64,000 bases of DNA from Prorocentrum cordatum (lineage: Eukaryota > Sar > Dinophyceae > Prorocentrales > Prorocentraceae). Every line of letters begins with the position of its first letter. Position 1 is the first letter of the stretch. The translations under genes were made by a program, and so were the position numbers. Location of the stretch: positions 87,996-151,995 of the forward strand of contig CAUYUJ010020700.1 in NCBI GenBank assembly GCA_963575745.1, written 5' to 3'. Below the pieces are notes generated by a model. That model saw only the letters and a list, made by a program, of their open reading frames with translations. It made no database searches and was not told where the DNA came from. Shown here piece by piece: positions 1-64,000 of this stretch.

Positions 1-608
1 ACCCCTCCATTCCACCGCCGAGGCCCTTCCTCGTTGCTGCACCCCGGAACTCAAAGCTGCTTCACCGCGGTGCGAGGACGAGGAAAAGGAGGGATAATGC
101 ACACGGGCAGGAATATGTTCGGCGGGCGGACTCGTGCGCGACGGGGTCCTCGTCGCTGGTGATTGGCTTGTCCCGGGAAGCCTTGCGCAGACAGCGTCCC
201 AGGCCAAGCTCTGATCTTCCGATGTGCTCCGGGTGGAGGAGGAGATTGGGAGGCAAAACCATCTCTTCTTCAGCCTGTTACCCATCGTCCCGACTCTTCA
301 TTTTCCCCTCCTGGTTCTCTTTCTGTTCTCTTTCCCCCTCCACCTGAACCTCCCACTTCCGCTCCCCCCTTCCTCTCCTCCTCATGGGGATCTTGGGCGA
401 CTCCGCCGTGGAGGTAGTAGTTCCGAGAGCAGCTTGCGCGTAGTCGGCTGATCATCCCTGGCAGCGATGTTTATCTCGTTTCGGGGAGCTCCACAAGCAG
501 GGAGTGGCGCAAAGACGCCAGGGCCAGGGATTCTGCTGCCAAGTGATTCTTTCCGAGGGGTTCGTCCCGCACGCGCGGGCGCCGTCCTTGGCCTTCCCGT
601 GTTTATTT
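1..608. other. no gene seen
   Basis: Mixed-composition sequence with short overlapping open frames on both strands and a pyrimidine-rich stretch around 290-385. None of the frames shows a recognisable domain or a clear coding advantage over the opposite strand. Confidence 0.5.
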
Positions 609-820
609 AGGCCTCCCAGATCGGGTCCGAGTAGATGGAGTCGGAGGATCAAGCCGCATCGCCGATGCATGGCCGATGCGGCTCGATGTGGAGCCCGCAT
701 TTCCCCACACCGACGTCGCCGATGCATCGCCAGCGTCGCTGGTGCATATGCATCGCCGATGCATCGGCGATACGGCGCGATCCTCCGACCCCATCTACTC
801 GGACCCCATTTAGGAGGCCT
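609..820. repeat. foldback element, family A, copy 1
   Basis: Arms of about 60 bp, roughly 609-670 and 759-820, are near reverse complements. The outer ends read AGGCCTCC and GGAGGCCT, and the arms share GGTCCGAGTAGATGG and its complement. The centre is dense in GCATCGGCGATGC-type motifs that are themselves palindromic. A related copy lies at 34878-35085. No coding frame is supported, so it is probably a non-autonomous foldback or MITE-like element. Confidence 0.7.
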
Positions 821-2461
821 CTAGTTTAGCAGTCCGATTTTGGTCCCGAGTCCCGGTCGATTCTGCCGTGTTCTCTTCCTCCCACGGACCCCCATCTGGT
901 GGCTCCTGGCCGGACGTCGTGTGAGTTTCGCATGGTCTCGCGCGGGGCGGGGAGGTAGTCGCGTTTCGCACGCTGGGGCCCGAGCTGGAGAGTTGCCCGT
1001 TTCATAGGTGGCGGTGTCGGCGCGAAGATGTGTGCGCAGCGCGCAGCGCGCGCGAAGCGCTCGCGGCGCGGCTCGCGATTTTGTGTCAGAGGAGGGCCAG
1101 TTGAGACAACGGTAGTTGGCCTTCGGAGAGGGCCCTCGTCGCCACGTCTGGACACACCTCAGACAATTGGTGCGTTTGGACCCCTGGAGGGGTCCAGGGG
1201 CCGATTTTGATCTGCTGTCTCAACTCGCCCTGCTCCGATCGGGTGCAATCTTGAGTACAGGCTTGCAGTCATCATACATGTCATGATGTCAGGGCCTCCT
1301 CCCAGGTTCATCGACCCCGCCGCGAGCAACACGAAGCTCGTCTGGGTTGGACGCGTCGTCACTCCATCCGAGTCGAAACCATGCATTCTGTCTGTGTAGT
1401 GCCATCTTCTTGATGTCATACATGTGCCTTGCGTTACATCCAGTACACATCACCTCATCTTCCTTTCAAATGCAATTCACTGTTCTTATCGCTGTGCTTG
1501 ATGACGGGACACCAGGGGTCATGATACGCGCAGTCTTGGAGAGCCACCACCAATATGGCTTATGTGTAGTAGGGGACGCAGTTCTCTTGCGACAGGGCCG
1601 CCAGAGCCATATGCTCTTTTACGAGACGAGGCTCAGTGATTCCGCGGGCGTTATCATGCTTGGGCTGCGTCTCACAAGGGGGCAGTGATATCACTTACAT
1701 TGTTTTGACTGCGTTCGAGGGCCCTTGATGGGTGGCGCAGGTGAGAAAAGGTTGTGAGGGGAGAGGTTTGCGGGCGAGTTTAGAGCCTTGGGCACCCTGG
1801 TGTGTTACACCGATCCGCCCCTCCGCTCGAAATCAGACGGGCGAAAGAAGAGACATAGGAAGACGGATCATACAAACACATACGTTCCGGCTGCACCGAG
1901 TTGATTGCAGCAACTCTTCTGCAGGAGACTCTGCCGACGTGCGAGTGCCGCATCGAAACGCGTTCAGGATTGTTCGGCGGAGCTGTCTTGTAAAAAGCCT
2001 TTTGGAGGGCTGTCGGGGCGGTCTTGGGCGCTACTCATCGGTCGTTGAAAATCCAGATTCCTGGATTCCCAGATCCCACATCTACTTTAGGCGCTTTCCT
2101 ACTTCCAGAGTCGAACGCTCCTAGGGACTTTCAGGAGGTCTCTTCGAGCGCCTTTTGCGAGCTACGGAAGGTGTCTCGAGGCCAAGACTCGAAGCGTCGC
2201 GCGGTGGACGTTGTTTCCGACTCGGAGGAAAATTCTTTACGCTTCGCGTGTCCCCACCAGCCCATCTCACAGCAGCAACTCTCGCGAAGCATGCCGACAG
2301 TCATGTTTTGCAGGCGTGTGTCCGCTTGGCTCCGCATATCTCCCCTGTTCCTCCTTCCCCCCGCCTCCTTGTACATCCTCCTTGTGGGGGGCGCGGGAGA
2401 AGGACGAGGCGGAGGAGGAGGGAGAGAAAGCGCTCCTCGTGGTTTGAGTCGTTTGGGGATT
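821..2461. other. no gene seen
   Basis: About 1.6 kb with no repeat array. The stretch 1250-1690 is richer in A+T than its surroundings and holds a 113-codon plus-strand frame (1347-1688) with a hydrophobic start. I see no family resemblance and do not call it a gene. Confidence 0.4.
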
Positions 2462-2705
2462 CTCGTCCTGGTGTGAGTCGTTCGGGCCCTTCTTCCTGGT
2501 GTGACTCGTTCGGGCTCCTCGTGGTGTGAGTCGTTCGGGCTCTTCGTCGTGGTGTGAGTCGTTCGGGCTCCTCGTGGTGTGAGTCGTTCGGGCGCCTCGT
2601 CCTGGTGTGAGTCGTTCGGGCCCCTCCTTATGGTGTGAGTCGTTCGGGCTCTTCGTGGTGCGAGTCGTTCGGGCCCCTCGTCCTGGTGTGAGTCGTTCGG
2701 GCTCC
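2462..2705. repeat. 25/28-bp tandem array
   Basis: About nine units built on GGTGTGAGTCGTTCGGGC followed by CTCCTCGT, CCCTCGTCCT or similar. Unit length alternates between 25 and 28 bp. Long proline/arginine-rich minus-strand frames cross it, but they result from stop-free repeat sequence. Confidence 0.85.
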
Positions 2706-2940
2706 TCGTGGGGCCTCTTGGGGGCCTCTTGGAGGCTCTTGGGGCCTCTTCGGGGCCTCTTGGGGGCCTCTTGGGGGCCTCTTGGGGGCCTCTTGGGGCG
2801 TCTTGGGGCCTCTTGGGGGCCTCTTGGGGGCCTCTTGGGGGCCTCTTGGGGCCTCTTGGGGGCCTCTTTGGGGCCCCTTGGAGGCCTCTTGGGAGCCTCC
2901 TGGGGGCCTCTTGGGGCCAGCTTGGGGCCTCTTGCGACCT
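2706..2940. repeat. 11-bp tandem array (CTTGGGGGCCT type)
   Basis: About twenty units of GGGGGCCTCTT with single-base changes and 10-12 bp length variants. It directly follows the 25/28-bp array. The same degenerate unit recurs in several later blocks of this window. Confidence 0.9.
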
Positions 2941-3164
2941 CCTCAGAAGCGTAAATGACCGCTGCCCCCTGAGAAGGACAAAATGAGCCCAACACCTTCG
3001 TACAATCAATGATTTTGCTACGAAGGAAGAGGAGCGCGGCCCCCTCAGGAGGCCAAAATTGAGCCAAAACCCTAGTAAAATCAATATTTGTTGCTTCCAA
3101 GACGGTCTGAGGCGCCAAACGGCCCCCCCCCTGGGGGCCAGAATCCTCGTGAGGGTCGTCGTTT

Positions 3165-3335
3165 TTTGGCCCTCCCAGGAGTCGAAAAAGACCCCCTTGA
3201 TTGCACTCGGCCCGCCCTCTCCAGGCCCAGGGGGAGGGGGTAGGGGGAGGGGTAAACCCCTCCCCGAAGGGGAAGTAGGGGGTTAGGGGGTTGAGAACAG
3301 AGAGAGCTCTCTAAACCACTCACGCCCAAAGGGCT
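3165..3335. repeat. dispersed repeat, family C, copy 1
   Basis: A segment with GGGGGAGGGG, a CCTCCCCGAAGGGGAAG block, GGGGGTTGAGAACAG and CTCTAAACCACTCACGCCC. Related segments occur near 18060-18180, 18875-18990, 21530-21620 and 28120-28215. The CCGAAGGG and CTCTAAACCAC (or CCCTAAACCAC) parts are the best kept. Confidence 0.55.
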
Positions 3336-3713
3336 GGTGGGATTATATTGATCAGTTGTGCGAATCCAGGGGGGGAATGGTTCGGAATCTCACAGTGGTC
3401 AAGGCCTGGCGGATACCGCAGAATGGTCTCGGATCCGTCCTGAGTTTGTCTTTGGGCATCTGGCAGATGTCTTAGACCCTCTGCGGCCGTTTTGGGGCGT
3501 TGGAGGGCGCCAGAGAGCAAACGCAAGGGCGCGGTTCCGCTAACCATCCGCACGTCGAGAGAGGGGTTGCCCGGAGAAAAATGCAGAGAACTTACCAGAC
3601 AAATATTTGCCAGGCAACCTACCGCGCCCCCAGGTGCTGTGGGCACGATGTCGGATTATCCACTGTCTTAACATTGCACCTCGCGGTTGTCTTCAGACGT
3701 TCGGCCAAGAGAC

Positions 3714-3748
3714 CGGGGAGGAGGAGGAGGAGGAGGAGGAGGAGGAGA
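3714..3748. repeat. (GGA)n microsatellite
   Basis: Uninterrupted GGA trinucleotides within a purine-rich stretch that continues to about 3845. Confidence 0.95.
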
Positions 3749-3979
3749 ATGGCGAGGATGAATCCATAAATAAGGAGCGGCAGGTGGTGGAGGAGGTTAG
3801 GGGAAGGGGGACGGGGAGGAGCGCCAGGAGCAGGTGGTGGTGTTGTCCAGAGGCTTCCTCGCATGTGCGCTCAAGCTCCACCGCCCCAGCACGGCTGCCT
3901 GGGCCTGCCCCCGCAGTCAAACCCGAGATTGCGGGGCTCGGGCATCACCACACGCCCTGCAATCGCGGACACGAGTGAT

Positions 3980-4505
3980 TCTTTGGGGGCCCCTTGGAGG
4001 CATCGTTGGGGCCTCGGGTCCTCGCGGGGGCGTCTGGGAGGCCTCTTGGGGGCCTCTGGGAGGCCTCTTGGGGGCCTCTCGGAGCCCCGTGTGGGCGCCT
4101 TGGGGGCGCTCTTGCGCTGTCTGGTCCCTTCGGAGACTGTCTTGGGATACTCTTGGGCCGTCTTGGGGGCCTCTTGAGGCATCTCGGCGGCCTCTTTGGG
4201 CTGCCTGGGGGCCCTCTTGGGCCGTTTGGGGGTCCTCTTGAGGACTTCTTGGGCTGTCTTGGGGCCACTTCCAATGCTGTTTCGGCCGTCCTGGACCCCT
4301 GAGAGTTGACATAGGCGGGAACGCTGAAATCTTCAAACAACCATGGGAAGATCAATGGTTTTTGGCTTCTGGAGGTGCTCTTGGGGTCCTAAGGAGCCCT
4401 CTTGGGGCGTCTTGGGGTCTTTGTAGGCCCTCTTGGGGCCATCTTGGGCCGTCTTGGGCCGTCTTGGGGCCATCTCGAGCCGTCTTGAGGCCATGTTGGG
4501 CCCCC
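3980..4505. repeat. 11-bp array block
   Basis: Two runs of the degenerate CTTGGGGGCCT unit (about 3980-4275 and 4375-4505) flank a spacer near 4280-4370. The spacer holds GATCAATGGTTTTTGGCTTC, a module that recurs between array blocks at 43.7-44.5 kb. Confidence 0.8.
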
Positions 4506-4509
4506 AAGA

Positions 4510-4840
4510 GGGCCACCAGGCACAAGCCATTGATGTTCTAAAGGTTTTGGTAGGTTTTTAGGCCCAGGAGGGGTCCACCATCTTTGGGTCGGTGGAAGTG
4601 GCGTGGCCTTTTGGGGGGGTCAGGGGGGGAGACATAATAATGTGACACCATACAATATGCAGCAATTGTGCAGTCATTGGAGAACTGGGATACGTTGCAT
4701 TATTGCCTCCGCAGACCTGCCTCCGGCAACACGTCACCTCCGGACGTGGATTCTACAGGCTTACGCCATATCCGCCGACCCCTGTCTAAACTACTGCGCG
4801 TCCAGGACTGCATTCCACGAGGCTTGTCCGATTCCTGGGA
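4510..4840. other. no gene seen
   Basis: Non-repetitive spacer between two 11-bp array blocks. The part 4620-4830 is balanced in composition. I see no coding or RNA feature in it. Confidence 0.5.
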
Positions 4841-4844
4841 GGTT

Positions 4845-5335
4845 CTTTGGGGCGTTTGGGAGCTCTGTTCGGTCTCCCTGGGGGCTTCTTGGGGCGTGTT
4901 GGGGGCTTCTTGAGGCAACCTGGGGGCGTCCTGGGGCCGAAGGCTGGAAATGTTTCCCCCTGTGGGCCCCTTTTTGGCGCCGTCCGGGGGCTCTCTGTGG
5001 CCGTCATCGGGGCTTCGTTGGCGGTCTAGGGACCCATGTGGACCGTCTTGAAGCTGTCCTAGGGGTCTTTTGGGCCGTCTTGCACGCTATGAAAGCGCAA
5101 GAGGCGAATATGTTGAAAACATACGTTTCCCCAAGGGAATGGGACAATTTTCACTTCTTCGGTGCCTTTCAGGAGTCCTCGTGGAGGCCTCTTGCGGCGT
5201 TTTGGCGTTTTGGAGGCATCTTGGGCCGTCTGCATGCCATTTCGGGCGTCTTGAACGATCATTCGACGATTCGGGGCCCTCTTGAATCGTCTTGGGCCCA
5301 CCAGGGGCCCTCTCGGCCTGTTTTGGGGCCCTCTA
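4845..5335. repeat. degenerate 11-bp array block
   Basis: Loose iterations of TTTTGGGCCGTCTTG and CTTGGGGGCCT type, interrupted by unique pieces around 5085-5160. It is more decayed than the block at 2706-2940. Confidence 0.6.
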
Positions 5336-5456
5336 CGCTCACATGACGCGTTCGTCCGGGGCCGAGGGGGGTCAAATCTCCGGTTTGGGGTCCCTGGGGG
5401 AGGGTTATGGGGGGGGAACCGTCTCACACGCCTAGAGACCCAGAAGGGGTCGGCGG

Positions 5457-5654
5457 ATTCAGGCGATCGCAAACATGAATCAAGGGGGCGTGGACTACCG
5501 ACGGGCCCCGTTTCCATGGGAAATCGCGGATTCCCGCCGCCGAACGAGGCGACATCTGCCGCATTTTGGGGAGGGCACCTCCCACGATCCAAGGATCTGG
5601 CGACTGTGCGCCAAATCCATGGATCGCTAATCCATGTTTGCGAGCCCCCGAAAT
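5457..5654. mobile_element. MITE with terminal inverted repeats, copy 1
   Basis: A 198-bp element whose left end (ATTCAGGCGATCGCAAACAT and onward) is the imperfect reverse complement of its right end (ATCCATGTTTGCGAGCCCCC). The inverted repeats are about 25 bp with a few mismatches; the core GCAAACATG..T is best kept. A second copy at 38069-38265 aligns along its whole length at roughly 80-85 percent by eye. It has no coding capacity. Known MITEs are moved by transposases made elsewhere; no transposase is visible in this window. Confidence 0.8.
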
Positions 5655-5754
5655 TGCGGATAAGAGTGATGGGGGGGCGCCTGGGCCGCTTCGTTGACCT
5701 GCGGGGCTCGAGCCTCGGTGCAACGAGGCCCGCCGTCGGCGACCGCAGTTTTTA

Positions 5755-6110
5755 ACCACCCAGCCCGCCGCAGGCGCCGACTGCTATATGCAAACAGGGT
5801 GGGTGGTTCGCGCAACTATTGTAGAGAAGCCCGCCGCAGGCGACGAGGTCGTTGCAAAACAGCGTGGGTGGATCTGGGGTGTTCCGCGGCAGGGTCGTGG
5901 GGGAGTCGCAGGGTGGCTGGTTTTGTTGATTGAGGATGTCCCGCGCGAGGGCGCCGGTTTTGGAATTCGTCGCCGGATCTCTTGGATTTCCGAAGAGTTT
6001 GAGGGTTTCCCTGGGGAGGCTCGGGGGCCGGTTTTCTGAGGATGTCCCACTCGAGGGCGCCGGCTTGGAGTTCGGCCCCGCATTTCCCGGATTTCCCAGA
6101 TTTCCCGGAA
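5755..6110. repeat. short direct repeats
   Basis: GAGGATGTCCC-GCGAGGGCGCCGG is present at about 5933 and again, slightly changed, at about 6040. CCCGCCGCAGGCG plus GTGGGTGG recurs around 5763-5870. These are small local duplications with no gene. Confidence 0.5.
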
Positions 6111-6379
6111 ACGGAACGGGGGGTGCGGTTGGCGGGCCCTTCCTTCGCGCGCTCGGGGTCAGGATGACGTGAGTTCTCAAGACTAACTTCCTCAAATGAT
6201 TCATTCGGGTGGGTACGCATGGGGGCGGGTATAATCCCTATGACTATGGGCGAGGACTCTTATGAGGGTTGTATTGAAGGTGCCGACTGCCCGTCGGCGA
6301 ATTAGGTGCCGAATAGCGCGGGCATGGCTTAACTGGGGGATTCAGCCACGCGCAGAGGGGGGTAGGGGGAGGGGGGAAG

Positions 6380-6602
6380 GCTTCTTGGAAGCTCTAAGAA
6401 GCTTGCTGTTGCTTCTTAGAAGCTGTTCCTGGCGTGGTTCTAAGAAGCAGGTGACTTGCTTCTAAGAAGCTGCCTTTGCTTCTAAGAAGCACTTCCGTGT
6501 TTCTAAGAAGCTGTTGGGCTGCTTTTAAGAAGCGGCGCACCCCTGGCTTCTCAGAAGTGCGGCCAGCGCCTTCTGAGAGGCAGCCGCCTTCTAAGAAGCT
6601 TT
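6380..6602. repeat. iterated 13-bp palindromes (GCTTCTAAGAAGC)
   Basis: About ten copies of a 13-bp palindrome spaced roughly 20-30 bp apart. Three are perfect (6411-6423, 6458-6470, 6478-6490) with central A or T. The others differ by one to three bases. The spacers between copies differ, so the palindrome itself is the repeated unit, not a longer tandem unit. Confidence 0.85.
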
Positions 6603-6785
6603 CCTCCCTCCCTCTACCCTCCCTGCGCGCGCCGCCAAGAGATAGAAGAGGGTGTGAAGGAGAACCAATAGGACGGAGATGGTCGAGGAGAACCGGTAGG
6701 AAGAACAGTGCCAGCGTCGGAGAACGTGGAGAAGGATGAGACTTGGTAAAGCATCACTGAAAACAGAGGAAGAGACATCATGCAG

Positions 6786-6892
6786 ATGATGATGATGATG
6801 ATGATGATGAGGAGGAGGAGGAGGAGGAGGAGGAGGAGGAGGAGGATGAGGAGGAGGAGGAGGAGGAGGAGGAGGAGGAGGGACAACTGGAG
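6786..6892. repeat. (GAT)n followed by (GGA)n microsatellite
   Basis: About eight GAT units followed by a long GGA run with one GAT interruption. Confidence 0.95.
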
Positions 6893-7687
6893 CAAAGGAC
6901 AAGTAGTACGTATAAGGATATTGAGTGGGAAGGGCACGGGCGAGAAAGAGGATGACGAGGACGAGGACGACGACAAAAACGCGACGACAATGATGACGAC
7001 AAGAGTGCAGGCCGATCAGGAGCAAGAGGACGGCGAAGACGCGCGAACAGGATTTGGAGCCACCCTGGATCAAAAACGCTCTTTGGGGATACTGGCCTCT
7101 GGCTAGAATTTATTGATTCTAGCGTCTCCACATTCCTCCCTTTGGCATCCTTGTATTGTGGTGGGTTCCTTGTTGCGCAAACGCGGGAGAACGTGGTCGC
7201 CAGGGTTTTGCTTTGGCCCAGCCTCCTGCACACCTGGTTGCCTCGTTTCTTTTCCAGCCCCCATTCTTTGTAGGCCATCCGTTCGACCTATGTTGATTGT
7301 ACCTCCTCGTTTTGTCGTCGTCCTCGTTCTCTTCTACTTCATCTGTTGTTTGTGATTCCTCTCCGTTCCCTCTCTCTGGCGGCCCTACAAGATGACCGCG
7401 GTCGCCGCCCTCGTCAGCATCCTGTGGTTGGCAGGGGAAGTAAGCATGTCTTGTCCTCCTCCCCCTCATCATCGTCCCTCTCTTCTTCTTCCCCTCCCCA
7501 GAGCGCGCCCCTATTCTAACCAGCAATATTAGGCAGTACCCGTACTACTTCCTGACCCCCAGCGATAGGGCGCAACCGGGAGGGGGCAGAACATTTGCGC
7601 CGAATGCATTGCCGGGGGAGCCCAGGGCTGGCTTGCGGGGTTGCGGTGTTCGGTCTCAGATGTAATAAAGCCCGCCGTGGTGGCGGG

Positions 7688-7763
7688 GAGGAGGAGGAGG
7701 AGGAGGAGGAGGAGGAGGAGGAGGGGGAGGAGGGGGAGGGAGAGGAGGAGGAGGGGGACCACG
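7688..7763. repeat. (GGA)n microsatellite
   Basis: GGA run that grades into GGGGGA variants. Confidence 0.95.
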
Positions 7764-8066
7764 AGGAATAATACTGAGGGAGGGGGTCCGTACGTATACT
7801 GGACTGTCCGCATATTGGTCCGTGATTGTACGGCAGATTATCCTGTCGTCTTCTAGCACGCCTACCGTCTGCAGGAGCTTCCTCTCGTGTGATGCCTCTG
7901 GGGCACGGCATGACCGTGCCGCACGGGGATGTGCGTGGCCCGCGTGGAGTCCCCCGAGGAGGCGGGGAGCGATCATGCGCGGGGCCGTCCCGAACTGCTG
8001 CCCGGGCTTGAGGGGGCGCTGAAAAAAAGCAGGTGAAATTCGGGGGCCCCCAAACAGGGGGTGGTG

Positions 8067-8250
8067 ACCATACCGTGCGGTGAGTCGGTGGGGATTCGGG
8101 GTCACTGCACGGTTTTGGGACTCGGGTCGTTCTCCGAGGACCTCTCGGGCGATTGGGGCCTTTGAGGTCCCAAAACGTGCGTTGACGGACCGTGCGGTGA
8201 GGTCTTGGGCAATTTCGAGGTCACCACACGGTCTGTCACCGCACCGTTTC
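8067..8250. repeat. dispersed 11-bp motif in both orientations
   Basis: CCGTGCGGTGA occurs at 8073 and 8190. Its near-complement occurs as TCACTGCACGG at 8102, TCACCACACGG at 8221 and TCACCGCACCG at 8236. The pieces GGGACTCGGGT, GGGACTCAAA and GAGGTCCCAAAAC also recur. The arrangement mixes direct and inverted copies and allows cruciform pairing. Confidence 0.6.
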
Positions 8251-8419
8251 GGGACTCAAAAGAAACCCTGAACCTCGGCAAACGGTCAATCTGAGAAGAG
8301 ATAAGGCGCATTTTGCGTGCGTTGTCGCCGGGTCTGGCCAAGTGTTGAGCGTCCTTCCGCGTTTGGCGGCAAGTGGTGGCGCACCCGAACAAGTCGTTTG
8401 CAGACGAGGTCTGGGCTGT

Positions 8420-9657
8420 ACTTTTGTTGGCAGCGTAAGTCTCGCGCAGAAGCCGCAGACGGCCGAGGCAGTCAGTGCGACGAAGCCCACATTCCTGGAG
8501 CTGGTCCAGTCAGACGTCTCTGGGCTCACGCAGTGCGAGGAAGAGCGGCGGTGGAAACCAGGTGGGCGGTAGCCGCAGAGGTGGCACAGCTGAAGCAGCA
8601 GCCTTTCGACTTGCTGGCCCATGTGTCAGCTCACGAGGTGCAGCTCACAAAGGAGGTCGCAGAGCCGCGCGATAAGCTGGCCGTGGAGAGGTGGCAGCGA
8701 CTGGTCGCTGCGGCCGCGGCAGCCGCCGAAGCGGCGCAATTTATTTCGGCATCTGCTGTCGAACCTACAGCCAACATTGCCGGGGGGCCAAGCAGACTTG
8801 CTCCGAGCGCTATGGTGATCGTTGTTTTATTCACTGTTTTGTCGATCGGCGCAGGCCCTCGCCCCCCCCCTATGGAGTAGATATTGGCTGTTTTTGGCGC
8901 CTGTTTCAGGCAGGTGGAGCCTCCTCCAAAGGACGCGCTGTCGCAAACAGTCGCATTAAGCAGAGGTGCGGAGCCAGAGCCCCCTCCCCCTCCTTCCCTT
9001 TTCCGCCGAATGTCGAACCGCCGAAAAAAAACGCTCACAGGACACTCGGGCGGACATGGCAAGCAGTGGCGACCAAGCCCTTGTTCTTTCAGCCGCGGAG
9101 GAACCCATCCTCGAGGCCTCCAGGTGCATCGAAAGATAGAGTCGCGGATGCTCGATGGGGGCAGCCTCACAGCGGTTGCTGCAGTTGGAGAGGCTGCCTG
9201 CTTGGATTCGAAACTGCAGCACAGTCCAGGTGCCTCTCTGCACCGGTCCGCTGGTGCTCACGAGAAGGCCAGCAATAAGAGGAACGAAGAGCATGCTGAG
9301 CCGCGCGGTGTCCGAATGAATCCAGCGAGGGCGACACGAAGGACAGTTGGCAGACAAAGCTCTGGCGCTGCCCGACGCGACGTGACGCCGCAGTCATTAG
9401 GACTTGAGACCAGCGGTCAGACGATGTCCATGTTGACCGAGTGGAGCACCATGGACAACAATTCACGGGGACAGGTCTTCCTCGGCGTGATTATGCCCGA
9501 CCTACGTTGCATGCCGCGGGTCGAAGGTTCCCTCGACGTGGACGCGAAGGATCTTCTGACCGTGTCTGCGCTCACAGGTAAGGCCGGCCAGGGCCTAGCA
9601 GGCGTTGCGCGGGGCTTCATGGGCGCTCCACATTGTTTGTCCCAGTGTACGTACTAG
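8420..9657 (+). pseudogene. decayed coding-like sequence, unrecognised
   Basis: The plus strand keeps protein-like stretches in shifting frames. One is alanine/glutamate-rich and helix-prone (about 8565-8800, containing QLKQQPFDLLAHVSAHEVQL). Another starts at the ATG at 9056 (MASSGDQALVLSAAEEPILE) and meets stops within 30 codons. A third frame is open from 8884 to 9657. I infer a broken coding region, possibly part of a retroelement ORF1 because of the helical character, but no catalytic motif is visible. It could also be chance open frame in GC-rich DNA. Confidence 0.3.
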
Positions 9658-9870
9658 GCTCAGCGAGAAGGTACCTCTGCGGGGAGAAGCGCGCCAATCA
9701 CAAGAAACATGGATGCTCCATTGCCGGGCGTGTGACTCTTAGGCAAACGAGCCATACCTCATCTCATTATTGCGAAGGCCTTACGGCCGGTGCCGCCGAC
9801 CCTGAAGATAAGGACGCTGACCACGACGAGGTAGAAGGAGGAGAAGTAGGACGAGCAGGGGGAGAAGCCG

Positions 9871-9942
9871 CAGGAGGGGGAGGAGGAGGAGGAGGAGGAG
9901 GAGGAGGAGGAGGCTGAGCAGGATGGGGAGGAGGAGGTGGAG
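9871..9942. repeat. (GGA)n microsatellite
   Basis: GGA run with a few GGGGA variants, inside a purine-rich plus strand (about 9835-9985). Confidence 0.9.
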
Positions 9943-9989
9943 GCAGAGGTTCAGGGGAAGCGGAATGGAGGGGGAAGGGGGGCATACCT

Positions 9990-12900
9990 CCTCTCATTAT
10001 TTGCTTGTGTCTCTGACTAGATGATACAGGTGAGCAGGCCGCTGGAGCGGAGTTGATAGTTCCCTGGAGCAGTCCCCCCCTGCACGATTCCTCTGCCGAC
10101 CCTTGCCTCGGACCGCGGTGACCAGCCTAAGTTCAGGAGGGGAATACACACAGACAACGAATCGTCGACTTCCAGGAAAACATAGGAAAATATGGGAAGT
10201 GGGGGGGGAAGACGAAAGCTCAGCGCAAATGGAAAAATATTGGGAATCTTGGGATTTGTGTGATAACTGTTCACAGCCAGCCGTGGGCCCAGGAAACTGA
10301 GGCAGGGCATGACGCCAGACGTCAGGCAAAGATCAGGTTATTCCTTCTAGCAAGGGCCCTGGTCACCACGCTGATCGAAAGGAGGTGGTGCGAGAGACAC
10401 GAGAGAAGTCGCATCAGCAGCTTAATGTTCTGACCCAGTCCGTCAACATTATTGTGTGTTGTTTCACGCTCCCCTTTCGGGGGCGGAACGGTTGGGGCAG
10501 CCCGCGGCGCAGGGACATCGTAGGGATTGGGCGCAGGGGCGCCTAGGTGCAGAAACACCGCGTCTTCTCGTTCATCTCTTTCCCTGCCCTTTCCTGCTGG
10601 CACTGGTGCTTCTACTGCCCCAGCAACCCGCTCCGCGCCGGCCAATATGTCCAGCGCCCGAGCGGTTCTGATAAACCAGATCAGTCAAATTGTGGATGTT
10701 CTTTCCCTAAGTGTGGTGGATTGTTTTCCTTCCCCACCCCTCACATCAATGCGGAGGCAATGGGCTCGCTGCCCTTTTCAATGGGAGTGGGAGGGGGGGA
10801 CAGGAGATCCAGAGGTCGTTGTGGAGGACGGAGGGCGAGCATAGCCCACATGATGGCCGTCCCTTCAGGGCCATGCCAACAGGCGTGGACGGCCCAGGGA
10901 TGTTCAGGAAGGCGGGGTTGTCAAAACTTGCGATGCAGTTTTGGGTCCAGGGGTCTTCGGAAACACCTATATCCTTCTTTCCTGTGTTCCTTCCTCCCCT
11001 CGGCCTATATTTTTCTCCTGGGCGTTTCTTATCGTATCCCCCTGTACGCTGCTGTCCTTTTTCGTGCATGGACTTGCGGACTGAAGCGCGCGACGTGCAA
11101 CGAGTAAGGAGGAGGCGGGAGGGGAGATGGGGGAGGGGAGGGGGCAGGGGGAGGACGAGGGGAGGTGATGAGGGGATGGTATAGTGAGGGACGGATCGGA
11201 GGCTTTGCTTTACTGCAACAGCGCCCCCATTGCACGGACATGGGCGGCAAAAGGCTGTTGATCGAAAGGGTGGCATCTACCCAAAGCCGTAGCCGTTTCC
11301 TGCCTCCTGGGGCGGCAGGGGGGCCCAGTGCGACACCGATTTCTTTGTGGCTCCGCTGGCTCGCGGCTAAGGGCTCAAGGCAGGTCGTTACCACGCCGTC
11401 GGCGCAAGCATATTGCCATTCGCCCCGCCTCCGCTTCCTCTCGATCTTTCCACTTCTCCTTCCTCTCCTCTCCCCCCTCCGTGCTCTCCCCTGCCTCGAT
11501 TCGTCCCTTGGGGCACGGGAGGCTGCCGATCATCCACCACAATCAGCAGGGCCTCTATCTGGACACGCGGCTGCCGCCTCCCCCTCCCCGTCTCCGCAGT
11601 CCCTTCGCCCCTCCCTTCCCCTCCCCGAGCTTGTCTTAGTGCCCCTCATGCGCCGTCGTCCTCCCAAGCTCCGTGTCCTCGCGCCCGCCACCCCCGCAGC
11701 TCCGCTCCACATGGCCACCATCCCACCGGGGAGGTGGAGGATGAGTGGGGATGGGCTGCTTGGGGAGGGGGGGATGAGGAGAGCGAGGAGGGGAGGAGGA
11801 GGAAGAGGAAGAGGAGGCAGAGGATGACGACCACTCGCCAGTCACCTGATGACAGAACTGCCGACAGCTCACAGATCACAAGAGGAGGAAGGGGAGCAGG
11901 AACACCCGTCTATACATAGATTCTAGACTGCAGGTGCGTAATTGTATCCGTGCACTTCTCCATGCCTGAAGGGGTCTGCGCAGGTGCTTCATGTCATGCA
12001 CAAGGGTTCTCACAAGCTTGTCCGTCGACCCACCATGTGCGGGTATCGGTTCACGGAGGCTTGGGGTATATGTTGCTTTCTTCTCCCATCGTATTCTCCT
12101 TTCGTTCCCGCGGTTTTTCCTGCCCCCGCTCCTGCCTCCCCTTCTTTCGAGCGCTGCCATCTCCACAGCAGCAGGGCTCGGGGCCAGCCTCGCCTGGGAA
12201 CCTGCGCCGAGCCGAAACGCGGCACCGTCGGCTTGGAACGGCTGGTGCACGGCACGGCGTTTCCAAGGCAACGGAGGGTGCCTATTAGGTTGTAAGAGAG
12301 GCGGAGACAGCATTGAACATTGTGCTGTCTGAAGCAGTTTCCACACTTTGTGTAAACAGCACCTGGGCCTTTCCCGCCCTCCAGCGGCGGCGTGCCTGGG
12401 GGATCTCTTGGGCGTGGTGCCTTTGCAGTCCTCCTTCCCACCCCACTTGCACTCGGGATCCGCCATTGCTTCGGTAGCGGCCCTCTGGGCCTTCGGCGCT
12501 TACGCTCGTTATAAGGCGCACAAGGTGCACAACGTTACTCGTCATGGCCTCCCCTGGGGCGATTGTGCAGAGGCCTTCCGCGGGTTCCTCCGCAGGGCCG
12601 CCCTGGGGCGCCACCCAGCTCAAAGTCTGGCCCAGTCCGTCTTTAAAGGGCCCTGTGGGAGCTCCTAGCGTTCTCTCTTTCCTTCCTCGTCCCTCCCTCT
12701 CCTTCCCTCCTGTGTTTCTCGGTCGTCATTTTGATGGGCCTGGTCAGCCCCTCCTTTCAAGCCTGGCATTCAAGATTTAGCTTTCCAGCACCATTCGTGC
12801 TTTCGATCCGTCGGCTCGGGGCTGATACGCATTCAGGGTGAATTCGTATCGATTGTGGTGTGCTTTCTCCCCCCCCTTCCCCCTCCTCCTCCTCCTCCTC

Positions 12901-13250
12901 CTCCTCCATGGCCCCGCAGCGAGTCTCGCGGGAACCGACATCTAACGGGCAGTCTGTCTTGTGGGATTGAGTTCATCAGCAGCGGCGCCTCCGTCGTATC
13001 TCTGGTTGGCATTGTTTTGGGCTCTGTCTAAGAGCGCCCCAGAGTTTTCTTGGCCAGCATTTGTCATGGGCGCCGACCACCCTGACGAGTTCCTTGGCAG
13101 GCGACTTGATGACATTTCTGTATACACGTGCATCTATGTTCTTGCTGCTTCGCGTCTCCCCACCAGCCCATCCAAATCTGTCCTTGGGCGAGTTGTCTTG
13201 ATTAGGGAAGTGTAAAATGTATCATTACGCCGTGCAAGACAGAGAGGGGC
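9990..13250. other. no gene seen
   Basis: About 3.3 kb of intergenic-type sequence. It includes a C/T-rich stretch at 11420-11640, a GGA-rich part near 11780-11830 and a short (CTC)n run at 12880-12907. Open frames are present on both strands but they overlap each other and show no recognisable motif. Confidence 0.45.
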
Positions 13251-13252
13251 TT

Positions 13253-13275
13253 GTGTATATATATATATATATACA
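13253..13275. repeat. (TA)n microsatellite
   Basis: Short alternating TA run flanked by GTG and CACAC. Confidence 0.9.
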
Positions 13276-13603
13276 CACGCGTTCGCGGCTCTGTCGAATG
13301 ACAAGGGCAAGGGTGAGGCGGAGGAGGAGCATAACCGGCTGTTCGATATTCATGCTCGGCTTCTCTCGGAGGCCAAGAATCATTCAGCACAACGGAACCC
13401 CTAACCCTGATAACGCAATGAACTCGTGGCTTAACTTAGGCGCACGGTGTTTAGAATGTCCCTAAGCACATGGGTGGCTCCGTATGATTCATCTGCAAGC
13501 CATATTCCCTATCCCTAATGTAGTGTGATTGGCCCTCGTAACTTAGGTCCCCTCCCAACGGCTTGGGGGTACTTGCATTGCTTGTCGTTGATATCAGATT
13601 TTC

Positions 13604-13945
13604 TCTGCTGCTTCTCTTGGTGCTGCTGCTGGTGGTGCTGCTTCTGGCGGTGCTGCGCTGGTGGTGCTGCTTCTGGTGCTGCTGGTGCTGCTGCTGTTGG
13701 TGGTGGTGCTGCTGCTGCTGGTGCTGCTGCTGCTGTTGCTGCTGCTGGTGCTGCTGCCCGTGCTGCTGCTGGTGCTGCCGTTCCTGGTGATGCTGCTGGT
13801 GTTGCTGCTGGTGTTGCTGCCAGTGCATGCAGGTTATTCAGGTGGTGATGTTTTTGGAGCTGCTAGTGCTTTTGTAGTCACTGCTGTTGGTGCCGCTGCT
13901 CGTGGTGCTGTTGGTACTGCTGCTGGCGCTGCTGCTGGTCAAGAG
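13604..13945. repeat. imperfect (CTG)n tract
   Basis: Long CTG/GTG/GTT trinucleotide tract with interruptions. All plus frames read Cys/Trp, Leu/Val or Ala/Gly-rich strings and the minus strand reads poly-Gln/His, as expected of a trinucleotide repeat and not of a gene. Confidence 0.9.
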
Positions 13946-14239
13946 ACGTCATGAGGATGAGAGACCCAAGTAGGACAGGTCAAGGAGGACGACAATTCCC
14001 GAGGCCGCCTCTGTTGCCTCCCCGGTTCCCTTGGCCCTCTCGTTGGTCATGCGGCCCACGCCTTGGGACGTGCCTCCGAGGTGCCGAGGCCGGGTCCTCG
14101 GCATGGTCAGGTCAGTTGCGCCCACCTGATCCGCAGGGCCTGCGGCGAGGCCTAGAACACATCAACAGGGTGAAATTGAAGCCAGGTGGCGAGATACTAT
14201 GGGTATGCACGGATAAGGCTTGCTAGTGTCTCTACAACC

Positions 14240-14872
14240 CTAGACGCAACAAGGGTACAGTAGAGCACAGGACTGAGAAGTGCTTAGACACAAACTATGC
14301 GCATGCGACGGAGTAGTATAAGACATGGGACTATGGATATATACAGCAGCATCACGGCCACGTGCAAACACTAAAGATATAATGCCACGAGTTGCTGCTG
14401 CTGCGCCTGCCCGAAGACGATAGACAGCAACACAAATCACAAACATGTGGACTGGCACGCCTGCAAGCCACATGCTGGCGGGCGCTCCCACGAGGCCTGT
14501 CCACTCAAGGTTCATGGCAACGAGGCCAGACAGGAAACTGAGCTGGGCCCATGCGACCCACAAAGTACGGATGTGGCGACGCCACCGGCGGCGGAGCCAG
14601 CTCAGAACAGGATTGCGTCGGTTGTACATCACTCGTCGGCGTTCTCTTTGAAGTAGTTCACTAGCTGCTTGAGTTTTCATGCTTACTCTGTCCAGTTGTT
14701 GTTTTGAGAGCGTTTTTTCTTTGAGAACGTTGTTAGTGCCACTCTGGGTGGGTCCATCAATATCTGAGATCATGACGATGCAGGCCTCCCCGTCGACTGG
14801 CCAGTCACTGACATCCGTATTTGGGTTGAGGATCCCCAGGGTCTTCTGAGCAGCTGGGCTACCTTTCTCCAT
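14240..14872 (-). CDS. putative protein with two hydrophobic segments, unrecognised
   Basis: A 210-codon minus-strand frame begins at an ATG at 14872 (MEKGSPAAQKTLGILNPN). The same frame stays open upstream to a stop at 15059-15061, adding a lysine-rich leader without another ATG. The middle is basic (residues about 75-100, RERRRVMYNRRN and then WLRRRWRR). Two hydrophobic segments follow, around WVAWAQLSFLSGLVAM and MWLAGVPVHMFVICVAVY, which could span a membrane. The C-terminal 50 residues look less protein-like and may be past the true end. A+T content is higher than in neighbouring DNA. It could be one exon of a longer gene or a fragment. I do not recognise a family. Confidence 0.35.
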   Translation of the reverse strand: MEKGSPAAQKTLGILNPNTDVSDWPVDGEACIVMISDIDGPTQSGTNNVLKEKTLSKQQLDRVSMKTQAASELLQRERRRVMYNRRNPVLSWLRRRWRRHIRTLWVAWAQLSFLSGLVAMNLEWTGLVGAPASMWLAGVPVHMFVICVAVYRLRAGAAAATRGIISLVFARGRDAAVYIHSPMSYTTPSHAHSLCLSTSQSCALLYPCCV

Positions 14873-15061
14873 CGCAACACTTGGACGGCCCTTCGGCGCA
14901 GCTTTTGCATCGGCGCCAGCATCGAGGCCGTATCTTTTTGAATAGGTGCAACGGGTATGCGGAGGAGCTTCGCATTTTCTTTTGCTTTTTTGTCGCAGTA
15001 TCTTTGGCCCCGAGGAGCACCATTGCGCCTGCGTCTTTCGACGCCGTGAGAATGGCTGTCA

Positions 15062-16811
15062 TATTGTGATCGTTGTTGGCGGGCTTGCTCGGCCGGGTGC
15101 AATAAATAAAGGATTTGCTTTTGAATCTTGGACGTGGACTTTTTCTCCTTGTTCTGCTGATGTGCAACTTTTTAAGTGCGCTGGATCACTTTTGACTCGC
15201 CGTCGTCTTTATTGCCCGTCATGTGGAGCATTGGAAGCACCATGTGTGAGTTTCGTGCGTTCTGAAATCTTCAGCATTCTCTTTTTCACCCTGATCTTCG
15301 GAATCTTTGCCGCGTTCAACTTCGGGGCTCCATCGCCACTTGGCATGCTGGTGGACGTTGTTTCTGAGCTGCTGGTAGATGCATCACTACCCGCTTTCTT
15401 GGGCGCGCGGCCTGCTTCGAGCCGCAGGAATTTGAAGCGGCACGCTGTCTATTGTCCGCCACATGTTCCGGTCGAGCTGTCGAGGTCTATTCCGGCCGCT
15501 CTAACGCCGGAGCGGCGCGCGACGCAAGCGCGCGTCATCCGTGGGAGACTTCGCACGCTGGAAACCTATGCCAAGAAACGCTCTGATTGCTTCCAGGGCA
15601 CCCTGGGTTTCTTGGGCTTCGATGATTTCGCGATGGAAGGCGCAAATTTCCCGCGCCAGAATTCAGCGGGCGCCCCGGGAGCTCCCACTGCACAGCCGCT
15701 CTCGTGTTTTCCGGCGGCGCGCTGTTCTTCGCGATCGCGGCAGGTGGCCCGCAGACCACGAGTTGCCGTGAGAGAGTGGGTCCAACCTGTTTGTCGGCCC
15801 CTGTTGCGGGCATTGTTGCGGCGGCGGTCTTTGGTTCTGGATTCTGGCAGGGGTGGCGCCGAGCGCCGCCGCCGCGCCCGCGGCCGCGGCCGCTTTCACC
15901 GCCGCCTCCACGGTTGCCCCCCCGAACCATAGCGCTCGGTTCTGCCGCGGTCGGAGACGCAAGAGCGAGGGGCAGCGCGAGCGCATTCCACGCGGCGCAG
16001 CGATTGCGTTTGAAGATGGAATGGTTAAGCCACGAAGGCGCGGATGAGGATTGAAAGGGGCCTGGGGCTCTCGCCCGGCACTCGCTCGCCCGGGCTCGAC
16101 GCTTCCCCCGACCCCCATGTCGCGTCTTGCCGGCAGACGACCAACCTGCGAGCGATGTTCCAGGAAATTCGATGCGCGTCGTCGCCGGCGCTGACGAAAA
16201 GTTGTCCCCGACTTGTATTTCGGGCCACCCGAGCAGGAGTAGTCTGGCAATGATGTCGGCCGACGCGCTTCGCGCGTGCTCGGGTTCTTTTTTTGCCATC
16301 GCACGATAGCTAATGGGCCGCCCTTACGCGGAGGTTCATGACCTCTGTCGCAGACAGGAGGGAGCCGAGAGGTAGATCGGGAATTTGGCACGTTTCGGAT
16401 TGGGGCTGTCGCCGACGGCAGAATCATGGTTGCCTGAGACAGCGCCGAACTGAAACTTTGCGTGAAGGTCAGGGGCGCGGGTGCGCCCACGGAGGATAGT
16501 GAGGCGAAAGGGGGGGCACCTTCGCATCCGAGGGTCACGTCTCGATGGGACACGCCCTGCAAAGAAGAAAAGACGCAGTGGCTACGCAGGGTGCGAGAGA
16601 AGGACGTCGAACCGTCGACATGCAGGATTTCTTGAATGGTCTCATCCGCCGGGGCAGCCGCGGAAGCCAAACGCGCGTTGCGGGCGAAATGGGGGGTCGC
16701 CATGGAGCCTTCGAAAAGAGCTGCCGAGATCGGCGAGTGCCGCTGTTTCTGATCACGCTCTTCCCATTGGTCCACCCCTTCTTTCGCTTGAGCATTGCAC
16801 CTCCAATATAA
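15062..16811 (-). pseudogene. decayed minus-strand coding-like sequence, unrecognised
   Basis: Several minus-strand frames replace each other in order. One starts at 16775 (MDQWEERDQKQRHSPISAAL) and one at 16299 (MAKKEPEHARSASADIIARL). A lysine-rich stretch covers about 15230-15420 in a third frame. The switches suggest frameshifts in a former gene that may have continued into the ORF at 14240-14872. No domain is recognised. The plus strand is also open over 14946-15932, so strand choice rests only on protein-like composition. Confidence 0.25.
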
Positions 16812-17890
16812 TAAACCCGTGCACGCATGTGAACTGCAACGCGCGGTCTATATCCGCAACAATAACCAAGTCATAGCCTGGCGAGTTTTAGCTCGCTTTG
16901 GTTAATCAGGTGTCCGCGCGCCGTGCTGACGTTTCTGACCGCGTCAGAAGGTTGCCGAGTCTTCATAAGTCGATCCACGGTCCCGCGTACGTATGCTGAT
17001 CCACGGGGAATGCTGACATCCATAGCACGCCAATGTACATCATGCGAGAGAGATGGCCCCGACTGCGAGCGCCAATGTGGGAGCACGAGGGTGGGGAAAG
17101 TGTGCAAACATTGCCAATTGCTGAGTGATAGCATCAACGTGGGATTGGTGCTTGCTCGCGAAAATACGGGTCTTGGAACGCCAGGAGGGGAGCGCGCGAT
17201 GGCTGTCTCGGCTACGTGCTCACAGCAGACATGGCGAACGCGTCGGCGCGCGGTATTCTCGTCGCGCGGGGTGCGAAGGCAACGGGTCCGTCTGGGCGAC
17301 GCATCTCCTGGCTGCGTAGTCCGTTCAAGCTTCTGCTTTGCCTGCGCGCATGGCGCGGTGGGATATTCTTCGCCCGGGTCCAAACGCTGAGGGCTCACTC
17401 CGCCATTTGGGCGCGTCTCCACACGGAGCATTCGTTGAGCCCGCCAGCGGGTTCAGCCGAGAAGATGGCCAACCATGGTCCAAAGCCACGCGCGCGCGAG
17501 ATTGTCCACGCGTTTTCGGGGGGGAGATTGGCGTTCGCTGCGCCAGTCAAACAATTGCGGGCAGCGCAACTTCTTTGCCAACAGCCGCTGGTGGAGCACC
17601 AGGTCGTCTTTAAGTCCCGTCGCCGCGTTGAGCGGGCACTGTCACGCAATGCTCGGTTTCGCGCTATGTCGGGGCCAAGGTTTGAGACGTTGGGCCCGGC
17701 GTAGCTTTGAGAATGTGGCGCCCCCCTTCGATGTGTCCTCGACAGCGCCCCACTGGGGCCCCCATTTGGTGATCTTGCGGGCGTCTCGAGGGGCTCTTTC
17801 TCGGGTGGGTCGGGCCGTCTCCAGGCCCCAAAAGCGCATCGGAAGCGAAATTGCGAGAAGGCGACCTTCACTGATGTTCTTTCGGCGTTG
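16812..17890. other. open frames on both strands, no gene assigned
   Basis: The plus strand has a 155-codon frame (16923-17390) with a cysteine-rich part (CTSCERDGPDCERQC, then CKHC). The minus strand has a protein-like stretch near 17520-17620 (LVLHQRLLAKKLRCPQLFDW) that breaks at a run of seven C at about 17517-17523. The evidence conflicts, so neither strand is called. Confidence 0.3.
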
Positions 17891-17894
17891 ATTG

Positions 17895-18060
17895 AGTTTG
17901 GATCCCTGGGGGGTCCCGATGGGGGCTCAGAGCACTTGGGGCCGTCTCATGGCCCTCTTGGCCTCTTGGAGGCATCTTGGAACCCATCTTGGGCCGCCGT
18001 CGGCTGCCTCGGGCCACCTCGGAGCATCGGAGGCGCTCTGGGAGCCATCCTGGACGGAAA
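17895..18060. repeat. short degenerate 11-bp array block
   Basis: A few units of the TTGGGGCCGTCTCATGG / CCCTCTTGG type, followed at once by a family C repeat segment. Confidence 0.5.
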
Positions 18061-18180
18061 AGGACCCTCTGACACCTCGCGGTTCCCCGCGTCCAGATCC
18101 AGGGGGAGGGGCTTGGGGGAGGGGCCCGGACGCCCTCCCCGCCCGCGAGCTGTCTCGCCCACCCCCGCCCGCCCTCTCAA
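18060..18180. repeat. dispersed repeat, family C, copy 2
   Basis: Contains ACCCTCTGACACCTCGCG and CAGGGGGAGGGG, shared in part with the segments near 3165 and 28120. Confidence 0.45.
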
Positions 18181-18236
18181 CGCATAGGCCGAGACTTCCC
18201 TTTGAATGCAGGGCTTGTTTGAGGCGCAAAACAAAT

Positions 18237-18290
18237 GAAGTAGGTTTAGAGTAGCTCCTGAAGTAGGTCGGCGAAGTAGGTCTGCAGCGC
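18237..18290 (+). repeat. GAAGTAGGT motif cluster
   Basis: Three copies of GAAGTAGGT within 50 bp, in the same orientation as the larger array at 19649-19817. Confidence 0.7.
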
Positions 18291-18299
18291 GCCTGGCAA

Positions 18300-18870
18300 C
18301 AGTGGTCGGCGCAGGTAACTCGAAGGGAAAGGATGGCGAAACCGATTGCCGCGAGAAGCTTTCAGGGGAAAGGAATGCGACATTCATGTGCAAAAGTAGC
18401 TTTCCAGGGAAGGCTGTCGGGAACACAATATCAAAAGTAACTTGTCGGGATCGGGTCATTAATGATATTTTCCAAACAAGCTTCTCGGGGAAATGTTGGA
18501 ACGCCGCCGGCAAGGCGCGGCTTCTGCTAGCAAACCAGCCGAGTAATTCGTGAAGTGCGCTGTATTGGGTTCTTCTGGAATCCTTCGGGGCTTATCTTCA
18601 GGCTTCCAAAGTCTTCGGAAGCGCATGGGCCAAAAGGCCCAATTCATTCGTGTCTCGTGCGATTTGGATAGATTTCGGCTTCTCGGGGGTGTTATTGGGT
18701 GGCTCCGCGGCCGCTTGGGGCGGTCTCGGAGCGGTATTTGGGTTTCTTGGAGCATGCGGGAAACAATGTTGATCCATCTTGGGCTATCTTGAACCATCTG
18801 TGAGACCGCGTTGCATTCTGCGAGGTCATGCCGGCTCTATCTTTGACCGTCTCGGGCGCTCCAGCGACCC
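18300..18870. other. no gene seen
   Basis: Non-repetitive stretch with short open frames and no recognisable motif. Confidence 0.45.
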
Positions 18871-18874
18871 GCCG

Positions 18875-18990
18875 CCCCCCATTGCAGACCCCGGAAGGAG
18901 GGGGGGGGTGCATCCATCCCCGAAGGGAAGACTGGGGGTTGTTGGAACAGGAAGCGCTCTAAACCACCTCCGTCCTGAGATCTGGGGGCA
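18875..18990. repeat. dispersed repeat, family C, copy 3
   Basis: Contains CCATCCCCGAAGGGAAG, GGGGGTTGTTGGAACAG and GCTCTAAACCAC in the same order as the copy at 3165-3335. Confidence 0.55.
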
Positions 18991-19640
18991 TTGCGTTTCC
19001 CCCTTGGTCTGACCACGGCGGGAAGTGGGGCGTGGAGGGCGGGGCGAGGGCCGCGGGCCCGAGCAAGGGAGAGGGGGGGGGCGAGAAGGAGGACCAGGAA
19101 GGTTAAGAAGGTGAGAAACGGGAGGGCGGGGGGCTCCAGAAGGCGGGTAGGGGGGGGGCGGCGTTCCCGGGGGGGGGAGGTGGAGGGAGGCTGGAATAAT
19201 GAGGGCGCGTGAAAGAGGAGAGGAGGTGGAGAGAGGTGGGAGGAGGAAAGAGAAACGGAAGGGGAGTGGCGCCTCCGTCGGGCCGGGCCCGGAGGGGCCC
19301 CGGGGGGCGGGGGGCGGCCGCATCAGGTTTGGTTTCTGAAGAACCTAGGGCGCCAGGCGGCGGCCCCCTGCCCGCCAGCGGGGGGGCCGCCAAAAGGCCC
19401 TGTCCTGTCGCGGTACGTTCGCTTGTCGCCCGACAGCGAAATCGCGCTCGATCCTCGACCCTCGGGGGGGGGGGGGACCGCCCCCTTTGGGGGGCTCCCG
19501 CCTGTCGGGGGCAACCTACAAGTGTTTTGGGTTTGCTCACCTTCTGGGGGTACTTCGCAGATTCCTTTTTTGGCGCGCCGCCCCCGGGGGCGACTTCTGG
19601 GAAAGGCTCGGGCAAGCGTGTGCTGATGTTTCAAGGAACC
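18990..19640. other. no gene seen, extremely GC-rich
   Basis: Purine-rich plus strand (19015-19320), then GC-rich sequence with homopolymer G runs. Open frames on both strands are explained by lack of A+T-rich stop codons. Confidence 0.4.
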
Positions 19641-19648
19641 GCGCCCCC

Positions 19649-19916
19649 AAAGTAGGTCGGAAAGTAGGTTTGCAGAATTTGTTTTTGCAAAGTAGGTTCC
19701 AAAGAAGGTTTCCGGACTCCAAAAGTAGGTTTTCGGTAGCGCAAAGTAGGTTTCGGAGGCTTCAAAGTAGGTTTTAGGAGCCTCAAAGTAGGTTTCGGAG
19801 GCCTCAAAGTAGGTTTCAAACCTACTTCAAACCTAGTTCAAACCTACTTCAAACCTACTTCAAACCTACTTCAAACCTACTTCAAGTCCTATTTCAAACC
19901 TACTTCAAACTGTTTT
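19649..19916. repeat. AAGTAGGTTT array with orientation switch
   Basis: About eight spaced copies of AAAGTAGGTTT (plus orientation, often followed by CGGAGGC) run to about 19817. The motif then inverts, and AAACCTACTTC repeats tandemly about eight times to 19916. The switch point at 19806-19826 is a palindrome, AAGTAGGTTT-C-AAACCTACTT, so the array is a foldback. More inverted-orientation copies lie at 20969-21040. Confidence 0.85.
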
Positions 19917-19929
19917 CGGAAGCATGGAG

Positions 19930-20330
19930 GGTCAGGGATTGAAGGTAGGAGGAGGAGGAGGTGGAGGAGAATGTGGGGGAGGAAGAGGAGGAGGAAGAGG
20001 AATGGAGGAGGAGGAGGAGGAGGAGGAGGTGGATGAGGAGAGCCGGGAGGAGGATGTGGAGGAGGAAGAAGAGGAGGAGGGAGGAGGAGAGCCAGGTCGA
20101 GGAAACGGAGGGCCAGGAGGAAGGAGGAACAGGAGAGAGGAGTAGGAGGAGGAGGACCAAGAGGATCCGGAGGATCGGGTGGAGGATGAGGGGCGGATGA
20201 AGGGGGGATGAGGGAGAAAAGGTAGGAACAAGATGGGGAATATGAGGAGGAGGAGGAGTAGGAGGAGGAGGAGGAGGAGGAGGAGGAGGAGGAGGGGGGG
20301 ACGGGGAGGGCGGGGAGGATTGGGGGCAGG
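19930..20330. repeat. GGA-rich microsatellite tract
   Basis: About 400 bp of GGA with GGT/GGAT interruptions. The purest run is near 20240-20300. Confidence 0.9.
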
Positions 20331-20968
20331 AGGATGAGAACATGGATGCTGCGGCTGATGAGGGAGAGGATGGTGAGGCAAGGGGGGCGATGATGGGAAG
20401 CATGATGTGATTGATGACGAGTGGCTTTGGGGAGGGCAGAATGACCTTGGGCGGGGCGGCCGTGATAATGAGGAGGAGCCATGGCGTGTCCGAACCCCGC
20501 CGGGACACGGCATGGGGGTTTTGCTGGGGTGGTGATTGTTGGTGGCGGCCCGGCTTGTCCAGGATTCCTTGAATTGCGTTGTTCGCCGTGCCAGTTGCTG
20601 GGGCTGCCCCAATTAATTTTTGGGTCGCCCATTCTCGTGGCTGCTTTTCTGGCGGGTCGTGTTTGCGGAGGTCTTCTCCGCAGCCGCTCTCGTTAACTTT
20701 CCATGTTTAGTGCCCGAGGGTGCATCGCGCGAAAAGTGTCGCGGCCCCTGCCTGAAATGCAGCCCCGGCGCCCTTTGCATTGCAAACCTTCCTGGCGAGG
20801 TTACCGCGGCCAGGGGGCGTCCCCGGGTGCACTTGCCAGGGCTACTTCGGCGGATTTGCTTCGCCAACTTAGCTGCCCGCGGCATTTGCGCCGACGCGCT
20901 TTGGCAAACCCAGTGACGGGAGGCTATATGCCCGATGGCGCGTTTTCCCCGCGCGTTGCACCTTCTTC

Positions 20969-21040
20969 CTGGAACCTACTATGCTTGCGAACCTATCTCC
21001 CGAACCTACTTTTGAACCTATCTAAAACCTATATCGAAAT
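20969..21040 (-). repeat. GAACCTAC/T motif cluster
   Basis: Five copies of AACCTA(C/T) within about 70 bp, opposite in orientation to the clusters at 18237 and 19649. Confidence 0.65.
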
Positions 21041-21049
21041 GTTTTCTGC

Positions 21050-21530
21050 TCGCCATTGCCCTGCATTGCTGGGGAAGTCTCGGCGCATAGGCAGCGCCCG
21101 AGCCTGAGCGCGTTGAGCGGCGGTAGCTTATGGACGGACAGCGACTGGGAAGAAAGTGCAAACCCCATGCGCGCGACGCCGGGGCGAGGCGAAGCGCGCC
21201 GCGCGCGCTGGGTGCGCCGCGTCCGGGGCGCGCGCGGAGCGTGCCAGGGGCGCCCGCGCGCGTGGCGCCGCGCATCCGGAAACATGTCGGCGCCCGCCGT
21301 CCCTCCCAAAATTTGCGCGCAATCGGGGCGGTGTGGCCACCGCGGTTTCAGGTGGGCCTGCGCGCGGCAGGCAGTGTGCCAGCGCGCCCGCTGCCCTTGT
21401 CAAAGGCCCACGCAAAGTGACAGCGAGGCGGCCGCGCGCGATGCACGTTCAGCCGCGAAGTGCACAGTGCACTTGCAATGATGCGTGATGCCATTGGTCC
21501 TGGCTGCCTGCCGGTCGCCTGGGGGAGGCC
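21050..21530. other. no gene seen
   Basis: GC-rich stretch with overlapping open frames on both strands and no recognised motif. Confidence 0.4.
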
Positions 21531-21620
21531 TTTCAACGGGGCGCAGCCCCTCCCGGCAGGGGGGGGTGGAGATTGGATGAGGAAGCGCCCTAAACCACTT
21601 GCGCCCACTAGGCGGATGGG
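21530..21620. repeat. dispersed repeat, family C, copy 4
   Basis: Contains GCAGCCCCTCCCGGCAGGGG, GGATGAGGAAGCG and CCCTAAACCACTTGCGCCCA, matching the order in the copy at 3165-3335. Confidence 0.5.
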
Positions 21621-21706
21621 ATTCGTGCGCGGGCACCGCCGCGCGATAATGATTTGTTTCTTGAAGCGCCAGACAGCGGCCCCCGGAGCAGGGGCCCCGG
21701 ACCCAC

Positions 21707-22764
21707 GTGGAACGACGACGTTCCCGCGCCAGGAGACAACGCGCACCCCGCGCGGGAGACGGGCGCCAGAGCCCCAAGGGCATGGGCACCTGGCAGGGTG
21801 CCGCAGCAGCATCCCTGGACGACATCGACGACGACGGCATAGTGGATTTGGTTCAGTTCGACAGATCCAACGACGGCCCGGCAGGCAACCAACGGTGGAT
21901 CAATCACTGCACGCAACACCTGAGCGAGGGCAGCATCGCGCTGGCAGACCAGAATTGGGCCTTCCTAGACACCTCCCATCGAACCTTACAGGGAGACGGC
22001 CAGCTTACGGACCTGGGATACACCAGCCCAAACGACTGGTCCTGGCGAAGAACCTGCCGCCATGTCATGCTGGCCCACCTGGCCGCCTCGGCAGCAGGCG
22101 AGCACCCCTCCCAGCGGGGCGACTACGCGCCCGCCCTCTCCAAGGACGCATCCATGGCACCTTGCCTAGTGCAGGCGGGTGCCTTGCTGAGGTTCCTGCG
22201 CAGGGCGGGGAAGGACGCGCTCGCGCAGTGCCCAATGCTGCAGGCTGGCGCCGCGTGGCCTGCCCACTCCTGCCGCGCCGGGAAAAAGTCGCCCCCCCCC
22301 TTGCCGACCCCGCCGACGCCGGAGGCATCCTCCTCGACCTCCCCGAGGCGCTGCCCCCGCCTCGCCCCGCCCTGGCCGATCGAAACACGGCCACTTTGCT
22401 CCTCCGAAGCTGGTCGAGTTGGACCCGAAGAAGCGCGAGGAGGATTGCGCTATTGCGCACATACTTGTACAACACGCGCGGGCGATGCACGACAACGTCG
22501 AGACGGCCTGGCGACAATGGGCAGAGGAGCGGGAGCAGCAGCGACAGAGTCCCGAGGGGCCCCATGACGCCCCCCTGGATCCGCGACAGAGGATGACCGC
22601 AAGGCCTTCCTAAGCAGCATCTACGGCCCAAGGATCCCAGGCGACGGAATGCCCAGGAAGTGCCCCGTGGACGGGAGGCGCGCCGCCCTTGTGCACGTGG
22701 GTGCCCGCTTAATCAGGCAGAAGGAGAGAATTCTCAATCGGAATGACAACCTCGCCGAGCAATG
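21707..22764 (+). pseudogene. broken coding sequence, unrecognised
   Basis: Three plus-strand frames follow one another, each protein-like in its own section. Frame one, about 21780-22290, contains WINHCTQHLSEGSIALADQN and HVMLAHLAASAAGEH. Frame two, about 22405-22610, contains LDPKKREEDCAIAHILVQHA and a glutamine/glutamate-rich helix. Frame three, about 22593-22761, contains DDRKAFLSSIYGPRIPGDG and LVHVGARLIRQKERILNRND, and continues past a single TGA at 22762 with LYYMGSDRP. The ordered switching suggests at least two frameshifts in one former gene, or exons with unseen introns. No family is recognised. Confidence 0.4.
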
Positions 22765-25320
22765 ACTCTACTACATGGGTTCCGACCGCCCCCAGCCGAG
22801 CGCGAGCACGGGCAAGGGCCCAAGCAGGCGCAGCCAGCAGCACTTCGTGAGATTCCTCGCCATGCAGGGGGTGCAGAGCCCATGATCGCCAGAGCCGTCA
22901 TGCTATCTGCCTGGCGCAGACGATCTGGGCGGGGGCGGGCCCGAGTACCGTCGCGAAGACAGCCCCCAACAAGATCATGCCCGGGCCGAGCGCCCGAACC
23001 TGCCGCGGGCGTCGCGCGCTGCCGCAGGGCAGCGCAGCCGCGGCCAAAGCCCTGCCCCAGGCAGAGACCCCCAGGGACACCCTGGCCCAAGAGCAGACGA
23101 CAGTGCAGCAGGGCTCGCACCTGCAGCGCGGTTAGAGACGCAGCTCGCCGATGGATTTGTCGCCAGCGCAGCCCGAGACAGCCGAGGGCCAGCGAGAGGC
23201 ACCTGCAACCACGATGGGTGCGACGTCTTCTGCGTGGAATTCGGGGGGCGACTTCCGCCGCGCCTGCAACGACATCTGCAAGGTCTGCAGATCGCGGGGG
23301 AAGGATGGACTGGGCGGCGGCATGGGAGCGCCTGCCTCGGCCCAGCGAGCAACGGCGCGACGCGGACCGGGGCAAATGGAGAAGCCGCGATTCGCTTGGG
23401 AAAGGCAAGAAACACGCCGACCCCGCCCGGCCCAGCAACGATCAGTCGAGGCCTCGCCGCCCCGACCCGTCAGGCCTACCCGGCGCCAAAGGCCCTCGAC
23501 ATCATGGCCGCGCCGGGCAACGGCCAGCGCCGCGCGCCGAGCGCCAGGCTTCCCCGCGCTGCCCTCCCCGACGACCAGGGTTCTTACAAGAGGGCCGACT
23601 TGGGTGGCACCCCGGCTCAGCTCTGACCTCTCTCCCCAAGTCAAGCGCGCGGCCTGTGGCCTAGCTCTGCGCCCAGCCACAGGGCGCGGCCCAGGGTGCC
23701 GCGCCAGTTTGGCGCCCGCAGACCTGCCGCGCGCTGTCCGCCCAGACAGCGCGGGGCACTCAGTCCGCTCGCACAGGCTATTGCGCTGGTTCGGTGCCCC
23801 CTATAGACCCGCCATGCATTCATTGTCCACCCACGCATCGCGCGGCGCCCGCTCCTTCGGCTGCGGCCCATGGGGCATGCTGCACCGGCGAGGTGCCCCT
23901 AGACTGGCCGCGTACTGGCCACCCAGACATCGCGCGGATATCCACGTTTTTGCCATGATGCTTTCAAGCATGTTCCTGCCGCCGTCTGCTTGCCGCACCC
24001 TGGTGGCAGTCTGAAACCTCGACTGCTCGTCTACTTGCCGCACATAATCGACCCACCTGGTGGGCCTCGTTGAAATTCGGCACAATTTACAGCACCTGGT
24101 CAGATCTAGCTCTGACGTTCTCATGGCAAGTACCTTTTGGTTCCGCGAACTGGGTGTCGTCATCGCCCGTGGATGCCTGGGCGCCGCGGCCAGGCAGTTG
24201 CCGCAGTCCCCGCTGCCGAGGCTGGGCGCGCCAGCGCACTCAGGTCGGAAGTCTTCCGCCTCTGAGTACCCCCTCCTCCCTCCTCCTCTCCCGCCGCCCC
24301 GTATGTTTATTTCCTTTCTCCTGCACGCTGGACAATTTGCTTTTCCGTAGCCCCGTTTTGCCCGACCGTTGGTGCAGCAGTTTTGCGTCGCCGCCGACGC
24401 AACAGTTGATTGGGGCACCGCGTGTGCTGTTGGCGCTGTCGGGGCCGCTGAGGTCAGAGGGGTCTTCCGAAGGTTATCGCGCGCAACCGTGATCCCCGGC
24501 CACCGCCGTCCTGGGCCCCAGGTTGGTGTGTCTTGGCCATCCCGGTCGAGGCCAGCAGGCCGTGCCGCTGCCAGGACCCAGGGCGGCCTTGGCCCAGGGG
24601 CTGTGGTGGAGTATGGCCGCCGCCGCCGGAGCGGTATCGGAGTTGCAATTCGGGATTGGTTCTGCATCGCGCGGCCAGAGACGAATGGCCGAGGGCCGCT
24701 GAGGCGTGCAGAATGGAAACCACGGAACGCATCCCTCACCAATCGTATCATGATGTGTTTCTCGCCCTCCCTCGCCTCACCATCGCGACATCCGGTTTTT
24801 TTTCCGGCGGCGCCGCCAGGCGACGCAGAACGCGCTCACGCATTTGAGCCCGACCATCGTGGCGGTGTTTCTGCTCGGCGTTCTGTGGCCCAGGGCCCCG
24901 CACCCACCGCCACGGGATAAGGGGGGGGGGCGGTGCAGGGAGGGGGCAGGCAAGCTGAGGGCGTGTGCGAGCGGGGCCAGGGTTCGATGATTTCAGGGTG
25001 TCCGGGCGTTGCCCTCACTGGGCCTCCTGGGGTGCTTTCGGAGTGCATCACGAGAGACGCACATGTGCGTATCCTTGTCCTCTCGAATTGGGCGCCGAGG
25101 CGCGATCCCACTTCTTCGGCCCGCGCGTAGCCGCCCTGTCTCCACAGGGTCGCGGCCGAGGGGTCCAGGCCGCGAGGCCGCTGACATCGATTCCGTTGTC
25201 CGCCGGCGAGTGAACGGCGACGTCAGTGGGCCTGCGTTGGAGTCCCCGCTGGGCTCTTCTCACCGAGCAGGGCATCTGGTCGCCTTGATTTTTTCAAGAC
25301 GTCGAAGACCAGGCATGGCC
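22765..25320. other. overlapping open frames, no gene assigned
   Basis: GC-rich DNA with long open frames on both strands, including 300-codon (22762-23664) and 287-codon (23151-24014) plus frames and a 316-codon minus frame (23801-24751). Composition is dominated by Arg, Ala, Pro and Gly. The motif CTGGCCGCG-ACTG-CCACCCAGACA recurs with changes near 23720, 23820 and 23905, a local duplication. No domain is recognised. Confidence 0.3.
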
Positions 25321-25327
25321 GCTCACG

Positions 25328-25520
25328 GTCGAATTTGACCCGATCCGATCCCCGAATTTGGATTCCAATGTCGATCAAATCCGATCGGACACGAATCGAT
25401 TCTCTTTCTGGCCTGCAGGGGCGAACCCGATCCGCGATTCCAAACCATCCGATCCAGATCCGATTCTGCACTCATCCTGGCGCGATCCGATCCAGCTCCG
25501 ACCCGATCCGATGTCGCGAT
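25328..25520. repeat. GATC-rich stretch
   Basis: About 190 bp with many GATCCGAT / CGATCCGATC words in imperfect iteration, unlike the flanking sequence. Confidence 0.5.
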
Positions 25521-25967
25521 TCCATCATGCTCAGGCCTGCCTGGGCCCATCGCCACCTACCCACCCTGCCACCTGCTCTCCCCGAAGGTTCGGAGGGTCC
25601 CAGGAGGCGTATTCCGCCCACTGGGCAGGTGTACCTCGATGGAATTCGCAAGTGCCGTACCGATAACCTGATTTGACTCGAGCAGATGGCTTGCGTGGTG
25701 GTTGGGTCATGTTACTTCGCTTCGCGATAGGTCCATTCCGTTCCATCCCCCCCCCCCGTAGCGGTTCGAGGCCAATGGCGAGGGCGCGATGGCGGGCCTG
25801 GTGATCGGATTCGCGTTCGGGATCATACGCTTCGTCACCAACTACTGGGCCGACCCGCCGTGCGCCGCCGGCTCTGGCGCGCCCGCCGCCCCTCCTCGCG
25901 ACGGGGGGGTGGAGCAGCCCGAGAGGGCAACAGAAAGGCAGAAGCCTTCGGAGCTCGGCGCTCGGTA

Positions 25968-26166
25968 GCATCGAAGACGAAAGCACTGCATCAGCATGAA
26001 CTCTCGGCGGTCCGCGCGGATTTCTTGGATCTGCGCTGGAGCCCCCTGGCGGCGCCGCCACTGGCGCGCTCCGCGCGTCAGAGAGGGGGGTCCAGCGCAG
26101 AACCAAGACATCGGCGCTGACCGCCAACCGTTTATGTTTGTGCCATGTTTCGTTCCTCTATAGCAG
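25968..26166 (+). mobile_element. introner-like inverted-repeat element, intergenic copy
   Basis: The element starts GCATCGAAGACG and ends in a pyrimidine-rich stretch with TTCCTCTATAGCAG, so it has the outline of a GC-AG intron. Inside are inverted arms at about 26001-26045 and 26085-26127, sharing GATTTCTTGGATCTGCGCTGG and its diverged complement. The whole aligns with the intron at 36175-36334 (left flank, both arms, and the GTTTRTG...TTTC-pyrimidine-AG end). No coding exon is clear on either side, so it may be an inactive copy or the intron of an unseen gene. Confidence 0.6.
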
Positions 26167-26284
26167 GGGTGCAATAGAAGGAGGGGGATCGAGGGCTGCA
26201 GAAAAGTGGCTCTAGATGGGGCCTTCAGCGGGCTCTGAGCTGCCATCGCGGGCCCCAGAGGTGCTGGAAAGCCGCACGTTGCTT

Positions 26285-26439
26285 CTAGGGGACCACATGC
26301 AAACCATACCCCTACCCCCACGATTTCTGAGGGGGAGGGTGTGGCTCACTTCGCTCAAGAGCTCCAGAACGAAGTGAACCCCACCCTTCCCCTCAGAAAT
26401 CGTGGGGGGTAGGGGTAGGGTTCGCATGTGGTCCTCTAG
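26285..26439. repeat. long foldback repeat
   Basis: Arms of about 70 bp (26285-26353 and 26370-26439) are near-perfect reverse complements with about 16 bp between them. The outer ends read CTAGGGGACCACATGC and GCATGTGGTCCTCTAG. Purine and pyrimidine runs (CCCCTACCCCCACG and complement) sit in mid-arm. No coding frame is present. It lies about 120 bp from the introner-like copy but does not share its sequence. Confidence 0.85.
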
Positions 26440-26481
26440 CTTCATCACCCTCTTAACCCCCCCCCTTGTGAACGAACGCCC

Positions 26482-26545
26482 GACGGAGATCCGCGCGGAC
26501 TTCTTGGGTGCCGAGATCCGGCTCTCCACGCCCCCTTCGCAGCGG
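26482..26545. repeat. partial introner-family arm
   Basis: CGACGGAGATCCGCG followed by CGGACTTCTTGGG resembles one arm of the elements at 25968 and 36175. The second arm is not clear, so this looks like a half copy. Confidence 0.4.
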
Positions 26546-26719
26546 CATCGGGCCAACGACTCTAGGATCCCGTGGCCGAGGGCTGACCCACGGTGCGCGG
26601 ATGCTTTGGCAATCCTGAGAGAACATTGCATTGTTGTTTGCTTTTAGGTTTTGGCTGCAGGGTCGAGGACAGGAAGGGTGATGACGAGCGTGGAACGAGG
26701 AGAAGGAGACGTGACGACA

Positions 26720-27145
26720 GAAATAGGTTTCAGATAACCCCTTCGGATTAAAGACCTTCAGTGGGGGGCCATAGGGAGAGAGATCCCGCTCGAGACATCC
26801 TCCATATTCATGCCTCAGGAGCAAAACAGTACAACGGATTCTGGCCTCAGGAGCCCAAACGTTACGACAGTTACAGGATTTAGATGCCCACCCTTTGATT
26901 CAACAAATGAAATGGTGGCCCGAGGGGAGAGGGGCCCCGCTCGAGACTTCCTGGCAATTCGCTGACAGACGAGGCTAGCGCTCGAACCTTCCTTCTGATC
27001 CAGGCCTCTAGAGTCCAAACATTTCTACAGTTGCAGGTTTCAGACACCCCCTCTCGGATTGATGACATAAAGCTGGCGACCATAGGGAGAGGGGTTTCCG
27101 CTCGAAACATCTGCGCCATTCGCTCACAGACGAGGCTCTTCTGTG
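26720..27145. repeat. diverged direct repeats of about 150 bp
   Basis: Three spaced copies (near 26727, 26868 and 27028) share, in order: AGGTTTCAGA or similar, CTTCGGATT, CCATAGGGAGAG, CCGCTCGAGAC and, in the last two, TTCGCTCACAGACGAGGCT-type sequence. Identity is moderate. Confidence 0.5.
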
Positions 27146-27149
27146 TGGG

Positions 27150-27640
27150 GTACCGATGATGACGATTGTAACGATGGTGGCGACGGTGATGGTGATGATG
27201 GTAGAGATGAAGGTGAGATTGTGCGCGTGGCTCCTGGAGGATACTGGTAATGGTGATGGTGATTGGATTGTGATGGTGATGGCGACGGTCATGCTGTTGA
27301 TGAGGGCGAGCATGAGACGTAGAATGGTTGAAGAGCGCACGTGTGTGAGAGGGAACGACGTTGGTGATGGTGATTGGGATGCGCATGGTCATGGTGAATG
27401 ATGATGGTGATGATGATGATGACGGTGCTGGTTATGACTATGATTGTGATGGTGACCTTTGGTTATGATAATGATGATGTTGATGTTGATGATGATGATG
27501 ATGAAGGTGATGGTGATGGTGATGATGATGATGATGCTGATGATGGTGGTGGTGGTGATGATTGTGATGATGCTGATGATGGTGGTTGTGGTGGTCATGA
27601 TGGTCATATGCATGGTCATGGTGATGATGAGGACGGGTGA
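27150..27640. repeat. GAT/GGT trinucleotide tract
   Basis: Nearly 500 bp dominated by GATGGTGATGAT. Plus frames read Met/Val or Asp/Gly strings and the minus strand reads His/Ile/Thr strings, typical of the repeat. Confidence 0.9.
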
Positions 27641-27699
27641 ATGAGTTCGTGACTGTGTGAACGCGTGTCTGTGTTGGAGAAGGGTGAGGAGGGGAGGGG

Positions 27700-28380
27700 A
27701 GGGGAGGGGTTCCAGTTCTGGGTGCCCAGAAACATAGAGAATCCCACTTGGGACGTGGACGTGGGGAGATAGGAGGTGTCTTAAATCAGCTCTCCCCTCG
27801 CCCAGGCCTGACGCATCTCGTATCTTTTACACGGCACTTCTCTTAAGGTGTTCCTTGATTTGGGGTTTGCATTGTCCTATATTGGGTTACATGGCTACAT
27901 TAGGCCATGCTGGATCATCTGGAGACCCCGAGAACATCGGAAACGGAAAAACGACAAGGCGGACATCATTCAAAAGCGCATTGCTTTTGGATTAGCCTGG
28001 CCCGTGAGGGAGCATCCTTGGAAGTGTCCAGGCAGGTTGCAGGTCATGTTGGGCTATCTTGCGCAATGTTGGAGGCCAGCATGGGCCACTTGGGCCATAT
28101 CAGAGTTCCTTTGCGCCCAAAGAGATCCTCTGATACCTTGCGCCCACCCGTCCAGACCCTGCGGAGGAAGGAGCGGGAGGGGGAGTACCCCCCCTCGAAG
28201 GGAAGGAAGGGGGATGGAAGAGCTGGCTCGCGAAAACACCTTTCCGCAGATCTGCTTCGATTCCGCTGCGACACGTCTACCTCCGCTGGTCCGTCGCTTC
28301 GTCTTGTGTCCCTCTTCGGCGCTGTGCTTGGCCGTTTACTCAATCATCATGATCGTGTTCACAGAAGCCACCCTGCTGGG
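27700..28380. other. no gene seen; family C segment at 28120-28215
   Basis: Contains CTCTGATACCTTGCGCCC, GGGAGGGGGAGTACC and CCTCGAAGGGAAGGAAGGGG, which match other family C copies. Otherwise mixed sequence. Confidence 0.45.
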
Positions 28381-28397
28381 TTGGGGCCATGGGCCAT

Positions 28398-28764
28398 GGA
28401 GCTCAACCTGTCCACAAATGTAGCATGCCTCTGGCGCAGGTGGAAGAGGCCGTCCCGGCTCCTTCGCCACACCAATGCCCTGATCACACTAATTGTGGAT
28501 AGCGCCGTCGTGTTGCGGACCGTCTTCAGAGGGGTTGCCTCCCAGCAGACGGCCAACAGAAAGGCTTGGAGAGAGTTCTGGAGGTTCGCCAAAGGCAGGC
28601 AAGGCATCATGACCGAGGCAAAATTCCACGCCTGTCCTCAGACCGAGCAGGGAGAAGGACCCCCCCCAGCACAATGGTCAGTCTATGAGGCAGCTCTGAC
28701 CCCGCGGCTAAGCATGGAAGCTGCTCGGGCCCAGTTCCCAGGATGGGCCGCTGTGCGAAGGTGA
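28398..28764 (+). CDS. putative exon or ORF fragment, unrecognised
   Basis: The last about 120 codons of a plus frame ending at 28764 look protein-like: LNLSTNVACLWRRWKRPSRL, a hydrophobic ALITLIVDSAVVLRTVF, then KAWREFWRFAKGRQGIMTEA. Another plus frame continues beyond the stop with VMNHITAVALTLAK and then breaks, so the sequence may be a decayed larger gene. The in-frame ATG at 28397 is used here only as a boundary. No family is recognised. Confidence 0.25.
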
Positions 28765-28799
28765 TGAACCACATCACCGCGGTCGCTCTTACCCTTGCC

Positions 28800-29800
28800 A
28801 AGTGAGCTTCAGAGCGGTATGGGCCTAGCATCAAGACTACCGGCCGAAGCAAATATCGAGGTAGACCCACGCAGGCGTAGTTCCAGGAGACCATGCCAAA
28901 TCCCACAGACATACGCCCCAGAAAGATTGGCGTGCGTCTTTAAACTGTGGGACTTTTGGAATCTGCCCCAGACACACGCGTTCGCTTGGTTCAGGGAAAC
29001 TTTCCAGCCCCAGGGCGATGCTTTCGCGTGGTTGATAGACTCTCCTGCTGAGTCCCGCCACCCTAGATGTCAGCCCATAGCTTCACTGTGCCGACAAGTG
29101 GAGCCTCGGGGGCCAAGAGGAAGTGTCTAATTTCATGCCTCGGTTGCAAGCCTACACAACAAATTGCGTGTTGCTGGGACTTTGATCGCCCTTGCTAAGG
29201 GCCAGCCCCCCCCAAAGCCGCCCCCCAGGTTTGAGGCCTGGCCTCATAAGCAGTCGTATGGGCTGACGTTTTTTCTGTTCGTCGCGCCCGGTAAGAGAAG
29301 TCCGCAGTGCCAATATGGTCGAAGGAGTGGGAGGAGGAAGAGGTGGAACTGGAAAAAGGAGTAGGAGGGGCAGGAGTGGATGGGGGTCGGTGGCGAGCAG
29401 ACGGGGGTTGGGGCGACGGGAGAGGCCTTCCAAGAGAGCGGGGTGTCTCTCAGAAGGGCGAAGATGTGCTCAAGGAGGATTCCCATAAGGTAAAGGGTAC
29501 TTCTGGGAAGTCCCCTGCCTTCTGAATGTCGCCTCGATCCCTAGCAAACGTCCGCTCAAGACAGGTCAACGGGACCCCTATGAGGTCTGTCTTACCAAGT
29601 TTTCCGAACCGCGTGTGGCCGTGGTGACCAGAATTTCCAGAAACACCCGACAGTTTCAAGGAAACGACAACGCCCGCGAGGATCAGTCCTCTTTGCTCCC
29701 CCTCCTCCCATGCGTTCATGTATTCAATTCGGGTGCCCCAGAAGTCTCGACCTCCTTGCCAAGAGGTGTTAGTAAGTAGTTATTCCGCCCCCAGTCCCGT
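28800..29800. other. no gene seen
   Basis: Mixed sequence with short open frames and a GGA-rich part near 29320-29400. Nothing recognisable. Confidence 0.45.
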
Positions 29801-29941
29801 TGCAAGCCCGCTCAGCCCATTGTTTGCTGGATGCGTTTGTTGATTGCAGGTCGACTCGTGTGGAGTTCCAGGTTTGCCTGGCGACCTTTAGGTTCGCAGT
29901 GTGACATCTGCCCCAGCGAATCGAGATCGTTTGGTCGCGCG

Positions 29942-29989
29942 CTCCTCCTCCTCCTCCTCCTCCTCCTCCTCCTCCTCCTCCTCCTCCTG
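29942..29989. repeat. (CTC)n microsatellite
   Basis: Sixteen or so uninterrupted CTC units. Confidence 0.95.
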
Positions 29990-30206
29990 CGAGGTTTTGG
30001 CGCGCGCTGCCGAGGCCTTTTGGGGCGAAGGCCCGACCACACCGAACCCCCAGACGCCGCGGGCACGCCATCGGGCGCGCGGTGCACCACGAGCGGGCGT
30101 TCTCGCTCGCGGTCACCAGCCTGGCACAGGCGGGAAAGGCGCCACCGTGTTTCGGCTTGTTTCACGCTGCGGCAGGCCAGGGCCAAGCAGGTCCTGCAGG
30201 GACGCC

Positions 30207-30472
30207 ACGGCGAGCACGAGAGCAATATGGCTTCCAAATCGGCCAAGACTAGGGCAGAGGCTGCAGCGATGTGGACGTGCCGCTTCTGCAAACACCCCGC
30301 TTCCCGGGCGCCGTTGTGGAACGTCGCTTCGGTCCCGAGTCGTGGCAAGTGCGGGCGTTCCAAGGGGATTTGCTTCGTCGCGGTGGTACAGTCCCCTATT
30401 TCTTCGGTCTCGAAGCGGCAGGCCACGAAGTCGACGCCGTGGGCCCGTGGGAGGAGGACAAGCTCCAACGCG

Positions 30473-30511
<39 letters not shown>

Positions 30512-31163
30512 TCCTGGACCCTGGCAAGCAGGTGGATCCCCTGCGTGCCCAGTTGGCCAACAAAGATAGACAGGCCCTGCAGACGGGCCCTGGCGACCCA
30601 GCCATGCAGGGGGATAACCAGCTTTCGGACGGAGGCCGAAGGCTGGAGATCAAGGCGTTCGATAAGCAGATCGAAGCGGCCAACCATCAGGCGCAGTAGC
30701 TCGACGGGTTGTCGTCGACCACAGCTTCTGAGTCGAAACCGCTGGCCGGCTTCGTGCAGCGCGCGACGAGCACCAGGCGAAGTTTCTCGTTTCCAAGCCG
30801 GCCTGTGAGAAGATGTGTGCGCTCACCGACCAGATCCGTCGCGCGCAGGCTGCCATCGAGAAGGCAGAAGCGGCGCTGGCCAAGCGGGTGGCCCACATCG
30901 AGAACCTCAATGCCGAGCGCGAGGACGGGGGGAAAGCCATTGCGGAGCAACGCAAGGATCTGGAAGGGCTCGACGCTGACCTGTACCAGCTCACGTCCAG
31001 CCAGGCGCGTGCCCTTGAGGTGGCGGAGCTCGGCCAGAAGGTCCAGGTTCTCGGCGCAGGCTGGGCATCGAGCAGGCTTAAGGCTGTCAAGGTAGCCCCT
31101 TTGCTCACCAGCCTCACCGCGGAGTTTGCCGCCAAGTCCATCGGGCAGCTCGTGTCAGCATAG
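30207..31163 (+). pseudogene. LINE ORF1-like region (zinc-finger-like start, poly-Gln, coiled coil)
   Basis: Three plus frames in order resemble a retrotransposon ORF1 upstream of the reverse transcriptase remnant. The first (about 30225-30370) has WTCRFCKHPASRAPLWN, with spaced Trp and Cys as in a small zinc ribbon. The second (30271-30699) carries a run of about 12 Gln from a CAG repeat (30475-30508) and a charged helix. The third (30813-31163) starts at MCALTDQIRRAQAAIEKAEA and is a clear heptad-like coiled coil rich in Ala, Glu, Lys and Leu, ending at a stop at 31161-31163. The frame changes mean it cannot be translated as one protein. ORF1 identity is inferred from position and coiled-coil character. 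Confidence 0.45.
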
Positions 31164-31825
31164 CGGGTGCGAGGAGCGGGATTGCCTGCTGCCGCCAGCG
31201 TGGCTGCTCCGGCCAGCGTGGCAGAAGGTCAGCCAGCTGCCGCCCTGGGATGCAGGCCTGGTTATCCAGGTGTTGAGTGGGGACAGCGAAATCCATCCAC
31301 CATTGAGGAGGTTGAAATGTTTGTGGCCCCCTTTCTCATTGCCCAGACCCGCAAGAATGGACGTCATATCAGGGACAGTCCAGGTCATCTTGACGGGCCC
31401 CGTCCTGCCGGCACGTCTCGGCCCGCTGCCGAGCCCGATGTTTTGGAGGCCCACAGCAGTGAATGCCAGCATGTTTTTGCTTCCTGGAAGTGTTTTGTTG
31501 TGTGCAGCCGACGCCGCCTCAGGAATGGACGGTTGGTCACCGCGAGACCTTCTCCAGCCCCGCACCGGTGTTGTTGGCCAGCTTGCTGCTCTGTTCAATG
31601 GGATTGAGTATGCTCTTGAGTTTCCCCAGCAGGTGTATCTCCATTACCCGAGAATGCCACGGCGGGAGGGTAGGTCACTAAGTGTCCCACCCTTTGTCCG
31701 TTGTACACCCGCATCCGAGGGGATCGAATCCAGGACTGGACTGACTCCCGCGTCGCCTTCTGGGGCGCGGTTGTGAAAAAATCGTCGGCCCTGCGGACGG
31801 CGATGCCTCGGGAAGTCTTGCACGA

Positions 31826-32456
31826 GTGTGCGCGCGAGGATGGCGTCTTCCCGGTATCATGACATTGGGATATGGGAAACTTCGCGTGATGGATGCGATC
31901 GACCCCAGTAAAGTTGTCGGTCTTGCTTTGGTGGTTGACTACTCCCCTGTACTCCTGTCTCTTGCGTTGCTCATCCATGTCTCCCCTCGTGTGCCAGAAG
32001 CCCAGTCTACGGTGTCGGATGTACTGCAGGCGGGGCAGTCCATCCTTGCTGGTTGTTCCCGGCCCCTTCCGTGGATTAAGTGCGATTTGTATGATATCGT
32101 GGGGGCTGCCCATTGTCGTGCGCCTCGTCTCCCCATCTCTGCTTATGTGGACGACCTCGCTCAGTGCGTCCAGGTGTCCCGTCAGGATAGTGTTAGCAAG
32201 CTTTTGCCCGCCGCTCGTGAGTTCTCTGCGATGCTGCAGCAGAGAGGGCGCAAGATCTCCTCAAAGTCTTGCGCGGTGCCCCCCCCCGCAGAAAGCAGGC
32301 AAGCCTGTGGCGGAGCTTTGCGACTCTCTCCCTGTCCCGCTGAAAGTGGTTGAAACTGTTAGAGATCCTGGCGTCTGCACGACTGCGGGTCGGCGGGGCA
32401 CCGCGCGGAAGATGGGGCAGCGACGGGAGGAGGCTCGCAGGAGAGGGAAGTAGTTC
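31826..32456 (+). pseudogene. LINE reverse transcriptase remnant
   Basis: The frame 31826-32353 contains QAGQSILAGCSRPLPWIKCD and then ISAYVDDLAQCVQVSR at about 32135-32180. YVDD with a preceding hydrophobic strand is the reverse transcriptase catalytic motif. The following LLPAAREFSAMLQQRGRKIS-SKS fits the strand and lysine segment after that motif. The palm segments upstream of LAGCS are not readable in frame, and after 32310 the reading shifts again (TVRDPGVCTTAGRR). The enzyme is therefore broken. RNA-templated DNA synthesis would have been its role in the parent element. Confidence 0.7.
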
Positions 32457-34365
32457 ACGTCCCATGCTCATGCGAATCTTCGCGCTCGCAAGCTGTTCAT
32501 GCCCAGAGTCGTTGCGGGTTGCGGTGAGCACTTGGAGCCGCCAAGTCTTGGGCGAGCCTACCTCGCGCATGCGGCGCCTTCGCTCGCGGGCTGCGAAGGC
32601 CTCAGGACGGTGGCACTCTGGCGTCTGTGCCACTTCCCTCCTGTCCTTGGACCATGCCATGTCTGACGACCTTGCGTGTAAGATTCGGTTTGAGCATCTA
32701 TTTGAGCGGAGCAGTACCTGAAAACCCTGGACCCCGGTCAAGTTCAGAGTGTGCGACGTGTTTGGCCTAAAATTATGGATGATCTGCGTGATGTTCTTCG
32801 TGCCAATCGTTGGCGTCATGTTCGTAGTCCCATTGCGGCTGTGATTGCGTGCGTGGGAACCCTCAGGGGCCTAACCTCTGGACGGGGCCACCCTGCGGGT
32901 TGATCAGCGTGATTCCCAGTTTGGTATCTGGAAGACGGTTGGCAAGCAAGTCGGTATCACGTCATGGAAACAAGCTTCTGAAGCGAATGGTGGTCAGGTC
33001 CTGCGCGGGGGCGTCGACCGCATTGTTTTTCGGAGGCTGCGCCGCGCTCTTTCCCGCCAAGGCGATGTCGATGGCGTCGCCATTTTGAACCGCTTTGGCC
33101 TGCGCAGCGCCTGAAGGACCCAGGCGACGTCAGTAATGGAGTTCGTCCTCGCTGCGGTGCGCGGCAGGAGACGCCCTGGTACAGGCATTGGGAGTGCCAC
33201 GATCTCTGCGAATCGATGATGAAAGCCTCCACCTTACCTCGCACATGTTCCAGGGCTCGTTTGATAGTGTCCCCGAGCCGGAGCGTGTCTGGACCCGTGG
33301 GCTGGTCCCTCTTGGGTGAACCTTGGGGGTCCTTCCGCCTGCGGAGGCGAAGGTCTGGGCTTGGGGGCCTTCTACGAGGCCCTGCACCGCGGCGCCAAAA
33401 TCGTAGGAGGTGTTTTTCGGAGATATGGGTCTGGAGGGGCCCATTCGGATGACTGGAGGCGAGGGAGAGGTAGTTGGTCTGTTGTGCTCCTCCATCGAGG
33501 GCCCATGCAGTTGGGACCTGGCCAGTGGTACTCTCCCTGGACCTAGCCAGTCTTCTCCTCGAGCTGAAATCTATGCCCTCATCCAGCCCCTCCTCCTCCT
33601 TGTTGTCGGTGATGCGATGCTGTGCGCCGAGTTCCTCCCAAGAGCGCGTGCCTTCCCCAGAACGAATGCCGAGGTGAACTGCGATCTCCGCCTGACCCTC
33701 CAGGGATTAGTCGCCAATGGTGTCGCCGCTCACTTTGCGGGGAAAGCTGCCGAGTGGGGAGCCCTACCAGATGATAGCCTTCGCGAACTTCAGAGTAGAT
33801 GCGAACTGTTTCACTGTAGTTAAACGTCTCCTCGCGGTGTCCAGGCATTTTGCTCTCACGTGTCCCCGAGAGCGTGAGGGGCGCTTGGGCAGAGACCATA
33901 ATCGAGAGAACGGCCCGAGCTTCTGTAACCTCCGCCACGAAAAGGCTGCGTGAGCAAGGGCACGATACAGGTAAAGTATCGGACACGCTTAAGTGCACGC
34001 GGTGGCTGAGCAAGTTCCTTGCTGTCCGCGGGGAGTTGTAAAAGTTTTGGTCTGGTCCGTGTCCTGGGGCGCTGGTGTTGGGATCTTCGTCGGCTGGTAG
34101 GGTGGATCGTTCTGCCAGTCCTGTTCCGGTGTCCTTGGGCAATCCGATCGGGCATTCATGCTACCTGCGTGCGCGTATGACGCACACGCTGGCCGAATAC
34201 AAATGTGCGCTCTTTTGGCGAGGCTGCGGGGCATTGTTCGTCAGCGTTGCACAGATGCTGACGCTGCCCTGCCCCGCAGAGCCGACGGCCACAGGTCGTC
34301 GAAACCTTGAGCGGCTGGCGAAGGGTAAACCCCCCAAATACGGTATGTCATTCCCCGCTCCATGA
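32457..34365 (+). pseudogene. LINE C-terminal region with RNase H-like remnant
   Basis: Plus-strand protein-like fragments continue the LINE in changing frames: LFMPRVVAGCGEHLEPPSLG (about 32490), DLRDVLRANRWRHVRSPIAA (about 32775), GVFRRYGSGGAHSDDW (about 33405), SSPRAEIYALIQPLLLLVVG (about 33550) and LTLQGLVANGVAAHFAGKAA (about 33695). YGSGG sits where the family normally has the aspartate-bearing DGSGG of RNase H, and the E of RAEIYAL matches its second acidic residue. The last fragment ends near 34365. Many frameshifts make it a dead copy. Confidence 0.55.
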
Positions 34366-34559
34366 TCTTCGTTGTTTCATGGACTGCGGCGGGTGTGAGC
34401 TTGCACTCCTGTGTCCCCAAATTTCTGGAGCCCTGGAGTTCCTCCTCCGAAAGAACTTCTCCGCCCCCGGACCCGCCTGTGATGGCCCCCAGGGCCTGGG
34501 AGATGGGCCCCCCCCGCGGGCGGCGGAAACGAAGGGGCAGGGGTCAGGGGCAACGATAG

Positions 34560-34725
34560 GGGGGGATGGGCCTCGGGGGGGATGCATCGACCCCCAATCG
34601 CCCATTGATCGCCGATAGGGGCCCAGTAGCCCTAACCTGCCCAGGAACTTGCGGACTCACTCTCAGAGGCCTATCGCCGATCTGTCGGCGATGTATCGCC
34701 GATTCAAGGTCGGTGCATCCCCCCC
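34560..34725. repeat. palindromic GCGAT/ATCGC words
   Basis: Contains ATCGCCGATAGGGG, ATCGCCGATCTGTCGGCGAT and GTATCGCCGATTC, the same word family as the core of the foldback elements at 609-820 and 34878-35085. Confidence 0.5.
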
Positions 34726-34877
34726 TATGCCAGTCCCCCCTCTATCGTTTGCCCCCCAAGGGCGCGCGCCGCCCGAAGCCCCAGCTGGGCGCACCGCGGG
34801 CCCCGGCCGCCCCGGCGGAGGCGGCACGTTCCAGTGCATGAACTTCAACCACATGGCTTTGGCAGGGGCGGGGGTCC

Positions 34878-35085
34878 GGGCCTCCCGGACGGGGTCCCCG
34901 GGCAGACGGGGTCGGAAGACCACGCCGTAGCGCCGAGGCATCGGCGATGTATCGGCAATGTGGAGCCCGATGTTCTCCACGCACGCCGTCGTCGCCGATC
35001 GCCGACGTCGCGAGACGTCGGCGACGCATCGGCGATGCGGCGCGATCCCCCGACCCCAGCCACTCGGACCCTATCGGGGAGGCCT
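34878..35085. repeat. foldback element, family A, copy 2
   Basis: The right arm (about 35018-35085, with GGCGATGCGGCGCGATC and CACTCGGACC) matches the right arm of the copy at 609-820. The left arm (34878-34945) is its diverged complement. The centre has GTCGCGAGACGTCGGCGAC-type palindromes. Confidence 0.6.
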
Positions 35086-35149
35086 CTATGGGGGCCAACT
35101 GGGGCAGTAGGGGGCCGCGGGCCGGCTCTCGGGTCTGCGGGGGAGCGGG

Positions 35150-35620
35150 GCGGCCCCAGGGGAGAAGGAGAGAGGGGCGAAGAGGGGGTGGGTGGGGGTG
35201 GAGGGAGAGGGGCGAGGAGGAGAGAGAGAGAGAGAGAGGCGAGGAGGCATGGGAGAAGGAGAGAGAGGGGAGAAGGAGAGAGAGGGGAGAATGAGAGAGA
35301 GAGTGGAGAAGGAGAGAGAGGGGAGAGGGAGAGGAGAGAGGGAGAGGGCGAGGGGAGAAGGAGAGAGAGGCGAGGAGGAGAGGGAGAGAGGGGCGAGGAG
35401 GGAGGGGGGTCGGGCTCGGGAAGGGTACCAGGGCCAGAAGGAGTAGGCGGGGGAAGGGTCAAGGTCAGGATCAGGAGGATCGGGGTCAGAGAGAGGGGGT
35501 CGAGGAAGACAAGAAGGAGGAGGACGAGGAGGAGGAGGAGGAGGATCGGGGCCAGAAGGAGGGAGATGACCAGGACAAGGGGGGTCGGGATGACGGCCAG
35601 GAGGGTCAGGGGTCAGGAGG
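35150..35620. repeat. GAGAGG-rich purine tract
   Basis: About 450 bp of nearly pure purine on the plus strand (GAGAGAGAGGGGAGAAG variants), ending in GGA repeats near 35515-35560. All frames read Arg/Glu/Gly strings. Confidence 0.85.
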
Positions 35621-35820
35621 TATGTTCGTTTTGTGGGCCAGCGGATGCTCTTTTGCTCCTCCTTGTGCTCGCTACTCCTGTTTCCCCATCGTCGCATTAA
35701 CCGTCCTACCTCTTGTCATCCTGCTCGTCCTTGTCCTCCGTCTCATCCATTCCGTTGTCGTCCTCTTCTTCTTCTCCCGTTCCCAGAAGCCGTTGGATAT
35801 CCGTGCCCCCTCCCCCAGCT

Positions 35821-35841
35821 CCGTAGCCGTTTTGGCTCAAG
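35821..35841 (+). promoter_or_regulatory. relict dinoflagellate spliced leader
   Basis: The sequence reads CCGTAGCC-G-TTTTGGCTCAAG, preceded by T. The dinoflagellate spliced leader is known as D-CCGTAGCC-A-TTTTGGCTCAAG, so 20 of 21 invariant positions match. It lies 48 bp upstream of the ATG at 35889, on the coding strand, where a leader would sit in a mature mRNA. Just after it, TCACTCTTGGTCAAACG may be an older, more decayed leader. It is not a leader RNA gene because no donor (GT) follows the CAAG. Upstream is a pyrimidine-rich tract (35650-35815) ending in CCCCCAG, a plausible acceptor for present-day trans-splicing. Confidence 0.9.
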
Positions 35842-35888
35842 TCACTCTTGGTCAAACGTTTCCATGTCCTGACTATTGAACGTTTTCA

Positions 35889-38016
35889 ATGGCGGGCGCA
35901 TCGCTGCGCGTCCTGCTCTGTGCCCTGCTGGCGCTCGCGTGCGAAGGCCAGCTCGATGACGCCGTGGGCATGGTCCAGGCCGCGCTGGAGTGGCCCACGC
36001 TGGGCGCAAGCCGCGCCTTGGGCGCCACCCACGCTGCGCAGCGCGGCAGGGTCCGATCGAAGGCGAGCACAGAGGCCGTGGACAAGCTCATGAGAGAGGC
36101 CCGGGAGAAGAGCAGGAGGAAGAGGACGCCCTCCTTCCAGTTCAGCCACTCCCCCAAGGAGGCCACAGCCCCAAGCAAGAGACAACGTCACAACCATACA
36201 CTTTCGGAGCTCCGATCGGATGTCTCCTGGATCGGCGCTGGGCCTCTGGCGCGCTCCAGGGGGCCCAGCACCGATCCAAGAAGTCCGTGCGGAGGTCCGA
36301 CAGTTTGTGCTTATGCCGTTCTTTCTTCTCACAGCGGAGGCCAGCACCGGGAAAACGGGGGAGGCCAGCGCCCAGAAGGCCGTAGAGGTCGGCGCCAACG
36401 CGAAGGAGGCAGAGGCCAGCACCGAATGGAGCAGCCAGAGCTACATCATCGAGAAGACGGCAGTGGCCAGCACCCGGGAGGCCTCCGAGAGCGGTGCCGC
36501 CAGGAAGGGAGCAGAGGCCACCATCACGAAGGCCAGCCAGAGCGACACTGAGGAGAAGCAGTCTGGGGCCCGTGCCCAAGTTGAGGCCACAATCACAGAG
36601 GCCAGCGGGAGCGGCACCGCGGTGCAGGAGGCAGAGGCCACCGTCATCGAGGACAACGACAGCGGCACCGCCGGGAGAGGAGCGGAAGCCAGCAATGCCG
36701 ACGCTGCTGGGAAGAGGGCGGAGGCCGCCGCCGTGGAGGCAGCGGGAAGCAGTGGGAAGCAGGCAGAGGCAACTGGCAGCCAGGCCGCCGGGGAGAGAGC
36801 CGAAGACACCCAGCAGGCCGCCACTGTCAGCGGGAGCGGCGCCGTCGCGAGTGGGACCGTGGGCCACTGGGCTCAGCAGATGCACCAGGCTGGTTTTGCC
36901 AACTGGCTGGACTATAATGCCCACAAGAGGGAGACCAAGAAGAAGTTCGAGGCCCTCGGCAGCTATTTCTCCAGCAGAGAGGAGGACGATGCGGCGGCGA
37001 CAGTGAACGGGCTGGCTTGGCCGGCCCATGCGCCGATGCCCAAGCCAGCGCTCATCACCATGCTGAACAGGGCGCGCCTTGGCAACCGCCTCTTCCAGTG
37101 GGCGGCTCTGCTGTCCATCACGAAGGAGGCCGGCGCGCGTGCCGCAGCCCCTCACAACGAGAGGTACAAACCTGGCGCGATCCCACAGCTTGACAACCTG
37201 GAGGAGCTCATCTGGTCGAGCGAGGACATGGACTGGCTGAACACACAAGATCATAAGTGCCACATGTGGGACTTCGGCTGGCCCCTGAAGCTCGACTATG
37301 ACCTCGGGAACCTATCCAACTGGACGCTCTCGGGCGTGTCTAAGGGCGAGTTGCACATCCAATCTGCCCTAGAGCCGCGGAAGGGCATGAACTGGGCGCG
37401 CGTGTGGGCGGACGCGATCCTGACCACGCCAACCCCCAGCCCCTGCTCGGTCGTCGAGCTGGACGGATTCTGGCAGCGACCAGAGTTTTTCGTGCACCAC
37501 CTCAACTGGCTTCGGCCGACCTTCTGGAACGCAGAGGTCGCTGGCCAGGCCAGGCACATCCTGGACAGCTGGCTCGAGAAGACGGGCCCGGCGGGCGCAG
37601 TCGTGGGCATCCACCTGCGGCTGGGGGACTACATCGGCATGGGCAGGAATTTGGACATGGACTACTACAGGAACGGGCTGCTGGAGGTGAAGCGGCACCG
37701 CAACGTGGACGAGCTCACGTGCGTCATATTCTCGGACGACATCCACCTGGCCTCAAACGTCAGCCTGGAGCTGGAATCGTGCACGAAGCGCATCCCCGTA
37801 TACCCGTGCAGGGAGCTCGGGAAGGAGTACCATTGTAAGCGTGCCGAGAGAGTCGTCAATGACAGAGTGAGCTTCTACATGATGAGCCAGCTGCCCAACA
37901 TCATCCTGTTGCGCTGCCGCGCCAATCCGCCGCCGCGCTTGGGAAGGGCGACTGGGGGAGGGTGCGCTAGCTGTGGAGGGCTTGGGGGGGACGGAGGTTG
38001 GTGCCCGCACCACTGA
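35889..38016 (+). CDS. GT11 family (alpha-1,2-fucosyltransferase-like) glycosyltransferase
   Basis: Joined exons 35889-36174 and 36335-38016 give one 655-residue frame. The start is the first ATG after the leader relic and begins MAGASLRVLLCALLALACEG, a signal peptide or signal anchor expected of a Golgi/ER enzyme. A long Ala/Glu/Ser/Thr-rich stem follows (about residues 95-290). The catalytic domain shows GNRLFQW (about 345), HLRLGDY (about 522; the family's HxRRGDY motif that binds GDP-fucose, with Leu for one Arg) and FSDD (about 561). WQRPEFFVHHLNWLRP also fits the family. Expected role: transfer of fucose from GDP-fucose to a galactose-type acceptor. The family's final block (usually N-S/T-F-x-x-W-W-A, about 50 residues) is missing: similarity stops at LPNIIL (about 37908) and the rest looks unrelated. 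Either a further intron lies there or the gene is 3'-truncated. Introduced by retroposition, judging from the leader relic. Confidence 0.85.
36175..36334 (+). other. GC-AG intron carrying an introner-like inverted repeat
   Basis: The 160-bp interval starts GCAAGAGACAACG and ends TTCTTTCTTCTCACAG. Removing it joins the signal-peptide frame to the glycosyltransferase frame with no stop (codon split after its first base, giving ATAPTEASTGK). Without removal the first frame runs off the catalytic frame. Inside, arms at about 36201-36253 and 36252-36303 are imperfect inverted repeats sharing TGGATCGGCGCTGGGCC. Related arms occur in the element at 25968-26166. GC donors are known in dinoflagellates. 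Alternative donors a few bases away cannot be excluded. Confidence 0.75.
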
Positions 38017-38068
38017 TTGTGAAGGCTTTGCGGTTCGTGCCGCCGACCCTGGAAGAAAGCCTTCCATG

Positions 38069-38265
38069 ATTCAGGCGATCGCAAACATGGATTGAGGGGG
38101 CGGGGATTAGCGACGGGTCCCGTTTCCAAGGGAACTCGCGGATTTCCGCCGCCGAGCGAGGCGGCACCGGCCGCATTCTGGGTAGGGCACCTCCCCCGAT
38201 CAGTGGATTTGGAGACCGCGCGCCAAATCCATGGATCGTTAATCCATGTTTGCGCGCCCCCGAAT
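38069..38265. mobile_element. MITE with terminal inverted repeats, copy 2
   Basis: A 197-bp element with ends ATTCAGGCGATCGCAAACAT and ATCCATGTTTGCGCGCCCCC, the same family as 5457-5654. It starts 53 bp after the stop codon of the glycosyltransferase frame, close to where that gene seems to be truncated. Confidence 0.8.
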
Positions 38266-38419
38266 GATGAAGGAGACAGCCAGAGTTGTTCGGGAAGGTT
38301 GGGACCAGAATTCCCGAAGAGTTTCCCTGAAGCCTCATGAGGTTCCCAAGAAGCGTACGACGAGGACCACAGCTTGGCCAAGCTATCTGCCTGTGTGCTT
38401 TCGCAGCCGCTGGGGGACG

Positions 38420-38545
38420 AAGAGGGGGGGAATCAGGAGAGGGAGGAGGCGGCGGAGGAGAAGAGCAGGAGGAGTGGGAGGAGCAGGAGGAGTAGAACGA
38501 GCAGTACAACAAGGACGATGAGGAGGAGGAGGAGGAGGAGACCTC
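38420..38545. repeat. GGA-rich microsatellite
   Basis: GGA/GCAGGA iterations, the purest run at 38519-38543, leading straight into an 11-bp array block. Confidence 0.85.
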
Positions 38546-38830
38546 TTGGGAGCCTTTTCGGGACTCTGGGAACCTCCTCAGGCTTCATGGCGACCTCTTG
38601 CCGCCCTCCAGGCCCGTCTTGGAGGGCAGCTTGGATCGTCTTGGCGGCAATGCAGCGCCGTCCTGACTATCTGGGAGTCGAGCCGTGCCGTCTTTTGGAG
38701 AATTCTGTGGGAGCCCTCTGGGGGCTCTCTTGGGGCGTTCGAGCCCACATCCCATCCCGCCACCGTGCATTGTTGGGGACCTTCTGAGGATCCTCTTGGA
38801 TTTCTCGCCAGGCTCTCTTAGAGGCTTATT
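38545..38830. repeat. degenerate 11-bp array block
   Basis: CTCTTGGGAGCC and CTCTTGGGGCG type units mixed with unique sequence. Confidence 0.55.
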
Positions 38831-39061
38831 GTAGCTGTCTTTGGGCTCTCCGAGAGTTCCATAAGGGTTGAAGAGGGGCCCCAAAGGGTACCAAGATGTT
38901 TTAAAAGTCGTACGATGGCCCCATGCCAGCCCCAGAATTAGCCTGCAACAGTTTCAAACCAAAGGTACCTGAAACGATACTGTTGAGAGCTTGCTTGGAA
39001 TTCCGCGGGGTCCTCTGGGGTCTCTCTTGGGGCGCTCGGGCGATTTCAGGCCCCTCTTGGA

Positions 39062-39250
39062 CTATCTAAGACGCCTACGGCGAATCACCGCCGCCCCCTG
39101 CCTTTTGGAATCGCCCGTGTGGCCGAACGTGGTGGCCAGAGCTCTGCGGAACTATCGGACCATGTGTTCCCCCAGCCGTTGTGGAAACCCCTCGGGGAAC
39201 ACTTGGGGGAGGATAGCGGGGAAGATCAGAAGGAGGAGGAGGAGGAGGAG
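39062..39250. repeat. dispersed module, family E, copy 1
   Basis: Contains AGACGCCTACGGCGAATCAC, CGCCGCCCCCTGCC, GAACTATCGGACCATGTG and CTCGGGGAACACTTGGG, followed by a GGA run. The same order occurs at 39985-40185 and 44795-44995. Confidence 0.7.
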
Positions 39251-39264
39251 AAGGAGAAGAGGGG

Positions 39265-39860
39265 GGCATCTTGGGAGGCCTCTTGGAGGTATGCTGGGGG
39301 CCTTGAGCCTCTTGGGGGGGCCTCGTTGGCCGTCTCAGGGCGTTCCTGGCCCGTGTGACACGGTCGGAAGCCGTCTTGGGGGCCTCTCTCAACCGACTTG
39401 GGGCCCTCTTGGGGTGCTCCAGGGCCGTCTTGGAGGCCATCCTGGGCATCTTGGAGACTTCTTGGGCCCTCTTGGGGCTGTCTTGGGGGCCTCCGGCCTC
39501 TTGGGCCCTTCTGGGGTCATCTTGGAGGCCTTGTGGGCGATCTTGGAGCGATCTTGGCGGCCCCTTGGGCCGTCTCGGGCCGTTGGAGGGCCGAAAAGAA
39601 CCGAATGCCAACATCTTTCAAATCCCTGAGGAGCATCAACGATCTGTGCCTGTTCGGGTCTTCCTGGAGGCCCTCTTGGGGGCCTCCGGAGCCGTCTTGG
39701 AGGCCTCTTGGGGGCCTCTTGGGCCGTCTTGGGCCATCTTGGAGCCGTCTTAGGCCGACTTGGCGGCTTCTTGGGCGGACTTGGAGACATCTTGTACCCT
39801 CTTGGGCCGTCTTGGAGGCCGTGATGGGACCACTGTGGACGAACATGGAGGCACATTTGA
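39265..39860. repeat. 11-bp array block
   Basis: Long degenerate array of CTTGGGGGCCT / CCGTCTTGGAGG units, interrupted at about 39590-39660 by CCGAAAAGAACCGAATGCC and a CAATGATTTTGGC-like spacer relative. Confidence 0.8.
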
Positions 39861-39984
39861 GCCTTCTTGGCCGGCTTGGAGGCGATTTGGGCAATGGGCG
39901 TCGAAATTTCTGCGGCTTTCGGGGTGGCTGGCGCGCTGGGCCGAAGTCCCAGGGAAAGCTTGTTTACAAGTACCAAACAACTCT

Positions 39985-40190
39985 AAGAAGTTTAGCACGC
40001 CAGGCACCCCTATGATAAATTAACAGGGGGCGGCGGATCAAAGACGCCTACGGCGAAGCACCACCGCCCTCTGCCCGTTGGGAAGCGCCTCTGTGGCCGA
40101 CAGCTGGGCCAGAGCTTGGCCAAGCTATCGGGCCAGTTGTTCCCCGAGTCGGTTGGGAAAGGCTTCGGGGAACGCGTGGGGGAGCAAGAA
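39985..40190. repeat. dispersed module, family E, copy 2
   Basis: Begins after TTTAGCACGCCAGGCACCCC, then GGGGGCGGCGGATCAAAGAC, GCCTACGGCGAAGCACC, AAGCTATCGGGCCAGTTGTT and CTTCGGGGAACGCGTGGG. It ends in a GA-rich run. Confidence 0.75.
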
Positions 40191-40321
40191 GAGGAGGAGG
40201 GGGAGAATGACACAATTATAGCCAGAGTGCAGTATCCCCAAACAGGGTTTTTAGACCCACTGCGGTTTCCAAGGTCGATTGCGTGCCCGTCCAGTGCGGG
40301 CTGGCATGGCATGTGAAAACA

Positions 40322-40377
40322 TGCCTCCTCTTCCTCCTCCTGCTCCTCCTCCTCCTCCTCCTCCTCCACCTCCTCTT
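40322..40377. repeat. (CTC)n microsatellite
   Basis: CTC/CTT run directly ahead of the 64-bp array. Confidence 0.9.
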
Positions 40378-40384
40378 CATCCCG

Positions 40385-43235
40385 AACGGCATCTCGGAGC
40401 CCAGAGTTGCGAGGATGTCTCCAGCGTAACGGGCTGGACCACCTCGCGCGCGGCATCTCGGACCCCAGAGTTGCGACGATGTCTCGGGCAAAACGTGCTG
40501 CGAGGAAGTCTGAGGCGAAACGGGCCGGACCACCTCGAGCGCGGCGTCTCAGAGCTCCGAGTTGCGGGGGCCTCCTGGTGCCTCCTGGGACCTCCTGGTG
40601 ACCTCCTGGGGCTTCCTCCTGGGCCTCCTATGGCCTGCTGGACCCCACCTGGGGCTTCCTGAAGCCTGTTGGGGCTCCCATGGGGGGATATCTAACATGT
40701 GGCCGTCGGGGCCCCCCCAAATGGGGGGGGGGGCACAAGAGCAGGACAAATCAACGAATCGACCCCAGATGTGTATTATCTTGACACGTTCTGAGAGGGG
40801 GCCTCCTGGGGCCTCCTGGGAGCCTCCTGGGAATCTCCTGGGGACCCCTGGGGCCTGTCCTGGGCGTCCTGCGGCCTCCTGAAGCTCTCTGGGGCCTCCT
40901 GGGAGCCACATGTGGTCTTCTGGGCCCCCAGGCTGGACCACCTCTTGCGCGGCATCTGAGAGCTCAGAGTTGCGAGAATGTCTTGTGCGAAACAGGCCGG
41001 ACCATCTTGCGCACGGCATCTCAGAGCTCAGAGTTGCGAGGATGTCTCAGGCGAGACGGGCCGGACCACCTCGCGCAGGGCATCTCAGAGCTCAGAAGTG
41101 CGAGGATGTCTCAGGCGGGCTCCCAGGGTCCCAGGGAGGATATGTAACATGTGGTCTTCTGGGCCCCCAGGCTGGACCACCTCTTGCGCGGCATCTGGGA
41201 GTTCAGAGTTGCGAGAATGTCTTGTGCGAAACGGGCCGAACCACCTTGCGCACGGCATCTCAGAGCTCAGAGTTGCGAGGATGTCTCAGGCGAGACGGGC
41301 CGGACCACCTCGCGCAGGGCATCTCGGAGCCCAGAGTTGCCAGGATGTCTCAGGCGAAACGGGCTGGACCACCTCGCGCGCGGCATCTCGGACCCCAGAG
41401 TTGCGACGATGTCTCGGGCGAAACGTGCTGCGAGGAAGTCTCAGGCGAAACGGGCCAGACCACCTCGAGCGCGGCGTCTCAGAGCTCCGAGTTGCGGGGG
41501 CCTCCTGGGGCCTCCTGGGGTCTCCTGGTGACTTCCTGGGGCTTCCTCCTGGGCCTCCTGTGGCCTCCTGGACCCCACCTGGGGCCTGTTGGGGCTCCCA
41601 TGGGGGGATATCTAACATGTTGCCGTCGGGGCCCCCCAAAATGGGGGAGGGGGGCCACAAGAGCAGGAAAACTCAACGAATCAACACCGGATTTGTATTA
41701 ATTTGACACGTTCTGATAGGGGGCCTCCTGGGAGCCTCCTGGGAATCTCCTGCGGACCCCTGGGGCCTGTCCTGGGCGTCCTGCGGCTTCCTGAAGCTCT
41801 CTGGGGCCTCCTGGGGCTCCCAGGGTCCCAGGGGATATGTAACATGTGGTCTTCTGGGCCCCCAGGCTGGACCACCTCTTGCGCAGCATTTGAGAGCTCA
41901 GAGTTGCGAGAATGTCTTGTGCGAAACGGGCCGAACCAACTTGCGCACGGCATCTCAGAGCTCAGAGTTGCGAGGATGTCTCAGGCGAGACGGGCCGGTG
42001 TCTCGGGCGAAACGCGCTGCGAGGAAGTCTCAGGCGAAACGGGCCGTACTACCTCGAGCGCGGCGTCTCAGAGCTCCGAGTTGCGGGGGCCTCCTGGGGC
42101 CTCCTGGGGACCTCCTGGGGCTTCCTCCTGAGCCTCCTGGGGCCTCCTGAACTCCACCTGGGGTTTCCCGAAGCCTCTTGGGGCTCCCAGAAGGGATATC
42201 TAACCTGTGGCCGCTTGGGCCTCTCAAAATGGAGGGGGGGGCGCAAGAGCAGGAAAAATCAACGAATCGACACCGGATGTGTATTAACTTGACACGTTCT
42301 GATAGGGGGCCTCCTGGGGCCTCCTGGGAGCCTCCTGGGAATCTCCTGGGGACCCCTGGGGCCTGTCCTGGGCGTCCTGCGGCCTCCTGGAGCTCTCTGG
42401 GCCTCCTGGGGCTCCCAGGGTCCCAGGGAGGATATGTAACATGTGGTCTTCTGGGCCCCCAGGCTGGACCACCTCTTGCGCGGCATCTGAGAGCTCAGAG
42501 TTGCGAGAATGTCTTGTGCGAAACAGGCCGGACCACCTTGCGCACGGCATCTCAGAGCTCAGAGTTGCGAGGATGTCTCAGGCGAGACGGGCCGGACCAC
42601 CTCGCGCAGGGCATCTCAGAGCTCAGAAGTGCGAGGATGTCTCAGGCGGGCTCCCAGGGTCCCAGGGAGGATATGTAACATGTGGTCTTCTGGGCCCCCA
42701 GGCTGGACCACCTCTTGCGCGGCATCTGGGAGTTCAGAGTTGCGAGAATGTCTTGTGCGAAACAGGCCGGACCACCTTGCGCACGGCATCTCAGAGCTCA
42801 GATTTGCGAGGATGTCTCAGGCGAGACGGGCCGGACCACCTCGCGCAGTGCATCTCAGAGCTCAGAAGTTCGAGGATGTCTCAGCCGAAACGGGCCGGAC
42901 CACCTCTTGCGCGGCATCTCCGAGGTCAGAGATGCGAGGATGTCTCAGGCGAAACGGGCCGGACCACCTCGCGCAGGGCATCTCAGAGCTCAGAGTTTCA
43001 AGGATGTCTCAGGCGAAACGGCCCGGACCACCTCTCGCACGGCACCTCGGGGCTCAGAGTTTCGAGGATGTCTCAAGCGAAACGGCCCGGACCACCTCTC
43101 GCGCGGCGTCCCAGAGCGCAACTGTTCGAGGATGTCTCAGGCGAAACGGCCAATCCCGGCCAACTCAGAAACGAGAGTTGTGAGGATGTCTCAAGCGAAA
43201 CGGCCCGGACCATCAAATTTTTGTGAGGATGTCTC
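40385..43235. repeat. 64-bp tandem repeat with higher-order structure
   Basis: The basic unit is about 64 bp (for example the step 41017 to 41081), containing CATCTCAGAGCTCAGAGTTG, CGAGGATGTCTCAGGCG and CGGGCCGGACCACCTCGCG. Groups of units alternate with about 370-bp blocks of CCTCCTGGGGCCTCCTGGGG type that carry ATATCTAACATGTGG and TGACACGTTCTGA. Such blocks recur near 40555, 41487 and 42080, so there are three higher-order copies. The stretch 40927-41168 is repeated almost exactly at 42459-42700. The last third (42830-43235) is a plain run of diverging 64-bp units. Confidence 0.9.
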
Positions 43236-43309
43236 TGCTCCGACTTCCCTCGGCCGGAGTTAGCTTCTATCACAACAGCACCCCGTTCAGCAAGCTGTTC
43301 GGGGAAAAA

Positions 43310-44720
43310 TGAGGAGGAGGAGGAGGAGGAGGAGGAGGAGGAGGCCTCTTGGGCGCCTCTTGGGGCACTCTTGGGACATCCTGGGAGCTTCCTGGGGCTC
43401 TCTTGGAGGGTTTTGGGGGCCTTTGGGGGCTTCTCGGGGGCCTCCTTGGCCGTCTTAGGGCGTTCCTGGCTTGTCTGACGCCGTCGGAAGCCGTCTTGGG
43501 GGCCTGTCTGGGTCGTCTTGGGTCCCTCTTGGGGCATATCAGGGGTTCTTAGACGCCATGTTGGGCGTCTTGGAGGCCTCTTGGGCCGTTTGGGGGCCCT
43601 CTTGGGGCTGTCTTGGGGGCCTTTTGGGCCGTCATGGGGCCATTTGGGAGACGTCGTCGGCGATCTTGGGGGCCCCTTGGGCCGCCTTGAGCCGTCGGAA
43701 TGCCACGAAGAAGCAAATGCCACGATCCTTCAAAAACCTTAGGACAATCAATGATTTTGGCTTCTTTGTGCCCTCCTGGGAGACCACCTGGACGCCTTTT
43801 GGCTCGTCTTGGAGGCCTCTTGGGGGCCTCTTGGGCCGTCTTGGGCCATCTTGAGGCCATCTCAGGCCGTCTTGGGTGCATCGTGGGCCGTCTTGGAGGC
43901 ATGTTGGGTCCATCTTGTCTTAGTGGCCATTTTGGCCGTCTTGGAAACCTCTTGGGACCGTCGTGGGGGCGTCTTGGGCCGTCATGGGGCCGTCTTGGAG
44001 GCGTCGTGGGCGATCTTGGGGGCCTCTTGGGCCGTCTAGAGCCGTCGCAATGCCGAAAAGAAGCAAATGCCACAATCCTTCAGAAATCCTAGGGCAATCA
44101 ATGATTTTGGCCTCTCCGGGCCCTCCTGGAGGACCTCTTGGATGCCTCTTGGGCCGTCTTGGAGGCCTCTTGGGGGCTCTTGGGCAGTCTGAGGCCATCT
44201 GGAGGCCATCTCAGGCCGTCTTGGGTGCATTTGGGCCGTCTTGGAGGCATCTTGGGGCCGTCTTAGCCGTCTTGTAGGCCATCTTGGGCGTCTTGGAGGC
44301 CTCGTGGGCCTTCTTGGGGCCCGCTTCGGGGCATCTTGGGGGCCTCGTGGGCCGTCATGGGGCCATCTTGGAGACCTTTTGGGCGATCTTGGGGACCTCT
44401 TGGGCCGTCGGAAGGCCGAATTGGCGAAAATGCCAAAATCCTTCAAAAACCTAAGGGAAATCAATGGTTTTGGCTTCTTCGGGCCTTCCTGGAGGACCTC
44501 TCGGAGGCCTCTTGTGCTGTCTTAGAGACCTCTTAGGGGGCTCTTGGGCCGTCTTGGGCCATCTTGAGGCGATCTTAGGCCGTTTTGGGTGCATCTTGGG
44601 CCGTCTTGGAGGCATCTTGGGGCCATCTTAGCCGTCTTGGAGGCCATGTTGGCCATCTTGGAGGCGTCTTGGAGGCCATCTTGGGCCGTCGTGGAGCAGT
44701 CTGGAGCAGGAAAAACCCTT
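43310..44720. repeat. GGA run plus 11-bp array with about 350-bp higher-order units
   Basis: A GGA run (43310-43343) leads into the degenerate 11-bp array. A conserved spacer (GCCACAATCCTTCA, then CAATCAATGATTTTGGC) interrupts it near 43720, 44070 and 44440, giving a super-period of about 350-365 bp. Confidence 0.8.
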
Positions 44721-44794
44721 TGCAACCGGCTCCGGGGCCGGCGGGACGGGCCGAAGCCCCAGGGGGAGTTCTGTTGGAAAAAGAACCAAAACCG

Positions 44795-45000
44795 AAAAAG
44801 TTCAGCACGCCAGGCACCCCTGCGATGAATCGACAGGGGGCGGCGGATCGAAGACGCCTACGGCGATTCACCGCCGCCCCCTGCCTTTTTGGAAGCGCCT
44901 ATGTGGCCGAACGTTGAGGCCAGACCTGCAAAGCTATCGGACCATGTGTTCCCCGAATCGGTTTGGAAAGCCTTCGGGGAACACGTGGGCATCTTGAAGG
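44795..45000. repeat. dispersed module, family E, copy 3
   Basis: Contains TTCAGCACGCCAGGCACCCC, GACGCCTACGGCGATTCACC, AAGCTATCGGACCATGTGTT and CTTCGGGGAACACGTGGG. A degenerate 11-bp array fragment continues to about 45165. Confidence 0.75.
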
Positions 45001-45294
45001 TCATCTTGGCCGTCTGGAGGCCATTTTGACTCTTTCGTGCTCCATGCGAGGGCTCGGGGCATTATTGGAAGGGCCATCTTCAGCGTTCGTGGAGGCTAAT
45101 TGGGCCGTCTGTGAGGGCCTCTTGGGGCCGTCTGGGCCACTTGGCGATCTTGGGCGCATCTTTGGGGGGACAATCTTCAAAAAAAGCTATCGGGAATTCA
45201 ATGATTGTCCGTTTCGGGGGGCCGAATGGGGTCATTCTCATTGTCCCTGCGACTGGGTGCGTGGCGGAATAGGGATTAGTGGTTGAGAATTCTG

Positions 45295-45470
45295 CTTGTT
45301 TGCGTTATTGTGCTGTTGTTGCTGCTGTTGCTGTTGCTGTGCTGTTGCTGTTGCTGTTGCTGTGACTTGTTGCCTGTTGTTGGTTATGTTGTGTGGTGTG
45401 GTGGCGTGGGGTGGTGGTGTTGTTGTTGTGTGTTTTGTGGTGTTGTTGTTGTTGTTGTTGAACATTATTA
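45295..45470. repeat. TTG/CTG trinucleotide tract
   Basis: TGTTGC, TGTTGT and GTGGTG iterations of about 170 bp. Confidence 0.9.
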
Positions 45471-45634
45471 ATTCTAAAGAATAATTATTGTTGGGCCCCC
45501 TGGTGCACGCCCCCCCCCGCCGCGCCTAGGCCGCAGCTACATTTTCATCATTTTCGTGAGGAAGCCTCAGGTAATTCGATGTGATCAAGATCCGGTTGTT
45601 TTGTTCCCCCCCGCTTTCCCTTGCAAAAAACACT

Positions 45635-45799
45635 CACAAATCCTGGCGCTTGCACTCGCCTCGCACGGCCCTGGGGGGGGGAGGAGGAAGCCTCCCCCAG
45701 GAGCGGAGGGTGCGGACCCGACCCATCTGCCCCGCAGCGCGCGGCCTCTCCGAGGCCAAGCGGGCAGACGCCGGTCGGGCCCGTGGGGGAGCACCACCC
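45635..45799 (-). repeat. split direct repeat B2
   Basis: About 165 bp, nearly identical to 46194-46360. They share TCCTGGCGCTTGCACTCGCC, GGAGCGGAGGGTGCGG and CCCGTGGGGGAGCACCACCC, and differ in G-run length. It marks the 3' terminus of the element. Confidence 0.85.
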
Positions 45800-45829
45800 C
45801 CCCCCACACCCCCAGGGCGGGTAGGGCGG

Positions 45830-46193
45830 GCCAACGACAGCTCGTGGTCACTATGGACCAGAAGAGAGGGCCCCATTGGGCACGTGAACGCAGCAGGCCG
45901 CGATGGGCCGCAACGAAGCCACTATGGGCCGCAAGGAAGCCACTATGGGCCGAGCGAAGCCCCCAGAGGGCGGAGGGCCGAAACCCGACACACGGCACGG
46001 TATTTATATCCCGCCCCAGTGCCAGGCGGAGGAAGCACGGCACGGCACTGCACCACACGACGCGAGTGGAGGCGGAAGAGGGTCGACCAGCGCGCGGCCG
46101 ACCAGCCGAGCGAGGGCGCCCCCGCGGCCAGCCGCGGGGTCGTTCACAGCGCGGGCGGATTTGTGCCAAGCAATAACTTCGTTATTCCGACCC
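45830..46193 (-). repeat. split direct repeat A2, with TATA-like box
   Basis: 364 bp, nearly identical to 52418-52782. On the element strand it contains GGATATAAATACC (plus positions 45999-46011), a TATA-like box. A 15-bp palindrome, AATAAC-TTC-GTTATT, lies at 46172-46186 near its outer end. Confidence 0.88.
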
Positions 46194-46360
46194 CACAACT
46201 CCTGGCGCTTGCACTCGCCTCGCACGGCCCTGGGGGGGGGGGAGGAGGAAGCCTCCCCCAGGAGCGGAGGGTGCGGACCCGACCCATCTGCCCCGCAGCG
46301 CGCGGCCTCTCCGAGGCCAAGCGGGCAGACGCCGGTCGGGCCCGTGGGGGAGCACCACCC
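46194..46360 (-). repeat. split direct repeat B1
   Basis: Internal copy of B2, abutting A2 directly. The A2/B1 junction reads CCGACC-CCACAAC-TCCTGG on the plus strand. Confidence 0.85.
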
Positions 46361-46620
46361 ACTGCAACGGCGCTCACGCGGGCCACGCCCGGCGGAAGTC
46401 TTCTTCTTTTTTTTTTACCTTATTTTTTTTTTTCTTTTTGTCTCCCATTCCTTCTACCCTTTTTGCACACACCTGCCCCGAGTCCGCCGGGGGTGCGCCC
46501 ATAGGGTGGTGCCGTGCAAGACACGACCAACAGACTGCGCGGGCGTGCTAGCCATCGCCAATAGCCGCGGACGCACCTATGACAAATGGGCTTCCGCAGA
46601 TACCCCGCCACTGACCCAGC

Positions 46621-47581
46621 TCACGGTGCCGGTGAGAGCTTAAGGTATTTCATCCACGCGGGCTGATGACAGCCGCCCGCGCGAAGAAGGTCGGTGACCG
46701 GTCCGCCCCTGGCAGCGATGTCCTGCGCGTGCCCGCGCCTGAACGCGTGAGTGCCGAATGATTCCGCGTCGTGGCGCCCCATGTCGCCCAGCGCGCGGCG
46801 CAGCCGAGCACGTGCCGCGCCTGGGGACCACGCAGCCCAGATGGGCTGATGAGCTGGCTCGCCAACTAGCCAGGCCCCAAGAACGTGTACGGGACAGGTG
46901 ACCGCTCACTCGTCGCACCAGCACTGCCGTGCCATTCCCATCAGCAGACATCGCGCTCTCGCGGTTTTCTTACCCACGAGAGATGTGTCAGGCTAGCGAT
47001 TCTCTTTGCATCGCCGACACGGAGAACCGCGACGGAGGTGCCACCCGCAAGTGCCGCGCCGCGCCATCTTCAAACCCGCCACGCGGGCAGGGCCTACACG
47101 AGGGTAGCCGATAGGAGGAAATGCGTAGGCCGCCACGGGCAAAACCTGGCTGAACGCGCGACCACTCGCTCACTCTTCCGCACCGCGCAGGCGCGACACG
47201 AGACGGCGACCCCGTCCGCCGGCCCTGAGATGTCCCATGCGAGGCCTTTCGCCCACCACCCCGACCACCGCCTTCCGATATGGCGTTCTTAGCGGCGCGA
47301 ACCGCCGGGTGCCTGAAGACTTCCACGGGCCTTGCGCGCCAACTGCCGCCGCGGGCGGACGCGCGCGTGGCCGGAAGATGAGAGGCGGGCGCGCGCCGGC
47401 ATGCCACGAGGCACGCCTTCTTCACGTAAGTCACATAATTGCTGAAGGTCCCGGCGCACCTGAAGGTCGTAGACCACAGAAGCAGCCCCTCCAGGGTGGG
47501 CGGCAGTTCCTTCCCCCGTCGCTTTAAGACGCCCCTTGCGAATGTAACCCAGCTCTCGAACCCGCTGCTGAGCGCGGGCAA
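46621..47581 (-). pseudogene. tyrosine recombinase of the YR retrotransposon, frameshifted
   Basis: The element would use this enzyme to insert its circular DNA. The N-terminal part (47581 down to about 47280) is open and includes LEGLLLWSTTFRCAGTFSNY, like the core-binding domain. The catalytic end is in another frame (46757 down to the stop at 46621-46623): GTHAFRRGHAQDI, then LLRAGGCHQPAWMKYL. This matches the HxxRRGHA block and the terminal Tyr segment of DIRS-type recombinases. Between them, stops interrupt the catalytic-end frame at several points, and the region of the first catalytic Arg is shifted. The protein is therefore not made intact. Confidence 0.75.
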
Positions 47582-47684
47582 TGAGCGCGGGCATCGCGCA
47601 CACCAGGATTCCCCAGCCCCCCCCCAACTGCAGCGCCCCCCCTCTTATTTTCCTTCCTTCCCCCCCGCTCTTTCGACATCCCTT

Positions 47685-48497
47685 TTATCTCAACCCGGGC
47701 CCTGCGCGCCCACGCTTTACCGGCCGCCGGGAGGTGATGAGGGCTCTGGCCCGAGCAGCTTCGGCCCGCGGCCCGCGCATGTCACGCCGACCCTCGCGCC
47801 CAGCGACTGAGAGCGCCCACCGGACCGCGGACACGGGGTCCTCCGGGGGAGCTGCATGCGCCCTGCCGCTGTCCTGGCGCCCGCGTTTAGCGCTGCGAGC
47901 GACATGCCGCAATTTCGCGCGCGCACCGTGGAGGATGACGAGACGGATTCGCTCGAGGGCGACCGCGTCGCGATGTCGGTCCTGCGACGGCCGACAAGGG
48001 GGGGGCCCGCGACGAACGCGGAACGCGCAAGCATACCTGGGGGCAATCCCGGGCGACGGGGCGGGCGCAGGAGAAGCGCCCGCGCTGCCCCTGCCCAGCG
48101 CGGCTGGCGCGCCGCCGCGCTGGGCTGCCGCGATAGCCGCGCGGACCACCTCGCGGGCGTCGCAAGATAATGCCGCGGCGCCCCTGAAGTCTGCCAGGGT
48201 GACGCCAACCAAATCGCTCACGGCGTCGGCGCCGTTAACGGCAAGCAGCTCGGCAGCGGCGAACACAGGAAGAGGGCGTGCCTCAGGGCAAACCGCGCGA
48301 AGCTGAGCGAGCAATCCAGCCAGCGCCATCGCGCGAACACCGATGACATTCTCCAGGTGCGCCGACAAACCAGAGATGCCCTCGCGCGCCCACCGGCGAA
48401 GCGCGACCGCGACGTGCGCGAGGGAGGACGCCAACCCCTGCCCGACCTGGCGGGCGCACCCTGACCGATGAGTGAAGGCCAGATCCATTGCACGCAC
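47685..48497 (-). CDS. unknown ORF between RNase H and recombinase
   Basis: A 270-codon frame starting MRAMDLAFTHRSGCARQVGQ. The first half (to about residue 130) is leucine/alanine-rich and protein-like (LENVIGVRAMALAGLLAQLR, LLAVNGADAVSDLVGVTLAD). The second half is arginine/proline-rich and less convincing. Its place inside the element suggests it is part of the polyprotein or an accessory ORF. DIRS elements can carry a methyltransferase-like domain here, but I see no such motif. Confidence 0.35.
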   Translation of the reverse strand: MRAMDLAFTHRSGCARQVGQGLASSLAHVAVALRRWAREGISGLSAHLENVIGVRAMALAGLLAQLRAVCPEARPLPVFAAAELLAVNGADAVSDLVGVTLADFRGAAALSCDAREVVRAAIAAAQRGGAPAALGRGSAGASPAPAPSPGIAPRYACAFRVRRGPPPCRPSQDRHRDAVALERIRLVILHGARAKLRHVARSAKRGRQDSGRAHAAPPEDPVSAVRWALSVAGREGRRDMRGPRAEAARARALITSRRPVKRGRAGPGLR

Positions 48498-48515
48498 GCC
48501 CAGCGCCCGAGCCGG

Positions 48516-50864
48516 TCATGGCCGGCGATGAGGAAGCCACGCGCTCGGATCGAACCAGGCATCGTCCAGCACCGGAGGACTCCACTCCGCCCCCAAGCGA
48601 TACAGCAGGGAATATGACTCGCGCGACGGCAGGTCGGCGATGTTGTCCACCGACGCCACACGCTGAACGTGCAGATTGCATTTCGCATCCAGCGCCATGC
48701 GCCAGATTGAGTGGACCAGGCAATTGTGGTCAAACTGCTTCGCCGCACCGGACCGGACGGCCCACTCGCTGCCTGAATTTTCCGAAAAGATGTTCACGCA
48801 TCGGCCCGACAGGAGCGGCTCAAAGGTGGCCAGGCCCAGCGCGATGCTGAGCACCTCCAGACCGCCGATTTGATTGTCACGCCTTTCCCTGAAGAGCCGA
48901 AGCAGTGGCTCAGGCGGGGCGACATCGGTGAAGACAATGCGCCCGTCAATGAAAAGAACCGCGGCCACTCTAGCTGGATTCCCCCGCGCGTCGGAGAGCA
49001 ATTGGACAGACCTGGTGTCTGGCGCCTGCCACTCCCGCGTCGTGGTGAAATTTCTGGCGAGCGCTTCGTGCCACCATTGCTGGCAGACTCGCAGGTGCGC
49101 CGGGATACTAGGATGGCGCGCCCTTGCGTGCTCAAACAACGGCGGGAGCAGCGCGCGCCCGAACCGCCCGAAGGTGTGGGAGGCAGCCCAACAGAAGCGG
49201 CCTGCCTACTTGGACGCGCGCCCGCGCTCGAGCGCGCCCTCTTGAAGAGCAGCAGCGATCTCGGCGCGCCACCGGGCGCGCTTCTCCGGCAGCGGCCAGC
49301 ACACGAGGCCACGCTCGTCAATCGCCACAGACAAGCCCAGGACCCCGAGCGGATTGCCGACCAGCAGCTTACCGTCGGCCACAGCGCTCGGGCCCAGAAT
49401 GATTCTTACCAGTTCGGCGAACTGTCGCATTGCGTCGCGCAGCCCTTTCTTACGTTCGGGGCAGAAGAAGTCGTCCACATAACTGAGGACGGGGACGAAA
49501 ATGAGCCTGCGGCCCAGCGCTGACAGCATCGCGCCGATGCGCTCCCAGCTGTGAACGGAGGAAGTCGCTCCGAATGGGGCGGCGAAGTGCTGGGCCACGT
49601 AGACGCATGTGCCCACGAGGAACGCGACCCATGCGAAGGCGCGAGGTTCCGGCAACAGCGGCAAGCGCCGGAACGCGGCGTCTATGTCCGCCTTCCAGAG
49701 CCCGGGCGCTTCGCCCACGCGCGTCACAAATGCCTTGCAAGTGCCAAACAGAGCGTCGATGGCTTCATGGCCGAGACGCTCCGTCGGCTGCGACGCCGCG
49801 TTGATACGAGAGCGCGACATATCATCTACGAGCCGCAGCTTCTCGGACCCGTCCTCTCTCGACTGCCGGACGCCGAACCGCGGCGACAAAACCGCACCGT
49901 CGAGCTCGACCGCGCTGAGCGGCGCGGGATGGCTCATTCGGCCGAGCTCCGCTTCGGCGATAGTTTTGGTGAGAATCACGGCGGAGTCGCTAGACTCCTT
50001 GAGCGTGCCGAGCAGCGCGGCGTTGCCTCGCTCCGCGCCCGCGGCCAAGTCCGGCAGGCTGAGCGGTACAGGGAAAGATTCCGGACGCCCGTTCCCCGTG
50101 CACGGGAGAGGGCCCACGAGAGGCGCGCCGCGCCGAAAGACTTCCACGCAGGCCGCGTCCTCGTAACCGATTTCGTCGAGCAGTTCGACGAGAAGAGGGC
50201 CGTTGATCGACCCTGCGATTGTGCGCACATGGGCATCGCAGCCCGCGAACCAGGCCGCCGTCGCTCCAGAGGCGCGTAGCTCGGCGTCCCTGGCCCGAAT
50301 TCGCTCGAGAGTCGCTCGCCGCTCACGGCACACCTGCCGCTCCGAGCGCGCAGCAATCCAATCGATCGCCGCCAAAACATCGCCGGGCACCACCACGGCC
50401 TTTTCAAAGGCCTCTTTGTCCTCGAAGGAGTGAGAACGGGAGAGGACCTCTTCAAGAAAGGCGAGCTTAGGCGCTTCCTCAGCAGACGCAGGCGACGGCA
50501 GGTGACAGCAGCCGGCAGTGGCCAGCGCGCAACCGCGTGCATTGCAACTCGAGGCAGCATTCTGCCGGGCGCGCGAGCCCGCGAGCGTCGCGCGCCACAA
50601 CGCGCAGCGCCTGATAATCCCATGTGGCAGCGATACTGGGCCCCATCGCATCCTGCGCTTTGCGAGCGCGAGCGCTCGAGCCTGCCGGGGGCGTTCGCGC
50701 GCCTCCTGGCCCAGCGGGCGGGCGGCCCTCGCGTCGCGAACGGACCGCGAGTGTTGACTGGCACCCAAGCCCTGGACGACGCGGCAACAACGCGGCGCCC
50801 ACCTGCCAGCGCGCGCGCGCGCGCCTGCGGGTCCCACGGGACGGTGGCTGAGGTTGGCGCCCAT
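48516..50864 (-). pseudogene. reverse transcriptase-RNase H of the YR retrotransposon, one in-frame stop
   Basis: Both parts lie in one frame separated by a single TAG at 49206-49208. The reverse transcriptase section has KLRLVDDMSRSRINAA, LWKADIDAAFRRLPLL (catalytic Asp), FAAPFGATSSVHSWERIG and SYVDDFF (about 49465-49485). The RNase H section has LLSDARGNPARVAAVLFIDG, LEVLSIALGL, VNIFSENSGSEWAVRSG and VDNIADLPSR, which supply the expected acidic positions except that SEN stands where SDN is usual. The role would be to copy element RNA into DNA and remove the template. The ATG at 50864 is only the first in frame; recognisable sequence begins near residue 135. Confidence 0.85.
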
Positions 50865-50967
50865 TCGTTGTTATTCAAATGCCAACGTGGCGCGCGATGC
50901 ACGTCCTCATCGGCGCGCGTCCCGCACATCGCCGCGCGCCGCGGGCTGCGCGTGCCTCCGGCGGGCG

Positions 50968-52283
50968 TCAGGCGCGCGGCTTCTTCAGAGGAGAATACAC
51001 CGTTCGCGAATCCCAGGAGCGCTTGTTGTAATCCCCGCGATAGGATCGGGACTGCCACCCGTCGGCTCTGGAATCGCGGTCGTTCTTCCAGGAAGTGACG
51101 GCGGCGCCCCCCGCGGCTCCCACGGCGCCCGCGGCGCTCGCGGCGCTCGCACTCTGCCCGCGCGCTGCCGCGGCGCTTTTCCCAGCACCCTTGCCGGCCG
51201 GCGCGGCAACCTGCGCGGCAGCGGTGGCGCAACGCGAACAAGGGATTCGGCGACGCGGCCTTAAGAGCCCGATCGTATTCCGCTTCCGCCGCGCGGAGCA
51301 GCCCGACGTCAAGCGACAGCGCCGCAACGTTCACCTGCGCGCCGACGCGCGCCCGAGAATACCGCGCCGAAGCATGGCGCGGAGCTGCGGCCTGGAAGCC
51401 TGCCGCGCCGGCGGCGGCACGCTCGGCCCACGTCCTCCGCACAAGGCGGTCGTAGACCAAGGCAACCTGGGCCTTCCGTCCCTGCAGGGGGGCATCCAGT
51501 GCAACCTGTGCAAGCGCGCCCACTTCGGCGACCAGCGGACGGGCGCCAATGTCGACTCGCCTGGAGAACAACGTGTTTGTGAGCCATGGCGCTCGTGTAC
51601 GAAATCTGTCAGTGACCGCGGCCGCCACGCTCCACGCGTCGTAAGCTTGGTGCCATGGCGTCCACGCCAGAAGCGGCTGGCTCTCCGCCGCGGTTCCCCG
51701 TCCGAACGCTCTGGCCAACGCGGCCGCCTCTTTCGACTCGGGCTCGTCATCGTCGGGAGAGCCGCCCGCGCCGCGCGCGCAAAGCGGCTGGAACTTCGCG
51801 AGCTCAGTATAAATGAACGGGCGCGCGATTCCCCTGGATTTCGCGCGCTGCACCTCGGTGGCCAGCGCATCGGTCTTCGCTGACCTGAGCGAACGATGGA
51901 AACGCGCCAGCGCGCCGGGGCGAAGCCGCGCGGCCGCCTCGGCCACAGGGACTCCGGAAGGTCCCTCAAGCTGATCTGGGCCAGGCCAGCGCCGATGTCG
52001 ACATGCTCTCCCTTCGGCGGGAGCCCAGGATTCTGCAGCAACCGAACCGAGACGACCCGCCGAAGCCGGCGCGGGCCCCGCGGCACCCGGCGAACTCGCC
52101 TTGGCTGCCGCCACCGTCGCGCGATCCTGAGCGCGCCGCAGGACGCCCTTCGTCAGCGCCGTCGCGCCATCGGCATCCTTCAAATCGCCGAATTGAAGAT
52201 TGGCCAATTCTTCTGGCATCGTCAGCCCATTGGCTGCCAGGCAATCAATGGCGCCCTTGAACTGGATATCAGTCCACTTCGCG
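50968..52283 (-). pseudogene. gag-like region of the YR retrotransposon, frameshifted
   Basis: The open frame enters after a stop near 52284 with KWTDIQFKGAIDCLAANGLT and reaches an ATG at 52219 (MPEELANLQFGDLKDADGAT). It runs through YDAWSVAAAVTDRFRTRAPW and LVAEVGALAQVALDAPLQGR. Near 51240 it shifts frame and ends as a basic tail (SYRGDYNKRSWDSRTVYSPL, then KKPRA) at a stop at 50968. Position, length and basic tail fit a Gag that packages element RNA. The frameshift may be real decay or a programmed site. No zinc knuckle is seen. Confidence 0.5.
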
Positions 52284-52417
52284 CCACAACAGGGTCAGAC
52301 TGCAAGAAGGCAAGCATCGCCATCGCAATCACAGCGCCACGGGGCACGAGCGAGAACCACGCCAGCTGAAGCCCGCTCGCTTGCATGCCAGCGCGCCATG
52401 GTGACGAATGGGAGCGT

Positions 52418-52782
52418 GCCAACGACAGCACGTGGTCACAATGGACCAGAAGAGAGGGCCCCATTGGGCACGTGAACGCAGCAGGCCGCTATGGGCCGCA
52501 ACGAAGCCACTATGGGCCGCAAGGAAGCCACTATGGGCCGAGAGAAGCCCCCAGAGGGCGGAGGGCCGAAACCCGACACACGGCACGGTATTTATATCCC
52601 GCCCCAGTGCCAGGCGGAGGAAGCACGGCACGGCACTGCACCACACGACGCGAGCGGGAGGCGGAAGAGGGTCGACCTGCGCGCGGCCGACCAGCCGAGC
52701 GAGGGCGCCCCCGCGGCCAGCCGCGGGGTCGTTCACAGCGCGGGCGGATTTGTGCCAAGCAATAACTTCGTTATTCCGACCC
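52418..52782 (-). repeat. split direct repeat A1, 5' end of the element, TATA-like box
   Basis: 365 bp matching A2 with few differences. It carries the same TATA-like box (plus 52587-52599) about 300 bp upstream of the gag-like frame, so it could promote element transcription. The 15-bp palindrome lies at 52761-52775, seven bases from the terminus at 52782. Confidence 0.88.
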
Positions 52783-54299
52783 GAAAACGCGAAAAGGCAT
52801 TTGCGCCAAAGTGGCGCAGCGAGTGGGCTCGCTCATCGCCTTGGGGGGGGTCGATAATGGCATTCTCCAAAGACCACCGCTCGCCCTGCGCGCGGCGCCC
52901 CCCTGCCCGCGGCCACCGAGCGGCGCCCAGCTGACCCGCGGGCGAGGGAAAGGCAATCTCGCAGAAGCCGGCGCGGCCCATATACTTTGTCAGGGCATCC
53001 GTCCGTTCTCTGGCGCGCTCGAAGGATCGCCGCGTCCGCGGCCGCGCGCCAGTCCTTGGGCGGCCCGGCGCTCGCGCCGCGCAGGTGGTCGCGCAAGCAC
53101 CCGCTGTCTCGCCAAGGGCCGTCGAGGAGCTGCGAGAGGCCGCGGCCGGGGCCGCCCTGTCCCTCGGACCAGGCGTCGCCAGCTGGGCGCCGCATCTCCT
53201 TCCAAACCTTCGCTCGGCACGTGCGCCCGCAGCGCTCCCCGCGCCGCGCGCTCCCCCGACCGGCCCCGATCCTCGACCCAACTCTACTCCGCTCTGCTAT
53301 TGTTTACTCGACTCTGCTCTTTTTTTACCCAAGTTTACCATGCGCTCAACCCTGCATTGTACGACTCTTCTTAACGCTGCCCTACACCACCAGCTCTACT
53401 CTACTCTACTCGAACTCCACTCTTTTGTCTCTCACTCGGCCACCTGGCCGGCCCATCGCAACCATGCCCGTGGAGGGAGGGCGTCCTACTGGCCGAAGCT
53501 GCGCTGCGCGCGGGCGCACGCGGGCCGCCCTCGCTGCCCCGAGCCCCGCGGCCCCGCGCCCAGGGCTCGCGCTCGCGGAGCGCCTCGCGCGCGCATTGCA
53601 GCGCGCGGCCCCGCGAGCAGGGCTCGCGCGCGCACGGAGCGACGGCGCGCGCTCTCCCGTGCGCGGCCCCGCGAGAAGGGCTCGAGCGCGCGGGGCCTGG
53701 GCGCGCGGCGCGCGCGCTTTCGCCGCTCACCTTTCTGCTGGCATCGCGGCGCGCCTCGGGGTCGCGCGGGGCGCAGGCGTCGTCGCTGGCGCCCTGCAGG
53801 CATCGGCGCTTGCGCCCTGCCGTCGCGGACGGCGCGCGCGCTTTCGCCCCGCTGGCGCGTGCCCCGCTCCCCCGCTGTCGGGGGCACTTGCATCCCTGGC
53901 GCCCCGCGCGCAGGCTCAGACTGGCGCCGCCAGGCTGGGCGGCGCAGGGGGGGCCGCGCCCATTTGTCAAAAAAGCGCGGGCACCCTCGGGTGCGACTGC
54001 GGCAGCGGGGCCGCGCGAGCGGGAGAAATATTGACCTCGCCCGCGAGGGCCGCGCAATTGGCGAATGTAGATGGCAGCGCGGCGTGAGCGCAGCGCATGC
54101 CTCATCCTCGCCGCGCCCATGTCTACTCTACTCTGTTTTACCCGACCCCATACCATCGACTTTTCTCTACCATACTGCACTCTACTGTACCTTACCTTAC
54201 CCCATCCTACCCGACTGTGCCCCATTATCCGATCCTCCCCTCCCCTCTGTACTCTTCCGCGCCACTCACTCAACCACGCTTCTCTGCTCGACTCTTTTC

Positions 54300-54665
54300 A
54301 TGACAGGGGATCTGTCGACCCCTGCCCCATGCTTCGGCACGCTTTCGACTGGGCAAACAATGGCGAGGGCCGAGCCTGGGATTCACTGTGGGGGGCGTCC
54401 ACCCTGGATAGTGGTGCGTCCGAACAGCTCCCTGCTCGCTTTTTCGTCGAAAACTACAGAAACAGGAGAAAAAACTGAAGGGCTCCCGCGCGCACGCGAT
54501 TGCGCGCGCTATTTTGTCCCTGGGCACGGTGCTCCGCGGGCGACAACCAACTTCGCGCGCTCCAAGCACGCAGTCTTTCTGCGTGCAACCAACCCACCTG
54601 GCGCCGGGCCCACCTCGCAGCGATTTCTGCGCTGGCAGAACAGAAAAATCGCGCAGAGCTCATGA
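54300..54665 (+). other. conserved open segment within the tandem unit
   Basis: From ATG at 54300, MTGDLSTPAPCFGTLSTGQT continues for about 120 codons. The matching segment in unit 2 (from 59563) keeps the frame with few changes up to a small deletion near 59851. It is preceded by a pyrimidine-rich stretch ending TGACAG, which could be a splice acceptor. No family is recognised, and the GC-rich context makes chance open frames likely. Confidence 0.2.
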
Positions 54666-56453
54666 AACTATCGTTCACGAAGCGATCGCTGGGTCCCCGT
54701 GGATCATGCAAGATCTCGTCGCTGCCGCCGAGTCGGCTCGGACGTCGCCCAAGCGCGCCGTCGCCCGAGGCCGACGCTGAAATCGGGCAGCCCGCTTTCA
54801 TTGATTCCCAAATCTGAATGGATCCCGACAGCGTCTTGGCATAAACATTATACTGCCGAGTTCGCACCACTCGCGCTGGCGCGCGCCCATGCCGCGTCGC
54901 GCAGAGACGGCCGGCACCGGGAACACACAGACTGCGCAGCAGCCGACGCGATCGCGGACGAGGCGACGCCGCGGCCATTTCGACGCGCCTGGCGCAATAT
55001 TCTGCAACGCGCAAATGGCTTGCCCTCTGACGAAAATGCCTGCACGCCGCCAACTCTTGCACCCAGCCCGCAGCCGATGCGCCGCGCGGCCCACGCCCCC
55101 GCCACCGCCCAGCACATCCGCACAATGAACTGATTAATGACCCCATCACGTGCGCCTGCGCGCGCTGCGCGCAAGGGCGACGGACGCGCCGGCGAGCGCA
55201 GATGGGCGAGCGGGCAAGAGGGCAGGGCGGACGGCATGGGAGCTCTGTCTCGGAGGCGTCGCCGCTGCGTTCACGCCCTCGTAAGTCGCCTGCGCAGCGA
55301 CGCGCGAGTTTCCTCGCGGCGAGGCTTGCGTGCAGGGGCGAGGGCGCCTGCAAAGCCTCGCGACCATAATTACACCTCCGCTGCGGGGCGCTGGAATGTG
55401 CGCCGACGGCCAGGCCGGCCGGGGAAGGGACATGCGCGGCACCTGTTCGCCATTGCTTCTTTCAGGCGACACCTGGCCGGGGTGGCGCACGCCGTATCTG
55501 CGACGAAGATTCGCCGCGCCGCGAGCGGCGCGGAAACATGAACCGCGCACGCGCAGCCGACCGCTTCCAGGCGACGGGCTCGAGCCAGACGCGCGGCGGC
55601 TCGCTGCCAACTTCAGCCCTGCATGCTGAGTGGCGCGCCGCGCCTGCGCTTCGGGGCGTAGCCGCAGCCCCGCGTCGCTCCGAAGCGCCCGACAACTGCT
55701 GGCCGCCTGGAGAAGCGACTGCGTGGCCAAAGCAACCAGCGCGTCATTGTCGTCTACTGCAGTCGGCGCGACGGCCTGCAGCCGCCGCGGCGGGCGCGCC
55801 AGGACTGCGCGAGCACGCGTTGGTGGACCGGGCTGGCGCCCGCCAGTGCTTCGAACGCCTCGAAGCACTCGGATCGGCAGGCAGTGTGCCCTCGAGGCCT
55901 TCTTTGAAGCCGTCTTAGCTCCTGCGCGCAAGCCCCGCCGCATGATTTCTGAAACGCATATTCGGCCTGGCCACGACGCGACTACCGGGCGCGCCCCCTC
56001 GCGGCGCGCGCCCCGCTTGCCCGCGCCGCTTCTCGCGTCGCGATCACCGCTGCAGCGCGCGCTAACGTCGACGGCGCGGGTGGACCTGCCAATCGCTTTG
56101 CGGCGTCGGTGGCACTGCAGCGAAACCTGCAAGCAACGCAGACGCCAATGCGAGAACCCACTTGCCGAACCCATTGGCCCGCCGCGAAACCGACGCAGCC
56201 CCGCGCGCAGGATGGGCGCCGTCCCGCCGCGGGCGGCAACAGGAAAGCGCAGTCGCGAGAGCCGCGTCGAAGCACAACATGACGGCGAGACGCGGTCGCA
56301 TGCGAAGCGGCGGGGCCTAGCCAGCCACGGCTGCGGGCCTGCGGCTGGCCAGCTTGCCGATTGCCATCGCTATCAAACCAAATGTTTCTCCAAATCGTCA
56401 AGGCTGATTCGCGCGAAATGGCAAGCGCGTGCACTGAACTCTGCGCGGTTGGC

Positions 56454-56709
56454 GTTCGCGCTATCGGAGGAAATCTGCCCGGAGATGGTCGGCTTCTTCC
56501 TGTGCTGGGACGACGCGGGCCAGCCGCGGTCGGCGCCCTATCCGCGCGTGCTGCGCCAGTGCTCCAGTGAATTCGGCGTCTTGTCTGAGTTGATCGATGT
56601 CTTCCATTACGATCACATTCACGTCGACGCTGGGGAGCTTTCGGAGTGGCTCCTGGAGCGCGCCGACGGCCGCGAGCGCATTCCGCGCGCGCGCAGGGAA
56701 TCGCCGTGA
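56454..56709 (+). other. candidate exon within the tandem unit
   Basis: The plus frame reads FALSEEICPEMVGFFLCWDDA then SSEFGVLSELIDVFHYDHIH and LSEWLLERADGRER, ending at a stop at 56707-56709. The unit 2 copy (61713-61973) is open in the same frame with about five amino-acid changes. The composition (acidic, hydrophobic patches, few Arg) is more protein-like than the rest of the unit. The minus strand is open here too. Family unknown. Confidence 0.3.
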
Positions 56710-57671
56710 CGAGCGTTCCGTCCCGGATTCTGCGCGCGTCAACTGGCGCTGCCCCAGCGCTTAGGAAGGCCACGTTCGACTGGTGCTCACGCTCGCCAGC
56801 TGCCGGCGCGCGCCATCGGCGCGCGGGCCCGATGCCGCCGCGCGCGCGCGTGCGACCAAGGGCTGGAGCGCGGCCGACGCACTGGCCCCACGCCGAATCC
56901 ATTCGACGCCTTGCCTGCCACAGGGGCCCCGCACTTGCGAGCTCGCGCGCGCAGCGTCGCGATTCCTCCGCCATGTCTGCGCGCGCCTCAGCGAGGACCT
57001 GCGCGTCGCCTCCATGGCCGCCACGGCCCGCCCACTCGCCTGCCAAAGTGGGCGGGTCTCTCAGCGCGCGCGCTGGGCGCGTGCAATCCGCCGCCTTGCC
57101 TTGAAGGGCGTGGACTGAAATTTCACGCGACTGGCCCCGCAGGGCGACGCCTGCGCCGCGCGCCCGCCGACTCCGCGCTTCTCGCTTTCCGCGCCGAAAC
57201 ACCGGAGACCCCGCGGAAGATGGGCGCGTGGACTAGTAGAAGGCGCGCGAGCCGCGCGCCGCGCCCTCGAATTACCTCCGCCATTCAATGCTGTAGAATG
57301 CAAGCGTGAACGCGCGCGCGCGCGTCGAGCGCCGCTCAACGCACTCTCGCGCGGCGAAGCGACACGCCGATGAAACCCGCGGAATCGCGCGGGGCGCGAT
57401 GACTGGGGCCCCCATCGGCACAGGGAGCACCAACATCTCAGTCGCGAGAGATGCGGCGAGGAAGGCGACGCGCGGAGACCCAATAAACAAATTACTCGGG
57501 CGGGGCTGTAGGTCCAGCAACCATGGCGCTCTGCTCCTGGCTGCCGCTGCTGCTACAGCTCTCCGCCCGGCAAGGGCCGCCGCCTGCCCCTCGACGCCTA
57601 GCGCCAGGGAAGCTGATGGAGAAGGGGGGGGGGGGAGGACGCATCGCCGATGAGCCCCCGACTGCAGAAGC

Positions 57672-58058
57672 TCATGACCCCGTGCCCGCGGGGGCGCGCA
57701 GGCCGCGATCAGGGGGCGATGCCCTGTCGGCGCCCATGATGGCGCGGCATCGCGCAGGGTGGGCGGCGTCGCGAGGCTTGCCAGGTAAGTGTCTTGCGCT
57801 CCGCGGGTGCGATCGAATGCCCGGACGCCCAACGCCGCCCGCCTCGACGCGCAGGTATACTCGCGACCATCTCAGGCAGCGGGCTGCAGGGCCGCTAGGA
57901 TAACCCATCCAGCTACGCTGGCGACAAACAGAAGCCAAGGCCCAAGCGGGCGGCAGCTCTGGGGGAGATGCTGCCGACTCCGCTCGCGACGAAGGGCCGG
58001 CGACGGCGCGGCGCGCCTCGCCTATGGGGGAAGGGCAGGGCGGGCATCCGCACTTCAA
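57672..58058 (-). other. candidate ORF within the tandem unit, minus strand
   Basis: A 128-codon frame containing AWALASVCRQRSWMGYPSGP and RCLRWSRVYLRVEAG is also open in unit 2 (about 62930-63330), where a 9-bp in-frame insertion adds three residues. The plus strand of the same stretch carries a possible short intron (GTAAGT at 57785 to GCAG at 57851). The two readings compete. Confidence 0.25.
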
Positions 58059-58110
58059 CCCCTCGACGTCGCAGCGGGCCCACAGGGGGTAGACAACCCC
58101 CCCCCCTCTA

Positions 58111-61100
58111 GAAAACGCGAAAAGGCATTTGCGCCAAAGTGGCGCAGCGAGTGGACTCGCTCATCGCCTTGAGGGGGTCGATAATGGCATTCTCCAAAGA
58201 CCACCGCTCGCCCTGCGCGCGGCGCCCCCCTGCCCGCGGCCACCGAGCGGCGCCCAGCTGACCCGCGGGCGAGGAAGGGCAATCTCGCAGAAATCCGTTC
58301 CTGAGGTGGATACTTTGTCAGGCAATCCGCAGGGAAGAGTGGCGCGCCTCGAAGGATCCCGCGTCGCGGCCGCGCGCCCAGCCCTTGGGCGGCCCGCGCT
58401 CGTGCCCGCGCAGTGTGGCGGACGTGTGCCTTCTGCTCTCGCCAAGAGCCGTCGAGGAGCTGCGAGAGGCCGCGGCCGGGGCCGCCCTGTCCCTCGGACC
58501 AGGCGTCGCCAGCTGGGCGCCGCATCTCCTTCCAAACCTTCGCTCGGCACGTGCGCCCGCAGCGCTCCCCGCGCCGCTCGCTCCCCCGACCGGCCCCGAT
58601 CCTCGACCTAACTCTACTCCGCTCTGCTATTGTTTACTCAACCCTGCATTGTGCGACTCTTCTTAACGCCAGCTCTACTCTACTCTACTCGTACTCCACT
58701 CTTTTGTCTCTCACTCGGCCACCTGGCCGGCCCATCGCAACCATGCCCGTGGAGGGAGGGCATCCTACTGGCCGAAGCTGCGCTGCGCGCGGGCGCACGC
58801 GGGCCGCCCTCGCTGCCCCGAGCCACGCGACCCCGCGCCCAGGGCTCGCGCCCGCGGAGCGCCTCGCGCGCGCATTGCAGCGCGCGGCCCCGCGAGCAGG
58901 GCTCGCGCGCGCACGGGGCGACGGCGCGCGCTCTCCCGTGCGCGGCCCCGCGAGAAGGGCTCGAGCGCGCGGGGCCTGGGCGCGCGGCGCGCGCGCTTTC
59001 GCCGCTCGCCTTTCTGCTTGCATCGCGGCGCGCCTCGGGGTCGCGCGGGGCGCAGGCGTCGTCGCTGGCGCCCTGCAGGCATCGGCGCTTGCGCCCTGCC
59101 GTCGCGGACGGCGCGCGCGCTTTCGCCCCGCTCCCCCGCTGTCGGGGGCACTTGCATCCCTGGCGCCGCGCGCAGGCTCAGACTGGCGCCGCCAGGCTAG
59201 GCGGCGCACGGGGGGCCGCGCCCATTGGTCAAAAAAGCGCGGGCGCCCTCGGGTGCGACTGCGGCAGCGGGGCCGCGCGAGCGGGAGAAATATTGACCTC
59301 GCCCGCGAGGGCCGCGCGATTGGCGAATGTAGATGGCAGCGCGGTGTCAGCGCAGCGCATGCCTCATCCTCGCCGCGCCCATTTCTACTCTACTCTGTTT
59401 TACCCGACCCCATACCATCGACTTTTCTCTACCATACTGCACTCTACTGTACCCTACCTTACCCCGTCCTACCCGACTGTGCCCCATTATCCGATCCTCC
59501 CCTCCCCTTCTGTACTATTCCGCGCCACTCACTCATCCACGCTTCTCTGCTCGACTCTCCTCATGACAGGGGATCTGTCGACCCCTGCCCCAAGCTTCGG
59601 CACGCTTTCGACTGGGCAAACAATGGCGAGGGCCGAGCCTGGGAGTCACTGTGGGGGGCGTCCACCCTGGATAGTGGTGCGTCCGAACAGCTCCCTGCTC
59701 GCTTTTTCGTCGAAAACTACAGAAACAGGAGAAAAAACTGAAGGGCTCCCGCGCGCACGCGATTGCGCGCGCTATTTCGTCCCTGGGCACGGTGCTCCGC
59801 GGGCGACAACCAACTTCGCGCGCTCCAAGCACGCAGTCTTTCTGCGTGCAACCCACCTGGCGCCGGGCCCACCTCGCAGTGATTTCTGCGCTGGCAGAAC
59901 AGAAAAAACGCGCAGAGCTCATGAAACGATCGTTCACGAAGCGATCGCTGGGTCCCCGTGGATCATGCAAGATCTCGTCCCTGCCGCCGAGTCGGCTCGG
60001 ACGTCGCCCAAGCGCGCCGTCGCCCGAGGCCGACGCTGCAATCGGGCAACCCGCTTTCACTGATTCCCAAATCTGAACGGATCCCGACAGCGTCTTGGCA
60101 TACACATTATACTGCCCAGTTCGCACCACTCGCGCTGGCGCGCGCCCATGCGGCGTCGCGCAGAGACGGCCGGCACCGGGAACGCACAGACTGCGCAGCA
60201 GCCGACGCGATCGCGGACGAGGCGACGCCGCGGCTATTTCGACGCGCCTGGCGCAATATTCTGCAGCGCGCAAATGGCTTGCCCTCTGACGAAAATGCCT
60301 GCACGCCGCCAACTCTTGCCCCCAGCCCGCAGCCGATGCGCCGCGCGGTCCACGCCCCCGCCACTGCCCAGCACATCCGCACAATGAACTGATTAATGAC
60401 CCCATCACGTGCGCCTGTGCGCGCTGCGCGCAAGGGCGACGGACGCGCCGGCGAGCGCAGATGGGCGAGCGGGCAAGAGGGCAGGGCGGATGGCAGGGAA
60501 GCTCTGTCTCGGAGGCGTCGCCGCTGCGTTCACGCCCTCGTAAGTCGCCTGCGCAGCGACGCGCGAGTTCCCTCGCGGCGAGGCTTGCGTGCAGGGGCGA
60601 GGGCGCCAGCAAAGCCTCGCGACCATAATTGCACCTCCGCTGCGGGGCGCTGGAACGTGCGCCGACGGCCAGGCCGGCCGGGGAAGGGACATGCGCGGCA
60701 CCTGTTCGCCATTGCTTCTTTCAGGCGACACCTGGCCGGGGTGGCGCACGCCGTATCTGCGACGAAGATTCGCCGCGCCGCCAGCGGCGCGGAAACATGA
60801 ACCGCGCACGCGCAGCCGACCGCTTCCAGGCGACGGGCTCGAGCCAGACGCGCGGCGTTTCGCTGCCAACTTCAGCCCTGCATGCTGAGTGGCGCGCCGC
60901 GCCTGCGCTTCGGGGCGTAGCCGCAGCCCCGCGTCGCTCCGAAGCGCCCGACAACTGCTGGCCGCCTGGAGAAGCGACTGCGTGGCCAAAGCAAGCAGCG
61001 CGTCATTGACGTCTACTGCAGTCGGCGCGACGGCGTGCAGCCGCCGCGGCGGGCGCGCCAGGACTGCGCGAGCACGCGTTGGTGGACCGGGCTGGCGACC

Positions 61101-63378
61101 GCCAGTGCTTCGAACGCCTCGAAGCACTCGGATCGGCAGGCAGTGCGCCCTCGAGGCCTTCTTTGAAGCCGTCTTAGCTCCTGCGCGCAAGCCCCGCCGC
61201 ATGATTTCAACGACCAGTGCAAAGTGATACGACGGCGACTACCGGTCCGTCGCCCCCGTCGCGGCGCGCGCCCCCTTGGCCCGCGCCGCTTCTCAGCGTC
61301 GCGATCACCGGCTGCAAAAATATGCGCGCGCTAACGGCGGACGGCGCGGGGGACCGCCAGTCGCTTTGCGCGTCGGTGGCACTGGCAGCGAAGCCTGCAA
61401 GCAACGCAAAGATAACGCCAATGCCGAGATTCGCTTCCAGCCTTCGAACTCCATGTCCGATCAGAGCCACCAGCGGCAGCCCCGCGCGCAGGACGGGCGC
61501 CGTCTGCGCCGCGGCGGCACTGGAAGGCGCAGTCGCGAGAGCCGCGCGAAGCACAACCATGAGCGGCGAGACGCGGTCAGCATGCGAAGCATGGGTCGCA
61601 GCCAGCCGCGGCTGCGGCTGGCCAAGATTGTCATCGCAATCAAACCAACTCGTTTCTCAAATCGTCAAGGCTGATTCGCGGCGAAGCGGCAGCGCGGCAC
61701 TGATTCGCGCGGTTGGCGTTCGCGCTATCGGAGGAAATCTGCCCGGAGATGGTCGGCTTCTTCCTGTGCTGGGACGACGCGGGCCAGCCGCGGTCGGCGC
61801 CCTATCCGCGCGCGCTGCGCCAGTGCTCCAGTGAATTCGGCGTCTTGTCTGAGTTGATCGATGTCTTCCTTTACGATCACATTCGCGTCGACGCTGGGGA
61901 GCTTTCGGAGTGGCTCCTGGAGCGCGCCGACGGCCGCGAGCACATTCCGCGCGCGCGCAGGGAATCGCCGTGACGAGCGTTCCGTCCCGGATTCTGCGCG
62001 CGTCAACTGGCGCTGCCCCAGCGCTTAGGAAGGCCACGTTCGACTGGTGCTCACGCTCGCCAGCTGCCTGCGCGCGCCATCGGCGCGCGGGCCCGATGCC
62101 GCCGCGCGCGCGCGTGCGACCAAGGGCTGGAGCGCGGCCGACGCACTGGCCCCACGCCGAATCCATTCGACGCCTTGCCTGCCACAGGGCCGTCCCGGCA
62201 CTTGCAGCCTCGCGCGCGCAGCGGCGCGATTCCTCTCCTTCCGCATTCTGCGCGCGGCCTCGGCGAGGACCCCTGCGGTCGCCCCTCCCTGGCCGCCACG
62301 CCCTCCCACTACGCCTGCCAAGTGGTTGTCTCTCAGCGCGCGCGCCGGGCGCGTGCAATCCGCCGCCTTGCCTTGAGGGACGTGACTGAAATTTCAGGCG
62401 ACTGGCCCCGCAGGGCGACGCCTGCGCCGCGCGCCCGCCGACTCCGCGCTTCTCGCTTTCCGCGCCGAAGCACCGGAGACCCCGCGGAAGATGGGCGCGT
62501 GGACTAGTAGAAGGCGCGCGAGCCGCGCGCCGCGCCCTCGAAATACCTCCGCCATTCAATGCTTTAGAATGCAAGCGTGAACGCGCGCGCGCGTCGAGCG
62601 CCGCTCAACGCACTCTCGCGCGGCGAAGCGACACGCCGATGAACCCCGCGGAAACGCGCGGGGCGCGATGACTTGTGCCCCCATCGGCACAGGGAGCACC
62701 AACATCGCAGTCGCGAGAGATGCGGCGAGGAAGGCGACGCGCGGAGACCAAATAACCAAATTACTCGGTGGGCGCTGTAGCTACAACGCATGCGCGCTCC
62801 TGGGGGGCCTGCGACAGCTCGCCCGCCGCGCGCCGCCGCCTGCCCCTCGACGCCTAGCGCGAGGGGGGCTGATGGAGAAGGGGGGGGGATTCGGCGACGC
62901 ATCGCCGATGAGCCCCCGACTGCAGAAGCTTATGACCCCGTGCCCGCTGGGGCGCGCAGGCCGCGATCAGGGGGCGATGCTTCCCCCTCCCTGTCGGCGC
63001 CCATGATGGCGCGGCATCGCGCAGGGTGGGCGGCGTCGCGAGGCGTGCCAGGTAAGTGTCTTGCGCTCCGCGGGTGCGATCGAATGCCCGGACGCCCAAC
63101 ATCGCCCGCCTCGACGCGCAGGTATACTCGCGACCATCTCAGGCAGCGGGCTGCAGGGCCGCTGGGATAACCCATCCAGCTACGCTGGCGACAAACAAAT
63201 GCCAAGGCCCAAGCGGGCGACAGCTCTGGGGGAGATGCTGCCGACTCCGCTCGCGACGAAGGGCCGGCGACGGCGCGGCGCGCTTTGCCTAGGGGGGAAG
63301 GGCAGGGCGGGCATCCGCACTTCAACCCCTCGACGTCGCAGCGGGCCCACGGGGGGTAGACACCCCCCCCCCTCTCTA
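58111..63378. repeat. 5.3-kb tandem unit 2
   Basis: Second full unit. Compared with unit 1 it lacks about 50 bp near 58635, has a scrambled patch at about 58273-58440 that differs from both units 1 and 3, and a strongly diverged patch at about 61207-61690. Elsewhere the two units are close by eye. Confidence 0.9.
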
Positions 63379-64000
63379 GAAAACGCGAGAAGGCATTTGT
63401 GCCAAAGTGGCGCAGCGAGTGGACTCGCTCATCGCCTTGGGGGGGGTCGATAATGGCATTCTCCAAAGACCACCGCTCGCCCTGCGCGCGGCGCCCCCCC
63501 GCCCGCGGCCACCGAGCGGCGCCCAGCTGACCCGCGGGCGAGGGAAGGGCAATCTCGCAGAAGCCGGCGCGGCCCATATACTTTGTCAGGGCATCCGTTC
63601 GTTCTCTGGCGCGCTCGAAGGATCGCCGCGTCCGCGGCCGCGCGCCAGTCCTTGGGCGGCCCGGCGCTCGCGCCGCGCAGGTGGTCGCGCAAGCATCGCT
63701 GTCTTCGCCAAGGGCCGTCGTGGAGCTGCGAGAGGCCGCGGCCGGGGCCGCCCTGTCCCTCGGACCAGGCGTCTCCAGCTGGGCGCCGCATCTCCTTCCA
63801 AACCTTCGCTCGGCACGTGCGCCCGCAGCGCTCCCCGCGCCGCGCGCTCCCCCGACCGGCCCCGATCCTCGACCTAACTCTACTCCGCTCTGCTATTGTT
63901 TACTCAACCCTGCATTGTGCGACTCTTCTTTACGCCAGCTCTACTCTACTCTACTCGAACTCCACTCTTTTGTCTCTCACTCGGCCACCTGGCCGGCCCA
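63379..64000. repeat. 5.3-kb tandem unit 3, cut by the window end
   Basis: The first 622 bp match unit 1 better than unit 2 around GCCGGCGCGGCCCATATACT (63564), but match unit 2 in lacking the extra 50 bp near 63900. The array continues beyond the window. Confidence 0.9.

Follow-up and report, generated by a model that had tools for sequence, protein, structure and literature searches.

How does a gene that seems to have arisen by retroposition, and should have started without introns, come to be interrupted by one? The question is raised by a locus of the dinoflagellate Prorocentrum cordatum that lies in a 64,000-nucleotide stretch of DNA (G000:C19851:87996-151995, analyzed as a whole and called the window below). 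The 3' edge of the window is the end of a contig, in an assembly of 4.13 Gb and 21875 contigs. An earlier note, made from the letters of the window, had proposed that an introner-like element created the intron after retroposition. We consider it probable that a fold-back element inserted into a GT11-like retrocopy and is now removed as a GC-AG intron, through splice sites in a coding repeat that flanks it.

The gene opens with an ATG at position 35889 of the forward strand. The coding part of exon 1 (35889 to 36161, forward strand), which starts with MAGASLRVLLCALLALACEGQ and resembles a signal peptide when judged by eye, is identical to residues 1-91 of P0001, a 719-residue protein that was derived from an MMETSP transcript and represents a cluster of five sequences. 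Exon 2 (36340 to 37908, forward strand) encodes a linker and an unbroken GT11-like domain; it matches P0001 up to 37908, beyond which DNA and transcript diverge. This exon matches Pfam PF01531 directly under the curated cut-off, and 17 of the 19 homologs with E <= 0.001 carry a precomputed PF01531 (glycosyltransferase 11) domain; solved structures, searched by sequence for the gene's protein, gave no match. A genome search with a relative, P0002, in which all 59 candidates were scored, returned 31 matches. The window locus (92%) is the sole one above 90%, the next by score reaching 71% and short exons at most 87%, a uniqueness that applies to the part of the gene other than exon 1 and the linker, neither of which is covered by the P0002 query.

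Over 37908-38016, past the residues PNII and about 1.5 kb from the intron, the DNA of the gene departs from both P0001 and another transcript protein, P0004. Residues 615-719 of P0001 have no coding DNA in the window and are the same in P0004 and P0008; these last 105 residues are those of P0008, which belongs to another gene, on contig C19988. On C19988 the exons for the body of P0008 match it at 78-100%, and the C-terminal exon, over 54 residues, at 88.9%; an overrun into the intron has probably lowered this last value, since the first 20 residues of that exon are all identical. The mismatch past 37908 may mean that the gene is a mosaic, that the assembly is broken there or that the transcript is chimeric. 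P0004 has its body in common with P0001 but lacks exon 1 and the linker, and is therefore uninformative on the junction.

The frame of the ATG at 35889 meets the downstream reading frame solely after removal of a length of 1 modulo 3, which bears out the claim that an interval has to be taken out for the frames to join. Aligned with the join of the earlier note, P0001 shows 613 identical columns out of 620, six gaps and one different column, the last; P0001 is six residues shorter, and 178 nt must therefore be removed. Nine cuts give the same protein, because eight bases (GGAGGCCA) occur twice, and only one of them, 36162-36339 (forward strand), has GN-AG ends. The transcript-derived protein is thus consistent with a phase 0, GC-AG intron of 178 nt. 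That a GC-AG interval is removed stands, but the ends first given to it (36175-36334) are off by 13 nt on the 5' side and by 5 nt on the 3' side: this 160-nt GC-AG cut yields KEATAPTEASTGK, where P0001 reads KEASTGK. Both lengths keep the frame, and the residues of P0001 are given by 178 nt alone. The junction is documented at the protein level, by the representative of one protein cluster translated from an assembled transcript.

As the same note had recognized, the interval consists mostly of an inverted-repeat element. The RNA of 36162-36339 folds at -89.8 kcal/mol (z -7.26), with 0 of 200 shuffles equally good, and the arm motif, with up to three mismatches allowed, occurs four times in the window versus 0.12 expected. 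The element itself is a fold-back, MITE-like sequence of 160 bp (36170 to 36329, no strand assigned); it shares 81.3% identity with the 39-copy consensus (19% divergence), and its arms are 76.6% alike (11.7% divergence per arm). Its right terminus forms a pyrimidine tract, TTCTTTCTTCT (36319 to 36329, forward strand), and similar pyrimidine-rich right ends are common to other copies. Searched against the genome, the element gave 2034 first-look candidates, of which 40 were scored, with 61 matches, and many places match on both strands. Forty matching loci were taken and a profile was built from eight copies; L001 (the same as the window) and L009 (plain flank) were left out before the profile search. 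With near-full copies defined as profile matches running from position 12 or lower to 155 or higher with E <= 1e-15, the profile found 41 such copies in these loci; L012, L013, L017, L024 and L040, together with other partial or weaker copies, fell short of this definition. Two were dropped: L025, which was regarded as repeating L022, and an L019 copy that lay at the edge of its locus. The 39-copy consensus has 165 positions and folds into a single hairpin of 77 pairs. The family is large and, as expected of introners, has similar copies at many genomic loci.

The flanks of these copies carry more direct repeats than expected. Of the 729 offset pairs scanned, the best one has identical 5-mers on both sides of 7 of the 39 copies, where mispaired flanks predict 0.05; all offsets together give 62 identical 5-mers versus 38.7 expected. 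A repeat of at least 5 bp occurs in the search zone of 17 of the 39 copies (5.9 expected), and in 11 copies, the one at 36170-36329 included, a narrow terminal zone holds an exact repeat 5-8 bp long. The family shows inverted termini and duplications of a set size at the target site, as MITEs do. That an introner-like element made the intron is thus supported by the transcript junction, the target-site duplication and the large family. Elsewhere in the window, positions 609-820 hold a long inverted repeat (arms of 71 nt, 87% complementary), possibly an element family.

One relative lies in the window itself, a second copy of 190 bp (25971 to 26160, no strand assigned) found by profile match, with no gene recognised around it and with the target-site duplication TAGCA on its flanks (25966 to 25970 on the left, 26161-26165 on the right, forward strand). 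The earlier note had taken 25968-26166 for a diverged relative of its interval, and this relationship is confirmed by the profile (E 1.3e-41, though the copy is among the profile's eight seeds). From the GC and AG at the ends of both it had also argued that splice signals travel with the element, a claim that is not supported at 36162-36339, where the pyrimidine tract alone appears to come from the element. The GC of 25968-26166 is target sequence within the left TAGCA, and its AG is made of the final A of the right TAGCA and the next host G; the GC at 36175 falls within the element, in a position that is not homologous, and is unused by the transcript. Nested palindromes at 26285-26439, adjoining this copy, are possibly a further element family.

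Two repeats compete for the role of target-site duplication around the intron. CACAGC, the probable duplication, directly adjoins both termini of the element (36164 to 36169 and 36330 to 36335, forward strand). The element ends exposed there, CCCAAG and TTCTTCT, resemble by eye TCGAAG and TTCTTCT of other copies. The second repeat, GGAGGCCA, is a host coding repeat whose upstream copy (36158 to 36165, forward strand) contains the AG|GC donor and whose downstream copy (36336 to 36343, forward strand) contains the AG|G acceptor. The coding region contains GAGGCCA eight times, so that GGAGGCCA is most simply an older coding motif. Excision of the element and one CACAGC gives KEATAEASTGKTGEAS; the homolog P0003 reads KEARAGASTRKKEEAS there, equal in length by eye, and P0001 has a four-residue gap against P0003 at the junction. 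This match in length is supportive of CACAGC but not conclusive, because the linker evolves fast. P0003 suggests that the insertion is absent from a relative. The transcript behind P0001, which lacks the four residues kept in P0003, appears to have been copied from the inserted allele. We infer that CACAGC, not GGAGGCCA, is the duplication. Both splice sites would then lie outside element and duplication, whereas they would fall within the duplication if it were GGAGGCCA. If GGAGGCCA pre-existed, host sites on both flanks are used and four codons are lost.

The events may be pictured as follows. A non-autonomous, DNA-transposon-like fold-back element, of a type about 160-200 bp long that makes target-site duplications of 5-6 bp, would have inserted into the linker of the GT11-like gene, duplicating CACAGC; the host gene would be a retrocopy that has kept a spliced-leader relict and is missing an intron of two paralogs. 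The spliceosome would cut 36162-36339 as a GC-AG intron at AG|GC and AG|G in the two copies of GGAGGCCA, taking along 12 nt of host sequence (four codons, which read ATAE in a reconstruction of the empty site) and restoring the frame. The element would supply the pyrimidine tract ahead of the acceptor and, being a near-palindrome, might offer such a tract in either orientation.

The proposed retroposition is supported by two observations that together argue for a retrocopy. A relict of the dinoflagellate spliced leader (DinoSL), with 20 of 21 bases, lies at 35821 to 35841 of the forward strand and ends 47 nt before the ATG at 35889. It was found by a mismatch search with the leader sequence, which PMC6050394 prints as well; with up to three mismatches allowed, it is the one match in 64 kb (itself with one mismatch), against none in 100 shuffles. 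Second, an intron near residue 522 is present in two paralogs (on C13866 and C19988) and absent from the window gene. No A-run of 8 or more, as a poly-A remnant, was found in 35001-42000, a result to be read with the gene's uncertain 3' end in mind. The order of events, retroposition and then insertion, is likely but not proven. The relict, the missing paralog intron and the repeats at the element ends, which point to insertion into continuous coding DNA, favor it; dating by divergence (11.7% per arm versus 1 change in 21 in the relict, P 0.28) speaks neither for nor against.

The genes on C12689, C10624 and C14293, like the window gene, are unbroken across the site at residue 522/523, and P0001 residue 523 is the first of an exon on C13866 and C19988. 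On C13866 about 1.5 kb separate this exon from the one upstream; on C19988 no match was found for the residues just before 523, and 36 kb lie between that exon and the next one matched upstream. The C13866 gene (L046) may also be a retrocopy, though it has the intron: on the reverse strand, 1258-1293 hold two overlapping degenerate leader relicts with 4 and 5 mismatches (a search run with no shuffle control), which end about 75 nt upstream of the ATG. Its intron near residue 522 holds a partial copy of the window element's family (E 1.9e-8).

For four further paralog introns the junctions are set by JGI proteins that lack them and presumably derive from RNA: a GT-AG intron of 152 nt in L043 (repeat GAACAGG; junction by P0005, a close relative, 90-96% identical), GC-AG and GT-AG introns of 167 and 231 nt in L048 (repeats AGGC and GGTTCT) and a GA-AG intron of 638 nt in L049 (repeat GG; junction by P0008). 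Three of the four are hairpins cut within direct repeats of 4, 6 and 7 bp; a repeat of 3-4 bp is expected from the AG|G rule alone, whereas one of 6-7 bp is not. End-to-end pairs in the first 30 bases number 25 in L043 and 13 and 24 in L048, versus 16 in the window, as raw counts with no control run; the L049 intron has no end-to-end pairs and no long repeat. Searched with the family profile, the four gave no match at E <= 1. The L043 intron (L043:2561-2712, on C12689) is a different hairpin, with ends TCGAGTGGGGGGATCGACTAC and the 7-bp repeat GAACAGG, and its GT donor consists of the G of that repeat and the T of the element.

Other family copies also appear to sit in genes, and they bear on how such hairpins are removed. 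It is very unlikely, in our view, that family hairpins can be excised precisely at the target-site duplication, with ends other than GN-AG, by nonconventional splicing guided by structure, in a core dinoflagellate. This reading draws on two copies. In L028 (C19526) the conserved domain of a GT17 gene contains a copy; according to the deposited model, P0020, this copy is an intron with GA-AG ends, which is annotation and not RNA evidence. Scored against Pfam PF04724, a reconstructed exact removal at the degraded duplication reaches 89.7 bits, and the two GN-AG cuts that were tried reach less, 74.2 for GT-AG and 74.9 for the deposited model. In L010 (C11959:17300-20186), where three copies lie within about 1 kb of seemingly one gene (by eye), no GN-AG cut restores exactly the reconstructed sequence of the copy with the duplication ATCCC. 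The reading is weakened by in-frame GT-AG cuts with codon loss that exist, by eye, for this copy and one neighbour, by an exact GA-AG cut for the third copy (also by eye), and by the window itself, where the transcript-compatible cut 36162-36339 is GC-AG and not that of a nonconventional, structure-excised intron. Proteins like that of the L010 gene were sought among 7995 scored candidates, with none at E <= 0.001, and the gene has no match in Pfam; nor has L039. Two copies in L034 surround a weak methyltransferase match (E 0.026, below the cut-off), and one in L006 lies upstream of, and outside, a Nucleotid_trans domain (26.4 bits, cut-off 22). The copies of L010 (three), L034 (two) and L006 (one) thus look genic, partly by eye. 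At the window locus, a copy coincides with an intron supported by a transcript (at the protein level, in one transcript cluster). Open frames with at least 50 residues on both sides were equally frequent across exact and shifted joins (22, 23 and 22 of 29 copies, 10 of the 39 being without a usable duplication), in a test that has no power in GC-rich DNA.

The main reading, an insertion into a retrocopy spliced through host sites, has to be weighed against four others. An inherited intron, carried over because the retroposed RNA was incompletely spliced or because the relict stems from an older event, would imply no gain after retroposition, and we regard this as unlikely. Dinoflagellate retrogenes can keep introns, according to the part of PMC6050394 that treats them, and the C13866 paralog has degenerate relicts yet an intron near residue 522; the end repeats, in contrast, point to an uninterrupted coding stretch at the time of insertion, and none of the paralogs examined has the 36162-36339 intron, though the linker could be aligned with P0003 only. 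Quite unlikely is the usual introner model, in which the 8-bp GGAGGCCA would be the duplication, both splice sites would lie inside it and splicing would restore the pre-insertion sequence. It would explain the exact 8-bp repeat at both cuts, and it has parallels in the paralog introns cut within direct repeats (GAACAGG, GGTTCT) and in the L006 copy adjoined by an 8-bp repeat. But it leaves extra bases at both ends of the element, where CACAGC adjoins ends like those of other copies; it is at odds with the eightfold recurrence of GAGGCCA in the coding region; and the four residues kept by P0003 would, under it, never have existed.

The remaining two deny splicing altogether. Reverse transcriptase can switch templates between direct repeats across a strong hairpin, and the 8-bp repeats do bracket one of -89.8 kcal/mol, so that the gap in the transcript might be such an artifact and the interval no intron. 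We hold this to be highly improbable: retention would break the frame of a gene otherwise open over more than 600 residues, only a third of random switches would keep the frame, the ends of the cut are GC-AG, and the L043 paralog intron has the same anatomy, albeit also between direct repeats. Translation might instead start, unspliced, at the in-frame ATG at 36220 within the interval, since the frame from 36220 to 38016 (598 aa) is open, but P0001 contains exon 1 joined to exon 2, which makes this scarcely credible.

A retrogene offers a clean slate on which to date intron gain, and at this locus the element, the duplication, the coding repeat and the transcript junction are each distinguishable to the base. 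The insertion into a retrocopy suggests that an inserted element can do without splice sites of its own: where GC, GA and GT donors are all accepted, as in this lineage, a matched pair can come from repetitive coding sequence, at the cost of a few codons. If such cases are common, they would give transposons a means of moving exon borders, and small in-frame deletions are predicted beside young introns.

Introners have already been reported for P. cordatum, and what is new here is a well-resolved further case. According to the portion of PMC10666404 on its introns, they are enriched in introner elements, with GT, GC and GA donors at 24.7%, 51.4% and 23.8%. Our search of titles and abstract openings, with most subscription journals outside its scope, found no literature match for an introner insertion into a dinoflagellate retrogene. 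As described for Prorocentrum cordatum, Symbiodinium and Polarella (Roy et al. 2023, as summarised in PMC11453091), dinoflagellate introners resemble the present case in their inverted-repeat introns, target-site duplications, GC/GA/GT donors and intron gain. What sets the present case apart from these accounts is that a host coding repeat, beyond both the element and its probable duplication, holds the two splice sites, and that 12 nt of host codons are lost; for Symbiodinium, the 5' site is co-opted from the duplication and the 3' site is carried by the element (PMC9860276, Fig. 2B). The introner elements of Amoebophrya, as presented in PMC7789003, share hairpin introns with direct repeats at the exon-intron borders, but they are defined there among introns with non-canonical borders (over 60% of introns), whereas a GC-AG cut fits the transcript here. 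As in the euglenid intermediate and nonconventional introns described in PMC4770533, a stable RNA structure joins the intron ends; unlike the nonconventional ones, the window intron has GN-AG ends and gives no sign of a separate removal pathway. Finally, the DinoSL retrogenes of PMC6050394 share the spliced-leader relict upstream of the start codon and the intron-poor copy; in its passages on their introns, these are spoken of as novel or inherited and introners are unnamed, whereas the intron described here derives from an insertion.
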